Position numbers and translations under genes: made by a program. A stretch of 57,951 nucleotides of DNA from Cellulomonas rhizosphaerae (lineage in GTDB: Bacteria; Actinomycetota; Actinomycetes; Actinomycetales; Cellulomonadaceae), in contig NZ_QWKP01000212.1 of the NCBI RefSeq assembly GCF_003470205.1, forward strand, positions 1 through 57,951. Direction: 5' to 3'. Of this stretch, positions 1 through 57,951 are shown in pieces. Position 1 is the first letter of the stretch; each line of letters opens with the position of its first letter. The notes under the pieces were generated by a model. It made no database searches. It saw nothing but the letters and a program-made list of their open reading frames with translations, and was not told the origin of the DNA.

Positions 1-1
1 G

Positions 2-3000
2 GCGACCGCGGGCACGGGTGGCGCTGCCGCGGTCGCCGCGGGCGGCGGCGCAGGCGCGACCGCGGGCGCGAGTGCCGCGGGCGGGATCGCGGCGTTCATC
101 GCGTCGATCCCCGCGGCCGCCGTGGCGGTGGCGGCGGGCGTGCTCGTGGTCGCCGGGATCGCGACGGCCCTCGTCGTGAACCTGCTGTCCGGGCCCGACG
201 ACGAGGCGACGCTCCCCGTGCCGACCTCGAGCGCCTCCTCGACGAACGACCAGCCCACCGCACCCGCGTCGCCGGGTGCGACGCCGGACCCGAGCACCGC
301 TGCGTCGCAGGGGCCCACCGCGCCGCCCGTCGTCCCGGGTACGGATCCGACGGCGCCCGCGACGAACCCGACGTCCGCCCCGACGAGCCAGCCCACCGCC
401 CAGCCGACGTCGCAGCCCACGTCCCAGCCCACCGCGCAGCCGACGAGCGACCCGACCGAGCCGCCCACGGACCCGCCGACAGATCCCCCGACGGACCCGC
501 CGACCGACCCGCCCACGGATCCCCCGACCGACCCTCCGCCGGCCCCCGCGGCGCTCTCCGTCGTCCTGCCCGACACCGGCCTGTCCCTGTCCGCGGGCGC
601 GACCGACCAGGAGCTCGCGATCGAGGTGGCGAACACGGGCGGCACCGCGGCCGCCGACCTCGCGGCCGACGTCGTCCTGCCCGACGGCGTGACGATCGAC
701 GATGTGCTGACGGTGACAACGCCCGGCGTGTTCGGCCGCTTCGCCGCGGCCTCCGACCCCGGCTGGGTGTGCACCGGGGGCGAGCAGTCCCCGACGGCGC
801 GCTGCACCCTCGACGTGCTCGCGCCCAGCACGACCGCGCGCCTCGTCCTGCACGTCGCGGTCGACGAGTCCTACGACCGGTCCGACGGCGAGATCGCGCT
901 GCACGTGAAGGGCGCTGGCCTCGACTACGAGGCGCCGCCGATCCCCGTGCGCGTGGCACCCGCCCCGGCCCGCCTGGCACTGCCGTCCGCGCCCGCGACG
1001 CTCGAGCTGCTCAGCCAGCGGCCGACGACGCTCACCCTGCCGCTGCGCAACGCCGGCGGAACGGCCGCGACCGCCGCCGTGGTTCAGGTCGCGCTCCCCG
1101 CGGGGATCAGCTGGCAGCAGGTCGGCGGCGACTGGAGCTGCCTGCTGCCGCAGGCGGCGCGAGCGGCCGCGAACGTCGTCGACTGCACCATGGCGACGAT
1201 CCCCGCACGGGGCTCGGCACCGTTGGCCCTCGCGCTGACGGCCGGAGAGCCGGACGACGTGGGGGACGACCCGATCACGGTGACGCTCAGCCCGTCCGGC
1301 CGTGCCACGCCCACCCCGATCTCCGTCCCGTTCACCATCGAGCGCCCCGCGCGCCTGTCGGTGGATGCGGCCGAAGGACTCGAGGTGCTGGGCGGGCACG
1401 CGGTGCCGGTCAAGCTCTTGATCGGCGACGAGGGCGACCTGGACGCCTCGGACGTCGTGGTAGAAGCCACCGCGCCCGAGGGCACCCGGTGGGCCGACGC
1501 GACTCCCGACGGCTGGGACTGCGGCCTCGACGGCTCGCTCGCCACGTGCACGCGTGACGCGGTGAAGGCCGGCGCGCAGGAGCCGCTCGCCCTCAGCCTC
1601 GTCGGTGACGTGGGCGCCACGGGCACGCTCGGCGACCTGACCGTCGCGGCGAGGGCGCCCGGCGCCGATGGTGTGGAGGTCAGCGTGCCGGTCGTGGGCC
1701 GCGCGCCGTCGCTCGTCGTGCGGACCGAGACGTCACCCGTGCTCCTGCAGGGCGACGAGGGCGTGCAGGTCTCGTTCGCCGTCGACGTCGGCGAGGGCTC
1801 CGACGCCGGTGGCGTCGTGGCACGCGTCGCGCTGCCGCGCAACGTCGTGCCGAACCCCGACGGCAGCCAGACCGCCGGGTGCGCCGCAACCGAGGACCCG
1901 CGCGTCGTCGAGTGCCCGCTCGGTGACATCGCCTCGGGCGGCTCCGCGGCCGTGCTCGTCTCGGGGCACCTCATGTGGAGCGAGCGCAGCCGGGTCACGG
2001 TCACCGCGCGCGCCACGGGCGCGACCAGCGACCCGGTCCAGATCACCCTGCCTGCCACGTCGGCCGGGCTCGCCGAGCGCTACACCGGGACCGGCGCCGT
2101 GACGCAGGTCGGAGCGCCGCTGCTGTCCTGCAACACCTACCTCGCCGCGTGCCGCAACGCGCTCGAGAAGGGCACCGCGGACAACAACGGGCTGGCGATG
2201 ATCCCGCTCGACGAGGCGCCGTTCGCCGGTCAGCGCGCGAGCGTCGCCGTCTCCTCCAAGGCCCAGCTCGTGATCCCGAAGGGTGCCGCCGTCGAGTTCG
2301 CCGGCCTCTACTGGTCCGGCAACGCCGCGGGCTCCGACACGTGGAGCAAGGCGCTGACCGACGCCCGCCTGCGCGGACCCCAGGGCGACTACAAGGCCGT
2401 GACGGGCACGGTCATCGCCGACCGGAAGGACAACGCCAACCGCCGGTACTACCAGTCGTTCGCCGACGTGACCGACCAGGTGGCCGCCGGGGGCAGCGGG
2501 ACCTGGTCCGTGGCGGACATCGCCGTGAGCGCGGGCCGCTCGGACAAGGACCCGACCTACTTCGCCGGCTGGTCGCTCGTCGTCGTCTACTCCGACGGCA
2601 GCGACGCCGCCGTGACGGTGTACGACAGCGGCGCGTGGGTGGGCAGCGGCGCGCAGCCGCCCGTGTTCTCGTTCGCGGCGCCCGCGGGCACGCTGGCGCG
2701 CGTCGGGGTCGTCGCCTGGGAGGGCGACTACCAGGGCAGCGGCGACCAGCTACGGCTGACGAGCCCGCTGTGCGACGCCGCGCCGGTCGCGCTGACGCCC
2801 GTGCGCTGGGACGGCTCGGCGGGCTCGTCGTCCAACGCGTTCGACTCGACCGCGACCGGCTGGCGCGCGGCGAACTCGCTCGGTACGGACGCCAAGGCGT
2901 TCCGGCCGGTCCTGCTGGGCTGCGACGTGAGCTCGCTGACCGCGTCGACGGTCGGCGACCAGTACCTCGTCGGCGCCATCACGCTGCGGACGCAGCCGCC

Positions 3001-3031
3001 CGAGCCTGCGGCTACTGCTGACCCGAGATGA
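2..3031 (+). CDS. Surface/secreted protein with four DUF11-like repeats (5' end cut by window)
   Basis: The frame is open from the left edge, so the start lies outside; about 1009 codons are visible. Order: an Ala/Gly-rich stretch, one hydrophobic segment (around bases 120-190), a Ser/Thr/Pro linker ending in about seven TDPP-type repeats (bases 360-545), then four Ig-like DUF11-type repeats. Each repeat holds a nearby Cys pair (WVC..RC, WSC..DC, WDC..TC, GC..EC), so one disulfide per repeat is likely. The last 320 residues form a separate beta-rich domain (FAGLYWSGNA, GWSLVVVYSD). The layout suggests a membrane-anchored protein crossing the wall on a Pro-rich stalk. In some actinobacteria such regions are fused behind a sigma-factor N-terminus; the missing start prevents a check. 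Function unknown. Confidence 0.8.
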   Translation, partial: ATAGTGGAAAVAAGGGAGATAGASAAGGIAAFIASIPAAAVAVAAGVLVVAGIATALVVNLLSGPDDEATLPVPTSSASSTNDQPTAPASPGATPDPSTAASQGPTAPPVVPGTDPTAPATNPTSAPTSQPTAQPTSQPTSQPTAQPTSDPTEPPTDPPTDPPTDPPTDPPTDPPTDPPPAPAALSVVLPDTGLSLSAGATDQELAIEVANTGGTAAADLAADVVLPDGVTIDDVLTVTTPGVFGRFAAASDPGWVCTGGEQSPTARCTLDVLAPSTTARLVLHVAVDESYDRSDGEIALHVKGAGLDYEAPPIPVRVAPAPARLALPSAPATLELLSQRPTTLTLPLRNAGGTAATAAVVQVALPAGISWQQVGGDWSCLLPQAARAAANVVDCTMATIPARGSAPLALALTAGEPDDVGDDPITVTLSPSGRATPTPISVPFTIERPARLSVDAAEGLEVLGGHAVPVKLLIGDEGDLDASDVVVEATAPEGTRWADATPDGWDCGLDGSLATCTRDAVKAGAQEPLALSLVGDVGATGTLGDLTVAARAPGADGVEVSVPVVGRAPSLVVRTETSPVLLQGDEGVQVSFAVDVGEGSDAGGVVARVALPRNVVPNPDGSQTAGCAATEDPRVVECPLGDIASGGSAAVLVSGHLMWSERSRVTVTARATGATSDPVQITLPATSAGLAERYTGTGAVTQVGAPLLSCNTYLAACRNALEKGTADNNGLAMIPLDEAPFAGQRASVAVSSKAQLVIPKGAAVEFAGLYWSGNAAGSDTWSKALTDARLRGPQGDYKAVTGTVIADRKDNANRRYYQSFADVTDQVAAGGSGTWSVADIAVSAGRSDKDPTYFAGWSLVVVYSDGSDAAVTVYDSGAWVGSGAQPPVFSFAAPAGTLARVGVVAWEGDYQGSGDQLRLTSPLCDAAPVALTPVRWDGSAGSSSNAFDSTATGWRAANSLGTDAKAFRPVLLGCDVSSLTASTVGDQYLVGAITLRTQPPEPAATADPR

Positions 3032-3257
3032 GCCGCAGGTCGGTGAGCCGCTCACCGATCCGCCGGACGTCGTCCGACCCGCCGGGGACCAGCGAGAGCG
3101 CCGTCACGGTCTCGGCGCCGGGCAGCGCGTCGACCGCAAGCTCGTGCAGGGTCGCGGCGACGTCGGCCAGGGCGGTCGCCGTGGTCGACTCGGGCACCGA
3201 GACGTACAGGACGAAGCCGGCGCGTGGCGGCGGGGGCAAGGGAGCAGGAAGTGCCAT
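3012..3257 (-). CDS. Small hypothetical protein, 81 aa
   Basis: A short ORF starting at ATG 3257 behind a clear GGAGAA ribosome site. It is convergent with the surface-protein gene and overlaps its end by 20 bases. After a Pro-rich N-terminus the product has an alternating beta/alpha pattern (GFVLYVSVPES, then an amphipathic helix, then VTALSLVPGG). No family was recognised. The good ribosome site and actinobacterial codon use support translation; the small size and overlap leave doubt. Confidence 0.55.
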   Translation of the reverse strand: MALPAPLPPPPRAGFVLYVSVPESTTATALADVAATLHELAVDALPGAETVTALSLVPGGSDDVRRIGERLTDLRLISGQQ

Positions 3258-3433
3258 GGGGTTCTCCGGGTGTGCGGTCCGCCGGTGGGGCGGGAGGGTC
3301 GGGCCTGAGGGGCGACGTCAGGCCGGACAGCGCATCGCAGATACGCGCACGGCGGACGCCGCCGTGGCGTAGTGCGTGGGTCGGATCACGGTGCGAGCAT
3401 CGCACGGCTCGTCGGCCGTGCCCAAGGAGTTAC

Positions 3434-3451
3434 CCGGGTGGTCTCACCCGG
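3434..3451. terminator. Hairpin downstream of upp
   Basis: CCGGGTG, a GTCT loop and CACCCGG form a perfect 7-bp stem just past the upp stop on the minus strand. A second perfect stem (GCACGGC/GCCGTGC, 3402-3421) lies beyond it. There is no U-run, as is common for actinobacterial terminators. Confidence 0.5.
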
Positions 3452-3458
3452 TGGATGC

Positions 3459-4094
3459 TCAGACGACGCCGTAGAGGCGGTCTCCCGCGTCCCCGAGGCC
3501 CGGCACGATGTACGCCTTCTCGTTGAGGCGCTCGTCGACCGCGGCGACGACGATCGACACGTCGGCCCGGTCGCCCACGAAGTCCTCGACGACCTTGAGG
3601 CCCTCCGGCGCGGCCAGCAGGCAGACCGCGGTGACGTCGCGCGCGCCGCGCTGCAGCAGGTAGTCGATGGCCGCGACCAGCGTCCCGCCGGTGGCGAGCA
3701 TGGGGTCGAGCAGGAAGCACTGCCGGCCGGACAGGTCGTCGGGCAGGCGGTTGGCGTACGTGATCGCCTCGAGGGTCTCCTCGTCGCGCTGCATGCCCAG
3801 GAAGCCGACCTCGGCGGTCGGGAGCAGGCGCGTCATGCCGTCGAGCATGCCGAGCCCGGCGCGCAGGATCGGGACGACGATCGGGCGCGGCGTGGCCAGC
3901 TTGCGCGCGGTGGTCGTGGTGACCGGCGTGGTGATCTCGACCTCGCGGGTGTGCACGTCCCGGGTCGCCTCGTACGCGAGCAGGGTGACCAGCTCGTCGA
4001 CGAGGAGGCGGAAGGTCGCCGAGTGGGTCTCGACGTCACGCAGGACGGCGAGCTTGTGGTCGACCAGCGGGTGGTTCGCGACGTGCAGGCGCAT
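3459..4094 (-). CDS. upp: Uracil phosphoribosyltransferase
   Basis: Cytosolic pyrimidine salvage enzyme: uracil + PRPP to UMP + diphosphate. The 211 residues match the usual family length. The PRPP-binding loop is seen as [11 protein letters not shown], and the N-terminus carries the family pattern [13 protein letters not shown]. The C-terminus ([14 protein letters not shown]) is the typical uracil-binding end. It is divergent from tadA with an 80-base gap, which must hold both promoters. Two hairpins follow the gene. Confidence 0.95.
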
Positions 4095-4174
4095 GGGAGC
4101 AACTTACCGGGTGTCCCACGTGCTGGGATGCACCAAGGTCGTCCGCCACCTCGCCGCTGGGGGATCATGGCGGC

Positions 4175-4675
4175 ATGAGCACCCGACCCGAGGCGGCCGC
4201 CGACGCGTTGGCGATGGGCGAGGCGCTCGACGAGGCCGTGCTGGCGCTCGCGACCGGCGACGTGCCGGTCGGCGCCGTGGTGCTGGGTCCGGGCGGAGAG
4301 GTCGTCGGGCGCGGGCACAACGTGCGCGAGGCCGCCGCGGACCCCGCGGGCCACGCCGAGGTCGTCGCGCTGCGGTCCGCCGCCGCGGCGCTGGGCCGGT
4401 GGCGGCTCGACGACTGCACCCTGGTCGTGACCCTCGAGCCGTGCCTCATGTGCGCCGGGGCGACGGTGCTGGCCCGCGTGCCGCGGCTGGTGCTGGGCGC
4501 GTGGGACCCCAAGGCTGGCGCGTGCGGGTCGCAGTGGGACGTGGTGCGCGACCGGCGGCTCAACCACCGCGTCGAGGTCGTCGGCGGCGTGCGGGCCGCG
4601 GAGTCCTCAGAGCTGCTGCGGCGCTTCTTCGAGGGCCACCGGCAGGAGCCGGGCGAGGGCGCTCAGGGTCTCTGA
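4175..4675 (+). CDS. tadA: tRNA-specific adenosine deaminase
   Basis: Converts adenosine 34 of tRNA-Arg(ACG) to inosine so that it can read CGN codons. Zinc-site residues are visible: His60-Ala-Glu62 (HAE) and the PCLMC motif about 30 residues later. The start is ATG 4175 after a G-rich ribosome site. At 166 residues it is the normal length. Its last 69 bases overlap the convergent sirtuin gene, so the two C-terminal coding ends lie antisense to each other. Confidence 0.93.
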   Translation: MSTRPEAAADALAMGEALDEAVLALATGDVPVGAVVLGPGGEVVGRGHNVREAAADPAGHAEVVALRSAAAALGRWRLDDCTLVVTLEPCLMCAGATVLARVPRLVLGAWDPKAGACGSQWDVVRDRRLNHRVEVVGGVRAAESSELLRRFFEGHRQEPGEGAQGL

Positions 4676-5449
4676 CGTCCCCGCGTGGTAGGTGAGCGTG
4701 GCGTGCCGGTCGCCGCGCGTGGCGCCCCGGTTGACGATGACGATCGGCTTCTCGGCGGCCGCGGCGTGCCGGACGAACCGCAGCCCCGACTGCACCGTGA
4801 GCGACGAGCCCGCGACGAGCAGGGCGTCGCCCTCGTCGACCATCGCGTAGGCCGCATCCACCCGCGGTCGCGGCACGTTCTCGCCGAAGTAGACGATGTC
4901 CGGCTTGAGCATCCCGCCGCACACCGGGCAGTCCGCGACGACGAAGTCGGCGGTCTGCTCGATGACGGCGTCCGCGTCGGGAGCGATCTCGATGTCCGCC
5001 ACGGCCTCGGGGGCGAAGTGCGGATTGAGCGCGTCGAGCAGGTCGGCCAGCTCGCGCCGGCTCATCACCGTGCCGCAGCTCAGGCACACCACGCGGTCGT
5101 AGCGGCCGTGCAGGTCGATGACGTTGCGCGAGCCCGCGGCCTCGTGCAGCAGGTCGACGTTCTGCGTGATGATCCCCACCACGACGCCCTCGTCCTCGAG
5201 TCGCGCGAGCGCCCGGTGCCCCTCGTTGGGCTGCGTCCGGCGCACGTGCCGCCAGCCCACGTGGTTGCGCGCCCAGTAGTGTCGGCGGAACGCGTCGTCG
5301 CTGGTGAACTGCTGGAACGTCATCGGCGTGCGGGGCGGCGAGTCCGGCCCGCGGTAGTCCGGGATCCCTGAGTCGGTGGATACGCCGGCGCCCGTCAGGA
5401 CGGTCAGCCGGCGGCCCGTCAGGACCGCCAGGACATCATCGAAGCTCAC
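4607..5449 (-). CDS. Sir2-family NAD-dependent protein deacylase
   Basis: Removes acyl groups from lysine using NAD+. Visible motifs are the NAD-binding GAGVSTDSGIPDYRG near residue 20, TQNVD, the catalytic His in LHGRYD, and a Zn ribbon with two CxxC pairs (CLSC and CPVC). Length 280 residues. The start is taken as GTG 5449. The C-terminal end overlaps tadA by 69 bases on the other strand. Physiological targets cannot be read from the sequence; acetyl-CoA synthetase is a common one in bacteria. Confidence 0.92.
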   Translation of the reverse strand: MSFDDVLAVLTGRRLTVLTGAGVSTDSGIPDYRGPDSPPRTPMTFQQFTSDDAFRRHYWARNHVGWRHVRRTQPNEGHRALARLEDEGVVVGIITQNVDLLHEAAGSRNVIDLHGRYDRVVCLSCGTVMSRRELADLLDALNPHFAPEAVADIEIAPDADAVIEQTADFVVADCPVCGGMLKPDIVYFGENVPRPRVDAAYAMVDEGDALLVAGSSLTVQSGLRFVRHAAAAEKPIVIVNRGATRGDRHATLTYHAGTSETLSALARLLPVALEEAPQQL

Positions 5450-5513
5450 CGCTCCACCGTACGTCGGGGCCGGATTCGGAGCACGGCCCTCGACCGGGTA
5501 CCCTTCTCGGCGA

Positions 5514-5600
5514 GGTAGCGTGTCCGAGCGGCCTAAGGAGCACGCCTCGAAAGCGTGTGTGGGTGAAAGTCCACCGTGGGTTCAAATCCCACCGCTACCG
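5514..5600 (+). tRNA. tRNA-Ser (anticodon CGA)
   Basis: The acceptor stem GGTAGCG (5514-5520) pairs exactly with CGCTACC (5593-5599), with discriminator G5600. The anticodon arm is CACGC, loop CTCGAAA, GCGTG, giving anticodon CGA (reads UCG). A long variable arm (GGGTGAAAGTCCACC region) marks it as a class II serine tRNA, and the T-arm is GTGGG TTCAAAT CCCAC. CCA is not encoded. Confidence 0.96.
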
Positions 5601-5605
5601 CCGAT

Positions 5606-5641
5606 CGAAGCGGCCCTGACCAGCAGGTCAGGGCCGCTTCG
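5606..5641 (+). terminator. Intrinsic terminator-like hairpin after tRNA-Ser
   Basis: A perfect 16-bp stem (CGAAGCGGCCCTGACC and its complement) with an AGCA loop begins 6 bases after the tRNA. A short T-containing stretch is inside the stem, not after it. Its position fits 3' processing and termination of the tRNA transcript. Confidence 0.8.
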
Positions 5642-5651
5642 CTGCGTCCGG

Positions 5652-5805
5652 CTACTTCTTCGGCAGCACGACCAGCTTCGCCTTCGCGGACGCCGCCGCG
5701 ACCGTCGTGCTCCCGGAGTGCTTCACGTCAGCGTGTACGACTTCACCTGCAGGTGGATCGTCGCGCGCGCGCCCTTCGCGGTCGCCCCGCCGACGTACGT
5801 CGAGC
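5652..5805 (-). pseudogene. Frameshifted 3' remnant of a secreted-protein gene
   Basis: Read on the minus strand, one frame gives TYVGGATAKGARATIHLQ and onward to KSYT, then meets a stop at 5723. The neighbouring frame continues plausibly as DVKHSGSTTVAAASAKAK and ends LVVLPKK-stop at 5652. Joined by one small indel near 5726-5735 they make a believable end of an Ig-like repeat from an exported protein. No upstream part is seen, so only the last 50 or so codons survive. The call rests on protein-like composition and not on a named family. Confidence 0.4.
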
Positions 5806-5840
5806 TGCGCCGGGCGCGGGCCCGGCCTCGAGGCGGCCGC

Positions 5841-5880
5841 AGATTTGTTAGGACTTTTTTGTAAGGAACTCTTCCACTGG
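5841..5880 (+). promoter_or_regulatory. AT-rich cis-element upstream of chitinase
   Basis: An abrupt AT-rich island about 120-155 bases before the chitinase start. It contains GTTAGGACT at 5847 and GTAAGGAACT at 5861, a near-repeat 14 bases apart, and the short palindrome GGAACTCTTCC (5865-5875). This is likely a binding region for a regulator of the hydrolase gene. The regulator is not identified; the purpose is inferred from position and base composition. Confidence 0.4.
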
Positions 5881-5996
5881 CCCCAGATCGGGCACTACGG
5901 TCAAAACGCACCCTCGTCGGAGAGGGCCGCCCCGACGTCGTGGCGGCCCGATCCGTCGGTCCGCTGCCAGCCCCGCCCTTCCCCCGGAGGTCCCGC

Positions 5997-7328
5997 ATGC
6001 GTCGCATCTTCCGTCCCAACCGCTCGAGCGCCCGCGTCGTCGCGGCCCTCGCAGCCACCGCCATGGTCGCGAGCCTCGGCCTCACGATCGGCCTGTCCTC
6101 GGCGGGCGCCGCCGACACCTGCGGCCAGAAGTCGAGGCCCGCGGGCAAGGTCCTGCAGGGCTACTGGGAGAGCTGGGACAACTCCTCGGTCCACCCGGGC
6201 CTGGGCTACATCCCCATCGACGACGCCCGCCAGGCGCAGCACGGCTACAACGTGCTGATGGCCGCGTTCCCCGTGATCCTGCCCGACGGGACGGTCAAGT
6301 GGCAGGACGGCATGGACACCGGCGTCGACGTCCCGACGCCCGCGCAGGTGTGCGCCGCCAAGGCCCAGGGCCACACGGTCCTGCTGTCGATCGGCGGGGC
6401 GAACGCGAGCATCGACCTGTCGTCGAGCGCCGTGGCGGACAAGTTCGTCGCGACGATCGTCCCGATCCTCAAGGCCAACAACTTCGACGGCATCGACATC
6501 GACATCGAGGCGGGCCTGACCGGGTCCGGCAGCATCGGGACTCTGTCCACCTCGCAGTCCAACCTGATCCGGATCATCGACGGGATCCTCGCCGCGATGC
6601 CCGCGGGCTTCGGCCTGACGATGGCCCCCGAGACCGCCTACGTCACCGGAGGGTCGGTCGTGTACGGCTCGATCTGGGGCTCGTACCTCCCGATCATCAA
6701 GAAGTACGCCGACAACGGCCGGCTGTGGTGGCTGAACATGCAGTACTACAACGGGTCGATGCACGACTGCTCGGGGGGCTCGTACGCGGCGGGCACGGTC
6801 GCGGGATTCGTCGCCCAGACCCGGTGCCTCGACGCCGGCCTGACCGTGCAGGGCACGACCATCCGGGTGCCGTACGACAAGCAGGTCCCCGGCCTGCCCG
6901 CCCAGCCCGGAGCCGGCGGCGGGTACATGACGCCCGCGCTCGTCGCGCAGGCGTGGTCGCAGCTCGGTGGAGCGCCCAAGGGCCTGATGACCTGGTCGAT
7001 CAACTGGGACGGGTCGAAGGGCTGGACGTTCGGCGACAACGCGAAGGCGCTGTTCGGCGGCACGAACCCCACGCCGACCCCCACCCCGACGCCGACGACC
7101 ACGCCCAAGCCGACGGTCACCCCGACGCCCACAGCGACGCCGACCCCGACGCCCACGCCGACGCCCACCCCCACGACCCCGGCCACCGGCACGTGGACCG
7201 CGAACCACGCGTATGCGGTCGGTGACGTGGTGACCTACGGCGGCAAGCAGTACCGCTGCCGCCAGGCGCACACGTCGCTGACCGGCTGGGAGCCGCCGAA
7301 CGTGCTGGCGCTCTGGCTGCCGCTCTGA
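5997..7328 (+). CDS. Secreted GH18 chitinase with C-terminal chitin-binding module
   Basis: Hydrolyses beta-1,4-N-acetylglucosamine polymers outside the cell. ATG 5997 follows a GGAGG site. 443 residues: a Sec signal peptide (about 1-39, ending SSAGAA), then the GH18 barrel with the DxxDxDxE signature as FDGIDIDIE, catalytic Glu171. A Pro/Thr linker of TPTP repeats covers about 360-398, followed by a CBM5/12-type domain (WTANHAYAVGDVVTYGGKQY to the end) with aromatic Trp/Tyr residues for chitin. In-frame codons upstream to 5940 lack a ribosome site and would spoil the signal peptide. Confidence 0.94.
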   Translation: MRRIFRPNRSSARVVAALAATAMVASLGLTIGLSSAGAADTCGQKSRPAGKVLQGYWESWDNSSVHPGLGYIPIDDARQAQHGYNVLMAAFPVILPDGTVKWQDGMDTGVDVPTPAQVCAAKAQGHTVLLSIGGANASIDLSSSAVADKFVATIVPILKANNFDGIDIDIEAGLTGSGSIGTLSTSQSNLIRIIDGILAAMPAGFGLTMAPETAYVTGGSVVYGSIWGSYLPIIKKYADNGRLWWLNMQYYNGSMHDCSGGSYAAGTVAGFVAQTRCLDAGLTVQGTTIRVPYDKQVPGLPAQPGAGGGYMTPALVAQAWSQLGGAPKGLMTWSINWDGSKGWTFGDNAKALFGGTNPTPTPTPTPTTTPKPTVTPTPTATPTPTPTPTPTPTTPATGTWTANHAYAVGDVVTYGGKQYRCRQAHTSLTGWEPPNVLALWLPL

Positions 7329-7333
7329 CCGGA

Positions 7334-7374
7334 CGACGAGGGCCCCGCCGAACGCATCGGCGGGGCCCTCGTCG
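7334..7374. terminator. Bidirectional terminator between chitinase and hydrolase
   Basis: A perfect 18-bp stem (7334-7351 with 7357-7374) and an ACGCA loop in the 48-base gap between two convergent genes. It can serve both strands. Confidence 0.85.
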
Positions 7375-7376
7375 GC

Positions 7377-8201
7377 TCAGGACGCCTGCGTCGCCCGAGC
7401 GTGGGTCAGCGCCCACTCGAGCGCGTGGTCGGCCACCTCTTCCCAGCCGGGCTCGGCGCAGATCCAGTGCGAGCGGCCGGGGAACTCCACGTACTCGGTG
7501 ATCGCCGGGGAGTGGCGGTAGTGCTTGGCGTTCGACTTGTTCACGGACGGCGGCATGATGTGGTCCTCGCTGCCGCCGATGAACAGCAGCGGGGCGCGGT
7601 CGGCGGCGTAGTCGACCCACGTCTCCTGGTGGCCGGGCTTGAAGTTGGCGATGAGCCCGTACGCCCACACCCAGTTGCCGGGCGCGGCGATCGCGTACTT
7701 CTCCCACACGGCGTCCGACTCCTCGCGGGACAGGGTGTTGGCGAACGCGTAGTGGAACTCCTCGGCCGTGAACCCGACGGCCCGGTGGTAGTTGGCCGGG
7801 TTCTTCAGCGCCGGGAACAGCGACCTGGCCTGCGACAGCGGCGTGACCCGCACGCCCTCGGTCGGGGCCGAGTCGACGACGACCGCCGCGGCGCCCAGGC
7901 CGCGCGCGAGCAGGAGCTGGGTCAGGGTGCCGCCGAACGAGTGGCCGATGATGATCGGCGGCGCGTCGAGGGCCTCGATCTGCCGAGCGAGGTGGTCGAC
8001 CGTCTCGGGGACGGTGAGCCTCGCGATGACGTCGGGGTTCTCCCGCAGCGCCTCGACCTCGATCTCGAACCCCGGGTAGGCGGGCGCGAGCACCCGGAAG
8101 CCCTTCGCCTCGAAGTGCGCGACCCAACCCTCCCAGCTGCGCGGGGTCATCCACAGTCCGTGCACGAGCACGATGGTGTCCGGGGCGTTCGTGTCAGGCA
8201 T
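7377..8201 (-). CDS. Alpha/beta hydrolase
   Basis: 274 residues; ATG 8201 follows a GGAAGGAA ribosome site. The fold is shown by an oxyanion stretch VLVHGLWMTP, the nucleophile elbow GHSFGG (Ser88), an acid region FIGGSEDHIMPP and a late His in FPGRSHW. This is a soluble esterase/lipase-like enzyme; the substrate is unknown. It lies 44 bases downstream of a second hydrolase on the same strand, so the two are probably cotranscribed, and both sit downstream of a LuxR-type regulator. Confidence 0.88.
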   Translation of the reverse strand: MPDTNAPDTIVLVHGLWMTPRSWEGWVAHFEAKGFRVLAPAYPGFEIEVEALRENPDVIARLTVPETVDHLARQIEALDAPPIIIGHSFGGTLTQLLLARGLGAAAVVVDSAPTEGVRVTPLSQARSLFPALKNPANYHRAVGFTAEEFHYAFANTLSREESDAVWEKYAIAAPGNWVWAYGLIANFKPGHQETWVDYAADRAPLLFIGGSEDHIMPPSVNKSNAKHYRHSPAITEYVEFPGRSHWICAEPGWEEVADHALEWALTHARATQAS

Positions 8202-8245
8202 GAGCGTTCCTTCCGGTCGGTGCAGGGCGGGTGTTCTCGGTGTTC

Positions 8246-9079
8246 TCAGTGCGGCAGGGAGTCGACGAACGCGAGCAGGTCGGCGTGCAGCCGGTCGCGC
8301 GCGGTGTCCGGCAGGCCGTGCGCGCCGTCGGCGTAGACGGTGAGCCGGGCGTCGGCGATGAGCGTGACGGAGCGCTCGCCGCCGACCGCGAAGGGCACGA
8401 CCTGGTCGTCGTCGCCGTGGATGACCAGCGTCGGGACGTCGATCGCGGCGAGGTCGGGGCGGAAGTCGGTGGCCGAGAACGCGGCGATGCACTCGTAGGC
8501 GGCGCGGTGCCCGCACGCCATGCTCTGCAGCCAGAACGCGTCGCGCACGCCCTGGGAGATGTCGTTGTTGCGGTTGTGCCCGAAGAACGGGCCGTCCGCG
8601 AGGTCGCGGTAGAGCTGGGAGCGGTCGGTCGCCTCGCCGGCGCGGATCTGGTCGAAGACCGCCAGGGGCAGGCCGCCGGGGTTGTCGTCGGCCGCGAGCA
8701 TGAGCGGTGGCACGGCCGAGACCAGGACGAGGCCCGCGACGCGGGCGGTGCCGTGCCGCCCGACGTAGTGGACGATCTCGCCGCCGCCCGTGGAGTGCCC
8801 GACGAGGGTCGCGTCTTGCAGGTCGAGGTGCTCGACGAGGCACGCGAGGTCGTCCGCGTAGGTGTCCATCTCGTTGCCGTGCCAGGTCTGGCTCGAGCGA
8901 CCGTGCCCGCGACGGTCGTGCGCGATCGCCCGGTGCCCGTGCTCGGCGAGGAACAGGGCGGCCGCCTCCCACGCGTCGGCGTTGAGCGGCCAGCCGTGGC
9001 TCAGGACGACGGGCGTGCCGTCGGTGCCCCAGTCCTTGTAGAAGATCTGCGCGCCGTCCTCGGTCGTCACGTGGGGCAT
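8246..9079 (-). CDS. Alpha/beta hydrolase, non-haem chloroperoxidase/arylesterase type
   Basis: 277 residues from ATG 9079, preceded by GGAGAGG. The N-terminus ([13 protein letters not shown]) and [12 protein letters not shown] are typical of cofactor-free chloroperoxidase-like esterases. The nucleophile elbow is GHSTGGG (Ser96), the acid lies near [10 protein letters not shown] and the His in YADGAHG. Some family members also show perhydrolase/haloperoxidase activity in vitro; the natural substrate is unknown. The frame is open well beyond 9079, but that extension is Arg/Ser-rich and antisense to the regulator gene end, so it is excluded. Confidence 0.88.
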
Positions 9080-9164
9080 CGTCGGGACCTCTCCGTCGTC
9101 GTTCGTCGGGGTTCCCCGAGCGTGTCCGCCGACGACGCACGGCCGCACCACGTGCGGCACGTAG

Positions 9165-11891
9165 TCAGGGCCGCGGCAGCACCTGGGCGAGCTGGCGGCG
9201 CGAGGTGACGCCGAGCTTCCGGAACACCTTGCGCAGGTGGTAGTCGACCGTGTTCGCGCTGATGAACAGTGCCGCCCCGATCTCGGCGTTGGTCTCGCCA
9301 GCTGCGGCCCGGCGCGCGATGGTCGCCTCACGGGGGGTCAGGTCGACGGAAGCGCCGTCGCCGCGGGGCGGGACGTGCTCGCCCGTGGCGGCGAGCTCGG
9401 TGGCGGCTCGTCGGGCGAATGCCGGGGCCTCGATCCGCTCGAACGCGGCCACGGCGACGCGAAGGTGCTCGCGCGCGTCGACCCGGCGCTTCTCGCGGCG
9501 CAGCCACTCGCCGTACACGAGGTGGGCGCGCGCCAGGTCCGCGGGGGTCGCCGACCGTCCGAGCCAGCCGATCGCGGCGAGGTACAGCGCCTCGGCCTCG
9601 TCGGGCGGGGCGAGCAGCGCGGCGCTGCGGGCCGCGAGGCCGCGGATCCACGGCGTGCCGCTCGCGCGCGCGAACGCGTCGAGCTGATCGGCAGTCTCCC
9701 GCGCGGCGGCGACGTGACCGCTGCGGACCGCGGCCTCCACGTAGTCGGGCAGCTGCCCGTAGGTGACCTGCAGGAACGGGCGCTCGATCATCGGCCGCAG
9801 TCGCTCGTACGCGTCCCGGTAGTGGCCCTCGGCGATGTCCCGCACGCTCAGCCCGGTCATCGCCACGGTCCACGCGCCGCCGAACCCCATCGGCACGAGG
9901 GCGTCGGCGATCGCCTGGATCTGCTCGCGCGGCGCGCCCGCCCAGGCGAGGTAGGCGACGTTGACGACCTGCTCGGCGGGATATCCCATCGCCCGGCGCA
10001 GCTCGCGGACCTGCTCGACGTACCGCCCGGCCGCTGCCGGGTCGCCGCGCACGAGCTCGACGAGGCTCAGCAGCCACAGCGACGCGTCGAGCATCTGCAG
10101 CGAGCCTGCCTCCCGCGCGACGCGGGCGGCCCGCTCGAGGTCGTCGATGCAGGACCTCTCGTCCCACAGCGCCATCGACAGCGCGATGCCGAAGTACCCG
10201 ACGTCGAGGAGCTCCGCGTCGGGGATCTCGGCGATCGTCGCGAGAGCGGCACGCATCGCGGGGACCGCCTGCTCGTAGGGCAGCAGGATGTGGGCACTCA
10301 GGCCGCGCAGGGCGGACGCGCGCGGCCCGGGTGCGACGTCCGCCCCGGCCGCGAGCCGGTGCCCCAGCTCGTCGAGGGTCACGCCCTGCATCAGCCACTC
10401 CGCGGGCAGGGCGACCTCGAACGCGCGGATGAGGGTGCGCTGCTCGCGCGCGGGGTCGACGCCGTGGAACGCGCCGGCGGCGCGCAGCAGGTTCGCGGTC
10501 CCCGCGACGATGCCGGCCGGGTCGGCCATGAACGTCGCGAGCAGCGCGCGCGTGGCGATGGCCCGGCCCCGTCCCACGCGGTCGAGCTGGTCGGGGTCGA
10601 GCCGGTCGAGCAGCGCGATGCTGTGGTGCGCGGCGCCCACGGCGGCGGCGGCCTCGGCGGCGTCGAGGAGCCGGGCGTCCCGGCCGGGACCGGGCGGGCT
10701 GAGCTCGGCGGCGCGTTCGAGCAGGCGCGCGCGTGAGGCCAGCCCGCCGCGCATCCCTGCGCGGTCGGCCGCCGCGCCCAGGCGTGCCGCGACCGCCTCG
10801 TCGGTCCCGACGACCGCCGCGGCCGCGTGCCACACCTCGAGCTCGTGCGCTCCCTCGGCGGCCGACGCCCCGGCCAGGGCCGCGTGGATCTCGCGCCGAC
10901 GCGGACCAGGCAGCGCCCCGTACACGGCCGCGCGGACGAGCGGGTGGCGGAACTCGATCGTCCGCCCGGCGACGACGAGCCCGGCGGTCTCGGCGGGTTC
11001 GCCCGCGTGTGCCGCGATGTCGAGCGCGGCACAGGCCTGTGCGACGAGGGACGGCTCGCCCGACGACTCCGCGGCGGCGACGGCGAGCCACGCGCGCGTC
11101 GGGCCGGGCAGCCCGCGGACCTGCGCGAGGTAGTGGGCCTCGAGCCGGGACCCGATCGGGACGGGGTAGGGCTCGGCGCCGACGACGCCGCCGGCGGCCA
11201 GCTCGGGGGACAGGTCGATCAGGGCCAGGGGGTTGCCGCCGGTGGCCGCCGCGATGCTGCTGGCCACGCGCGGGTCGACGACGCCGCCCTCGACCGAGCG
11301 GTCGGCGAGCGCGGCGGCCGCGACCGCGTCGAGTCCGGCGAGCTCGAGGTCGGGCAGCCCGGGGAGGTCGGCCGCGCCGCGCGCCGCGAGCAGGAGCGCG
11401 ACGCGCTCGGCCTGGAGCCGGCGGGCGACGAACGCCAGGACCTCGCGCGACTCGAGGTCGAGCCAGTGCGCGTCGTCGACCACGCAGACGAGCGTCTGGC
11501 GTCGGGCCGCTGCCGCGAGCAGCCCGAGCAGGCCGAGGCCGACGAGGAACCGGTCGGGTGGGTCGCCGTCGGAGGTGCCCGTCGCCACCGCGAGCGCGGC
11601 GCGCTGCCGGTCCGGGAGCGCCGCCTGCTCGTCGGCCAGCTGCAGGACCAGCCGGTGCACCCCCGCGAAGGCCATCGTCGACTCGGCCTCGTAGCCGTCG
11701 GAGCGCAGGATGCGGACGTCGGGCAGGTCGTGCGTCGCGGCGGCCAGCAGCGCCGACTTGCCCATGCCGGGGTCCCCGCGCACGAGCAGCGTCCCGCTCG
11801 TGCCGTTGCGGGCAGCCGTGATCGTCGCGCCGAGACGCCGCAGCTCGTCGGCGCGACCAAGGAGCGGGGCGGCCACGGTGGTGATGGCCAT
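9165..11891 (-). CDS. Large ATP-binding LuxR-family (LAL/MalT-like) regulator
   Basis: 908 residues. An N-terminal STAND/AAA-type NTPase has Walker A GDPGMGKS (39-46) and a Walker B-like [11 protein letters not shown] long helical, TPR-like middle follows. A C-terminal LuxR HTH ([20 protein letters not shown], then [16 protein letters not shown]) lies at about 850-905. Members bind ATP and an inducer, then activate nearby promoters. It sits immediately upstream of the two hydrolase genes on the same strand (85-base gap), which makes them candidate targets. Confidence 0.92.
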
Positions 11892-11959
11892 ACCCTAGGG
11901 GCTGCGAGGTGCGTTTGTGCAGGTCCGGGCCGATTCGGGTCGTCGTCCTGCGGTCAGCC

Positions 11960-13291
11960 TCAGGCGGCTCGGTCTCGACGGCCGCGCCCGACGGATCGGC
12001 GCTCGCCTCCGAAGGAGAAGTAGCGGTGCAGCGCCTCGTCGAGCGCGCCGGCATCACGAGTCTCGACCGCGTCGACGAGCTGCTGAGCGAGGTCGAGCGT
12101 CATGTCGGAGGCGGCTTCGGGGTGTCGCACCGCGAAGAACCGCCCGCGGACGTGGATCGGCTCGAGGATCTGACCGTAGACGCCGCGTCCCAGCGCGGTG
12201 TCGAGGCGATGGAACAGGTCCCCGACGGCGAGCGTCGTAGCCATGCCGGGTGCAGCGGCCGTGACGTCGGCGAGCCCCTCGCGCAGCTGAGCGGCGAGGT
12301 GCTCGGGCCGGTCGCGGAGCGCGAGCTGGGCGACCGTTCGACGAAGGACGTGCGCGACGTCGGCGAGGTTGCGCAGGTCGGCCTCCTCGATCACCGCGAC
12401 CCGGGTGGGCCGACCTGGTTCGAGCTCGACGAGGGCCTGCCGCGAGAGCCGGCGAAGAGCGTCGCGGACCGGGGTCCGCGACACCCCGAGCCACGCGATC
12501 AGGTCCGCCTCGACCAGCGTCTCTCCGGGCAGCAGGGTCCCGTCGGCGATCGCCTCCCGGATCTGGGCCGTGGCTCGTCCGGCACAGGTGTCGCCCGTGA
12601 CCTCTGGCTCGAGCGGGCCCCCGTGATCCTGGACGCCGTCGACGAGACCCGGGATGTAGACGGCGGTGTGCTCGTGCCAGATGGTCATCAGCGCGTCCAC
12701 GTCGCCCGCGAGCAGCGCCTCGATCTCCGCGAGCTCGAAAGCGGCCTCGGTCGTCGGGTCGATCAGGTCCGCAATCTGCCAGTTGAACCGGCGGGCGTAC
12801 GGGCCGATCCAGCGGATCACGCGGTCGTACTCCGGATTGCCGAGGCGGTTGACGATCACCGCGTAGAAGTCCGTCCACACCCGGCAGCAGCGAACTGTCT
12901 GTCGTACGACGGCGTCCGACGTGAGCGCGGTGTCCCGATAGGCGACCAGGGCCGCACGGTCGGCGGCCGTCAGGCGTCCCACGGTCAGGCGCATGGCGTC
13001 GGCGACCAGGACGTAGAGGACGGTCGTCGCCTCACGCAGGCTGCGCTGGTCGATCGCCGACACGATCGTCGCGCGTCGAGGAAGGATCTCGACCATGTGG
13101 AAGGACGCCAGGCCGTTCAACGCCTCGCGCAGTGGCCCGCGAGAGAGGCCGAACTCGGCAGCGAGGACGTCGTCGTCCAAGCGGGTTCCCGCGGGGTAGG
13201 TGCCGTCGATGATCCGACTCAGCAGGGTCTGGTAGCAGACCTCGCGGACCGGCTCGGGGCGGGGTGGCGGGATGGCGGTGGGGATAGGCAT
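11960..13291 (-). CDS. Tandem GntR/FCD transcriptional regulator (two HTH-FCD units in one chain)
   Basis: 443 residues from ATG 13291 with a GAGG site. Residues about 13-75 are a GntR winged helix (LAAEFGLSRGPLREALNGL), followed by an FCD-like helical domain. A second winged helix appears at about 240-300 (LIAWLGVSRTPVRDALRRLS), followed by a second FCD-like domain. Usual GntR-FCD proteins are about 220-240 residues and act as dimers, so this chain looks like a covalent dimer. The halves differ considerably, so the duplication is old. Ligand and targets unknown; adjacent genes give no clear pathway. Confidence 0.85.
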   Translation of the reverse strand: MPIPTAIPPPRPEPVREVCYQTLLSRIIDGTYPAGTRLDDDVLAAEFGLSRGPLREALNGLASFHMVEILPRRATIVSAIDQRSLREATTVLYVLVADAMRLTVGRLTAADRAALVAYRDTALTSDAVVRQTVRCCRVWTDFYAVIVNRLGNPEYDRVIRWIGPYARRFNWQIADLIDPTTEAAFELAEIEALLAGDVDALMTIWHEHTAVYIPGLVDGVQDHGGPLEPEVTGDTCAGRATAQIREAIADGTLLPGETLVEADLIAWLGVSRTPVRDALRRLSRQALVELEPGRPTRVAVIEEADLRNLADVAHVLRRTVAQLALRDRPEHLAAQLREGLADVTAAAPGMATTLAVGDLFHRLDTALGRGVYGQILEPIHVRGRFFAVRHPEAASDMTLDLAQQLVDAVETRDAGALDEALHRYFSFGGERRSVGRGRRDRAA

Positions 13292-13371
13292 GGCGGACCT
13301 CGTGTGCTCGAGTCCCCTGCGTGCTCAGTGTCTCCCGTCGGCGAACCACCGATCCGGGACCATCGTCCTGA

Positions 13372-14049
13372 TCAGCCCTTCGCCCGGATCGCCTTCGCGG
13401 CGGCCAGGTCCTTGGCCGAGAACCCGTACCCACCCGCCGTGCGCGAGGTCGCTCCGAGGTACTTCCACGCGTACGCGTCGGTGACCTGCTCCGAGCGACT
13501 GCCCGCCAGCGCGGGATGGGCCGAGCCCACCGCGCGCCAGATCAGGGCGTGCGCGCTCTCGTGCAGGACCAGGTTGCGGATCGCGGTCCGCTTCCAGGTC
13601 GCCTTGCCGTCGTACGCGGCCGACTTCGTCAGCTGCAGGTCGTTGCTGCCGGCGACGTAGCAGCCGCCCGCCTGGAAGGCGGTCGCCGTGCTGACGCTCG
13701 CCCGGGTGCCGCACGCCTGCTTGTTCGTGTAGACGATCCGCAGCCCGTGCTGCGCGGCGACGGTGTCGGCGTAGTGGTTCGCCCGCGCGAGCGTCTTCGC
13801 GGGGACCCAGCCGGTCGAGGTCCTCGCCCAGCTGCCGCGGGTCGAGGTGACCACGACGCGGTCCATGCGCTTGAGCCGCTTCTTCACGGTCGACGACGTG
13901 GCGGGCCTCGCACGCGCGACTGTCGCGGTGACCACCACGCGGGTGGCTCCGTCGGCCGCCTGGGCCGGCGCCGCAGCCGCCAGCCCGGTGAGCACGAGAA
14001 CGGCCGCCAGGACGGCTGCGATGCGACGGCACTTCCGGCTGCTTTCCAT
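13372..14049 (-). CDS. Secreted protein with HExxH motif (putative metallopeptidase)
   Basis: 225 residues. A Sec signal peptide of about 32 residues ends at AQA. A basic, SH3-like stretch follows (VKKRLKRMDRVVVTSTRGSW, TGWVPAKTLAR), typical of wall-binding modules. The C-terminal half has LVLHESAHALIW: HESAH (163-167) fits the HExxH zinc signature, and EQVTDAYAW about 20 residues later could give the third ligand. Two Cys (ACGTR, GGCYV) could pair. Probably a small exported zinc protease or peptidase-like protein. Upstream DNA is AT-rich with GTGAAATAC repeated at 14072 and 14100. Confidence 0.7.
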   Translation of the reverse strand: MESSRKCRRIAAVLAAVLVLTGLAAAAPAQAADGATRVVVTATVARARPATSSTVKKRLKRMDRVVVTSTRGSWARTSTGWVPAKTLARANHYADTVAAQHGLRIVYTNKQACGTRASVSTATAFQAGGCYVAGSNDLQLTKSAAYDGKATWKRTAIRNLVLHESAHALIWRAVGSAHPALAGSRSEQVTDAYAWKYLGATSRTAGGYGFSAKDLAAAKAIRAKG

Positions 14050-14119
14050 AAAGAAAGCCTATTGAATTGGAGTGAAATACCGAGTTGCTTATCGCCCCGG
14101 TGAAATACACCTGTACATT

Positions 14120-14818
14120 TCAGCCATTGTTTCGCGACGTGTCCCGGCGCAGGTAGTTCCACGCGATGAACGCGCAGACGATCCCGTTGGCCAGCCCGAC
14201 GAGCACGTCGGTCAGCGAGTGCATGCCGCGGTAGAGCCGCGCCGACCCCATCGCGAGCGGGCAGAGCAGCAGCAGGACCGTCACGACGACCCGCAGGGCC
14301 CGGTTCTCGATCCGCTGCGCGACCAGCGCGAGCGTCACGTACAGCGCGGTCGAGGCGCCGGTGTGCCCGCTCGGGTAGCTCGAGGTGGGCGGCGCGTCGT
14401 CGAGGTGGTCGACGTCCGGGCGCTCGCGGCCCACGACGAGCGAGGACGTGAGGAACACCGCGGCCTGCAGCCCGATCGCCAGTCCCGGCACGAGCGCGAA
14501 CCACCACTGCTTCGTCCGCCAGAGCAGCAGGAGCATCACGACGATCGCGATCGCCACGACGATCGGGGTGTTGCCGATCTGGGAGATGACCGCCGTGATG
14601 TCGTTCAGGGCGGGCGTGCGGATCGAGACGAACCACTCGCTCACGCCCTTCTCGCCGGGCAGGTTGTCGAGCGGCCCGGTGATCAGGAACCCGAGGCCGA
14701 CGATGACGACCCACACCGCGGCTGCGGGGACGAGCGCCCGCAGCGCGATGTCACGCCAGAACTCGCGGGCCGGCGGGCGGCTGGTGTCCAGCTCGTAGCG
14801 GTGGACGAACGTGCTCAC
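14120..14818 (-). CDS. PAP2-family membrane phosphatase (second of pair)
   Basis: 232 residues, GTG start directly abutting the stop of the upstream PAP2 gene. Six or so membrane helices. The three PAP2 motifs are visible: VGRERPD, YPSGHTGAS and ARLYRGMHSLTD (Arg/His/Asp). The active site acts on lipid phosphates or diphosphates such as undecaprenyl diphosphate or phosphatidate. Translation is probably coupled to the gene upstream. Confidence 0.9.
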   Translation of the reverse strand: MSTFVHRYELDTSRPPAREFWRDIALRALVPAAAVWVVIVGLGFLITGPLDNLPGEKGVSEWFVSIRTPALNDITAVISQIGNTPIVVAIAIVVMLLLLWRTKQWWFALVPGLAIGLQAAVFLTSSLVVGRERPDVDHLDDAPPTSSYPSGHTGASTALYVTLALVAQRIENRALRVVVTVLLLLCPLAMGSARLYRGMHSLTDVLVGLANGIVCAFIAWNYLRRDTSRNNG

Positions 14819-15502
14819 TCAGACCTCCGGGTCGGGGGTGTCGTCGCGCAGCGCGGTCCAGCCGCGATACCCGATGTAGGACGCGCCCGAGACGGTCGCG
14901 CCGAGCAGGATGCCGCCGACGACGTCGGACGGGTAGTGCGCACCAAGCAGGACGCGGTCGGCGCCCGTGGCCAGCGTGAGGACGGCCGCCGTGGTCGTCA
15001 CGGCGACGCGGCCGCGCGCGCCGAGCATCGGCCACAGCAGCAGGGTCACGGTGGTGCCGGTCGCTGCGATCGCGAACGCGTGGCCCGAGGGGAAGCTCGT
15101 GCCACCGGCGTGGACCAACGCGTCCTCGACGACGGGGCGTGCGCGGCGGACCAGCTCCTTGGAGAAGTTGGCGATCAGCCAGGACGCCATGAGCGTCCCG
15201 AACCCCCACAGGGCGCGGCCCGGCTGGTGGTGGCGTCGCCAGACCCACAGGCACACGAGCGATCCGGCGAGGTAGACCCAGCGCGGCTGGAAGACCTCCT
15301 GCCACACGATCAGCGCATCGTGGAACGCGGGGTGCGCGCGGGTGAAGTCGGTCGCCTCGACGATCGCGTGCTGGTCCCAGCGGACGATCGGGCCGACGTC
15401 CGAGCGGACGACGTAGGCCAGTGCCGCGACCGGCAGGCCGACGCCGAGGGCCAGGCCGCCCGCGCGCAGCAGGGCGCGCCAGGGGATCCGGGCCGTTCGC
15501 AT
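14819..15502 (-). CDS. PAP2-family membrane phosphatase (first of pair)
   Basis: 227 residues. Multiple membrane helices and PAP2 motifs KELVRRARP, FPSGHAFA and ADRVLLGAHYPSD. Paralogue of the adjoining downstream gene with little close sequence similarity outside the motifs. Two such enzymes in one unit suggests recycling of lipid-phosphate carriers or lipid turnover; the substrate cannot be told from sequence. Confidence 0.9.
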   Translation of the reverse strand: MRTARIPWRALLRAGGLALGVGLPVAALAYVVRSDVGPIVRWDQHAIVEATDFTRAHPAFHDALIVWQEVFQPRWVYLAGSLVCLWVWRRHHQPGRALWGFGTLMASWLIANFSKELVRRARPVVEDALVHAGGTSFPSGHAFAIAATGTTVTLLLWPMLGARGRVAVTTTAAVLTLATGADRVLLGAHYPSDVVGGILLGATVSGASYIGYRGWTALRDDTPDPEV

Positions 15503-15546
15503 CCCCGGAGATTATGTGCGCGCGGGTCGGCGCGCGCGGCGAACGG

Positions 15547-16152
15547 TCAGCTCGCGCAGCTGGCGGGTGGCGTGTAGCCCGTCTCGGTCCAGTAGGTCAG
15601 CGGGTGGTCCGTCACCACGTCGACCGTCCGGGTGATCCCGAGCGTGTCGACGCGCAGCCGCACCGAGTCGGTGCTCTCGCCCGTCCCCGGGCCGAACGAC
15701 GCGCACCCCGGCGCCCACGAGTACCTGACGCCGAACTCCTCACCGGGCCCGACGGTGACCACGTCCGCGTCGGCGATCGAGGAGCCGCCGTGCGGTGGGA
15801 TGAGGCGGAGCTGGATGTCGTACGTGACGTACGCCTGGGCCTGGGGCGCCGCGCTGACGACGATCGTCGCCGGCCCGTCGTTGCGGAACGACCACTCGCC
15901 GTCGAGGCTGCCGTCCGCAGGGTCGACCACGACCTGCTCGTCGGGCCCGTAGACGAAGACGTCAGGCTTGGCGATCGCCTCGGGATCGGTCGCGGCCGTC
16001 GAGCCGTTCCCCAGTCGCGGCGTCAGCCCGACGACGAGCCAGGCCGTGACTCCGGCGACGGCGAGGACGGCGACCGTGGCGGCGGCAACCCAGCGGCCGC
16101 GGTGCCGTCGCCGTGGTGGCGCCGCGACCGGCGCGACGGCGGTGTCGATCAT
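15547..16152 (-). CDS. Single-pass membrane-anchored hypothetical protein
   Basis: About 201 residues from ATG 16152, nine bases after a GGGGGAAG site (a GTG nine bases upstream and an ATG at 16191 are alternatives). A basic cytosolic N-terminus (RRRHRGR) precedes one membrane helix (WVAAATVAVLAVAGVTAWLV). The remaining 150 residues are extracellular and beta-rich, with two Cys (GCASF and SCAS at the end) that may pair. No family recognised. Confidence 0.7.
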   Translation of the reverse strand: MIDTAVAPVAAPPRRRHRGRWVAAATVAVLAVAGVTAWLVVGLTPRLGNGSTAATDPEAIAKPDVFVYGPDEQVVVDPADGSLDGEWSFRNDGPATIVVSAAPQAQAYVTYDIQLRLIPPHGGSSIADADVVTVGPGEEFGVRYSWAPGCASFGPGTGESTDSVRLRVDTLGITRTVDVVTDHPLTYWTETGYTPPASCAS

Positions 16153-16249
16153 GGTCACGTTCTTCCCCCTGCTCCCGTGCCTGGTCGCCACGCTAGCGCC
16201 CGCGGGCTGCGCGGTCCCGAACTTCGCGACACGAGACGCGGCGTGGTGC

Positions 16250-16301
16250 TTGACGCGAAAGAGGTTACTGCGTAACTTCCGGCTCAGAGTTACCGCGTAA
16301 C
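16250..16301 (+). promoter_or_regulatory. padR promoter with two operator palindromes
   Basis: TTGACG at 16250 and TAACTT at 16273 are spaced by 17 bases and make a good promoter. Two near-identical palindromes overlap and follow it: GTTACTGCGTAAC (16264-16276) and GTTACCGCGTAAC (16289-16301), 25 bases apart. Such GTAAC-type dyads are a normal autoregulatory layout for PadR proteins, so repression by the next gene's product is likely. Confidence 0.75.
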
Positions 16302-16316
16302 CACACAGGGGGAACG

Positions 16317-16892
16317 ATGTCCGTCCGGCAGGGGATGCTCGCGCTGCTCGCGCAGGAGCCGATGCACGCGTACCAGCTGCGCCAGCAGTTCGAGGCCCGC
16401 ACGGGCGGGACCTGGCCGCTCAACATGGGCCAGGTCTCGACCACGCTCGACCGCCTGGTGCGCGACGGGCTCGTCGAGCCGGTCGACGGCACCGAGCCCC
16501 CGGCCTACGCACTCACCGATGCCGGCCGGGCCGCGATGCGCGAGTGGTGGTCGACGCCCGTCGTCCGCAGCGCCCCGCAGCGCGACGAGCTGAGCATCAA
16601 GCTCGCGCTCGCGGTCACGGCGCCCGACGTGGACGTCACGGCGATCGTCCAGGCGCAGCGCACGGAGACGATGCGCGCCCTGACCGACCTGACCCGCCTC
16701 AAGGCCGACCTGCCCGCGGCCGGCCCCGCGTCCGACGACCTCGCGTGGTCGCTCGTGCTCGACAACCTCGTGTTCGCCGCGGAGGCCGAGGTCCGCTGGC
16801 TCGACCACGTCGAGGCCCGCGTCGCGCGCGCCGCCACCCAGCCGATCCGTCCGGCCGTCGCCGCCGACGAGCCCACGCGGGTGACCCGATGA
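16317..16892 (+). CDS. PadR-family transcriptional repressor
   Basis: 191 residues from ATG 16317 after GGGGGAA. An N-terminal winged helix (ALLAQEPMHAYQLRQQFEAR, LNMGQVSTTLDRLVRDGL) is followed by the C-terminal PadR dimerisation helices. The stop overlaps the ABC ATPase start (ATGA), and two palindromes lie in its own promoter. The simplest model is an autoregulated repressor controlling the ABC exporter behind it, in the manner of LmrR/PadR efflux operons. Inducer unknown. Confidence 0.92.
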   Translation: MSVRQGMLALLAQEPMHAYQLRQQFEARTGGTWPLNMGQVSTTLDRLVRDGLVEPVDGTEPPAYALTDAGRAAMREWWSTPVVRSAPQRDELSIKLALAVTAPDVDVTAIVQAQRTETMRALTDLTRLKADLPAAGPASDDLAWSLVLDNLVFAAEAEVRWLDHVEARVARAATQPIRPAVAADEPTRVTR

Positions 16893-17629
16893 CCGGCCGC
16901 CAGCTCGGCCCGGTGCTGCTGACGGCTCGCGGCGTGACGCGCGTCCACGGCGAGGGTGCCACAGCCGTGCGGGCCCTCGACGGGGTCGACCTCGACATCC
17001 GGCTCGGCGAGCTCGTCGCGGTCATGGGCGCCTCGGGCTCGGGCAAGTCGACGCTGCTCAACATCGTCGGCGGCCTCGACACCCCGACGACGGGCTCGGT
17101 CACCCTCGCCGGCGACGAGCTCAGCGCGCTCGACGCGCGAGCCCGCGCCCGCCTGCGCCGCCGCGCGGTCGGCTACGTGTTCCAGGACTTCAACCTCATC
17201 CCCGCGCTCACCGCGGCGGAGAACGTCTCGCTGCCGCGCGAGCTCGACGGCATCGGCGGCCGCACCGCGCGCGCCGAGGCCCGCGCCGCGCTGCGCGAGG
17301 TCGGCGTGGACCACCTCGCCGACCGGTTCCCCGACGAGATGTCGGGCGGCCAGCAGCAGCGGGTCGCGATCGCCCGGGCCCTCGTCGGCCCGCGCCGCCT
17401 CGTCCTGGCCGACGAGCCCACGGGCGCGCTCGACTCCACCACGGGCGAGGACGTCATGCGGGTGCTGCGCGCCCGCATCGACGCGGGAGCGGCGGGCCTG
17501 CTCGTCACGCACGAGCCGCGGTTCGCCGCGTGGGCCGACCGGACCGTGTTCCTGCGGGACGGCGTGGTGGTGGACGGGACCGGCCGTCGCCTGGAGCCCT
17601 GGTCGTTGCAGGCCGCGGGTTCGATCTGA
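16889..17629 (+). CDS. ABC exporter ATPase (MacB/LolD type)
   Basis: 246 residues. Walker A GASGSGKST, Q-loop VFQDFNLIPALTA, signature SGGQQQ, Walker B LVLADEPTGALDS and switch His in LVTHEP. These are hallmarks of the LolD/FtsE/MacB subgroup that works with FtsX-type permeases. The ATG overlaps the padR stop, and its own stop TGA shares one base with the permease ATG, giving a tightly coupled three-gene operon. Confidence 0.93.
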   Translation: MTGRQLGPVLLTARGVTRVHGEGATAVRALDGVDLDIRLGELVAVMGASGSGKSTLLNIVGGLDTPTTGSVTLAGDELSALDARARARLRRRAVGYVFQDFNLIPALTAAENVSLPRELDGIGGRTARAEARAALREVGVDHLADRFPDEMSGGQQQRVAIARALVGPRRLVLADEPTGALDSTTGEDVMRVLRARIDAGAAGLLVTHEPRFAAWADRTVFLRDGVVVDGTGRRLEPWSLQAAGSI

Positions 17630-20289
17630 TGCGCCGCTGGTTCGTCGCGATGCGGGCCACGGCTCGCATCGCCCGCCGTGATGCCGTCCGGAGCAGGGGC
17701 CGGACGGCGTTGGTGGTGGCGATGGTGGGGCTGCCGGTGCTCGTGGCGTCGGGCGGGGCGGTGCTGGTGCAGTCGTCGATCCCGACGAGCGAGCGCCAGG
17801 CGCTTGAGCAGCTCGGCGACTCGACACAGGCGTGGATCGTGCACCCGTACGACTCGCCAGTGGTTCAGGACGCCTACGGTTTGGCGTCGAAGGTCGTCGA
17901 GGGCGTCGACGCGTCTGGACCGGGTTCCGCGGAGACCGCGATCCGAGCATCGCTCCCCGCTGGCGACGACCTGGTGGCGAAGTACCTGACTCCCGGGGCG
18001 GTGTCCTCAGACGCCGGGGTGGTGATGGTCGGCGTGAAGTCGCTCTCTCCAGCTGACCTCCCACGTGCTGCACGTGCCGACCTCGTCGAGGGTGTCTGGC
18101 CAACGACGGCTGGCCAGGCGTTCTTGACCACGTCGACAGCATCGGAGCTCGGCGTGGGTGTGGGCGCCACGATCTCGGTGGCAACCCGGACGGGCGACAG
18201 CCCGTCCGTGCTCGAGGTCGTCGGTGTCGGAGCCCCGCAGGGTGCGGAGCCTGGCGCCGCGGGAATCACTGTTCCGCTTGGTTCGATCCCGGTCGCCAAC
18301 ACCCCGGTGGGGTGGTTCGTGGTTGGGAAAGTGCCTGTCTCGTGGGACGTCGTTACTGCGATGAACCAGTCGGGGCTGGTCGTGACGAGCAGGGCGGTTG
18401 TGCTGGAACCGCCGGCCGTGCCGGCGGTTGGTTCTCCGGGGGGAAAGCCATGGTCGGTCGCGACCGTGGGGCTCGTCCTGGCCGCGGCGACCATCGGTCT
18501 GCTGGAGGCGGTCCTGATCGTGGGGCCTGCGTTCGCCATCGGCGCGCGCCGTTCGATTCGCCAGCTTGCCCTGATCGCGGCGATTGGCGCAGACACCGTG
18601 ACGCTGCGCAGGATCGTGCTCCTCGGCGGCGTCGTCATCGGGTCGGTGGCCGCGATCGCTGGGGCCGCTCTCGGGATCGTCGGCGCTGTTGCGGTCCGAG
18701 CGATCGCTGTCGCACGCGGCTCGACGGGATTCCCCGACCCCCGCATCCCGTGGCTCATCGTGGTCGCCATGGCGCTCGTCGGCTTCTTCGTCGCCGTCGC
18801 GGCCGCGTGGCTGCCTTCGCGACGATCCGGACGGATCGACGTCGTCGCAGCGCTGGGTCGACGCCGCGCCGAGGCGAGCCCGAGCCGTCGTGTACCGATC
18901 TTCGGCGTCCTCGCGGTCACGATCGGTGTCGCAGCCGCTGTGGTGGGCGCCGTCACCAGTCGCTCGGCGCTCCTGGTCATGGGGGTCGTCGCACTGCAGA
19001 TCGGTGTCGTCGCTGCGTCGGGCGGGCTCGTGACCCTCGTCGGACGGCTTGCACCGCGGGTCGGAGTCGCAGGTCGGGTGGCGCTGCGGGACGCGAGCCG
19101 CCAGCGAGGACGGACCGCGCCAGCGGTCGCAGCCGTGATCGCGGCGGTCGCGGGTGTCGTCGCCACCGGCACGTACCTGCACTCGAAGGAAGCGTTCGGC
19201 GAGTCGCAGTACGTGCCGACTGCTGGCGCCGGCACGGTGCTCGTGGCCAGCTCGATGGTCGACGAGTGGGGTGACCAGGTGCACATGGCGGGCGACGCCG
19301 AGGTTCGACGAGGCGCAGAGTCGGTACGGCAGGCCGTAGATGGCGTCGGCGTCGCGGTTGTCCGTGCAGCACAGCCGGTCAATGGTGGCTGGCTCGCGTC
19401 CCTGCGTCCGCCGGATCAGGAGTGCCCCGCAGATTCCTCGGCGAGAGACCCGCGGTGCAACAACCTGGAGTCGCTGCAGATCAGCTTCAACCCCGTACGA
19501 GATGGCCAGTATTCGCCCACGGAGCTGGTCGACGAAGGCGACACGGTGGAGGCGATCGGACTACCTGGCGCAGACGCGGCTGCCGCGGCGCTGCGTGCCG
19601 GGAAGGTGCTTGTCGACCCACGTGCTCTGTGGCCCGACGGCACTGCGCACCTCCAGATCAACGATGGCTCCATCCCGCTGCCGGCACCTGTCGTCGTGCC
19701 CGCAGCGGCTGTCAAGCGTCTCGGCCAGTTCGGCACGGTCTTGCCGACTGCGGTCGCCGATCGGCTCGGGCTCGAGGTCGACACCGTCGGCGCGGTCGTC
19801 ACGACGGCGGCAGCCCCGACGGATGCGGAACTGGCTCGAGCGCGGAGCGCGGTCTTCGGCCGCGCGGAGGTCTTCGTCGAGCGCGGCTATAGCGACGACA
19901 CGCCCATCTACCTGTGGGTTCTGGTCGCGGCCGCGCTGGCGATCGGTCTAGGTGCGACCGGGCTTGCGATGGCGCTCGCGGCTGCGGAGTTCCGCCCCGA
20001 CCTCGCGACGCTTGCGGCTATCGGGGCGAGCCCACGCATGCGGCGGCGGGTTGCCGCGGCCCAGAGCGCCGTGGTCGTCGTGCTCGGCGTCGGACTCGGC
20101 ACGCTGACGGGACTCGCGCTCGGTTGGGTACTGGTGCTCGCGGCCCGAGCCGACGAACCTGATCTCGCCGTGGCGATCCCGGGCCCGCAGGTTCTTGCGA
20201 TCGCGGTCGGCATCCCGTTGCTGGCCGTCGGGGGATCCTTCCTCCTCACCCGTTCGCACCTCCCGGTCACCCGCCGCCTGGCCACCTGA
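17629..20289 (+). CDS. FtsX-like ABC permease
   Basis: 886 residues from ATG 17629. There is one N-terminal helix, a large extracytoplasmic region, then a central group of helices, a second soluble domain with a Cys pair (QECPADSSARDPRC), and a final FtsX bundle (IGASPRMRRRVAAAQSAVV). It partners the preceding ATPase, probably exporting a lipid, peptide or drug, or acting in mechanotransmission. Base use is visibly less GC-rich than in the flanking genes (many TTG, GCA and CGA codons), suggesting a different origin or relaxed selection for this gene. Confidence 0.88.
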   Translation: MRRWFVAMRATARIARRDAVRSRGRTALVVAMVGLPVLVASGGAVLVQSSIPTSERQALEQLGDSTQAWIVHPYDSPVVQDAYGLASKVVEGVDASGPGSAETAIRASLPAGDDLVAKYLTPGAVSSDAGVVMVGVKSLSPADLPRAARADLVEGVWPTTAGQAFLTTSTASELGVGVGATISVATRTGDSPSVLEVVGVGAPQGAEPGAAGITVPLGSIPVANTPVGWFVVGKVPVSWDVVTAMNQSGLVVTSRAVVLEPPAVPAVGSPGGKPWSVATVGLVLAAATIGLLEAVLIVGPAFAIGARRSIRQLALIAAIGADTVTLRRIVLLGGVVIGSVAAIAGAALGIVGAVAVRAIAVARGSTGFPDPRIPWLIVVAMALVGFFVAVAAAWLPSRRSGRIDVVAALGRRRAEASPSRRVPIFGVLAVTIGVAAAVVGAVTSRSALLVMGVVALQIGVVAASGGLVTLVGRLAPRVGVAGRVALRDASRQRGRTAPAVAAVIAAVAGVVATGTYLHSKEAFGESQYVPTAGAGTVLVASSMVDEWGDQVHMAGDAEVRRGAESVRQAVDGVGVAVVRAAQPVNGGWLASLRPPDQECPADSSARDPRCNNLESLQISFNPVRDGQYSPTELVDEGDTVEAIGLPGADAAAAALRAGKVLVDPRALWPDGTAHLQINDGSIPLPAPVVVPAAAVKRLGQFGTVLPTAVADRLGLEVDTVGAVVTTAAAPTDAELARARSAVFGRAEVFVERGYSDDTPIYLWVLVAAALAIGLGATGLAMALAAAEFRPDLATLAAIGASPRMRRRVAAAQSAVVVVLGVGLGTLTGLALGWVLVLAARADEPDLAVAIPGPQVLAIAVGIPLLAVGGSFLLTRSHLPVTRRLAT

Positions 20290-20316
20290 CCCCTTGCCGA
20301 GTGCCCGCCTGACCGC

Positions 20317-20368
20317 CCGAGTGCGCCTCAAACCACGGGCGCACTCAAGCGTTTGGGGGCGCACTCGG
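20317..20368 (+). terminator. Nested, mutually exclusive hairpins after the permease
   Basis: CCGAGTGCGCC (20317) can pair over 11 bp with GGCGCACTCGG (20358), with a further CAAAC/GTTTG stem inside it. Alternatively GAGTGCGCC (20319) pairs over 9 bp with the nearer GGCGCACTC (20338). Likely a terminator for the exporter operon. Confidence 0.6.
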
Positions 20369-20399
20369 CATACCAGGACGCAGGGGGCGTGGACATGCG

Positions 20400-20443
20400 T
20401 TGACTTTGCCTCGGGCACGTGGCTAGATTTCGTACTGATCTAG
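20400..20443 (+). promoter_or_regulatory. Promoter and dyad upstream of the Cys leader peptide
   Basis: TTGACT (20400) and TAGATT (20424) with an 18-base spacer fit a sigma-70-type promoter. The -10 lies within a dyad, CTAGAT (20423) and ATCTAG (20438), 9 bases apart, which may be an operator. Transcripts would start about 30 bases before the leader-peptide start. Confidence 0.6.
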
Positions 20444-20471
20444 TCGGGATTAACGAGGAAGGGGATGTGCC

Positions 20472-20519
20472 GTGATTGCCGTCTCCATGCCCCTCGCCTG
20501 TTGTCGCTGTTGTCGCTGA
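20472..20519 (+). CDS. Polycysteine leader peptide (15 aa), putative cysteine attenuator
   Basis: GTG 20472 stands 8 bases after AGGAAGGGG and encodes MIAVSMPLACCRCCR-stop. Four of the last six residues are Cys, made by a perfect tandem repeat of the 9-mer TTGTCGCTG (20501-20518). The last Cys codons fold into a hairpin with downstream bases (20509-20515 with 20522-20528, one wobble) followed by a C-run. Short Cys-rich leader ORFs act as cysteine-responsive attenuators ahead of sulfur genes in mycobacteria. Here the next gene is an LLM flavin monooxygenase, so cysteine control of organosulfur use is inferred. Confidence 0.75.
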   Translation: MIAVSMPLACCRCCR

Positions 20520-20591
20520 CCCGACGACCCCCCGCGCCCCTCGCCGCTGAGCGAGCGCGTGCGCGCCCTCTTGCGACGAACTGGATCCGCC

Positions 20592-21668
20592 ATGACCTTC
20601 TCCACCCACACCCTCGCCCACCTCGGCCTCGACCTCACGGAGACCCGAGCCCGCGCCGCGTCCTGGAAGGACGTCGGCTCGACCGCCGCCCGTCCGTTCG
20701 ACGGCGCGCACCTCGTCGAGCTGGTCGATCTCGCCGAGCGCGGGACGCTCGACTTCGTCCTGTTCGACGACGACTTCACGCTGCAGGCGTCGCGCAACAC
20801 GACCCTGCGCGGCCGGCTCGACCCGGCCCTGATCGCCGCCCGGCTCGGGCCACGCACGCGCCGGGTCGGCCTGGTGGCGAGCGTCGGCACGCAGCACACC
20901 GACCCGCGCGACGTGGCCCAGGCGGTCGCGTCGATCGACCGGGCGTCCGGCGGGCGTGCCGCGTGGCAGGTCGGCGGCGGGGCGACGCCCGGCCACCGGA
21001 TCGACGTCGCCGCCGAGCAGGTGCAGCGGGCCTGGGACCGCTGGGAGGGCGCCGCGCCGCAGCCGGTCGATCCCGGTCGCGGTCGGTACGTCGACGTCGA
21101 GGGCATCCACTTCGCGGCGAGCGCCCGCACCACCACGCCGCCGCCCCCGCAGGGGCGCCCGCCGGTGGTCGTGCGGCTCGGGGACGCCGGGACGCTCGAG
21201 GTGGCCGCGCGGTTCGCCGACGTGGTGCGGATCCGGGCGACGAACCGCGAGGAGGCGCAGCGCCTGACTGCGCAGGTGCTCGACGCGGTGTCGGGTGCCG
21301 GACGCGACCCGCGGGACGTGCGCGTGCTCGTCGACGCGTTCGTCGTGCTGGCGGGTGACGAGGCCAGCGCAGAGGCGCGCCTCGAGCTGCTGGCCGAGCT
21401 CGAGGGTGTCGCGGGGGATTCGGGCTCGCTGGTCTACGCCGGGACTGCGACCGGCCTGGCGGACCTCGTCGGCGACTGGGTCGGGACCGGCGCCGGCGAC
21501 GGCTTCACCGTCCGCCCCGCGTCGCTGCGGACCGACCTGACCGAGCTCGTCGAGCACACGGTCCCGGCGCTGCGTGCCGCGGGCCTGTTCCGCGACTCCT
21601 ACCCGGGCACGACGCTGCGCGAGACCCTGGGCCTGACCGCGCGGGAGGCGCTCGCCGTCAGCGCGTGA
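20592..21668 (+). CDS. LLM-class flavin-dependent monooxygenase (NtaA/SsuD/DszA-like)
   Basis: 358 residues from ATG 20592, 72 bases after the Cys leader peptide. The luciferase-like barrel is shown by the N-terminal THTLAHLGLDL, FVLFDDDF, the VGLVASVGTQHTDP strand and the ASGGRAAWQVGGGA region. FMNH2-dependent members oxidise sulfonates, dimethylsulfide, thiophenes or chelates such as NTA. The upstream Cys attenuator argues for release of sulfur from an organic compound, but the exact substrate is not visible. No reductase partner is adjacent. Confidence 0.85.
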   Translation: MTFSTHTLAHLGLDLTETRARAASWKDVGSTAARPFDGAHLVELVDLAERGTLDFVLFDDDFTLQASRNTTLRGRLDPALIAARLGPRTRRVGLVASVGTQHTDPRDVAQAVASIDRASGGRAAWQVGGGATPGHRIDVAAEQVQRAWDRWEGAAPQPVDPGRGRYVDVEGIHFAASARTTTPPPPQGRPPVVVRLGDAGTLEVAARFADVVRIRATNREEAQRLTAQVLDAVSGAGRDPRDVRVLVDAFVVLAGDEASAEARLELLAELEGVAGDSGSLVYAGTATGLADLVGDWVGTGAGDGFTVRPASLRTDLTELVEHTVPALRAAGLFRDSYPGTTLRETLGLTAREALAVSA

Positions 21669-21684
21669 TGCCTAGGCTCGGGAC

Positions 21685-22470
21685 ATGACGGACCTGCACC
21701 GCATCGCGAACGTCCACCTCGGCAACCTCCGGGACCTCGGGGGTCGCCCGACGAGGGACGGCGCGCTGGTCGCCACCGGCGTCGTGTTCCGCTCGGCGGA
21801 GCTGGCCGACGAGGCCATCGCCGGCGACCCGGAGCTCGCGGCCCTCGGCCTGCGGACGATCGTCGACCTGCGGACGGGGGCCGAGCGCGAGGCGCGGCCG
21901 GACCGCGTCCCGGCGGGTGCGCAGCTCGTCGAGCTCGACGTCCTCGCCGACCTGCCCACGGGCGCGGCCGCCCAGGTCGCCACGCTCTTCGAGGAGCACG
22001 GCGGCCGCATCGAGGGGCACGACGTCGTCGACCAGATGCGGTCGACCTACCGGAGCTTCGTCACCAGCGCGGCCGCGCGTCAGGCCTACGCGGGGCTCGT
22101 GCGCGTCGTGATCGACCCTGCGCGCGTCCCGGTGCTGTTCCACTGCACGGCGGGCAAGGACCGGACGGGCTGGGCGGCGACGATCCTGCTGCTCGCCGCG
22201 GGCGTCACGCGCGAGGAGGTGGCCGACGAGTACCTCGCCGTGAACCCCGCGGTGCGTGCGGCCTACGCGCCCCTGCTCGCGCAGTTCGCGGCGTCCGGCG
22301 GCGACCCCGCCGCGCTCGCCCCGTTCCTCGAGGTGCGGGCCGACTACCTGCAGGCCGCGTTCGACCAGATCGACGCCTCCTACGGCTCGTTCGACGCCTA
22401 CCTGCGCGACGGCCTCGGGCTCACCGACGTCGAGGTCGAGACGCTCGGCAGGACGCTGCGCGCCGGTTAG
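21685..22470 (+). CDS. Tyrosine/serine protein phosphatase (Y_phosphatase3 type)
   Basis: 261 residues. The family start NLRDLGGRPTRDG is followed by VVFRSAEL and a Cx5R loop, HCTAGKDRTG, with nucleophile Cys154 and Arg160. Such proteins resemble mycobacterial PtpB and may act on phosphotyrosine, phosphoserine or phosphoinositides. Located 16 bases after the monooxygenase, so it may share that transcript, although no functional link is obvious. Confidence 0.9.
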   Translation: MTDLHRIANVHLGNLRDLGGRPTRDGALVATGVVFRSAELADEAIAGDPELAALGLRTIVDLRTGAEREARPDRVPAGAQLVELDVLADLPTGAAAQVATLFEEHGGRIEGHDVVDQMRSTYRSFVTSAAARQAYAGLVRVVIDPARVPVLFHCTAGKDRTGWAATILLLAAGVTREEVADEYLAVNPAVRAAYAPLLAQFAASGGDPAALAPFLEVRADYLQAAFDQIDASYGSFDAYLRDGLGLTDVEVETLGRTLRAG

Positions 22471-22566
22471 CCCGTTCGAGTGGTCCGATATGTCCGATCT
22501 TGCCGGTTCTCGGTGTCACCCTGACGATGAGGTGTCCGTCCTGACCAGCACGAAAGGACACACCTC

Positions 22567-24408
22567 GTGGCCGAAGAGCTCGTCTCGCCCATCCGCCAGG
22601 GAGCGCACGACATCGCGCTCGACCGGGAGCGCATGCGCCGCCGACGGTTCTACCGGCTCGCCGTGGTGGTGCTGCTCGTCGAGGCGTACGTCATCGGCGG
22701 GGCCTTCGCCGGCTGGTCGATCATCCCGCCGCTGCCGCACGTGGACCCGTTCCTGCTGACGATCATCCTGTTCTTCGGGCTCATGCTGCTGGTCGTCGTG
22801 GGCACGCAGATGGGCGGCGGGCGCTCGCCGCACCTGACGTACCGGCCCGAGCAGATCGACGTCGGCCTCGACGACGTGGTCGGCATCGACCCGGTCAAGG
22901 AGGACGTGCGCCGCTCGATCGACCTGTTCCAGACCCACCGCCGGTTCGCCGACCAGATGGGCGGCTCCCCGCGCCGCGGCCTGCTGTTCGAGGGGCTGCC
23001 GGGCACGGGCAAGACGATGACCGCCAAGGCCATGGCTGCCGAGGCCGGCGTGCCGTTCCTGTTCGTCTCGGCGACCTCGTTCCAGTCGATGTACTACGGC
23101 GCCACGGCCAAGAAGATCCGGTCCTACTTCAAGGCGCTGCGCAAGGCCGCGCGCGCCGAGGGTGGGGCGATCGGCTTCATCGAGGAGATCGACGCGATCG
23201 CGATGCGCCGCGGCGGGATGGCCTCGGCCATGACTGCCTCCCCCATGCAGGGCTTCCACCGCGGCCTGGTCACCAACCAGGTGGTCTCCGAGGGGACCGG
23301 CGGCGTCGTCAACGAGCTGCTGGTCCAGATGCAGTCGTTCGACGAGCCCACCGGCGGCGACAAGATGTACAACCGCCTGGTCGCCCGCGTGAACCTGTTC
23401 CTGCCGGCGCACCGCCAGATCCAGCAGCGCAAGCCGGGCCGCGCGCCGATCCTGCTCATCGCCGCGACCAACCGCGCCGACTCGCTCGACCCCGCGCTCC
23501 TGCGTCCGGGCCGGTTCGACCGGCACCTGACGTTCTCGACGCCCGACGCCCTGGGGCGCCGCGACCTCGTCGACCACTTCCTGGCCCGGCGCGCGCACGA
23601 CGCCGAGCTCGACGAGCCGACGATGCGCGACCGCGTGGCTGCGGCGACGAACGGCTGGACCCCGGTGATGATCGAGCACCTGCTCGACGAGGCGCTCGTC
23701 AACGCGCTGCGCCGCGGCTCGCTGACGATGTCGTTCCACGACGTCGAGCAGGCGCGCATCACGGAGATGGTGGGCATCGGCCAGCCCGTGCGGTACACGG
23801 CCGCCGAGCAGGAGCTCATCGCCACCCACGAGGCCGGGCACGCGACCGTCGCCTGGCTCGTCGCGCCGAACCGCACGCTCGAGGTGCTGACGATCGTGCG
23901 CCGCGGCGACGCTCTGGGCCTGCTCGCGCACGACGACTGCGAGGAGGTCTGGACCCACTCGCACTACGACCTCAACTCGCTGGTCCAGATCGCCATGGGC
24001 GGATGGGTCGCCGAGGAGCTGTTCTTCGGCCAGACCTCCACCGGTCCGGCCGGGGACCTCGCCTCGGCGACCCGGACCGCGGCGCAGATGGTCGGCGCCG
24101 CGGGCATGACCGGCTCGCTCGTCTCGTTCGCCGCGACGCCGCACGACCTGGTCTCGGCCGTGCTCGCCGACTCGAGCGCCCGGGAGAGCCTCGAGACGGT
24201 GCTCGACGACGCCCGCAGCCACGTGCGCCGGCTCCTGAGCCGCAACCGGCACCTCGTCGAGGCACTGCGGGACGCGCTGCTCGAGAGGTACGAGCTGATC
24301 GGGCCGGAGATCACCGACGTGCTGGAGGCCGCGGCGCAGACCCCGGCCCCTGCGCCGGTGACGCCGCCGACCGGCACCCCGCTGGCCAAGGTGCTGCACG
24401 TCGCCTGA
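22567..24408 (+). CDS. FtsH-like membrane AAA protease, divergent paralogue
   Basis: 613 residues from GTG 22567 after GAAAGGA. Two N-terminal helices flank a short loop. The AAA module has Walker A GLPGTGKT (about 143), Walker B-like GFIEEIDAIA (the usual Asp is Glu), and the second-region-of-homology segment ATNRADSLDPALLRPGRFDR. The M41 protease site is HEAGH (421-425), with EELFFGQTSTGPAGDL supplying the third ligand. About 45 extra residues sit between Walker B and the ATNR strand compared with classical FtsH. ATPase and protease sites look intact. Confidence 0.9.
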   Translation: MAEELVSPIRQGAHDIALDRERMRRRRFYRLAVVVLLVEAYVIGGAFAGWSIIPPLPHVDPFLLTIILFFGLMLLVVVGTQMGGGRSPHLTYRPEQIDVGLDDVVGIDPVKEDVRRSIDLFQTHRRFADQMGGSPRRGLLFEGLPGTGKTMTAKAMAAEAGVPFLFVSATSFQSMYYGATAKKIRSYFKALRKAARAEGGAIGFIEEIDAIAMRRGGMASAMTASPMQGFHRGLVTNQVVSEGTGGVVNELLVQMQSFDEPTGGDKMYNRLVARVNLFLPAHRQIQQRKPGRAPILLIAATNRADSLDPALLRPGRFDRHLTFSTPDALGRRDLVDHFLARRAHDAELDEPTMRDRVAAATNGWTPVMIEHLLDEALVNALRRGSLTMSFHDVEQARITEMVGIGQPVRYTAAEQELIATHEAGHATVAWLVAPNRTLEVLTIVRRGDALGLLAHDDCEEVWTHSHYDLNSLVQIAMGGWVAEELFFGQTSTGPAGDLASATRTAAQMVGAAGMTGSLVSFAATPHDLVSAVLADSSARESLETVLDDARSHVRRLLSRNRHLVEALRDALLERYELIGPEITDVLEAAAQTPAPAPVTPPTGTPLAKVLHVA

Positions 24409-24424
24409 CAGGTAGCGTGACCGG

Positions 24425-25357
24425 GTGCCCGAAGGTCATACCGTCCACCGCATCGCTCGCCAGGTCGGCGCCGACTTCGTCGGGCACCCGATCGCCGTGA
24501 GCTCGCCCCAGGGCCGGTTCGCCGCCGGCGCGGCGCGGCTCGACGGGCAGACGATGGTCGAGGCCCATGCCGTGGGTAAGCAGCTGTTCTGCACGTTCGA
24601 CTCCGGCGACGTCCTGCGCGTGCACCTCGGGCTCTACGGCGCGTGGGACTTCTACGGCCAGATCACGCCGATCGTCGCGGGCCAGGCGGCGGTCGGGAGC
24701 ATGGGGGCGCCGCGGCTGCGGCGCGCGGTGCGGATGGGCGAGGACGAGCGCGAGTCCCCGGCCGACGAGGGCGGGCTGCTGGCCCAATTCCCGCCCGATC
24801 CGGTCGGGCAGGTGCGCGTGCGGCTCGCGACCGCCGAGTCGGTCGCGGACCTGCGCGGGCCTTCCGCGTGCGAGGTGCTGGCGCCCGACGAGGCGCAGGC
24901 CGTGGTCGACCGCCTCGGACCTGACCCGGCGAGCACCGACGACCTGGACACGGCCGGCGAGGTCGTCGTCGAGCGGATCCGCGCTCGCGGCGTCGCGGTC
25001 GGCCAGATGCTCATGGACCAGACGGTCGTGGCCGGGATCGGCAACATCTACCGGGCCGAGCTGCTCTTCCGCGCCCGCCTCGACCCGCACACGCCGGGCC
25101 GTGCGGTCCCTCGCGACGTGCTGCGCGCGCTGTGGCGCGACTGGGCGGCCCTGCTCGCGGACGGCATCCGCGACGGCGCGATGATCACCCGCGAGGACCT
25201 CGACGACGCAGGGCGGGCCGCGGCCCTAGCGGACCCGGGCGAGCGGCACTGGGTCTACAAGCGCGACGGCCTGCCGTGCCGGGTGTGCGGCACGAGCGTC
25301 GTGGTCGAGGAGATGGCGACCCGCAAGCTCTACTTCTGCCCGTCCTGCCAGCGCTAG
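24425..25357 (+). CDS. Fpg/Nei-family DNA glycosylase/AP lyase
   Basis: 310 residues from GTG 24425. The mature N-terminus PEGHTVHR supplies the catalytic Pro and Glu of endonuclease VIII-type enzymes, which remove oxidised bases. A conserved Lys follows in AVGKQLF. The H2TH region (VGQMLMDQTVVAGIGNIYR) and a C-terminal zinc finger (CRVC..FCPSC) are present. Its TAG stop overlaps the stop of the convergent gene. Confidence 0.93.
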   Translation: MPEGHTVHRIARQVGADFVGHPIAVSSPQGRFAAGAARLDGQTMVEAHAVGKQLFCTFDSGDVLRVHLGLYGAWDFYGQITPIVAGQAAVGSMGAPRLRRAVRMGEDERESPADEGGLLAQFPPDPVGQVRVRLATAESVADLRGPSACEVLAPDEAQAVVDRLGPDPASTDDLDTAGEVVVERIRARGVAVGQMLMDQTVVAGIGNIYRAELLFRARLDPHTPGRAVPRDVLRALWRDWAALLADGIRDGAMITREDLDDAGRAAALADPGERHWVYKRDGLPCRVCGTSVVVEEMATRKLYFCPSCQR

Positions 25358-26154
25358 ATCCCCAGCAGCGACCGCCACGCGCGGTGGTGCTCGACCGTCA
25401 CGCCCTCGTACCCGGGCACCCCGGCGAACGCGTCGCGGACCAGGGCGGCCTCGCGCTCGAGCACGTCGGGACCCTCGTCGTAGAACGTGAACTGGGCACC
25501 CCCGGCGATCTCCGGGGTGTCGGTCTCGACGCCGATCGTGAACGGCATCCCGCACGCGAGCGCGGCGGGCGACGCCAGGGCGACGATCCCGTCCGGCCCG
25601 GCGGCGCGGTCGGCGAACGCGACGACGCCGATGCGGTCCGCGCGCGGCAGGACGGCGTCGAGCACGGTGCCGTCTCCGTACGCGGTCGAGGCGAGCCACC
25701 ACGGGCAGTCGATCCCGAGCTCGGCGCCTGCGAGGTCGAGGCGCACGGCGTCGAGCAGGGCGAGCCAGCGCCGCACCGACCCGGCCTGGTCCGACTGCCA
25801 CGCGGGCAGCACCCACGGCTCGACGTCGAGCTGGATCGCCTCGGCGCCCGCGGCACGGGCGGCGCGGGACCACTGCACGGCGAGCTGCGGTGAGCCGAGC
25901 CAGCCCGGGTCGCCACCCAGCGCCGCGACGGTCGCGCCCGCGGCGGTCAGCGCGCCGACGGCCTCGGTGAACCAGGTCCCCACCGGTCCCTTGTCGGCCG
26001 CCCACGGCGCGGAGAGCATCACCCGGGTCAGGCCGCGGTCGCGCGCGAAGGCGACGAGCTCGTCGGGCGCGGCGGGCGCGTAGCCCCGGCCGCGCGCGTC
26101 GACCGAGGCGGGCACGGGGTTGTCCCAGGCCCACATCGACGTGATCGCGCTCAT
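25354..26154 (-). CDS. Hypothetical protein, putative TIM-barrel (glycoside hydrolase-like) enzyme
   Basis: 266 residues from ATG 26154. Repeated strand/helix units with acidic ends (MWAWDNPVP, LTRVMLSAPW, IQLDVEPWVLP, LGIDCPWW) look like a TIM barrel; the DVEPW strand end is where glycosidase acids often sit. There is no signal peptide. It overlaps the DUF1684 gene upstream by an ATGA, so the two are translationally coupled. No named family was recognised with confidence. Confidence 0.7.
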   Translation of the reverse strand: MSAITSMWAWDNPVPASVDARGRGYAPAAPDELVAFARDRGLTRVMLSAPWAADKGPVGTWFTEAVGALTAAGATVAALGGDPGWLGSPQLAVQWSRAARAAGAEAIQLDVEPWVLPAWQSDQAGSVRRWLALLDAVRLDLAGAELGIDCPWWLASTAYGDGTVLDAVLPRADRIGVVAFADRAAGPDGIVALASPAALACGMPFTIGVETDTPEIAGGAQFTFYDEGPDVLEREAALVRDAFAGVPGYEGVTVEHHRAWRSLLGI

Positions 26155-26789
26155 GCGGTCCGCACCGCCGCCCGCTCGCCGACGTCCAGCCCGACCGGCA
26201 CGGTGTTCTCCGCCTGCGCGAGGGGGCACGCCCACGCGGGGTCGTACGCGCAGGACGGGTTGTAGGCGAAGTTCAGGTCGACGACGAGGCCCTCGTCGGA
26301 CGCCCCGAGGTGCGCGCCCTTGTTCGTGTCGAGCAGGTACCGGCCGCCGCCGTAGGTCCCGCCGGGTCGGCCCGCGCGCGCGTCCTTGACCGGGACGAAC
26401 AGACCGCCGCCGTAGGAGCGCAGCGCCCACACCGCGAGCGAGCCGACGCCGGGGAGCTCCACGCGGCCGAGGCGCTCGAACGGCACCACGCCGTCGGTCC
26501 CGGTCGGCACGTCCATGCGTCGCGGCTCGTCGGGCAGCACGGGGACGACGAACCGCAGCGCGGGGTCGTAGGGCGCGACGTCGAGCCCGCGGAAGGCGGC
26601 GGCGTCGAGGATCGGCGACGCGGGGTGCGTGGCGAACAGCTCGTCGCGCGAGGCGACCCACCCGGCGTGCGCCTCGGCGGGGTCGGACGACGCGCGCACG
26701 TCCGCGTAGATGCGCGCGACCCGCAGCCGCCAGTCCGCGACGGCGAGCGCGTAGTCGAGCGAGGTCAGGTCCAGCACGGGGGTGTCCAC
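26151..26789 (-). CDS. DUF1684 family protein
   Basis: 212 residues with a GTG start at 26789. The features of DUF1684 are present: a TNKGAHLG stretch, VVDLNFAYNPSCAYDPAWAC and ACPLAQAEN near the C-terminus, and paired Cys. The biochemical function of the family is unknown. It overlaps the barrel-like gene downstream and diverges from the broken LLM gene. Confidence 0.82.
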   Translation of the reverse strand: MDTPVLDLTSLDYALAVADWRLRVARIYADVRASSDPAEAHAGWVASRDELFATHPASPILDAAAFRGLDVAPYDPALRFVVPVLPDEPRRMDVPTGTDGVVPFERLGRVELPGVGSLAVWALRSYGGGLFVPVKDARAGRPGGTYGGGRYLLDTNKGAHLGASDEGLVVDLNFAYNPSCAYDPAWACPLAQAENTVPVGLDVGERAAVRTA

Positions 26790-26840
26790 GCAGGCCACGC
26801 TACGCACGGCCGCCCACGCCCGCCGTGCGAGGGTGAACCC

Positions 26841-27764
26841 ATGGAACTGCGCATCTTCACCGAGCCCCAGCAGGGCGCGACGTACGACGACCTCCTGGCG
26901 GTCGCGAAGGCCACCGAGGACCTGGGCTTCGACGCCTTCTTCCGCTCCGACCACTACCTGTCGATGGGTGACGGCGACGGCCTCCCGGGCCCGACCGACG
27001 CGTGGACGACGCTCGCGGGCCTCGCGCGCGAGACGAGCCGCATCCGCCTCGGCACCCTCGTCTCGTCGGTCACCTACCGGCACCCGGGCATCCTCGCGAT
27101 CCAGGTCGCGCAGGTGGACCAGATGTCCGGCGGCCGCGTCGAGCTCGGGCTCGGCACGGGGTGATTCGAGCGCGAGCACGCGGCGTACGGGATCCCGTTC
27201 CCGGCCAAGCGGTTCGGGATGCTCGAGGAGCAGCTCGAGATCGTCACCGGGCTGTGGGAGACGCCCCTGGGCGAGACGTTCAGCCACGCCGGCGAGCACT
27301 ACTCGCTGGTCGACTCCCCGGCGCTGCCCAAGCCGGTCCAGCCGAAGATCCCGATCGTGATCGGCGGCTCCGGCCCGCGCCGGACCCCGGCCCTCGCGGC
27401 CCGGTTCGCGGACGAGTTCAACCTCGTCTTCCCCGACGCCGACGCGGTCGACGGTCGCCTCACGGCGATCCGCACCGCGCTCGACGAGGCAGGCCGCGAC
27501 CCGAGCACCCTGACGCTCTCGATCGCTCACGTGCTGTGCACCGCTGCCGATGAGCAGGGGGTGAATCGCCGCGCGGCCACCATCGGTCGCGACCCCGAGC
27601 AGATGCGCACCGACGGTTTCGGTGGCACTGCGAGCGAGGTCGTCGACCGCCTGGGCGCGTTGCAGGAGAAGGGCGTGAAGCGTGCATACCTGCAGGTCCT
27701 GGACCTGCACGACCTCGACCACCTGGAGTTCGTCGCGAACGAGATCGCCCCACAGCTCGCCTGA
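26841..27764 (+). pseudogene. LLM-class (F420-type) oxidoreductase interrupted by in-frame TGA
   Basis: One frame from ATG 26841 to 27764 encodes a full luciferase-like oxidoreductase (308 codons), except for TGA at 27162-27164. The break falls in GLGTG-stop-FEREHAAYG, where homologues carry Trp (GxGWFxxEH), so it is a TGG-to-TGA change. The rest is intact on both sides (ELRIFTEPQQGATYDDLL, then KIPIVIGGSGPRRTPALA). The first half ends without the barrel core and should be inactive. Recent loss, a sequencing error, or readthrough would all look like this. Confidence 0.85.
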
Positions 27765-27944
27765 GCAACCGTCTTCGGGCGTTACCGGAGTGTTCACCGG
27801 CATGTGACCTGGTGCACACGCCGCCCTGTGGACATGCCCGAAATGCCTCCGTACCGTCGGTGACAACCCCCACGACGACGCCGATCCGGGCGTAGGTCGA
27901 GGGGTGGCGCCATTGCGGCCGTCGTCACGGCAGAGGTGGGCCCC

Positions 27945-27972
27945 CGGGTCCGCCCAAGCGACGGGGGACCCG
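27945..27972 (+). promoter_or_regulatory. Hairpin over the ribosome site of the glycosyltransferase operon
   Basis: CGGGTCC (27945-27951) pairs perfectly with GGACCCG (27966-27972), directly before ATG 27974. The 3' arm and loop contain the GGGGGA ribosome site. The roughly 200-base gap upstream is GC-rich and otherwise unassigned. The fold could limit translation unless melted by a factor; no known riboswitch class was recognised. Confidence 0.45.
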
Positions 27973-27973
27973 C

Positions 27974-29656
27974 ATGAGCACGACCTTTGATCGGCTCTTC
28001 ATCGAGCCCCGCAGGACCGACCATCCGCAGTCGCGGCCGGCGCGCACCCGGGAGACCGAGACGGCGCAGAGCCCCTCGATGGTTCTGCTCGTCCTGCTCG
28101 CCAGCGCAGGGATCGTGGTCTACGCGATCTTCCTGCTCAACCCGGGCAACCGCGGCGACTGGCTGCCCTACGTGATGGTCATCGCCGCCGAGTCGGTGCT
28201 GGTGTTCCACGCGCTGCTGGCGATGTGGACCGTGCTCGCGTCGGGCTACGACCCGCGCGGCTTCGCCTTCCACCACGCGCAGGACCGGCTGTACGGCCTC
28301 GAGGAGATCCTCCAGCTGCACACCGAGTCCCGCCCGCAGGACTGGACGATGTCCCTGGACGGCCGCTCGGTCACGATCGACGTCTTCATCACCACCTACG
28401 GCGAGGACCTGGGCACGATCCGCCGCACCGTCACCGCGGCGGTCGCGATGCACGGAGCGCACGAGACCTGGGTGCTCGACGACGGGCGGTCCGACGAGGT
28501 CGCGGCGCTCGCCGCTGAGCTCGGGGCCCGCTACATCCGGCGCCTGTCCAGCAACGGCGCCAAGGCCGGGAACATCAACCACGCGCTGTCCATCACGCGC
28601 GGCGAGCTGTTCGTCGTCTTCGACGCGGACTTCGTGCCCAAGCCCGAGTTCCTCTACGAGACGGTCCCGTTCTTCGCCTCGAAGGACGTCGCGTTCGTCC
28701 AGACCCCGCAGGCCTACGGCAACCTGGAGACCGTCGTCAGCAAGGGCGCGGGCTACATGCAGGCCGTTTTCTACCGCTTCATCCAGCCCGGGCGGAACCG
28801 GTTCAACGCCGCGTTCTGCGTGGGGACCAACGTGATCTTCCGGCGCGCGGCGATCGTCGACGTGGGCGGGATCTACTCCGACTCGAAGTCGGAGGACGTG
28901 TGGACCTCGCTCATGCTGCACGAGAAGGGCTGGCGGACGGTCTACATCCCGAAGGAGCTCGCGGTCGGGGACACCCCCGAGACCGTCGAGGCGTACACGA
29001 AGCAGCAGCTGCGCTGGGCGACGGGCGGCTTCGAGATCATGCTCACGCACAACCCGATGTCCCCGAAGCGCAAGCTCACGATCGACCAGCGGCTCCAGTA
29101 CACCGTGACGGCCACGTTCTACCTCACGGGCATCGCGCCGCTGCTGCTGATCATGGTTCCGCCGCTGCAGATCTTCTTCAACCTCACGCCGATGAACCTG
29201 ACGATCACGCCGGCCACGTGGTTGCTCTACTACGCGGGCTTCTACGTCATGCAGGTGCTGGTCGCCTTCTACACCCTCGGGTCGTTCCGCTGGCAGACGC
29301 TGCTCATGGCGGCCGTCTCGTTCCCGATCTACGTCCGCGCCCTGCTCAACGCCGTGTTCAAGCGGGAGCAGGCCTGGCACGTCACCGGCTCCAAGGGCGC
29401 GTACCGCTCCCCGTTCGCGTTCATCCAGCCGCAGGTCCTCGTCTTCGTCTTCCTCGCGCTGACGACCGTCGTCGGCGCGTGGAAGGACCTGAGCAACGGG
29501 TACCCGAGCCTCGCGCTGGCCTGGAACGCGACCAACACCATCATTCTTGGAGGATTCGTGGTCACAGCCTGGAGAGAGGGCCGCTCCGCACGCCGAGCGC
29601 TCCGCAAGCCCCGCGGCAAACGCGTCGCCGCCCTGACCACGGCAGGTGCGGCATGA
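27974..29656 (+). CDS. Processive family 2 glycosyltransferase (BcsA/curdlan-synthase-like)
   Basis: 560 residues. Two N-terminal helices, a cytosolic GT-A domain, then about five or six helices. Catalytic motifs: LDDG, DAD (217-219), SED (306-308) and QQLRW (344-348), the full D, DxD, xED, QxxRW set of processive beta-glucan synthases using UDP-glucose. FVQTPQ and FCVGTNVIFRR are also typical. No C-terminal PilZ motif is visible, unlike cellulose-synthase BcsA. Neighbours are an adaptor and a beta-1,3-glucanase, so the product is probably a beta-1,3-glucan; cellulose or mixed-linkage glucan remains possible. Confidence 0.88.
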   Translation: MSTTFDRLFIEPRRTDHPQSRPARTRETETAQSPSMVLLVLLASAGIVVYAIFLLNPGNRGDWLPYVMVIAAESVLVFHALLAMWTVLASGYDPRGFAFHHAQDRLYGLEEILQLHTESRPQDWTMSLDGRSVTIDVFITTYGEDLGTIRRTVTAAVAMHGAHETWVLDDGRSDEVAALAAELGARYIRRLSSNGAKAGNINHALSITRGELFVVFDADFVPKPEFLYETVPFFASKDVAFVQTPQAYGNLETVVSKGAGYMQAVFYRFIQPGRNRFNAAFCVGTNVIFRRAAIVDVGGIYSDSKSEDVWTSLMLHEKGWRTVYIPKELAVGDTPETVEAYTKQQLRWATGGFEIMLTHNPMSPKRKLTIDQRLQYTVTATFYLTGIAPLLLIMVPPLQIFFNLTPMNLTITPATWLLYYAGFYVMQVLVAFYTLGSFRWQTLLMAAVSFPIYVRALLNAVFKREQAWHVTGSKGAYRSPFAFIQPQVLVFVFLALTTVVGAWKDLSNGYPSLALAWNATNTIILGGFVVTAWREGRSARRALRKPRGKRVAALTTAGAA

Positions 29657-30378
29657 CCTGGGGCGGACGCTTCCGCCTGCTCCTGGGCCTGCTGCTGGTG
29701 GTCGTGGTGGCCGGCCTGGCCACCTACAAGCTCAACGAGAGCCGCGGGATCGCGACGAGCGCCTCGGCGCAGATCCTGGGCAAGACCTACAGCGTCGGTA
29801 CCCCCTACGCGGGACTGGTCGTCACCCAGGCCGTCGAGGTCGGCGACGAGGTGAGCGAGGGCGAGACCTTGTTCGTCATCGACGCCGCCAACCTCCACCC
29901 GCTGGACGGCAAGGAGCCGGTGGTGCCCGAGACGACGCACCTGGACGAGGAGGGCAGGCTGGTCGTCACGGCCAGCGGCGCCGGCGTGGTGACAGCGGTA
30001 GACGGTACGCGCGGCACGTTCGTGCAGTCGGCCGCCGACCTGGCCACGATCCAGCGCAAGGACACCCTGTACGTCCAGGCCGAGTACACGCTCTCGGCCA
30101 AGGAGTACGCACGGGTGCCCGACGACGCCGCCGTGACGATCGAGCTCCCGAACCAGCAGACGCTGTCCGGCCACGTGGACCGCGTCCAGGTGGAGACGGT
30201 CGACGGCAAGGCCCAGGCGGTCATCACCGTCGCGAGCGACGAGCTCGTCCAGGGCGACAAGGACGGACTGGTCACGGCCGGGACGCCCGTTGCTGCCCTG
30301 CTGCACCTGCGCAACGACGGAGTGGTCACGACCGTCTCCGACGCCGTCAAGGGTTACGTCAAGGACGTGGTCGGATGA
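29653..30378 (+). CDS. HlyD-like single-pass adaptor protein of the glucan operon
   Basis: 241 residues. One N-terminal helix (LLLGLLLVVVVAGLATYKL), then an exported domain with the barrel-sandwich pattern of membrane-fusion proteins (GTPYAGLVVTQAVEVGDEVS, GETLFVIDA, later VVTASGAGVVTAVDGTRGTF). ATGA overlaps at both ends tie it to the glycosyltransferase and the glucanase. It probably helps glucan exit across the membrane or wall. It may do the work of the accessory proteins known from cellulose or curdlan operons, though no sequence match to those is claimed. Confidence 0.78.
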   Translation: MTWGGRFRLLLGLLLVVVVAGLATYKLNESRGIATSASAQILGKTYSVGTPYAGLVVTQAVEVGDEVSEGETLFVIDAANLHPLDGKEPVVPETTHLDEEGRLVVTASGAGVVTAVDGTRGTFVQSAADLATIQRKDTLYVQAEYTLSAKEYARVPDDAAVTIELPNQQTLSGHVDRVQVETVDGKAQAVITVASDELVQGDKDGLVTAGTPVAALLHLRNDGVVTTVSDAVKGYVKDVVG

Positions 30379-32432
30379 GCTCGCGCCAGTGGGTCGTCGC
30401 CGGGTCCGTCGTCGCAGTCCTCGGCGTCGCTGGTGCTCTCGTGGCGGTGAGTGCGCCGTGGTCCGACGAGGCGAGCTCCGGTCCGTCGGCGACCGCGACG
30501 TCCTCCGTGCCGGTGGCGGCCCCGCCGACGGTCGACGCGGCGGGGCTCGTCGCGTCGGTGCCGCACCGCGCGGTCGCCAAGATCGACCCGGTCCGGCTGG
30601 CCGACGGCGTCGTGCCGCCCACCAACCGCTGGTACTCGGGCCTCGTGTTCGGCGACCAGCCGCAGCCGGTGTTCGCCGAGCCCCTCTCGTTCGGGCTCAC
30701 GGAGTCCGGCTTCACCATCGGGCTCCCCACACCGACCGTCACGGACAAGACCATCGCGGCGCCGCACGTGCCCGCGGTGACCGTCGACGTGGGGGCGGCC
30801 TCGGCCCGGATCAGCGCGGCCGACCCGGTGAGCGTGACGGTCGAGATGCTCGACGGCTCGGGCGCGGTGCTCGGCCGCGTCGTGATCGCCGAGGGCTCGC
30901 CCTTCGTGGCCTTCACGGCCGCGAAGGACGTCAGCGTCCGCACCGACGGCGCACTGACCGCCACCCCGGACGGTCCGGCCACCGCGGCCGGCGAGCGCTG
31001 GGCCTTCGTCGGCCCGTCCTTCGACTCCGGGGCGACCGCGCTGACCGACGGCGAGACCGCGACCTGGTACGCGCTGCCCGACGCGCCCGCCCCCGCGGCG
31101 GCCGCGACCCTCGCCGAGTCCGCGACCCACCCGGTCACGGGAGTCGACGTCGCCTACGGGGTGGACGCCGACGAGGCGAGCACCACGCTGACCTACCGGA
31201 CGGCCGACGACGGCGCGAGCGCCCACGTGCTCATGCCACACCACACGGTGGGGGAGGCGTGCGACCTCGGCACCTACCCGAGCGTGTACGGCGACCTGCG
31301 CCTGTGCGCCGGTTCGACCCTCGTCTCGACCGTCCCCGTGCAGCGTCCCGCCGGGGCGTTCGACGTCGACAGCCTGACCGACGACCAGCGCGCGACCCTG
31401 GTGAAGAGCCTGAAGGAGGAAATCGCGGTGACGCCCGCGTTCCCCTCCGACACGTACTTCGGCGGCAAGTCGCTCCTGCGCGCGGCGACGCTGATCGGCC
31501 TGGCCAAGCAGCTCGACGTCGACGCGACCGAGCTGACGAAGACGACGCTGGCGACCCTGCGCGAGTGGGGGCAGCCGACCGGGTGCGAGCAGCGCGACGC
31601 GCGTTGCGTCGTGTACGACGAGAAGGCGCGCTCGATCATCGGGCTCACGGCCTCGTTCGGGTCCGACGAGCTCAACGACCACCACTTCCACTACGGCTAC
31701 CTGCTCGCGGCGGCCGGGATGATGGCGGCCGACGACCCGACGCTCGTGGCCGACGTCGAGGACGTGATGGACCTGCTCGGCGAGGACATCGCGGCCGCGA
31801 CGCCGTCCGACGAGTTCCCCGAGCTGCGGACGTTCGACCCGTACGCCGGCCACTCGTGGGCGTCGGGCACGTCACCGTTCGCGGACGGCAACAACCAGGA
31901 GTCGAGCTCGGAGGCGGTCAACGCCTGGAACGGGCTCGGCCTGTGGGCCGCCGCGTCCGGGCAGAAGGCGCTCGAGACGCAGGCCATCTGGCTGCTGTCG
32001 ACCGAGGCCGCCACCGCACGCGACTACTGGACGGACCCCACGCTCCCCGCCGGCTTCACGCACGAGGTCGTGGCGCTCAACTGGGGCGGCAAGCGCGACT
32101 GGGCCACGTGGTTCAGCCCCGAGCCCAGCGCCATGCTCGGCATCCAGCTGCTCCCGCTCGGCCCGGCCCAGCTCTCGGCGGGCCTGGGCGTCACGCCCGA
32201 GAAGATCCGGGCGTCGGTCGCGGAGGCGGCGCCGGACGGGTACGACGTGATGTTCGGCGGCGACCTGCTGGGCTACCTGGCGCTCGCGGGTCCGGACGAC
32301 GCGTCGAAGGCCTGGACGGAGCTCGAGTCGTTGCCGGCCACGGCGATCGACGACGGCACCTCGCGCTCGGCGCTGCTGGCGTTCGTGGCGTCCGCGTCCG
32401 CATCGGCGGCGTCCGCAGGCTCGTCGGGCTGA
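30375..32432 (+). CDS. Membrane-anchored GH81 endo-beta-1,3-glucanase
   Basis: 685 residues. A short N-terminus and one helix (about 6-26) act as signal anchor, followed by a Ser/Thr-rich spacer and a GH81 domain. GH81 marks: PPTNRWYSGLVFGDQPQPVF near the start, LNDHHFHYGYLLAAAG, DPYAGHSWASG, and NNQESSSEAVNAW with candidate catalytic acids Glu509 and Glu513. The anchor and operon position suggest a synthesis- or export-associated hydrolase, as GH8 BcsZ is for cellulose, and not a digestive enzyme. The last 160 bases overlap the convergent GT gene. Confidence 0.88.
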   Translation: MSSRQWVVAGSVVAVLGVAGALVAVSAPWSDEASSGPSATATSSVPVAAPPTVDAAGLVASVPHRAVAKIDPVRLADGVVPPTNRWYSGLVFGDQPQPVFAEPLSFGLTESGFTIGLPTPTVTDKTIAAPHVPAVTVDVGAASARISAADPVSVTVEMLDGSGAVLGRVVIAEGSPFVAFTAAKDVSVRTDGALTATPDGPATAAGERWAFVGPSFDSGATALTDGETATWYALPDAPAPAAAATLAESATHPVTGVDVAYGVDADEASTTLTYRTADDGASAHVLMPHHTVGEACDLGTYPSVYGDLRLCAGSTLVSTVPVQRPAGAFDVDSLTDDQRATLVKSLKEEIAVTPAFPSDTYFGGKSLLRAATLIGLAKQLDVDATELTKTTLATLREWGQPTGCEQRDARCVVYDEKARSIIGLTASFGSDELNDHHFHYGYLLAAAGMMAADDPTLVADVEDVMDLLGEDIAAATPSDEFPELRTFDPYAGHSWASGTSPFADGNNQESSSEAVNAWNGLGLWAAASGQKALETQAIWLLSTEAATARDYWTDPTLPAGFTHEVVALNWGGKRDWATWFSPEPSAMLGIQLLPLGPAQLSAGLGVTPEKIRASVAEAAPDGYDVMFGGDLLGYLALAGPDDASKAWTELESLPATAIDDGTSRSALLAFVASASASAASAGSSG

Positions 32433-33628
32433 CGCAGGAGCTCGCGCACCGTGTGCACGAGCAGCACCACGAGGGCGACGTTGCGGGCCACCAGCACCAG
32501 CGTGTTGGCGGGGTGGCCCGCGACGATGCCGTCGTAGCCCCAGGGGAAGACCACCTGGGTCGCGCCGGCGATGGCTGCTACCAGCAGCGCCGTCGTGCGC
32601 CAGCGCGGCAGCCGGAGCGCGAGGGCCACCGCGACGGGCGGCGCGAGCCAGCCGATGTACTGCGGCGAGCCGACCTTGTTGAAGACGATGAGCACGACGG
32701 ACATGAGCATCGCGCCCCGGACCAGCAGCTCGGCGCCCACGCGCGGCGAGCGCCACAGCCGGCCGTCGAGCTCGTGCCGGCGCCACCACAGGAACACCGA
32801 CGCGGCGGCGAGCGCGAGGAAGAACAGCCCGCCCAGGGTGTCCGCGGCCACCTGCGTGCCGGGCCCGATCAGCTCCCACGTCACGAGCGGCTCGTTGAGG
32901 TGCACGAGCACCTGGTCCGACCACAGGCTGGTCACGAGCCACGGCGTGGCGCCGACGGCCTCGAGCTGCAGGCCGCGCTGGTCCTGCTCGGTGAGGAAGG
33001 ACGTCAAGTAGGGCAGCCCGCCGAGCGAGGCGACGATCGCGACCACGGCCACGCTCACGGCGGCGGCCGGCGCCACGACGTCGCGCCACGGGCGGCGGGC
33101 GGCCAGGAACAGGGGAGCCAGCAGCGCGCCGGGGGCCACCTTGATCCAGGCGGCGGCGGTCAGCAGGGCCGACGAGAGCCACGGGTGGCGCAGGCCGACG
33201 ACGAGCGCCACGACGACGACCGGGGCGATCGCTGCGTCCAGCCGTCCCATCGCGACGGGGCCGAGCAGCGCGAGGAAGGCGATCCACCACCAGGCGCCGA
33301 CCGTGGTCCGGTGGCGGGTGGTGCGGGTACCCGCCCACGCGGGGGTGTGCAGGAGTGCGAACACGGCGATCGCGTCGAGCGCGGTGATGCCCAGGCTCCA
33401 TGCGGCCGCGTACCCGGCGGTGCCGACGGTCCCTCCGAGCGCGGCGGCCAGCATCGGCAGCAGCGCACCGGGCGGGTAGACCCACGCGCCGTCGATGCCC
33501 TGCCAGAACCCCTGGTGCAGCCCCTGCCACATCCACCAGCGGTACAGGTCGAGGTCCCAGAACGCGCGCGCGGGGATCAGCACCACGCCCAGGAGCATGA
33601 GCCAGCCGTGCACCAGGACGAACGCCAC
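32273..33628 (-). CDS. Polytopic GT87/DUF2029-type mannosyltransferase-like protein
   Basis: At least 451 residues with about ten membrane helices. An early extracytoplasmic acidic motif (DLDLYRWW) and GWLAPP are in keeping with GT-C enzymes of the GT87 group that use polyprenyl-phosphate mannose. GTG 33628 is the only standard start, but it cuts into the first helix; the frame is open back to 33761, so a rarer start may be used. The C-terminal 50 residues (ADADADATNASS) are the antisense of the GH81 end. Confidence 0.78.
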   Translation of the reverse strand: MAFVLVHGWLMLLGVVLIPARAFWDLDLYRWWMWQGLHQGFWQGIDGAWVYPPGALLPMLAAALGGTVGTAGYAAAWSLGITALDAIAVFALLHTPAWAGTRTTRHRTTVGAWWWIAFLALLGPVAMGRLDAAIAPVVVVALVVGLRHPWLSSALLTAAAWIKVAPGALLAPLFLAARRPWRDVVAPAAAVSVAVVAIVASLGGLPYLTSFLTEQDQRGLQLEAVGATPWLVTSLWSDQVLVHLNEPLVTWELIGPGTQVAADTLGGLFFLALAAASVFLWWRRHELDGRLWRSPRVGAELLVRGAMLMSVVLIVFNKVGSPQYIGWLAPPVAVALALRLPRWRTTALLVAAIAGATQVVFPWGYDGIVAGHPANTLVLVARNVALVVLLVHTVRELLRQPDEPADAADADADATNASSAEREVPSSIAVAGNDSSSVQAFDASSGPASAR

Positions 33629-33757
33629 CCAGACGGCGACGTAGGAGTGCAGCAGGCGGCGCAGGACGGCCTCCGTCGACGGGGGCCGTGCGGCCCGGGG
33701 CGGGACGATCAGGCTAGCGGCTCGCGCTGTGTGCCCACCCCGGGCCCGCGACCCGGT

Positions 33758-33967
33758 CTACCTCGGTGCGACCGGGGGCACGGTGCCGGCGCCCGGCCCG
33801 GCTACGGGGAAGACGCCCTTGCCCTCACCGTCCAGGAATCGGTCGGCCGCGCTCTCGTCGTCCGGGGCAGCATCGGCGACAGGAGCGGTGGCCACCACGG
33901 GATCGGGAACCCCGCCCTCGGTGACGTGGTCAGGGAAAGGTCGGGCGTCGTCGTCGGACGTGGTCAT
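33758..33967 (-). CDS. Small acidic hypothetical protein, 69 aa
   Basis: ATG 33967 follows GGGAGG at good spacing. The product is Asp/Pro/Val-rich with no helix signature (MTTSDDDARPFPDHV, EGGVPDP) and is probably disordered. It lies upstream of the GT87-like gene and downstream of the LytR_C gene, all on one strand. Not recognised. Confidence 0.6.
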   Translation of the reverse strand: MTTSDDDARPFPDHVTEGGVPDPVVATAPVADAAPDDESAADRFLDGEGKGVFPVAGPGAGTVPPVAPR

Positions 33968-34035
33968 GAGGATCGCCTCCCGGCGTCGGGGGATCTGGCT
34001 GACCACCCCAACATGACATCGGCCGCGCGTTCGCG

Positions 34036-34683
34036 CTACTTCTTGGCGGTCGCCTTCGGGCTCGCGGAAGCCTTGGCGCTGGCCTGGGCCTTGGCGAGGT
34101 CCTCGACGGGCGTGCAGCTCGCCGGCGCGACGAGAGGCTTCTCGGGGTCGAGCGTCACCTTGTCCAGCTCCAGCAGCGTGGTGAAGTCCGAGCCGAGCGT
34201 GAGGTCCACCGTGGCGTTCTTGCGCGCGTCCATCTGGAGCTCCGCGCCCGGCACGTGGGCCGCGAGCGTGTAGGCCGCGGCGACGCCCTTGGTGCCGAAG
34301 TTGATGCGCGCCACGCCCGCGTAGGTGACCGGCGCGTTCGTCGTCTCCGCGACCTTGAAACCGCGCCCCTCGACGTCGTCGGCCGTCCGGCCCGCGAGCC
34401 CCGCGGTCGAGGTGCCGTTGTAGATGTTGACCTTGACCTTGCTGTACTTGACCGGCAGCGCGCCCTCGGGCGGGCACGGCACGGGGTCGAGCGTCGGCGT
34501 CGGCGTGGGAGCGGCGGCGAACTGCTCCTTGAAGAACGGCAGGTCGATGCTGTTGGTGTAGACGGCGGCGGCGCCGAGCCCGATCACGGCGAGCGCCGCG
34601 AGCAGGATGCCGAAGATGACCGCCTGGCGCTCCTGCATGTGGCGCCGGCGCAGGGCTCTGGCGCGGTCGGGATCCGTGCTCAC
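34036..34683 (-). CDS. LytR C-terminal domain (LytR_C) membrane protein
   Basis: 215 residues with GTG 34683 overlapping the stop of the upstream gene (GTGA). A basic N-terminus, one helix (AVIFGILLAALAVIGLGAAA), a Pro/Thr spacer, then the LytR_C fold (VNIYNGTSTAGLAGRTADDV, RGFKVAETTNAP, INFGTKGVAAAYTLA). The tail is Lys/Ala/Ser-rich. LytR_C domains occur in wall-assembly proteins; this one lacks the LCP catalytic domain, so it is an accessory or binding form. Confidence 0.85.
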   Translation of the reverse strand: MSTDPDRARALRRRHMQERQAVIFGILLAALAVIGLGAAAVYTNSIDLPFFKEQFAAAPTPTPTLDPVPCPPEGALPVKYSKVKVNIYNGTSTAGLAGRTADDVEGRGFKVAETTNAPVTYAGVARINFGTKGVAAAYTLAAHVPGAELQMDARKNATVDLTLGSDFTTLLELDKVTLDPEKPLVAPASCTPVEDLAKAQASAKASASPKATAKK

Positions 34684-34976
34684 TCGATCACCAGGACGCG
34701 TGCGTGGAGGATGGGGCGCTGGTGCAGGGCGGCCCGGACGGCGCGGTGCAGGCCGTCCTCGAGGTACATCACACCCTTGTACTGCACGACGTGGGCGAAC
34801 AGGTCGCCGTAGAACGTCGAGTCGTCGGCGAGCAGCGCCCCGAGGTCGAGATTGCGCTTGGTGGTGACGAGCTCGTCGAGCCGCACCTGGCGCGGCGGAA
34901 CCTCGGCCCACTGCTTGGCTGTCTCGAGCCCGTGGTCCGGGTAGGGCCTGCCCTCGCCCACCGCCTTGAAGATCAC
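34680..34976 (-). CDS. Conserved actinobacterial protein, often labelled VapB-like
   Basis: 98 residues: MIFKAVGEGRPYPDHG, RQVRLDELVTTKRNLDL, DSTFYGDLFAHVVQYKGV, LEDGLHRAVRAAL. The pattern VRLDEL and DGLHRAVRA resembles ParB-like DNA-binding/nuclease folds. Homologues are often named VapB-family antitoxin, but no toxin gene lies beside it. Instead it is coupled to the LytR_C gene, an arrangement familiar in actinobacteria. Function unknown. Confidence 0.75.
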   Translation of the reverse strand: MIFKAVGEGRPYPDHGLETAKQWAEVPPRQVRLDELVTTKRNLDLGALLADDSTFYGDLFAHVVQYKGVMYLEDGLHRAVRAALHQRPILHARVLVIE

Positions 34977-35051
34977 GGGGGTGAGTCTAGGTGCACTCGC
35001 GGCCGGGCGGGCCCAGGTCCGGCTCGTGCCCGGCCGCGAGTGCTGTGGGAT

Positions 35052-35528
35052 TCACCCGAGCCGGGTGTTCGCGCCGCCCTTGGCCGCGAGCTCGAGGGCC
35101 GCGTCGTGCAGCCCGGTGAGCTCGTCGGCGAAGCCGGCTCCGGCCCAGATGCCCGCGCTCGCCTCGAGCCCGACGGCGAACCCGAGGTTGTAGTCGCCCC
35201 AGAAGTCGTCGGCGTAGCCGCCACGGATCGGCGGCCACGGTGCGGGCGGCCAGGTGAACGGCGGACGCTTGGGCGGGGTGCCGCACCAGTCGTCGACGTC
35301 GATCGAGTACCGGCTGCCGGAGCGCTCGGCGATCAGCGCGCCGCGCACGAGCTCGCCGGCGGCGGCGAACCCGGTGCTGATGGCGGCGGGTGGGAGCGGC
35401 TGCGGGTTGAGCTCCGCCGCCGCGAGTCGGCCCTTGAACTTGTAGGGACCGTAAGGGTTGCCCAGGAGCTCGAAGATCTCCGGGTGCATGCGGCCGATCA
35501 GGTAGATCGCCGTCGTCGTCAACGCCAT
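35052..35528 (-). CDS. Hypothetical protein with LNPQPLPP motif
   Basis: 158 residues, no signal peptide or membrane helix. The conspicuous AELNPQPLPPAAI near residue 38 is a motif seen in scattered bacterial proteins of unknown role. A Pro/Trp-rich middle (PPFTWPPAPWPPI) and an Ala/Gly helical end follow. It is preceded by an 18-base palindrome and a terminator hairpin. Confidence 0.65.
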   Translation of the reverse strand: MALTTTAIYLIGRMHPEIFELLGNPYGPYKFKGRLAAAELNPQPLPPAAISTGFAAAGELVRGALIAERSGSRYSIDVDDWCGTPPKRPPFTWPPAPWPPIRGGYADDFWGDYNLGFAVGLEASAGIWAGAGFADELTGLHDAALELAAKGGANTRLG

Positions 35529-35587
35529 CGTTGCCTCCTCGTGTCGTCACCACAGGGCGCGGACTGCGTCCCGTGGTGGAGGAGGTC

Positions 35588-35605
35588 ATCACCCGTTCGG
35601 GTGAT
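35588..35605. promoter_or_regulatory. 18-base palindrome upstream of the LNPQPLPP gene
   Basis: ATCACCCG-TT-CGGGTGAT is a perfect dyad 60 bases before the minus-strand gene start. It could be an operator or a short hairpin. No known regulator site was recognised. Confidence 0.45.
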
Positions 35606-35606
35606 A

Positions 35607-35634
35607 CGCGCGGGGAGGCTGAAACCCCCGCGCG
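35607..35634 (-). terminator. Terminator hairpin after the desaturase
   Basis: CGCGCGGGG (35607) and CCCCGCGCG (35626) form a 9-bp stem with a 10-base loop shortly after the desaturase stop. Confidence 0.6.
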
Positions 35635-35643
35635 CGCGTCGGG

Positions 35644-36711
35644 TCAGGCCCGGTAGAGCGCGGTGATGGGGCAGGAGAACAGGTCGCGGTCCGGGTGCCC
35701 GACGGTGTTGAGGTGCCGCACGATGATCGCGTAGGACTTCGGCAGCGAGACGGCCATGTACGGGATGTTGTGCTTCTCGCAGTAGGCCTTGACGATCGGC
35801 TGCGCGCGGCGCAACGTCACGCGCGGCATCGACGGGAACAGGTGGTGCTCGACCTGGTGGTTGAGCCCGCCCATGAGGACGTCGACCCAGCGGCCACCGC
35901 GAATGTTGCGGCTGGTGAGCACCTGGCGGCGCAGGAAGTCGACGCGCGCGTCCTTGGGCAGCAGCGGCATGCCCTTGTGGTTGGGCGCGAACGAGGCGCC
36001 CATGTAGAAGCCGAACATCCCGAGCTGGATCGCGAAGAACGCCAGGCCCTTGGCCGGCGACATCACGGCGAAGACGAGCGCGAGCGCGCCGATGAGGCGG
36101 ACGCCGATCATGGTGGCCTCGACGGCGCGGTGCTCGAGCGGGTCCTTGTTGATCAGGCGCTTGATCGCCGAGACGTGCAGGTCCAGGCCCTCGAGCAGCA
36201 GCAGGGGGAAGAAGAACCAGCCCTGGTGGGCCAGGTACCAGCGGCCGATCGGTGACGTGCGCGCGGCGGCCTTCTCGGGCGTCAGGGACAGAGCCTCGAG
36301 CTCGATGTCCGGGTCCGCGCCGATCTGGTTGGGCTTGGCGTGGTGGCGCGTGTGCTTGTGCTGCCACCAGCCGTAGGAGAGGCCGACGAACAGGTCCGCG
36401 AGGACCAGCGACGTCCAGGTGTTCGCCTTGCCGGAGTTCCAGATCTGGCGGTGCGCGGCGTCGTGGCCGAGGAACGCGATCTGGGTCAGCACCACTGCGG
36501 CGCCTGCGGCGACGAGCAGCTGCCACCAGGAGTCGCCGACCAGGACGATCGTCGTGATGAGCGCGCCCATCGCGACGACGGCGCCGGCGATGCGGGCGGT
36601 GTAGTGGCCGGGACGGCGGCGCATGAGGCCCGCGGCCTGCACGGCCTTCGTCAGCTCGGTGAAGTCGCTGACCGCGCGCTCGCGCGGCCGCATAGAGGTG
36701 TCTGTCGACAT
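35644..36711 (-). CDS. Membrane fatty acid desaturase (acyl-CoA/linoleoyl type)
   Basis: 355 residues from ATG 36711 with an AGGACGG site. Three His boxes hold the di-iron centre: HDAAH (83-87), HKHTRHH (118-124) and HQVEHH near 297. Helix pairs separate them. The HxxHH third box fits the acyl-CoA/acyl-lipid front-end or delta-9/12 group. It introduces double bases into membrane lipids (double bonds) using a reductase encoded elsewhere. It lies beside a cold-shock gene, in keeping with membrane fluidity control in the cold. The open frame upstream of 36711 lacks a ribosome site. Confidence 0.9.
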   Translation of the reverse strand: MSTDTSMRPRERAVSDFTELTKAVQAAGLMRRRPGHYTARIAGAVVAMGALITTIVLVGDSWWQLLVAAGAAVVLTQIAFLGHDAAHRQIWNSGKANTWTSLVLADLFVGLSYGWWQHKHTRHHAKPNQIGADPDIELEALSLTPEKAAARTSPIGRWYLAHQGWFFFPLLLLEGLDLHVSAIKRLINKDPLEHRAVEATMIGVRLIGALALVFAVMSPAKGLAFFAIQLGMFGFYMGASFAPNHKGMPLLPKDARVDFLRRQVLTSRNIRGGRWVDVLMGGLNHQVEHHLFPSMPRVTLRRAQPIVKAYCEKHNIPYMAVSLPKSYAIIVRHLNTVGHPDRDLFSCPITALYRA

Positions 36712-36832
36712 GGCGTCCGTCCTGTCTGTCCGTCGGTGGGCATGGCGGGCGGGGGCGATGCCGAGGGGAGCGGCTTCTGGTCCGACGATGCGTGGAAGGA
36801 ACGAGCGGCGAGTTCGACCAGTTCCCAGGTGC

Positions 36833-36872
36833 AGCAAAGCCCCCGACCGGAGACCCGGTCGGGGGCTTTGCT
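36833..36872 (-). terminator. Terminator of the cold-shock gene
   Basis: A perfect stem of about 18 bp (AGCAAAGCCCCCGACCGG and its complement) with an AGAC loop, 16 bases past the cspA stop on the minus strand. Confidence 0.85.
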
Positions 36873-36888
36873 CAGCTGATCGCGAGGA

Positions 36889-37092
36889 TCAGAGGGGCGA
36901 AACGTTCGAGGCCTGGGGACCCTTGGGGCCCTGGGTCGTCTCGAACTCGACCTTCTGGTTCTCCTCGAGCGTGCGGTAGCCGCTGGAGGTGATCGCGGAG
37001 TAGTGCACGAAGACGTCGGTTCCGCCGTCCTCGGGCGCGATGAAGCCGAAGCCCTTCTCGGCGTTGAACCACTTCACGGTGCCGGTGGCCAT
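36889..37092 (-). CDS. cspA: Cold-shock protein
   Basis: 67 residues: [18 protein letters not shown], then DVFVHYSAI and a Gln/Pro-rich end. RNP1 (KGFGFI) and RNP2 (VFVHY) are intact, so it should bind single-stranded RNA and DNA as an RNA chaperone. The 240 bases before it are shared with the divergent sigma-factor gene and are more AT-rich than average. A long cold-shock leader is likely, but no cold box could be proven. Confidence 0.95.
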
Positions 37093-37336
37093 GTCGTTCT
37101 CTTCTCTGTCGTACGGTCGGACAACCCCCGACAAACTGGCCGGGGACCGGTGATCACGGTGGTCGTCGTCCGTCCCGAGCGAGCTCGAGAACGTTGGTGC
37201 CACGCCCACCAGGGTGAGCGCGGCGGTCATGACAATCGATGCACTGCGACTACGGTGCCCTACGGTACGGCACAACAGGTGCGAAAGTCTCCCCTTTCCT
37301 GTCAACCAATCCACGTTCTGGGACGTGTCATCAGGT

Positions 37337-37930
37337 ATGACGGTCCTCATGGGAGAGCTCGACGGGCAGGCGCATGCCGCCGAGGCGCCCGTCGACGACC
37401 CCGCCGTCCCCCTCGATCCGCGGGCCCTTGGCGACCGCGACGCCGAGTTCACGGCCTTCGCGACGACCGCGCAGGCCGAGCTGGGGCGCATGGCCTGGCT
37501 CCTGACGGGCGACGTCCACCTCGCCGCCGAGCTCGTCCAGACGGCTCTCGTGCGCACCTATACCGCCTGGCCACGGGCGCGTGCCGGTGATCCGCTCGCC
37601 TACGCCCGCCGGGTGCTGGCCAACGCCCGGATCGACCTGTGGCGTCGTCGCCGCCGTGAGGTGCTCGTCGCGCCCGACGACGTGCCGCACCAGGCGACCG
37701 CGGACGCCGGTGCGACCGTCGAGCACCGCGACGAGCTCGTCCGCGCGCTCGCCGAGCTCAGCCCGCAGCAGCGCCGCGTCGTCGTGCTGCGCTACCTCGT
37801 CGGGCTCTCGGAACGTGAGGTAGCCGACGATCTCGGGGTCAGTGCCGGCACCGTCAAGACCCAGGCCTCGCGCGGGCTGCACCGCCTGCGCGCGTCGCTG
37901 GGCGAGCTGCCGGGAGAGTCCGGTGACTGA
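37337..37930 (+). CDS. ECF sigma factor, SigE-like actinobacterial group
   Basis: About 197 residues. Sigma-70 region 2 ([35 protein letters not shown]) and region 4 ([20 protein letters not shown], then [12 protein letters not shown]) are clear. ATG 37337 is preferred; ATG 37349 and in-frame codons upstream to 37214 are possible. CACGT-N6-ACGTG (37312-37327) stands just before the start. The stop overlaps the next gene's GTG by 8 bases, so sigma factor and partner are coupled. Confidence 0.9.
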
Positions 37931-38555
37931 GCCGATGGACGACGAGGCCTGGATCGACGCGCTGCGCTCGCGCAGCGCGGACGTCGCACCGCCCGTGCCC
38001 GTCGACGTGCCGCTCGCGCTGCGCCGCGGGCGTCGTCGGCGCGCCGTGCGCGGCGTGGCCGTGGGCGGGGGAGCGCTCGTGGCGGCGTGCGGGGTGGTGG
38101 TGGTCGCCGTGGCCGCGATTCCGAGTCTGCTGGGGGGACTCGGAGGCGCGAGCTCGGCGGACAGTGCGAGCGATGCGGGCGCGCCCATGCCGACCGCTGC
38201 CGCGGACGGTGCGGCTGCCGGGGGCAGCGCAAGCCTGACGGCACCCGAGCTCGCCACCGCGGTCGCCGATGGGTCGCTCGGCGCGGACCCGGTCCTCGTC
38301 GTCCAGTCGGGGGTGCCCTCGTCGACGCCGTTCCTCGCGGCGATCCGCCCGGGGACCGAGGAGTCGTCGATCCCGAACGCCTCGGGGACCTACCCCGCCG
38401 AGAAGTGGGCCGGGTTCATGCGCCCGTGCCTCGCGCAGGTGGGCTGGGAGGTCGACGCGACGGGCGACGGCTGGACCGTGGAGGTCGCGCCCTCCCGGGC
38501 GCAGGACTACCTCGACGCGCTGGCCGGCTGCGTGGAGCAGTACCCGGTCGACTGA
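37923..38555 (+). CDS. Membrane protein coupled to the sigma factor (candidate anti-sigma partner)
   Basis: 210 residues from GTG 37923. A cytosolic N-terminus of about 35 residues (DDEAWIDALRSRSADVAPPV), an Arg-rich stop (RRGRRRRAVRG), one helix, then an Ala/Ser-rich exported part with two Cys (RPCLAQ, GCVEQ). This topology matches anti-sigma factors, but no zinc HxxxCxxC motif is present. It overlaps the sigma gene, so a regulatory role is inferred from position. Confidence 0.72.
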   Translation: MTEPMDDEAWIDALRSRSADVAPPVPVDVPLALRRGRRRRAVRGVAVGGGALVAACGVVVVAVAAIPSLLGGLGGASSADSASDAGAPMPTAAADGAAAGGSASLTAPELATAVADGSLGADPVLVVQSGVPSSTPFLAAIRPGTEESSIPNASGTYPAEKWAGFMRPCLAQVGWEVDATGDGWTVEVAPSRAQDYLDALAGCVEQYPVD

Positions 38556-38566
38556 GGGCGGCAACG

Positions 38567-38607
38567 ACACAGGCCCACGCCGCAGTGGATGCGGCGTGGG
38601 CCTGTGT
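38567..38607. terminator. Terminator between sigma operon and metalloprotease
   Basis: A perfect 18-bp stem (38567-38584 with 38590-38607) with a GTGGA loop between two convergent genes. Confidence 0.85.
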
Positions 38608-38620
38608 GGATGTGCGAGGA

Positions 38621-40981
38621 CTACGACAGGCGCGTGAACGCGTCGACGCCGACCTTCTTCGAGGTGAGGTTCACGATCTTGATCGTGTGCGTGCCGGCCT
38701 TGCTCCACGTCTTGGTGAAGACCTGCTGCGCGTAGGTGGTCTTCTTCGCGGACAGGTTCACGACGGCGACCTTCTTGCCGTCGACGTAGACCGCCGCCTT
38801 GCCGCGGTCCTTGCCCTTGGTCGCGACCCAGCCGATGCTGCGGGCCTTGACCTTGTAGGTGACGTACGCCTTCTTCTTCTTGGTGACCTGCTCGGTCCCG
38901 CCGAGGGCCTTCTTCGCCTTCGTCGCGGTCCAGGTGCCGTGGTAACCCTTGCGCTTGGACTGCTTGTCGAGCGTGGCCCTCGTGCTCTTGCTCGTTACGA
39001 CAGGCGTGAACGTGCCCCAGCAGTCCATTGCCTGAGCCTGGAAGTATGTCGACTTGCCAACGCCGAGGCGGAGGCCGATGGACTTCGGCGGGCTCGCGGC
39101 GAGCTTGCGGAGGCCCCGGTTCGAGGCAATCTGGCTTTGAGTGATCCCGCACTCGTCCTTCGCGGCCCAGGTCACCCTCGCAGGCGCGGACTTTGTGCTG
39201 ACGGTGCCGACCGTGAGATACGTGTACGGCTTCACGGTGATCTTCGGCTTGGCTCCTGAATCGAGGAGGATGACGCTCGCCTCACTCGTCTTGGTATTTC
39301 CCCAGATATCCGTGACCACGAGGCGCCAGGTGTGGCGACCGTACTTCAATCCGCCGGCGCGCAGAGGTGCGTAAGGCGCAGGTGCCGCGTACGTCGCACG
39401 GTTCTTTCCGTCGACCTGAAGGGCGACTGACCTGACGGCAGAGTCGGCATCGTCCACTCCCCAGGCCACGCTGAGGGTGCTGGACTTGATGACATCCGTG
39501 CCGTTGGCGTACTCCTTGTATCCCGTTGCCAGGCCCTGCGTGCCGATCGAGGGTGCCGTCGAGTCCGCTCGCCGGGTGATCGTGACGTTCGCCGCCGCCG
39601 CCGACATCGAGTTGACCTTGATCTTGAGCCCGCCATCACCACTCACCGGGATGTCCTGACCGACAGGGAGCGCGGCCTGGCCGGTCGGGCGCTGGAAGAA
39701 GATCGCAGCGTCCTTCGCACTGCTGACGCGGTCGCGGAACCTGACGACAACGCCCGAGCCCGCTGCAGGAATCGGCTTGCCCGTCGAGAGGAAGACGTAG
39801 CCGTTCGCACTGTTGATCCAGCTGTCGAGCCCTGTCGCGGCGCGGTACTCGAGCGTGAATGTGCGGGTGCCCCACGGGATCGTGACCAACCGCTTCCCAG
39901 AGCGCCCGGCCACAGGTTTGATCGTGACGGTCGTGCTCACTGACGAGACGACCTGCTTCTCATTCGCCGCGAGAAGGCCGAGCCGATCGAGATTCGCGGA
40001 GGACATGAACCCCGTCGCCGTGTCGTTGACCGGGGCGTAGGTCGAGTTCCCCATCACGTCCCACGGGTCGCCATACTCACGATGGCACGGGCTGAACGGG
40101 GCGGCGGTCTTCGGGGTGGTGAGGGCGCAGGACGCAGAGAGTTCGTCTGAGTGCGTCAGTCCAAGGTTGTGCCCGAACTCGTGCGCGACGACCGAGTTCG
40201 CAAAGCTGCCAGGGCCGAAGAGCCAGATGTGTTCTCGAGAATCGACATCGGGGCCGACCGATCCGTAGCCCGTGTACGAGCAGCCGCTGATGGCGGGAAC
40301 CAGGATGACGACGTGCTCGTAGCGCGTCTTGGGCAGTGCTTGGTAGAGCGACGCCACCGCGGCGTCGATCTTGTACGCACCGCAGGCGTCGTCCTTCGCG
40401 GTCGGAGTGAACTTCAGGTGCTGCAGCGGAAGCACCGATCGGGTGGTCGCCCGGATTCGCCCGTTGCTGACCTGGTCGTAGTACGCGTCCAGACGGCTGA
40501 CGGTGGCCGGGATCTTCGACGTGTCCGGTGCTGCCGCGGTGCTCCAGGTCACCGGAATGAACGTGAGGTTGTGCTGGGTCGACGCAATGCCCGATGCCGT
40601 GGCCGCCGAGAAGGACGTTTCGGTCGACGGCGGGTCGTCAGTGGCGCCCATGTCACCAGCTGGCGCGACATCCTGAACCTCGCCAGCAGCGCTCGTCGTC
40701 AGTGTGACGGCGGTGCCAGACTCGATGCCGGTCGCGAGTGCGGACGGAACGTCGACCACGCCGTGATCGGTGCTGACCTGTGCGGTCGTCAACGGCTTGC
40801 CGCCATCGAAGTCATCGGCGACACGGATGTGGAGTGTGCCGGTCGTCGTCGCATCTCCCGTGGCACCGGTAGCCGCGCTCGGTACTGGCATCGGCACATT
40901 CGGCGCCGCAGCAGCCGCGCCCGCCGGGAGGAGGCTCAGGCACGTGAGTGCGGCGATGGATAGGGCGATGCGTCGTGGCAC
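38621..40981 (-). CDS. Secreted metzincin metalloprotease (gametolysin/reprolysin-like)
   Basis: 786 residues from GTG 40981, preceded by AGGGGGA. Signal peptide (RRIALSIAALTCLSLLPAGA), a propeptide-like region, then the catalytic domain with HEFGHNLGLTH (267-277) and a Met-turn DVMGN, the HExxHxxGxxH metzincin layout. The WDVMG form resembles peptidase M11. C-terminal beta-sandwich domains follow, ending in a Lys-rich domain (VYVDGKKVAVVNL). The middle (about 39000-40700) is much poorer in GC than its ends and the neighbouring genes, which suggests transfer or domain shuffling. Confidence 0.88.
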   Translation of the reverse strand: MPRRIALSIAALTCLSLLPAGAAAAAPNVPMPVPSAATGATGDATTTGTLHIRVADDFDGGKPLTTAQVSTDHGVVDVPSALATGIESGTAVTLTTSAAGEVQDVAPAGDMGATDDPPSTETSFSAATASGIASTQHNLTFIPVTWSTAAAPDTSKIPATVSRLDAYYDQVSNGRIRATTRSVLPLQHLKFTPTAKDDACGAYKIDAAVASLYQALPKTRYEHVVILVPAISGCSYTGYGSVGPDVDSREHIWLFGPGSFANSVVAHEFGHNLGLTHSDELSASCALTTPKTAAPFSPCHREYGDPWDVMGNSTYAPVNDTATGFMSSANLDRLGLLAANEKQVVSSVSTTVTIKPVAGRSGKRLVTIPWGTRTFTLEYRAATGLDSWINSANGYVFLSTGKPIPAAGSGVVVRFRDRVSSAKDAAIFFQRPTGQAALPVGQDIPVSGDGGLKIKVNSMSAAAANVTITRRADSTAPSIGTQGLATGYKEYANGTDVIKSSTLSVAWGVDDADSAVRSVALQVDGKNRATYAAPAPYAPLRAGGLKYGRHTWRLVVTDIWGNTKTSEASVILLDSGAKPKITVKPYTYLTVGTVSTKSAPARVTWAAKDECGITQSQIASNRGLRKLAASPPKSIGLRLGVGKSTYFQAQAMDCWGTFTPVVTSKSTRATLDKQSKRKGYHGTWTATKAKKALGGTEQVTKKKKAYVTYKVKARSIGWVATKGKDRGKAAVYVDGKKVAVVNLSAKKTTYAQQVFTKTWSKAGTHTIKIVNLTSKKVGVDAFTRLS

Positions 40982-41175
40982 GGGGTCCCCCTGCAAAGTT
41001 CGGCAGGGGCGGGTTTGCCGGCCCCCGTCGTCGGTCGACCGACGGACGGAGGATACCGGCGCGAAGCGGGCGGAATCCTGTTGCCCAGGCGATTCCACCC
41101 GTTTGCCCCGGGATACCAGTTCAGGCAGCGGTGTGCTCCGGTCTACGGCGCCCGAAGGTGTAGGTTCGCACCTGC

Positions 41176-41290
41176 CAACGCCGGGGAGCTCGGGACAGCC
41201 GGGCTGAGAGGACGCGCCGCGACACGACACGTGTCAGCGCGCGTCGACCCGAGAACCTGAACTGGGTAATGCCAGCGGAGGGAAGCGCGA
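41176..41290 (+). ncRNA. TPP riboswitch (thi box)
   Basis: The conserved thi-box blocks are in order: CCGGGGAGC at 41180, GGCTGAGAGG at 41202, GACCCGAGAACCTGA around 41246 and CTGGGTAATGCCAGCGGAGG at 41263. They end about 100 bases before the first gene of a thiamine-type ABC importer. Binding of thiamine pyrophosphate should lower expression. Ends are approximate, as the P1 helix is short here. The 190 bases upstream to 40982 must hold two divergent promoters; no clear boxes were seen. Confidence 0.93.
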
Positions 41291-41388
41291 TCGTGCGCGG
41301 CGTCGGCGGTCGTCGACGTCCGGCGCCGTCCCTCGCTGCGTGTGCTCGGCCGTCCACTGGTGTACCCCGGACCACCCGGAGGAACACC

Positions 41389-41682
41389 GTGCTCGCACAG
41401 ATCCAGGTCTCGCCTCGTCCCAGTGGGACCGACGACGACCGCTACGCCTACGTCGATGCCGCCATCGCCGTCATCCAGCGCTCCGGCCTGACCTACGAGG
41501 TCGGCGCCATGGGCACCACCATCGAGGGCACGCCCGACCAGCTCTGGCCGCTCCTGCGCGCCGTCCACGAGGCCACCACCGCCGCCGGCGCGGTCGGGGT
41601 CAGCTCCCTGATCAAGGTCGCGCAGACGAGCGCCGACGACGGTCCCGGCATCCAGGACCTGGTCGGCAAGTTCCGGGCGTGA
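41389..41682 (+). CDS. Thiamine/pyrimidine-binding protein, MTH1187/YkoF-like (DUF77)
   Basis: 97 residues with GTG 41389 behind GGAGGA. The fold is the small ferredoxin-like thiamine-binding domain (LAQIQVSPRPSG, AIAVIQRSGLTYEVGAMGTT, ALWPLLR-type helix). It is the first gene under the TPP riboswitch, overlapping the permease start (GTGA). It probably buffers or delivers thiamine or its pyrimidine part in the cytosol. Confidence 0.85.
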   Translation: MLAQIQVSPRPSGTDDDRYAYVDAAIAVIQRSGLTYEVGAMGTTIEGTPDQLWPLLRAVHEATTAAGAVGVSSLIKVAQTSADDGPGIQDLVGKFRA

Positions 41683-42428
41683 CACGCCGACGAGTCGTCG
41701 CGCCGCTGGTCGCGGCGGCCGTCCTCGTCGGCGCGTGGGAGGTCGGTGTGCGGGCCTCGGGCCTGCCGCCGTTCGTCCTGCCCGCGCCGTCGGAGGTCGC
41801 CGCGGCCGGGGTGCGCGTCGCGCCCCTGCTCGTCGGGCACGTCGCGACGACGCTCCAGGAGGCCGCCCTCGGGCTCGTCCTCGGGGCCGTCGTCGGGATG
41901 GTGCTCGCGGTCGTGATCGCCGCGTTCCCGGCCGTGGCCGACACCGTCTACCCGCTGGTCACGGTCACGCAGACCGTGCCGACCGTGGTGCTCGCGCCCC
42001 TGCTCATCCTCTGGGCGGGGTTCGGGCTGCTGCCCAAGGTGCTGCTCGTCGGGCTCACCGTGTTCTTCCCCGTGCTGGTCAGCGCGGTGACGGCGATGTC
42101 CGACGTCGACGGCGCGCACGTCGACATGGTCGCCGGGCTCGGCGGTCGGCGGTGGCACCAGTTCGCGCTGGTGCGGCTGCCGGCCGCGGTGCCGGGCGTG
42201 TTCGGCGGGCTGCGGGTCGCGACGACGTACGTCGTCGGGGCTGCCGTGGTCGCGGAGTACCTCGCCGGCACCAGCGGGCTGGGCGTCTTCATCCAGCGCT
42301 CGCGCAAGTCCTACGACGTCGACCAGATCCTCGTGGCCGTCGTCGTCATCGCCGTCCTCACCGGCGTCCTGTTCCTCGTCGTCGACGCGCTCGGCCGGCT
42401 GGCCACGCCGTGGCGTCGCACCGCCTAG
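41679..42428 (+). CDS. thiX: ABC permease of thiamine-precursor importer
   Basis: 249 residues from GTG 41679. Five or six helices and the EAA loop region of importer permeases (MVAGLGGRRWHQFALVRLPA). It belongs to the SsuC/TauC-like group used by ThiXYZ systems for hydroxymethylpyrimidine or formylaminopyrimidine uptake. Substrate class is inferred from the TPP riboswitch and the NMT1-type binding protein. Confidence 0.85.
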   Translation: MTRRRVVAPLVAAAVLVGAWEVGVRASGLPPFVLPAPSEVAAAGVRVAPLLVGHVATTLQEAALGLVLGAVVGMVLAVVIAAFPAVADTVYPLVTVTQTVPTVVLAPLLILWAGFGLLPKVLLVGLTVFFPVLVSAVTAMSDVDGAHVDMVAGLGGRRWHQFALVRLPAAVPGVFGGLRVATTYVVGAAVVAEYLAGTSGLGVFIQRSRKSYDVDQILVAVVVIAVLTGVLFLVVDALGRLATPWRRTA

Positions 42429-42435
42429 GAGACCC

Positions 42436-43440
42436 ATGCGTACCCGAGTCCTCGCCCTGTCCGCGGTCGTCGCGCTGCTCGCCTCGTGCAGCAGCGCCAC
42501 GGCGTCCTCGTCGTCCTCCTCGCCCGACGACGAGAAGACGCAGCATCTCGACGTCGTCCTCGACTGGACGCCGAACGCCAACCACTCCGGCCTCTACATC
42601 GCCCAGGCCCGCGGCTACCTCGCCGATGCGGGGCTCGACGTGACGATCGTCGAGCCCGGCGAGACCTCGGGCAGCCAGCTGGTCGCGGCCGGCAAGGCGG
42701 ACTTCGCCTACACGGTCGCCGAGTCGCTCGTCCCGGCGCGTGACCAGGGGGCCGACCTCGTCTCGGTCGCCACGGTCATCGAGCACAACACCTCGAGCCT
42801 CATCGCAATGCGCTCGTCGGGTATCACGCGCCCGCGGGACCTGGCCGGGCACAGCTACGGCACCTACGGCTCGGAGCTCGAGGAGGCCCTGATCAAGAAG
42901 CTCGTCGCGTGCGACGGCGGCGACCCGTCCGCCGTGACGTTCGCGCCGCTGGCGAGCGACGACTTCCGGATCGGGCTGACCCAGCACCAGTTCGACACGG
43001 CGTGGGTGTTCGACGCGTGGGACACGATCCGGCTGCGCGACGTGGACGGGCTGGACGTCACGACGATCCCGTTCATCGACCACACGGACTGCATCCCCGA
43101 CTGGTATACGCCGCTGATCGCGACCTCGCGGTCGCACCTGGACGAGGACCCGGCGATGGTGCGCGCCTTCCTCGCTGCGGTCGCGCACGGGTACCGCGAC
43201 GCGATGACCGACCCCTCCGCGGCCGTCCAGGCGCTGCACGCGGCCTCGCCCGAGCTCGACACCGACCTGCTCACCCGCAGCGCCGACTACCTCGCGACGC
43301 GCTACGCGTCGTCGCCCGAGGCGTGGGGTCATCAGTCGTCGTCCGTGTGGACGGACTTCGTGACGTTCCTGCAGGACAACGACCTGGCCGACGACGACCT
43401 CGACGTGGCCGCGGCGTGGACCGATGACTACCTCCCCTGA
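42436..43440 (+). CDS. thiY: NMT1/THI5-like substrate-binding lipoprotein
   Basis: 334 residues. A lipobox (ALLASC) marks a lipoprotein. The THI5/NMT1 fold is shown by VVLDWTPNANHSGLYIAQ and the GETSGSQLVAAGKADF segment, as in pyrimidine-binding ThiY. It should bind the thiamine pyrimidine precursor outside the cell and pass it to ThiX. Its last 17 bases overlap the ATPase gene. Confidence 0.9.
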   Translation: MRTRVLALSAVVALLASCSSATASSSSSSPDDEKTQHLDVVLDWTPNANHSGLYIAQARGYLADAGLDVTIVEPGETSGSQLVAAGKADFAYTVAESLVPARDQGADLVSVATVIEHNTSSLIAMRSSGITRPRDLAGHSYGTYGSELEEALIKKLVACDGGDPSAVTFAPLASDDFRIGLTQHQFDTAWVFDAWDTIRLRDVDGLDVTTIPFIDHTDCIPDWYTPLIATSRSHLDEDPAMVRAFLAAVAHGYRDAMTDPSAAVQALHAASPELDTDLLTRSADYLATRYASSPEAWGHQSSSVWTDFVTFLQDNDLADDDLDVAAAWTDDYLP

Positions 43441-44230
43441 CCTGGTCGCGGTCCGCTCCCTGAGCGTGCGGTTCGGTTCCCTCGCGGCGCTCGCGGACGT
43501 GTCCTTCTCGGTCGCACCGGGCTCGTTCGTCGCGGTCATCGGGCCGTCCGGGTGCGGGAAGTCGACCCTGCTGCGCGTCCTGGCGGGCCTCGTGCCCGCC
43601 GGGGCGGCGGTCTCGGCCGACGAGGTCCGGGTCCCGGTCGGGCCCGACGGGCGCCGGGCCACCGCCTGGATGCCGCAGGGCGACAGCCTGCTGCCCTGGC
43701 GGCGCGCGCTGCCGAACGCGCTGGTCGGCGCGCGGATCGCGGGGCTCGACCGCGCCGCCTCTGACGCCCGGGCTCGGGCACTGCTCGAGGAGTTCGGGCT
43801 CGGCGGCTTCGAGCGAGCGTGGCCGCACGAGCTGTCCGGCGGGATGCGGCAGCGCCTCGCCCTGGCCCGCACGTGCCTGCCCGGGCGGCCCGTGCTCCTG
43901 CTCGACGAGCCCTTCGGGGCGCTCGACGCGCTGACCCGACGGCGGATGAACGCCTGGCTGGCGTCGCTGGCACTCGCGGGCCCGTCGGGCGCCGTGGTCC
44001 TCGTGACGCACGACGTGGACGAGGCGCTGCTGCTCGCGGACCGCGTGCTGGTGATGAGCGAGCGCCCGGGACGCGTCGTGCTGGACCTCGCCGTGCGCGA
44101 CCGCGCGGATGCGCGGGACCGCGTCCTCACCGCCCTCGGCCTCGACCCCATCTCGCCGAGCGCGCGTCGCGCGGCGCCGGCGCGGGCCGCACGCGACGCG
44201 CGCTCGCGCCGCGCTACCCGCGCTCGGTGA
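43424..44230 (+). CDS. thiZ: ABC ATPase of thiamine-precursor importer
   Basis: 268 residues. Walker A GPSGCGKST, Q-loop AWMPQGDSLLPWRRA, signature LSGGMRQR, Walker B VLLLDEPFGALD and switch His in VTHDVDEA. Last gene of the riboswitch operon. The Ala/Arg tail (about 30 residues) is longer than usual and looks unstructured. Confidence 0.9.
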   Translation: MTTSPDLVAVRSLSVRFGSLAALADVSFSVAPGSFVAVIGPSGCGKSTLLRVLAGLVPAGAAVSADEVRVPVGPDGRRATAWMPQGDSLLPWRRALPNALVGARIAGLDRAASDARARALLEEFGLGGFERAWPHELSGGMRQRLALARTCLPGRPVLLLDEPFGALDALTRRRMNAWLASLALAGPSGAVVLVTHDVDEALLLADRVLVMSERPGRVVLDLAVRDRADARDRVLTALGLDPISPSARRAAPARAARDARSRRATRAR

Positions 44231-44278
44231 GCGATCCGCCGGCGGGCGCGTGTGGGTGGGGCGCGCGACGATGCGGGG

Positions 44279-45808
44279 GTGCTCCTCGCCGACGTCGCCG
44301 CCACCTCCACCGCGCTCGCTGCCACCAGGTCGCGGCTGGCCAAGCGAGCGCTGCTCGTCGACCTGCTGCGCCGCACCGATCCCGCTGACGTCGAGGTCGT
44401 CGCGCGCTACCTCGGTGGGGAGCTGAGGCAGCGGCGCACCGGCCTGGGGTGGCGGTCGCTCGCCACGCTGCCATCACCCGCGGCCGAGGCCTCGCTCACC
44501 GTCGCGGAGGTCGATGCCGTGTTCGAGCGCATGGCCGACCTCGAGGGACCGGGGTCATCGACGGCCCGGTCCGCCGCGGCGGCCACGCTGTTCGCGGCAG
44601 CGACCGCTGACGAGCAGCAGCTGCTGCGTGGACTGGTGACCGGCGAGCTGCGGCAGGGGGCGCTCGACGCGCTGCTGCTCGACGCGGTCGCCGAGGCCTC
44701 GGGCGTGCCGGCGCCGGCGGTGCGGCGGGCCGCGATGCTCGCGGGCGCGACCGAGCCGGTGGCTGTGGCCGCGCTGGGTGCGGCGTCCCCCGAGGCCGCC
44801 GCCGAGGCGCTCGCGGGGTTCGGCCTCGTCGTCGGGAGGCCGGTGCGGCCGATGCTCGCCTCGTCGGCCCCCGATGTCCCCGCCGCGCTCGAGCAGCTCG
44901 GCTCCGGGCAGGTCGTCGTCGACACCAAGCTCGACGGCATCCGGATCCAGGTCCACCGCCGCGGCGACGACGTGCACGTCTACACGCGCAGCCTCGACGA
45001 CATCACCGCGCGAGTGCCGGAGATCGTCGCGATCACGCGCGGGTTCGCCGCGACCGACCTGGTGCTCGACGGCGAGGCGCTCGCGGTCGGCGCCGACGGC
45101 CGGCCGCGACCGTTCCAGGAGACGGCGTCCCGGACCGCGACCCGCGAGGCCGACGCGGCCGTCGTCCTGACCCCGTTCTTCTTCGACTGCCTGCACGTCG
45201 ACGGTCGCGACCTGCTCGACGCACCCCTGCTCGAGCGGCTCGAGGCGCTCGACGCCGTCGCGGGAGCCTATGCCGTCGAGCGGCTCGTCACGGCCGACCC
45301 CACCGCGGCGCGGGCCCGGTTCGACGAGGTCGTCGGCGCCGGCCAGGAGGGCGTCGTCGTCAAGGCGGTCGACGCCCCCTACGAGGCCGGGCGGCGCGGC
45401 GCCGCGTGGGTCAAGGTCAAGCCCCGGCACACGCTCGACCTGGTCGTCCTCGCGGTCGAGTGGGGCTCGGGGAGGCGGCGCGGCTTCTTGTCGAACATCC
45501 ACCTCGGTGCGCGGTCGGCCGACGGTTTCGTGATGCTCGGCAAGACCTTCAAGGGCATGACCGACGAGATGCTCGCGTGGCAGACCGAGCGGTTCACCGA
45601 ACTCGCCGCGGGGCCGACCGACGGCTACGTCGTGCAGCTGCACCCCGAGCAGGTCGTCGAGATCGCGTTCGACGGCCTGCAGCGCTCCTCGCGCTACCCG
45701 GGCGGCGTGGCACTCCGCTTCGCGCGCGTGCTGCGCTACCGCGACGACAAGACCGCGGCCCAGGCGGACACGATCGACACGGTCCGCGCGTTGTCGGCCG
45801 GAACGTGA
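44279..45808 (+). CDS. ligB: ATP-dependent DNA ligase (LigB-like)
   Basis: 509 residues from GTG 44279. An N-terminal helical DNA-binding domain, then the nucleotidyltransferase core with motif I DTKLDGIRIQVHR (Lys217 takes AMP), LDGEALAV and GVVVKAVDAPY. The C-terminal OB domain holds WVKVKP and [11 protein letters not shown]. Seals nicks in DNA; likely an accessory repair ligase beside the NAD-dependent LigA. The last 87 codons recur as a separate fragment 350 bases downstream. Confidence 0.93.
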   Translation: MLLADVAATSTALAATRSRLAKRALLVDLLRRTDPADVEVVARYLGGELRQRRTGLGWRSLATLPSPAAEASLTVAEVDAVFERMADLEGPGSSTARSAAAATLFAAATADEQQLLRGLVTGELRQGALDALLLDAVAEASGVPAPAVRRAAMLAGATEPVAVAALGAASPEAAAEALAGFGLVVGRPVRPMLASSAPDVPAALEQLGSGQVVVDTKLDGIRIQVHRRGDDVHVYTRSLDDITARVPEIVAITRGFAATDLVLDGEALAVGADGRPRPFQETASRTATREADAAVVLTPFFFDCLHVDGRDLLDAPLLERLEALDAVAGAYAVERLVTADPTAARARFDEVVGAGQEGVVVKAVDAPYEAGRRGAAWVKVKPRHTLDLVVLAVEWGSGRRRGFLSNIHLGARSADGFVMLGKTFKGMTDEMLAWQTERFTELAAGPTDGYVVQLHPEQVVEIAFDGLQRSSRYPGGVALRFARVLRYRDDKTAAQADTIDTVRALSAGT

Positions 45809-45830
45809 CGAGGCCTGCGAGGCTCGGCAG

Positions 45831-46130
45831 GTGCCATACGACGCTCTAGGGATCGCAGAACTTCGGGCAGTGCTTGGACTCGCCCTCGATGCTTTCGAAG
45901 CCGAGCACGGACCCGACGTGGTGGTCGAACATGACCACTACTGGCACCTTCCGGTCGAGGCGTCATTCGACCTCTCGCAAGAGCCGGGCGACCTCACGGT
46001 CGGACAGATCAGCGACGACCTTGCAGAGGCTCGAGGCTTTCTCATCGAGAACTCCGCCGGTCCTGCGTGGCATGCCTTGAGCCATGCGATCGGTCTCCTG
46101 CGCCTGGTAGAGGAAGCGGCGCGACCGTGA
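45831..46130 (+). CDS. Small hypothetical protein in GC-poor insert
   Basis: 99 residues from GTG 45831. Acidic, mostly helical ([37 protein letters not shown]). It may relate to small uncharacterised immunity-like or DUF proteins, but none was recognised. The segment is clearly less GC-rich than the ligase copies on both sides, suggesting acquired DNA. Confidence 0.6.
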
Positions 46131-46156
46131 CGAGCGTTCGTGATCGCGGTGCCCGG

Positions 46157-46417
46157 AAGACGTTCAAGGGGATGACCGACGAGATGCTCGCGTGGCAGAC
46201 CGAGCGGTTCCTCGAGCTCGAGGTCTCGCGCACGGAGTGGGAGGCGCGGCTGCGGCCAGAGCAGGTGGTGGAGGTCGCGTTCGACGGGCTGCAGCGCTCG
46301 ACGCGCTATCCGGGCGGCGTGGCCCTGCGGTTCGCGCGCGTGCTGCGCTACCGCGACGACAAGTCGGCGGCCGAGGCGGACACGATCGAGACCGTGCTCG
46401 CGCTCGCGCGCGGCTGA
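46157..46417 (+). pseudogene. Duplicated 3' fragment of the DNA ligase gene
   Basis: 86 codons start abruptly at [18 protein letters not shown] and run to a stop. They match the ligase C-terminus (from about base 45541) at nearly every position, except for a 15-residue divergent patch ([13 protein letters not shown]). The first 54 bases are almost identical in DNA. There is no adenylation domain, so it cannot act as a ligase. It may be transcribed, as the frame has an in-frame ATG at 46067. Confidence 0.85.
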
Positions 46418-46419
46418 GC

Positions 46420-46764
46420 GTGGACCCGCGAGCGCGGCTCGGGGAGCTGCGCGCAGAGGCGCTGGAGCGGTTGGCCGGGCTCCGGGCCAGCAAGACTGAC
46501 CTCGTCGACGCGGCCCGCGACTCCAACGTCGACGACGAGCACGACCCCGAGGGGGCCACGATCGCGTTCGAGCGCGCGCAGGTCGACGCGCTCGCGGCCG
46601 ACGTCGCCAAGCGGTTCGCCGAGATCGACGCGGCCGAGGGGCGGCTCGCGGCGGGCACGTACGGCATCTGCGCGGTCGGGGGCGAGCCCATCGACGAGGC
46701 ACGCCTCGAAGCGCGTCCGACCGCGACGACGTGTCTGGCGCATGCCGCCGCACGACCCGTCTGA
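46420..46764 (+). CDS. DksA/TraR-type protein with degenerate zinc finger
   Basis: 114 residues from GTG 46420, just after the ligase fragment. A helical hairpin (LGELRAEALERLAGLRA, FERAQVDALAADVAKRF) precedes GTYGICAVGGEP and RLEARPTATTCLAHA. The usual Cys4 finger (CxxC...CxxC) here reads C-A-V-G and C-L-A-H, leaving two Cys and one possible His. It may bind RNA polymerase without a normal zinc site. Partners unknown. Confidence 0.8.
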   Translation: MDPRARLGELRAEALERLAGLRASKTDLVDAARDSNVDDEHDPEGATIAFERAQVDALAADVAKRFAEIDAAEGRLAAGTYGICAVGGEPIDEARLEARPTATTCLAHAAARPV

Positions 46765-46839
46765 ACGCTGCCTCAGAAGGTCGCTTGTGCCTCGCCGGCC
46801 TGACAGGCTCGTCCCGACGACTACCGCTCGGAGGAACAC

Positions 46840-47214
46840 ATGATCGACTTCGACACCGCCTCGTTCACCAAGCTGTCCCCCTGGGACGTCCAGGAGGCGT
46901 ACACCGAGCTGACGGGCATCCTGCTCCCGGACGAGCAGGTGCTGCTCGCCTTCAAGGGCATCCGCGACTCGGTGTCGTTCACGACCCGGCGCATCGTCGC
47001 CCTCAACGTGCAGGGCCTCACCGGGAAGAAGAAGGACTACAGCTCGCTCCCGTACTCCAAGATCCAGGCCTTCTCGGTCGAGACGGCGGGAACCTGGGAC
47101 CGCGACTCCGAGCTCGAGCTCTGGTTCAGCGGGCTCGGGCGGGTCAAGTTCAACTTCGCCTCCGGTGTCGACGTGCGGGGGCTGAACATGCTGATCAGCG
47201 AACGCCTGCTGTAG
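46840..47214 (+). CDS. Bacterial PH-domain protein
   Basis: 124 residues from ATG 46840, GGAGGA site. A single bacterial PH-like fold: LLPDEQVLLAFKGIRDSVSF, TTRRIVALNVQGLTGKKKDY, SSLPYSKIQAFSVETA, LELWFSG. Such proteins are cytosolic, often form rings and are of unknown or stress-linked function. Confidence 0.85.
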   Translation: MIDFDTASFTKLSPWDVQEAYTELTGILLPDEQVLLAFKGIRDSVSFTTRRIVALNVQGLTGKKKDYSSLPYSKIQAFSVETAGTWDRDSELELWFSGLGRVKFNFASGVDVRGLNMLISERLL

Positions 47215-47263
47215 TGATTCTCGCGAACGCCGAGGTGTGGGTGCCGTAGGGAAAGGTCGGGCC

Positions 47264-47689
47264 ATGGACCGCCTCGATGCCAGCATCCGAGGACTCGCGC
47301 TGACGGCGCCCGCTGTGGACCTGTGGCCACCACCCTCCGGTGTTCCCCCGGTTGCGGTGGGCGCTGGGATCGAGTTCGCGCGCGTTCAGTCCTTGCTCGA
47401 TGCATGCGAGCCGCATCTGGCCGGCGGCGAGGAAGTCTTGGGCCTCGCCATGCTGGCCGACGAGACGACGCGGGGCGACCTGTTCGCCGTCGTCACGACC
47501 GCCCGGATCGCCCGGCTGCACGAGGGAGAGCCCTCGGTGCTCGTCGGCGAGGGGTGCGCCGAGATCGCTGCGCTGTCCTTCTCGCCGATCGTGGTGAACC
47601 TGCGGGACGGTGGGACGTTCGTCGTCGGTCGGCTGCGGACACCGGCGGACGCGAGCATCCTGGAGCTCGCGTTGTGGCACCACGGGTGA
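47264..47689 (+). CDS. Hypothetical protein, 141 aa
   Basis: ATG 47264 follows GAAAGG. Beta-rich C-terminal half (GDLFAVVTTARIARLHEG, AALSFSPIVVNLRDGGTFVV) resembles PH-like or immunity-type folds, consistent with the PH-domain neighbour, but no family can be named. Confidence 0.6.
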   Translation: MDRLDASIRGLALTAPAVDLWPPPSGVPPVAVGAGIEFARVQSLLDACEPHLAGGEEVLGLAMLADETTRGDLFAVVTTARIARLHEGEPSVLVGEGCAEIAALSFSPIVVNLRDGGTFVVGRLRTPADASILELALWHHG

Positions 47690-47741
47690 TCTCTCCCTGT
47701 TTCGCCGCGGCGACGTGGCACAGCCTGCGATCGTGACGACC

Positions 47742-48386
47742 ATGGCGAAGAGACTCCCCGTGCTGGTGCTCCCTCCCGTGCTCGGCCCGGGGCGCGAGGT
47801 CGAGGCAGTGGGGCTGCTCACGACGTACTTCGAGACGCCCTACACCGGGGCGTCGTTCGAGGACCTCGGGCGCCCGTGGAGCACGCCCGAGACTCTCGAC
47901 AGGGTCGACGCCGTGGACATCGTGGCCGTCTCGACGCTCTCGGTCGACGTGCCCGCGAAGGCCTCGATCGCGATCCTCGGGGAGCTCGCGCCGGAGATTC
48001 GTGCGCTTCTCAGCGACATCCCCGCCGAACGCGACCTCGTTGATGCTGACGACGACCTGATCGGCCCTGGATCTGCCACGGTCAGGCTGTGGAACCTGCT
48101 GCGAGAGCTGCCCGGCATGGGGCCGACGAAGGCGAGCAAGCTCATCGCGCGCAAGCGCCCTCGGCTCGTCCCGATCTACGACTCCGTGGTGAAGAAGGAG
48201 TTCGGGCTGAAGGATGCCCGCGGGTACTGGCACGCGATGCGCGGTGCGCTCCGGGCCGATGACCGGGCACTCGCGCATCGCGCGACCGAACTGCGGGCCG
48301 CGGCAGGCCTGTCCGAGCTCGTCACCGATCTGCGCGTCGTCGACGTCGTCACGTGGATGAGCGGGACGACGTCGACGACGCGCTGA
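47742..48386 (+). CDS. DUF6308-like protein
   Basis: 214 residues from ATG 47742 (GTG 47733 also possible). Pattern: TYFETPYTGASFEDLGR, DIVAVSTLSVDVPAKA, LLRELPGMGPTKASKLIARK, RPRLVPIYDSVV. The GMGPTKASKLIARKRP segment looks like a helix-hairpin-helix DNA-binding element. Probably a standalone nucleic-acid-binding protein of unknown role. Confidence 0.7.
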   Translation: MAKRLPVLVLPPVLGPGREVEAVGLLTTYFETPYTGASFEDLGRPWSTPETLDRVDAVDIVAVSTLSVDVPAKASIAILGELAPEIRALLSDIPAERDLVDADDDLIGPGSATVRLWNLLRELPGMGPTKASKLIARKRPRLVPIYDSVVKKEFGLKDARGYWHAMRGALRADDRALAHRATELRAAAGLSELVTDLRVVDVVTWMSGTTSTTR

Positions 48387-48451
48387 GCGCCGGGCACACC
48401 TGGTCCGCCAGGAGCACCGCGACGCGGCGCCGTGTACCCGCCCGGGAGCGA

Positions 48452-48497
48452 CAAGGTTCCGGCAAGACCGGCCGCGGCACCGTCAAGGTCCCGTCAA
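48452..48497 (+). promoter_or_regulatory. Phased CAA repeats upstream of kdp (putative KdpE sites)
   Basis: CAA trinucleotides in related contexts occur at 48452, 48463, 48484 and 48495, i.e. spaced 11, 21 and 11 bases. The last two lie in perfect CCGTCAA repeats (48480 and 48491), the earlier ones in GCGACAA and CCGGCAA. Direct repeats on one helix face are the usual target of OmpR/PhoB-type regulators, and KdpE is encoded at the end of this operon. Confidence 0.6.
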
Positions 48498-48602
48498 CGC
48501 GGCCAAAGCGGCCCGATCCGCGGCGTAGACCTGCGACTGCGGCCACGAGCTCAGCGGCCGCCGGGGTCCGCCCCGCCCGTCGTCGAAAGCGCTGTGACCC
48601 TC

Positions 48603-48686
48603 ATGGCCGATCTGGCCTTCCTCGCGCTGACCGTGGTGTTCTTCACCGCCCTCGCGCTGCTCGCCCGTCGGGCGGACCGCTCATGA
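48603..48686 (+). CDS. 27-residue membrane microprotein upstream of kdpF
   Basis: [20 protein letters not shown] plus ARRADRS: one membrane helix with a basic cytosolic end. ATG 48603 (or GTG 48594) begins it, and its stop overlaps the kdpF ATG (ATGA). Two tiny helices in a row head the operon. It may be a second KdpF-like lipid-mimic subunit or a translation coupler. Confidence 0.65.
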
Positions 48687-48775
48687 CCGGCTTCGACTGG
48701 GCCGGCCTCGTGATCGCCGGCGCGCTGCTCGTCTACCTCGTGGCCCAGCTCCTGCGCTCGGACAAGGTCCGATGA
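48683..48775 (+). CDS. kdpF: Potassium-transporting ATPase KdpF subunit
   Basis: 30 residues ([20 protein letters not shown] and a basic tail), the normal KdpF size. It stabilises the KdpABC complex in the membrane. It overlaps the kdpA ATG. Confidence 0.88.
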
Positions 48776-50436
48776 GCGCGACGTGGATCGCGGTGGGGCA
48801 GATCGGGATCGTCGTCCTGGTCCTCGCCGCCGCGCACAAGCCCCTGGGTGACCACCTGTTCCGGACGATGACCGCGACGAAGCACCTGCGCGTCGAGCGC
48901 CTGGGCTACCGGGCGATGCGCGTCGACCCCGACGCCGAGCAGCGCTGGAGCACCTACCTGCTCTCGGTGCTGGGCTTCTCGCTCGCGTCGGTGCTCGTGC
49001 TGTTCGGCCTCGCGCGGCTGCAGGACAAGCTGCCGCTCGACATCGGGATGTCGCCCATGGACCCCGCGGGCTCGTGGAACGCTGCCGTCTCGTTCGTCAC
49101 GAACACCAACTGGCAGTGGTTCTCCGGCGAGGCGGCCGCGGGCCACCTGCTGCAGATGGCCGGCTTCGCGGTGCAGAACTTCCTCTCGGCGGCCGTCGGG
49201 ATCGCCGTCGTGTCCGCGCTGGCCCGGGGGGTCTCGCGGTCCGGGACCGATGGTCGGGTCGGCAACTTCTGGGCGGACCTGGTCCGCTCGACCGTGCGCG
49301 TGCTGCTGCCGCTCGCGTTCGTCGTCGCCGTCGTGCTCGTCGCCGGTGGGGTCATCCAGAACCTGCACGCGCACACCGAGATCACCACGCTCGCGGGTCA
49401 GACGCAGTCGGTCCTCGGCGGGCCGGTGGCCTCGCAGGAGGCGATCAAGGAGCTCGGCACCAACGGTGGCGGGTTCTTCAACGCGAACTCCGCGCACCCG
49501 TTCGAGAACCCGACGCCGTGGACCAACGCGCTCGAGGTGGTCCTGCTGCTGGTGATCCCGTTCAGCATGCCGCGCATGTTCGGCCAGATGGTCGGCGACC
49601 GCCGCCAGGGCTGGTCGATCCTCGCCGCGATGTCGACGCTGTGGATCGCGGCCGTCGGCCTGCTGACCTGGGCCGAGATGGCCGGGCCGGGCCTGGTCCC
49701 CACGGCCGCGGGAGGCGCGATGGAGGGCAAGGAGGTGCGGTTCGGGGAGGCCGCGTCGGCACTGTTCGCGGCGTCGACGACGATGACCTCGACCGGGGCC
49801 GTGAACTCGATGCACGACTCGCTGACCGCCCAGGGCGGCGGCGTGGCTCTCGTCGGGATGCTGCTCGGCGAGGTCTCGCCCGGCGGCGTCGGCAGCGGGC
49901 TGTACGGGATGGTCGTGCTGATCGTCGTCGCGGTGTTCCTCGCCGGGCTCATGGTGGGGCGCACTCCCGAGTACCTGGGCAAGAAGATCGGGCAGCGCGA
50001 GATCACGCTCGTCGCCCTCGCCGTGCTGACCATGCCGGCCGTCGTGCTGATCGGCTCGGCGATCGCCGTCGTCACGCCCGCGGGCCTGGCCGGCCAGCTG
50101 CAGGGCGGTCCGCACGGCCTGACCGAGATCGTCTACGCGTTCGCCTCGGCGGGGAACAACAACGGCTCCGCGTTCGGCGGGCTGACCTCGGGGACGCCGT
50201 TCTACAACACGCTGCTCGGCCTGGCGATGCTCGTCGGCCGGTTCGTCCCCATCGCGCTCGTGCTGGCCCTGGCCGGCCGGTTCGCGAGCCAGAAGCGCGT
50301 GCCCGAGGGTGCCGGCACCCTGCCCACCCACACCCCGCTGTTCGTCGGCCTGCTGGTGACCGTGACCCTCGTGGTCGTCGGCCTCACCTTCGTGCCGGTC
50401 CTGTCCCTCGGTCCCGTCGTGGAGTCCCTGTCATGA
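48772..50436 (+). CDS. kdpA: Potassium-transporting ATPase KdpA (K+ channel-like subunit)
   Basis: 554 residues, about ten helices. The four selectivity-filter loops typical of the superfamily of K+ transporters are seen: [32 protein letters not shown] and [11 protein letters not shown]. It binds and conducts K+ toward KdpB. Overlaps with kdpF and kdpB by 4 bases each support one polycistronic message. Confidence 0.96.
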
Positions 50437-52520
50437 GCACGCTCGTCAAGCCGCCCGCCGTCCAGCCGCACGTCGTCGAGGCCGCACCCACCACCCTGTC
50501 CGTCCGGCAGCTGGCCGCGGCTGTGCCCGGTGCGCTGCGCGGGCTCGACCCGCGAGCGCTGTGGGACTCGCCCGTCATGTTCGTCGTCGAGGTCGGGGCC
50601 GCGTTCACCACGGTCCTCGCGGTCGCCGCTCCGAGCGCCTTCGCGTGGTCGATCACCGTCTGGCTGTGGCTGACCGTCGTGTTCGCGACGCTCGCCGAGT
50701 CGGTGGCCGAAGGCCGCGGCAAGGCGCAGGCCGCGTCGCTGCGGGCGACCCAGCGCGAGACGACCGCGCGCAAGGTCGTCGGCGGCGACGACACCGTGCA
50801 GGTCGCATCCTCGACGCTGGCCGTCGGCGACGTCGTCATCGTCGTCGCGGGGGAGACCATCCCGGGCGACGGCGACGTGATCGAGGGCGTCGCGAGCGTC
50901 GACGAGTCCGCGATCACGGGCGAGTCCGCGCCGGTCATCCGTGAGTCCGGCGGCGACCGCTCGGCGGTCACGGGCGGCACGGTCGTGCTCAGCGACCGGA
51001 TCGTCGTGCGGATCACCGCGCCGGCCGGGCACACGTTCGTCGACCGGATGATCGCGCTCGTCGAGGGGTCCGAGCGGCAGAAGACGCCCAACGAGGTCGC
51101 GCTGAACGTGCTGCTCACGTCGCTGACCATCGTGTTCCTGCTGGCCGTGGTGACCCTGCAGCCGTTCGCGGTCTACTCCGGGGCGCCCCAGACGCTGGTC
51201 GTGCTCGTGGCGCTGCTGGTGTGCCTGATCCCGACGACGATCGACGCGCTGCTGTCTGCGATCGGCATCGCCGGCATGGACCGCCTGGTGCGGCGCAACG
51301 TCCTGGCGATGTCCGGCCGTGCGGTCGAGGCCGCCGGCGACGTAGACGTGCTGCTGCTCGACAAGACGGGCACGATCACGCTCGGCAACCGCCAGGCGGC
51401 CGACCTGCTGCCCGCGGCCGGCGTCGACGCGGAGGCGCTCGCGGATGCCGCGCAGCTGTCCTCGATGGCCGACGAGACGCCCGAGGGCCGGTCGGTGCTC
51501 GTGCTCGTCAAGGAGCGGTTCGCGCTGCGCGAGCGGCACGACCTGGTCGGCGCGGAGCTCGTGCCGTTCGCGGCCCGGACGCGGATGAGCGGGGTCGACC
51601 TGCCGGCGCCCGGTGGGCATCCCACCAGGATCGTGCGCAAGGGCGCGGCCGCGGCCGTGACCCAGTGGGTGCGCTCGACCGGCGGCCACGCGGGCGACGA
51701 CGTCGCCGCGACGGTCGACGCGATCTCGGCCTCCGGTGGCACGCCGCTGGTCGTGGCCGAGCAGCTCGGCGACGAGCCGGCCCGCGTGCTGGGGGTCATC
51801 CACCTCAAGGACGTCGTCAAGGACGGCATGCGCGAGCGGTTCGACGCGCTGCGGGCGATGGGCATCCGCACGGTCATGGTCACGGGCGACAACCCCCTGA
51901 CGGCCCGCGCGATCGGCGCGGAGGCCGGGGTCGACGACGTGCTCGCCGAGGCCACGCCCGAGGACAAGCTCGCCCTGATCCGCCGCGAGCAGGAGGGCGG
52001 CCGGCTGGTCGCGATGGCCGGCGACGGCACCAACGACGCGCCCGCGCTCGCGCAGGCGGACGTCGGCGTCGCGATGAACACCGGGACGACGGCCGCGAAG
52101 GAGGCCGGCAACATGGTCGACCTCGACTCGAACCCGACGAAGCTGCTCGAGATCGTCGAGATCGGCAAGCAGCTGCTCATCACGCGCGGGGCGCTGACCA
52201 CCTTCTCGGTCGCGAACGACGTCGCGAAGTATTTCGCGATCCTGCCGGCCATGTTCGTCGTGGCGTTCCCGCAGCTGGGCGTCCTCAACGTCATGCACCT
52301 GACCAGCCCCGAGTCGGCGATCCTCTCGGCCGTCGTCTTCAACGCGCTGGTCATCGTCGGGCTGCTGCCCCTGGCGCTGCGGGGGGTCCGGTACCGGCCG
52401 TCGTCGGCCTCGGCCCTGCTGCGCCGCAACCTGCTGGTCTACGGGCTGGGCGGCGTGATCGCGCCGTTCGTCGGGATCAAGCTCATCGACCTCATCGTCA
52501 CTGCCCTAGGGATCTCCTGA
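50433..52520 (+). CDS. kdpB: Potassium-transporting ATPase KdpB (P-type ATPase)
   Basis: 695 residues. P-type motifs: [21 protein letters not shown] (phosphorylated Asp310), [13 protein letters not shown] and [18 protein letters not shown]. Seven helices. Hydrolyses ATP to drive K+ uptake at low external K+. Starts at ATG 50433; its stop shares one base with the kdpC ATG. Confidence 0.97.
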
Positions 52521-53152
52521 TGACCGACCGCCGCACCCCCGGTGCCGACACCCTCTCCTTCGCCCGTCACTCCTGGGCCGGGCTGCGCGTGCTGCTCGTG
52601 CTCACCGTCCTGCTCGGCGTCGTCTACCCGCTGGCCGTCACGGGCGTCGCCCAGCTGACCATGCGCTGGCAGGCGAACGGCTCGCTGGTCTCCTCGAGCG
52701 GCGAGCGCGTGACGAGCGCCGACGAGGCCATCGGGTCGGTGCTCATCGGGCAGCAGTTCGACGGGCCGCAGTGGTTCCACCCGCGGCCGTCCGCGGCGGG
52801 CGACGGCTACGACACGCTCGCATCGGCGGGCTCCAACCTCGGCCCGCTCAACGCGGACCTGCTCGCGACCGTGACGCAGCGGCGCGCGGACGTGGCCGCG
52901 GCCGAGGGCGTGGACCCCTCGGCGGTACCGGTCGACGCGGTCACCGCGTCGGGCTCCGGGCTCGACCCCGACATCTCGCCCGCGTACGCGCAGCTGCAGG
53001 TGGCGCGCGTGGCCCGCGAGCGCGGGGTCCCCGCCCTCGATGTGGCGGCCCTCGTCGAGAACCTCACGCTGGGCCGGGATCTCGGTGTCCTCGGCGAGCC
53101 GCGGGTCGATGTGCTGCGACTGAACCTCGCACTGCAGACACTGGACTCGTGA
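52520..53152 (+). CDS. kdpC: Potassium-transporting ATPase KdpC
   Basis: 210 residues with one N-terminal helix (LLVLTVLLGVVYPLAVTGVA) and the exported KdpC domain (QFDGPQWFHPRPSAAGD, SNLGPLN, LDPDISPAYA). Stabilises the pump and may raise K+ affinity. The last 4 bases overlap kdpD. Confidence 0.95.
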   Translation: MTDRRTPGADTLSFARHSWAGLRVLLVLTVLLGVVYPLAVTGVAQLTMRWQANGSLVSSSGERVTSADEAIGSVLIGQQFDGPQWFHPRPSAAGDGYDTLASAGSNLGPLNADLLATVTQRRADVAAAEGVDPSAVPVDAVTASGSGLDPDISPAYAQLQVARVARERGVPALDVAALVENLTLGRDLGVLGEPRVDVLRLNLALQTLDS

Positions 53153-55641
53153 CGCCCGACGAGAGCACCCCGCGCCGAGGTCGCCTCACGGTCTACCTCG
53201 GTGCCGCGCCCGGCGTCGGCAAGACGTACGCGATGCTCGACGAGGCCCACCGCCGCCTGTCCCGCGGAACGGACGTGGTGGTGGGGCTCGTCGAGTCGCA
53301 CGGGCGGCTCGCCACCGCCGCGCAGCTCGAGGGCCTCGAGGTGCTGCCCCGGCGCGTGCTCGTGCACCGCGACTCCGAGTTCACCGAGCTCGACGTCGAG
53401 GCGGTCCTGGCCCGGTCGCCGCAGGTCGTGATGGTCGACGAGCTCGCGCACACCAACGTCCCCGGGAGCCGGCACGCCAAGCGCTGGCAGGACGTGCACG
53501 ACCTGCTCGATGCGGGCATCGACGTCGTCACCACGGTCAACGTCCAGCACCTCGAGTCGCTCAACGACGACGTCGAGGCCATCACGGGCGTCAAGCAGCG
53601 CGAGACGGTCCCGGACCACGTGGTGCGCGACGCCGACCAGATCCAGCTCGTCGACCTGCCGCCCGAGGCGCTGCGCCGCCGGCTCGCGCACGGCAACGTC
53701 TACCGGGCCGAGCAGATCGACGCCTCGCTGACGCAGTACTTCCGCGTCGGGAACCTCACCGCGCTGCGCGAGCTCGCGCTGCTATGGCTCGCGGACCGGG
53801 TCGACGACGCGCTCGCGAGCTACCGCCGCGACCACAGCATCTCCTCGCCGTGGCCGGCCCGCGAGCGCGTCGTCGTGGCCGTCACGGGCGGGCCCGAGGG
53901 CGACACCCTGCTGCGCCGCGGCGCCCGCATCGCGCAGCGGGCCGCCGGGTCCGAGCTGGTGGCGGTGCACGTCCTGGCCACCGACGGGCTGCCGAGCGCG
54001 CCGCCTGCCCGGATCGCCGAGCAGCGCCGACTCGTCGAGTCGCTCGGGGGGACGTTCCACACGGTCGTCGGGGAGGACGTCGCGAGCGGGGTGGTCGACT
54101 TCGCGCGCGGGGTCAACGCCACGATGATCGTCGTCGGGGTGTCCCGCCGCAGCCGCTGGCGCGAGGCGCTGCGCGAGAGCAACGGCACCGAGATCGCCCG
54201 GCTCGCGGGGGTCATCGACGTCCACCTCGTCACCCACGAGCGGGCGCGGTCGGGCCGTGCGCTTCCGGGACGCGGCTCGGCGCTCTCGGGTCCGCGCCGC
54301 CTGGGCGGATGGGTCGCGGCGCTCGTCGGGCCCGTGCTGCTGACGCTCGTGCTCAGCGCGATGCGCGACGTGGTCAGCCTGCCGACCGAGCTCATGCTCT
54401 TCCTCGCCCTGACCGTGCTGGTCGCACTCATCGGCGGGCTGTGGCCCGCGATCGTCAGCGCCGTGATCGGGTTCGTCTTGCTCAACTGGTTCTTCACGAT
54501 CCCGACGGGCCACCTGACCATCGCCGAGCCGGAGAACGCGCTGGCCCTGACGGTGTTCGTCCTGGTGGCGGCAGGCGTCGCGTCGGTCGTCGACCTCGCC
54601 GCCCGACGAACGGCCGAGGCGTTCCGGGCCCGCGCCGAGGCCTCCGCGCTCGCGGCCGCGTCGCGCTCGGTGCTCTCGGGCGAGGACACCGCCGCGGCGC
54701 TCGTCGCGCGGCTGCGCGAGACGTTCACGCTCGAGGCCGTCGCCCTGCTGGCCCGACGAGGCTCGTCGTGGGACGTCCTGGCGGCCGACGGCAACGACCC
54801 CGCCGTGACGCCCGACGGCGCGCAGGCCGTGCTGGTCGTCGACGACGACCGCGTGCTCGCACTGACCGGTCGGGTGCTCCCCGCCAGCGATCGGCGCGTG
54901 CTCGAGGCCTTCGCGTCGCAGCTCGGCGTGGTGCTCGAGCACGACCGGCTGCGCGCACAGGCCGAGCAGGCGCGCATCCTCGGCGAGGCCGACGCGACGC
55001 GCACGGCCCTGCTCGCCGCGGTCTCGCACGACCTGCGCACGCCGCTGGCCACGATCCGCGCGTCGGTCGACGGGCTGGGCCTCGACCTCTCGGAGTCCGA
55101 CCGCGCCGTGCTCGTCGGCACGCTCGCGGACTCCACCGCCCGGCTCGAGCGGCTCATCGACAACCTGCTCGACCTGTCCCGCCTGCAGACCGGCAGCGTC
55201 CGGCCCGTGCTGCGCGCGACGAGCCTCGAGGAGGTCGTGCCGTTCGCGGTGGAGGGCTACCCGCTCGTCGTGCTCGACGTGCCGGAGGACCTGCCGCTCG
55301 TGCTGACCGACCCCGGCCTGCTCGAGCGGGTCCTGGCCAACCTCGTGTCCAACGCCGTGCGGCACGCGCCGGCCGGGCGTCCCGTGGTGGTCAGCGCGGC
55401 GGTCGTCGGGCGTGGGATCGTCGTGCGCGTGGTCGACGACGGTCCCGGCATCCCGGACGAGCTCAAGGGGCACATGTTCGACGCGTTCCAGCGTCTCGGC
55501 GACACCACGGGCAACGGGCTCGGGCTCGGCCTCGCGGTGGCGGAGGGCCTCGCGACGGCCGTCGGCGCCGAGGTCGCGGCCGAGGACACCCCGGGCGGCG
55601 GCCTGACCATGCTCGTCACCGTCCCGCTGGCGGCGTCATGA
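53149..55641 (+). CDS. kdpD: Sensor histidine kinase KdpD
   Basis: 830 residues from GTG 53149. An N-terminal KdpD domain with Walker A GAAPGVGKT and MVDELAHTNVPGSRH, then a USP-like domain, four helices (DUF4118), a GAF-like region, HisKA (AVSHDLRTPLATIRA, His627) and an ATPase domain (NLVSNAVRHAP, DDGPGIPD, GNGLGLGLAVAEG). Senses K+ limitation and phosphorylates KdpE. All canonical domains are present. Confidence 0.96.
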   Translation: MTPDESTPRRGRLTVYLGAAPGVGKTYAMLDEAHRRLSRGTDVVVGLVESHGRLATAAQLEGLEVLPRRVLVHRDSEFTELDVEAVLARSPQVVMVDELAHTNVPGSRHAKRWQDVHDLLDAGIDVVTTVNVQHLESLNDDVEAITGVKQRETVPDHVVRDADQIQLVDLPPEALRRRLAHGNVYRAEQIDASLTQYFRVGNLTALRELALLWLADRVDDALASYRRDHSISSPWPARERVVVAVTGGPEGDTLLRRGARIAQRAAGSELVAVHVLATDGLPSAPPARIAEQRRLVESLGGTFHTVVGEDVASGVVDFARGVNATMIVVGVSRRSRWREALRESNGTEIARLAGVIDVHLVTHERARSGRALPGRGSALSGPRRLGGWVAALVGPVLLTLVLSAMRDVVSLPTELMLFLALTVLVALIGGLWPAIVSAVIGFVLLNWFFTIPTGHLTIAEPENALALTVFVLVAAGVASVVDLAARRTAEAFRARAEASALAAASRSVLSGEDTAAALVARLRETFTLEAVALLARRGSSWDVLAADGNDPAVTPDGAQAVLVVDDDRVLALTGRVLPASDRRVLEAFASQLGVVLEHDRLRAQAEQARILGEADATRTALLAAVSHDLRTPLATIRASVDGLGLDLSESDRAVLVGTLADSTARLERLIDNLLDLSRLQTGSVRPVLRATSLEEVVPFAVEGYPLVVLDVPEDLPLVLTDPGLLERVLANLVSNAVRHAPAGRPVVVSAAVVGRGIVVRVVDDGPGIPDELKGHMFDAFQRLGDTTGNGLGLGLAVAEGLATAVGAEVAAEDTPGGGLTMLVTVPLAAS

Positions 55642-56333
55642 CGGGGGTGCCCGGCAACCGGATCCTCGTGGTCGACGACGAACCCGGGCTCGCGCACGCG
55701 CTGGCCATCACGTTGCGGGCCTCGGGGTGGGACGTGGCGACCGCGGCCGACGGCGCCTCCGCGCTCTCGTCGGCCGCGTCCCGCCTGCCCGACGTCGTGC
55801 TCCTCGACCTGGGCCTGCCCGACATGAGCGGCCTCGACGTCATCACCGCCCTGCGCGGCTGGACCCGCGTGCCCATCGTCGTGCTGTCCGCGCGGCAGCA
55901 CGGCGAGGACAAGGTCGACGCGCTCGACGCGGGCGCCGACGACTACGTGACCAAGCCGTTCGCGATGAACGAGCTGCTCGCGCGCCTACGCGCGGCCGTC
56001 CGCCGCGCCGCCGTCCCCGCCGAGGTCGACGAGGCCGTCGTCGAGGCCGGCGACCTCTCCGTGGACCTGGCCCGCCGCCGGGTCCTGCGCGACGGCGTCG
56101 AGGTGCGGCTCAGCCCGACCGAGTGGTCGATGCTCGAGGTGCTCGTGCGCAATCGCGGGCGCCTGGTGGGCCGACGCCAGCTGCTGCAGGAGGTGTGGGG
56201 ACCGGGGTACTCCGACGAGACGCACTACCTGCGGGTCTACTCCGCGCTGCTGCGCCGCAAGCTCGAGGCCGACCCCGCGCACCCGCGGCACATCATCACG
56301 CAGCCCGGGATGGGGTACGTGTTCGAGGTGTGA
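55638..56333 (+). CDS. kdpE: Response regulator KdpE
   Basis: 231 residues. Receiver domain with acidic pocket (VVDDE), phospho-acceptor Asp57 in LLDLGLPD, Lys in VTKPF; OmpR-type winged helix (LSPTEWSMLEVLVRNRGRLV, then YLRVYSALLRRKLE). Activates the kdp operon; the phased CAA repeats at 48452-48497 are its likely target. Overlaps kdpD by 4 bases. Confidence 0.96.
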   Translation: MTGVPGNRILVVDDEPGLAHALAITLRASGWDVATAADGASALSSAASRLPDVVLLDLGLPDMSGLDVITALRGWTRVPIVVLSARQHGEDKVDALDAGADDYVTKPFAMNELLARLRAAVRRAAVPAEVDEAVVEAGDLSVDLARRRVLRDGVEVRLSPTEWSMLEVLVRNRGRLVGRRQLLQEVWGPGYSDETHYLRVYSALLRRKLEADPAHPRHIITQPGMGYVFEV

Positions 56334-56405
56334 TCGGCTCTGCTGTGGATCGCTCGAGTGGTCACGCGGCTCGAGATGCCAGGCTGGCGCGGTGGACGCG
56401 ATCTC

Positions 56406-56930
56406 ATGACGAGCCACGTCTTTCTCGACGAGTCGAAAGGCCGCGACTACCTCCTGGTCGCGGCATCGGTGCTGTCCCGCGATGTCGCAGCACTGCGCAG
56501 AGCGATGCGTTCGCACCTGCGGTCCGGCCAGCGGAGCATCCACTTCGCCAAGGAGTCGGATATCACCCGGGCAGCGGTGATTGCCACGATCACTCGCTCA
56601 CAGGTGGCCGCGACCGTGTACCGGGCGCCGATCCTGCGCGACGAGCTGGGCGCTCGTGAGGTCTGCGTCAGGGCCGCCGCTCGCGATGCGCGGCGTGCTG
56701 ATGCGCGCCTGATGGTCTTCGACCAGGACGACTCGCTGCTCGTGCACGACCGCCGCTGGCTCTTCCAAGAGCTCGGCCCTGCGGGCGTTCGGTACGAGCA
56801 CCAGCACCGCCATGGCGATCCGTTGCTCTGGATTCCCGACGCGGTGGCCTGGGCGTGGCGCCGCGGAGGACGGTGGCGACTGGCGGTCGCGGGCACGGTG
56901 GTGCGCGAGGTCGACACTGCACGGTCGTAG
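56406..56930 (+). CDS. DUF3800-like hypothetical protein
   Basis: 174 residues from ATG 56406. It opens with VFLDESKGRDYLLVAASVL, the FxDES pattern of DUF3800 proteins, which are thought to have an RNase H-like fold. RSIHFAKESD and LMVFDQDD supply further acids. Base content is below that of the kdp genes, suggesting a separate origin. Function unknown. Confidence 0.7.
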   Translation: MTSHVFLDESKGRDYLLVAASVLSRDVAALRRAMRSHLRSGQRSIHFAKESDITRAAVIATITRSQVAATVYRAPILRDELGAREVCVRAAARDARRADARLMVFDQDDSLLVHDRRWLFQELGPAGVRYEHQHRHGDPLLWIPDAVAWAWRRGGRWRLAVAGTVVREVDTARS

Positions 56931-57130
56931 ACAGCGCGATGCCCGGCTCACCCACCGTCCGGAGGGCTGCCGGGCTCACTTCGACGGGCTAGTGCACGCC
57001 GCGCATCCACGGTATGTGGCACTGATGCACGGGTCAATCACGGAAAGGTCGCCCGGTTCCGCGACTCGCCAACCGTCCGTTACGTTCGCTCGATGCTGAT
57101 GAATGTCGCCGGGCCTCGCGAGCAAATCCG

Positions 57131-57951
57131 ATGAGCACGGCGACTGTCGTCGGTGGCGGGCCTGCCGGGCTGATCGCGGCCGAGGTGCTCGCGCGGGCGG
57201 GTGTGACGGTGACGGTCTACGACCGCATGCCGTCGGTCCCGCGCAAGTTCCTCCTGGCCGGCCACGGCGGCATGAACATCACGCACAGCGAGGACCTCGC
57301 GCCCTTCCTCGCCCGCTACGGGTCGTCGGCGGACCGGCTCGCGCCGGCGCTCTCAGTATTCACCTCGAGTGAATTGCGAGCATGGTGCGCCGATCTCGGC
57401 GAGCCGACGTTCGTCGGGTCCAGCGGGCGGGTCTTCCCGCAGTCCTTCCGTGCGACGCCGCTGGTCCGGGCCTGGTTGGGCCGCCTCGGCGAACTGGGCG
57501 TGACCCTGCACCGACGGCAGCGATGGACCGGATGGGCCGACGACGGCTCGCTCCGCTTCTCCGATGCCGACGGAGTCTCGACCGACGTCGCCGCCGACGT
57601 GGTCGTGTTCGCGCTCGGGGGTGCGTCGTGGCCGCGGCTGGGATCGGACGGCGGCTGGGTCGAGCCGTTCGTCGACCGGGGCGTCGCCGTGCGTCCGCTC
57701 GAGGCGGCCAACGTCGGCGTGCGAGTGGGGTGGTCGTCGACCTTCGCGGATCGGTTCGCCGGGGTGCCCCTGAAGAACGTCGCGCTGAGCATCGGCGGCT
57801 CGTCGTCGCGCGGCGACGCCATGGTGACGCGGGCGGGCATCGAGGGCGGGCCGGTATACGCGATCGGCGCACCCATCCGCTCCGGCCTGGCCGCCGGGCG
57901 GTGCGTGGTCGAGGTCGACCTGCGGCCGGCGCTGACCGTCGACCAGCTCGC
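57131..57951 (+). CDS. FAD-dependent oxidoreductase, HI0933/BaiN-like (3' end cut by window)
   Basis: ATG 57131 opens a frame that runs to the right edge (273 codons). It begins MSTATVVGGGPAGLIAAEVL, a Rossmann FAD motif, followed by KFLLAGHGGMNITHSE and GRVFPQSFRA, hallmarks of the HI0933/TIGR03862 flavoprotein family. About 130 residues are missing if the family length of about 400 holds. The 200 bases before it contain no gene that could be recognised. Confidence 0.88.
   Translation, partial: MSTATVVGGGPAGLIAAEVLARAGVTVTVYDRMPSVPRKFLLAGHGGMNITHSEDLAPFLARYGSSADRLAPALSVFTSSELRAWCADLGEPTFVGSSGRVFPQSFRATPLVRAWLGRLGELGVTLHRRQRWTGWADDGSLRFSDADGVSTDVAADVVVFALGGASWPRLGSDGGWVEPFVDRGVAVRPLEAANVGVRVGWSSTFADRFAGVPLKNVALSIGGSSSRGDAMVTRAGIEGGPVYAIGAPIRSGLAAGRCVVEVDLRPALTVDQL

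Follow-up and report, generated by a model that had tools for sequence, protein, structure and literature searches.

The Locus and Its Elements

We analysed a stretch of 57,951 nucleotides of Cellulomonas rhizosphaerae (hereafter the window), which comes from a genome of 3.66 Mb with ~70-77% GC in 2-kb steps. At positions 20472-20519 of the plus strand lies a short open reading frame (ORF) of 15 codons plus stop (GTG ATT GCC GTC TCC ATG CCC CTC GCC TGT TGT CGC TGT TGT CGC TGA), with a GTG start, a TGA stop and the encoded peptide IAVSMPLACCRCCR, followed after a spacer of 72 nt by the start of a gene for an LLM flavin monooxygenase (20592). The earlier note on this DNA had described a 15-codon ORF ending in ACCRCCR, with a good ribosome site and with Cys codons arising from a perfect 9-base tandem repeat, and our reading agrees with it on all these points: a Shine-Dalgarno (SD)-like AGGAAGGGG at 20456-20464 stands 7 nt 5′ of the GTG, and the two copies of the repeat occupy 20499-20507 and 20508-20516. 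The elements are listed below, where L041 and L042 are the loci which, together with the window, make up the three nearest sequences.

20400-20429, plus strand: sigma-70-like promoter TTGACT-18-TAGATT (1 match against a mean of 0.0 in shuffles)
20437-20448, plus strand: predicted transcript 5′ end GATCTAGTCGGG, whose first 8 bases (GATCTAGT, 20437-20444) complement the SD region of the LLM gene
20456-20464, plus strand: leader SD AGGAAGGGG, from reading of the sequence
20472-20519, plus strand: leader peptide ORF IAVSMPLACCRCCR with its stop (LVAVSMPLACCRCCR in L041, with a TTG start; VTVASMPRSCCRCCR in L042)
20499-20507, plus strand: repeat 1 TGTTGTCGC (Cys-Cys-Arg), of which 20501-20507 can pair with 20573-20579
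20508-20516, plus strand: repeat 2 TGTTGTCGC (Cys-Cys-Arg), of which 20509-20515 can pair with 20522-20528
20522-20528, plus strand: CGACGAC 3′ of the stop, complement of repeat 2, the same in L041 and L042
20573-20587, plus strand: GCGACGAACTGGATC, that is, the complement of repeat 1 and then the weak LLM SD (GGA) within the complement of the 5′ end
20592-21668, plus strand: LLM flavin monooxygenase, NtaA/DmoA-like by its TIGR03860 and PF00296 scores
21685-22470, plus strand: tyrosine-phosphatase-family protein, 16 nt 3′ of the LLM stop

At the position of the window promoter, L041 and L042 carry TTGACA and TACATT, and the transcript is predicted to start near 20437, about 35 nt before the GTG, which would make the leader, with its Cys codons clustered near the end, the first ORF of the transcript. 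The SD region of the LLM gene (ACTGGATC, 20580-20587) can pair with the predicted 5′ end GATCTAGT, the corresponding 5′ end in L041 (GATCCAGT) being a perfect complement and that of L042 an imperfect one, whereas GCGACGA (20573-20579), directly 5′ of this SD, can pair with 20501-20507 of repeat 1. The ATG at 20592 is the favoured start of the LLM gene because of a one-base indel found just 5′ of it in L042. No terminator-like site was detected in 20290-20720, where a trp-type intrinsic terminator with a U-run is absent, and an Rfam scan gave no match near the leader. When twelve leader peptides were compared with the NCBIfam models, eleven lacked any match; the twelfth, from the Ornithinimicrobium locus L101, hit CbiG with an E-value of 0.0032 and 17.6 bits against a cut-off of 261, which we judged to be chance.

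The LLM Gene and Its Probable Link to Sulfur

The LLM protein of the window scores 77.3 bits against PF00296 (luciferase-like monooxygenases), above the gathering cut-off of 27.9, and 167 bits against TIGR03860 (NtaA/DmoA), below the cut-off of 279.7, which the orthologue at locus L062 exceeds with 287.3 bits. It matched 14 solved sequences, the best one being an EDTA monooxygenase. Sulfur enzymes are represented among them by YtnJ (1yw1, 1tvl), MoxC, a dibenzothiophene desulfurization enzyme and a dimethyl-sulfide monooxygenase, and others act on nitrilotriacetate, riboflavin or hexachlorobenzene; with such a mixture of substrates, a sulfur role is likely rather than proven. The sulfur-scavenging role suggested for this enzyme in the earlier note is backed by what surrounds the gene in relatives, namely the operon content described here and the SAM-IV riboswitches described below. 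Judging from these comparisons, the enzyme would most likely act on an organosulfur compound and feed the cysteine supply.

Homologous LLM genes were surveyed at 38 loci of Cellulomonadaceae type, with flanks of up to 8 kb and some shorter contigs. Downstream of the first LLM gene, 30 of them have a second one (in L072, in pieces), 20 have a cystine-like ABC transporter and 9 have transporter genes of oligopeptide type. The operon at L062 illustrates this organization, with LLM1 and LLM2 (TIGR03860, above cut-off), DUF1684, a permease, an ATPase, a binding protein and an FAD oxidoreductase. The best NCBIfam models for its permease and ATPase are those of a cystine permease and of TcyN, both under the cut-offs, and its family 3 binding protein finds a lysine/arginine/ornithine model first and a cystine one next. 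The LLM genes of the window, L041 and L042 stand alone before the tyrosine-phosphatase gene, which is perhaps co-transcribed with the LLM gene, since it follows it in L041 and L042 as well. In a tree of 30 LLM rows, of which 14 of the 27 inner branches are open, these three sequences group with L044 and L050 (support 99/98), two loci with SAM-IV, leader and transporter and without LLM2. By eye, many of the loci L043-L078 show a GAACGGA-like stretch in place of a strong SD before LLM1.

Two further regions of the window were recorded. The region 22567-24408, 3′ of the phosphatase gene and 97% identical in L041, encodes an FtsH-like AAA/M41 protease (277 bits against an FtsH equivalog cut-off of 600), and 26871-27656 holds a second, distant LLM-type stretch with 28% identity to the first (the tblastn match runs past one TGA), which we take to have an F420-type look.

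A Conserved Cysteine Leader with an Unusual Codon Choice

A Cys-rich tail occurs in 2 of the 472 distinct short ORFs of the window (8-60 aa, both strands), and only the ORF at 20472-20519 has by eye an SD. Among named relatives, the LLM gene comes closest to that of Cellulomonas sp. PhB150 (L041), with 93% identity, followed by that of C. edaphi, with 82% in the best segment, and a close form of the gene is present in 3 of 81 genomes of the genus, the source genome included. We looked for leaders more widely, at 80 named loci of LLM relatives (the best 80 of 472 found), taking as a leader any ORF of 6-60 aa that lies no more than 500 nt upstream of the LLM gene and matches C.?C within its final 14 residues. 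The 38 Cellulomonadaceae-type loci are those in records named Cellulomonas, Cellulosimicrobium, Oerskovia, Sanguibacter, Luteimicrobium and Antribacter, plus L048, whose record is named Sphaerisporangium but aligns with Cellulosimicrobium.

Such an ORF precedes the homologous LLM gene in 29 of these 38 loci, which include close species and are thus not independent, and a strict form, with CC within the last 4 residues, in 24. The controls gave far lower figures: 21 of 737 random windows of the same size from these loci (1 in the strict form) and 8 of 190 dinucleotide shuffles (2 strict). The other actinobacterial loci yielded 2 of 42, against a random-window background of 48 of 813. Nine of the 38 have no such ORF, and L054, L073 and L074 show no plausible leader by eye. 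A looser search found leader candidates in 36 of 40 sources (the window, the 38 loci and L101) and none in L054, L066, L073 and L074, a separate reading showing a Cys-containing ORF in L066. The earlier note had named missing Cys codons upstream of orthologues as the outcome that would speak against its proposal, and the 29 Cys-rich ORFs leave that proposal standing. It is this conservation that lifts the leader above chance, the fold of the window alone being unremarkable.

The leaders of the family are many unlike sequences (e.g., ACCRCCR, SSCCPGAGSGALSTCCR, MCCSPGRPVVPGRVCC and LLCRSCFVGCCTCC), which differ widely in the number and spacing of their Cys residues. In the three nearest sequences the DNA of the 21-nt Cys tract is identical, and there a constraint on the peptide is indistinguishable from one on the RNA. 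An extension across the order with the Ornithinimicrobium LLM gave homologues in 24 of 297 genomes (25 loci), three of which satisfied the Cys definition, two in the GTDB family of the window and a third, all TGC, that we judged to be chance; a convincing Cys leader outside the family of the window was found in none of the 25. A search for Cys-Cys-Arg-stop codons was tried as a leader finder and discarded: it returned 22 genome places against 10 for the reversed pattern, and 15 of the 22 were without an in-frame start codon.

The codon choice of these leaders is peculiar. In 32 of them (the 36 minus L048, L049, L052 and L067, a few entered from an inner start), TGT makes up 97 of 126 Cys codons. 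The genes of the window and the 38 loci, called with a simple GC3-based procedure, use TGT in 73 of 927 cases; short ORFs that are Cys-rich by chance, taken from other parts of the 38 loci, do so in 61 of 335. The GC3 of the non-Cys codons of the leaders stays at 0.81-1.00. One tRNA is expected to read both Cys codons.

Leaders of this kind also stand before a second gene family. Of the 49 places found for the sulfite reductase gene, 30 were fetched, and in a raw count 23 of these loci, own genome included, have a short Cys-rich ORF ahead of the gene, with TGT in 77 of 122 Cys codons (one locus gave two ORFs). In the own genome, some 110 nt lie between the stop of ISSGFVSARRHCCALMTARPAMPSIVMCCCPRSN and a sulfite/nitrite reductase gene (PF01077), downstream of which come two genes of the PAPS-reductase family and one of the GTPase family. 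The Cys-rich leader of this sulfite reductase/PAPS reductase cluster (contig 97; L152, 1498-1605) has mixed TGT and TGC codons. As leaders before LLM and sulfite reductase genes are both TGT-biased, the group as a whole seems to make use of cysteine leaders, the one before the LLM gene among them. Contig 80 offers another case, where a third LLM gene, of the MsnO8 type, lies in an operon (L007, minus strand 8942-118) with the leader candidate SSCLCAAGRTARQACQAC, ended by a stop, and a SAM-IV riboswitch (9321-9428) on the opposite strand faces divergent transporter genes; with a Cys-leader candidate on one side and SAM-IV on the other, both sides of the divergent region look sulfur-controlled.

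Folding of the Leader RNA

The earlier note had also proposed that the Cys codons form a hairpin with the bases after the stop, and that a ribosome stalled under Cys shortage would open it. The hairpin part holds as a possibility of pairing, with a helix of 7 pairs, one of them U-G, between 20509-20515 of repeat 2 and 20522-20528, in a fold which is unremarkable with respect to shuffled sequences (z = -1.49; a fold as good or better is reached by 13 of 200 shuffles). In the predicted free RNA of the window, the LLM SD is taken up by the 5′ end, and GCGACGA and CGACGAC pair with repeats 1 and 2, respectively. As to the stalling part, the fold model of the window leaves the LLM SD unpaired with a probability of 0.12 in free RNA and 0.15 with a ribosome on the stop codon, whereas a ribosome on any one of the four Cys codons raises it to 0.40-0.56, a profile that would be what a cysteine sensor needs. 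It does not carry over to relatives: the corresponding values are 0.10 free against 0.13-0.14 stalled in L041, and 0.47 against 0.43-0.48 in L042. Across 36 leaders, stalling eased SD opening by more than 1 kcal/mol in 3, no more often than a ribosome on the stop codon (5 of 36) or one placed 36 nt upstream (4 of 36), and SD release on stalling was not borne out as a family-wide rule. The consensus fold of the three nearest sequences has a covariation term of +0.18, that is, no net support; one helix near the leader SD shows three both-sided changes among the three, and in the Cys-repeat helices most pairs are invariant and thus prove nothing.

SAM-IV Riboswitches Upstream of the Leader in Relatives

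A second regulatory element came to light in the relatives. Rfam recognized the SAM-IV riboswitch (RF00634) in 13 of 20 loci submitted, one of these being the divergent site of the own genome, and from the 13 positive loci we built a model of our own (R1). With it, SAM-IV was found on the same strand and up to 650 nt upstream in 27 of the 38 Cellulomonadaceae-type loci and in 3 of the other 42 (L083 and L101 within 425 nt, L096 at about 940 nt). The window gave no match to RF00634 in Rfam or to R1. In 26 loci (25 of the 38 plus L101), SAM-IV ends 19-56 nt before the start of the leader, whose SD falls in this gap. A consensus fold of 14 loci, from SAM-IV to past the leader start, recovered the aptamer and showed no clear pairing of the leader SD, so that gating of the leader by SAM is something that we infer. 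Seven SAM-IV sites of the own genome were inspected, and none has a convincing Cys leader within 600 nt, one offering a weak candidate.

In the order-wide set, 10 of the 25 loci of related LLM genes carry SAM-IV, 5 of them within about 105 nt of the gene, 4 about 1 kb before it and 1 being a Cellulomonas leader locus already counted. At L187, L190 and L197, a related LLM gene that lacks a Cys leader starts 56-103 nt after the end of SAM-IV. Altogether, these arrangements suggest a series made of SAM-IV alone, SAM-IV plus Cys leader, and Cys leader alone, the last one in the clade of the window, a series whose order of events would be conjectural. Outside the Cellulomonadaceae type, L101 (Ornithinimicrobium, 7580-7853) shows SAM-IV, then a leader ending in CRCCCSPCCL and then the LLM gene, possibly an independent case of the combination.

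A Putative Cysteine Sensor and Its Alternatives

Our main reading, to which we give a probability of roughly three in four, is that the product of 20472-20519 is a leader peptide through which the supply of charged tRNA-Cys is gauged and the LLM enzyme is controlled in cis. Comparison points to it through a conserved Cys leader that looks translated, a preference for TGT, sulfur-linked operons and SAM-IV upstream in relatives; the response to cysteine is what we infer from them. With plentiful cysteine, ribosomes would translate the four TGT codons without pausing and come off at the stop codon, after which the transcript 5′ end and the first Cys repeat would cover the LLM SD and little enzyme would be made. 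When cysteine is short, a ribosome would stall on the rare TGT codons and sit on the repeats, and LLM expression would proceed.

How such a sensor is connected to its output could differ within the family. Rho may load on the naked C-rich stretch after the leader has been read through, unless a stalled ribosome blocks it, and this we regard as possible, though less likely than not. The lack of a terminator-like site and the family-wide failure of the SD-release fold model fit with it, as do the leader-LLM spacers, which are long (106-381 nt in 33 of 36) and show a negative GC skew in 36 of 36 cases (-0.16 to -0.35, median -0.28, a value reached by ~1% of random windows); in Bordetella, moreover, PMC9426467 describes a uORF that has a Cys motif, comes with a C>G bubble and acts through Rho. 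The skew is not specific, however, since 13.8% of 65 upstream regions of other genes at the same loci also reach -0.28, and the window has a short spacer (72 nt) for which structure is predicted. For the window we thus favour a switch that would act on translation rather than through Rho, whereas for relatives with C-rich spacers of 106-381 nt an output through Rho would be at least as likely. Both share the sensor, and their odds accordingly overlap.

The remaining explanations dispense with sensing of tRNA-Cys. Sensing of a metal, a thiol or the redox state by the nascent Cys-Cys peptide is quite improbable: CCRCCR could conceivably bind a metal, and the CXXC of the copper uORF CruR provides a precedent in the account given in PMC9426467, but a preference for the rare TGT concerns decoding and not peptide chemistry, the number and spacing of Cys vary widely between leaders, and a leader of this kind also stands before the sulfite reductase gene. 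An ORF without regulatory function is unlikely as well, whether its Cys codons are a chance reading of some conserved RNA or promoter element or the ORF serves constitutive coupling. The identity of the tract DNA in the three nearest sequences and a fold slightly better than most shuffles would agree with this; against it, unlike leaders share Cys-rich ends all over the family, which a single RNA motif would not give, and the random-window, shuffle and chance-ORF TGT controls argue in the same direction. Finally, long ORFs overlap on several frames in this high-GC DNA, where an open frame alone says little, yet a spurious ORF is hardly credible in view of 29 of 38 loci against 21 of 737 random windows, the TGT bias and an SD that by eye is unique among 472 ORFs.

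Returning to the leader as a gauge of charged tRNA-Cys, the SAM-IV riboswitches allow a more tentative extension, which we consider possible rather than probable. In Cellulomonadaceae-type loci, both elements may form a nested two-input switch for organosulfur salvage, where SAM-IV would gate translation of the Cys leader and stalling on rare UGU codons would turn the LLM operon on only if SAM and cysteine are both low. The window would then be an end state that has lost the riboswitch and keeps the Cys sensor alone, and the use of UGU over UGC would tune this sensor. The TGT bias bears on whether synonymous codon choice tunes attenuators, and such a preference at the sensing codons offers a simple signature for unannotated cysteine leaders in high-GC genomes.

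Comparison with Known Systems

Mycobacterial leaderless polycysteine short ORFs reportedly respond to cysteine (Canestrari and colleagues, in 2020). A passage of PMC13236596 cites these cysteine-responsive ORFs, and an earlier hint of them appears in part of PMC4633059. The likeness to this attenuator layout, advanced in the earlier note, stands as far as the ORF is concerned: a Cys cluster at the end of a short ORF lies upstream of sulfur or cysteine genes, is conserved before the orthologous and presumably sulfur-related LLM genes (29 of 38 loci), and in both cases stalling is proposed to relieve a blocked translation of the next gene, a release seen here in the fold model of the window and in neither L041 nor L042 nor as a family-wide rule. 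It does not extend to the start, since the mycobacterial ORFs are leaderless whereas the leader of the window has an SD and a predicted 5′ leader of ~35 nt. Other differences are the target, here an LLM monooxygenase, the Cys codons, mostly TGT, and the SAM-IV found 5′ of the leader in many relatives. In the latter, SAM-IV (RF00634) precedes the homologous operon and the Cys leader ORF lies between riboswitch and LLM gene.

The ytn cluster of Bacillus subtilis is linked to amino-acid transporters. As described in the sections of PMC12757645 on S-alkylcysteine salvage, the scm and ytn clusters of this bacterium recover cysteine from modified cysteines by means of FMN-dependent monooxygenases, the enzymes in which they resemble the LLM locus, and carry in addition genes for an acetyltransferase and a deacetylase. 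In M. tuberculosis, the transcripts of metE and ppe2 each combine a riboswitch with a translated uORF that modulates the gene (PMC11260477); the ligand is B12, and the abstract does not present the uORF as an amino-acid sensor. The Streptomyces lividans leader before metNIQ, listed as methionine-dependent in table 4 of PMC8079986, carries CMCRRMC, and with three Cys residues it might sense cysteine instead.

Our searches of open-licence PMC papers brought up neither such a leader in Cellulomonadaceae nor a combination of SAM-IV and Cys leader in series. By comparison, there is good support for a leader that responds to cysteine and controls a sulfur-salvage enzyme. If this holds, cysteine-sensing leaders would occur outside the mycobacteria, and organosulfur scavenging would join cysteine synthesis among the functions that they control; there would be a physiological clue to a poorly characterised LLM operon, and a riboswitch and an amino-acid leader would be found working in series on one transcript.
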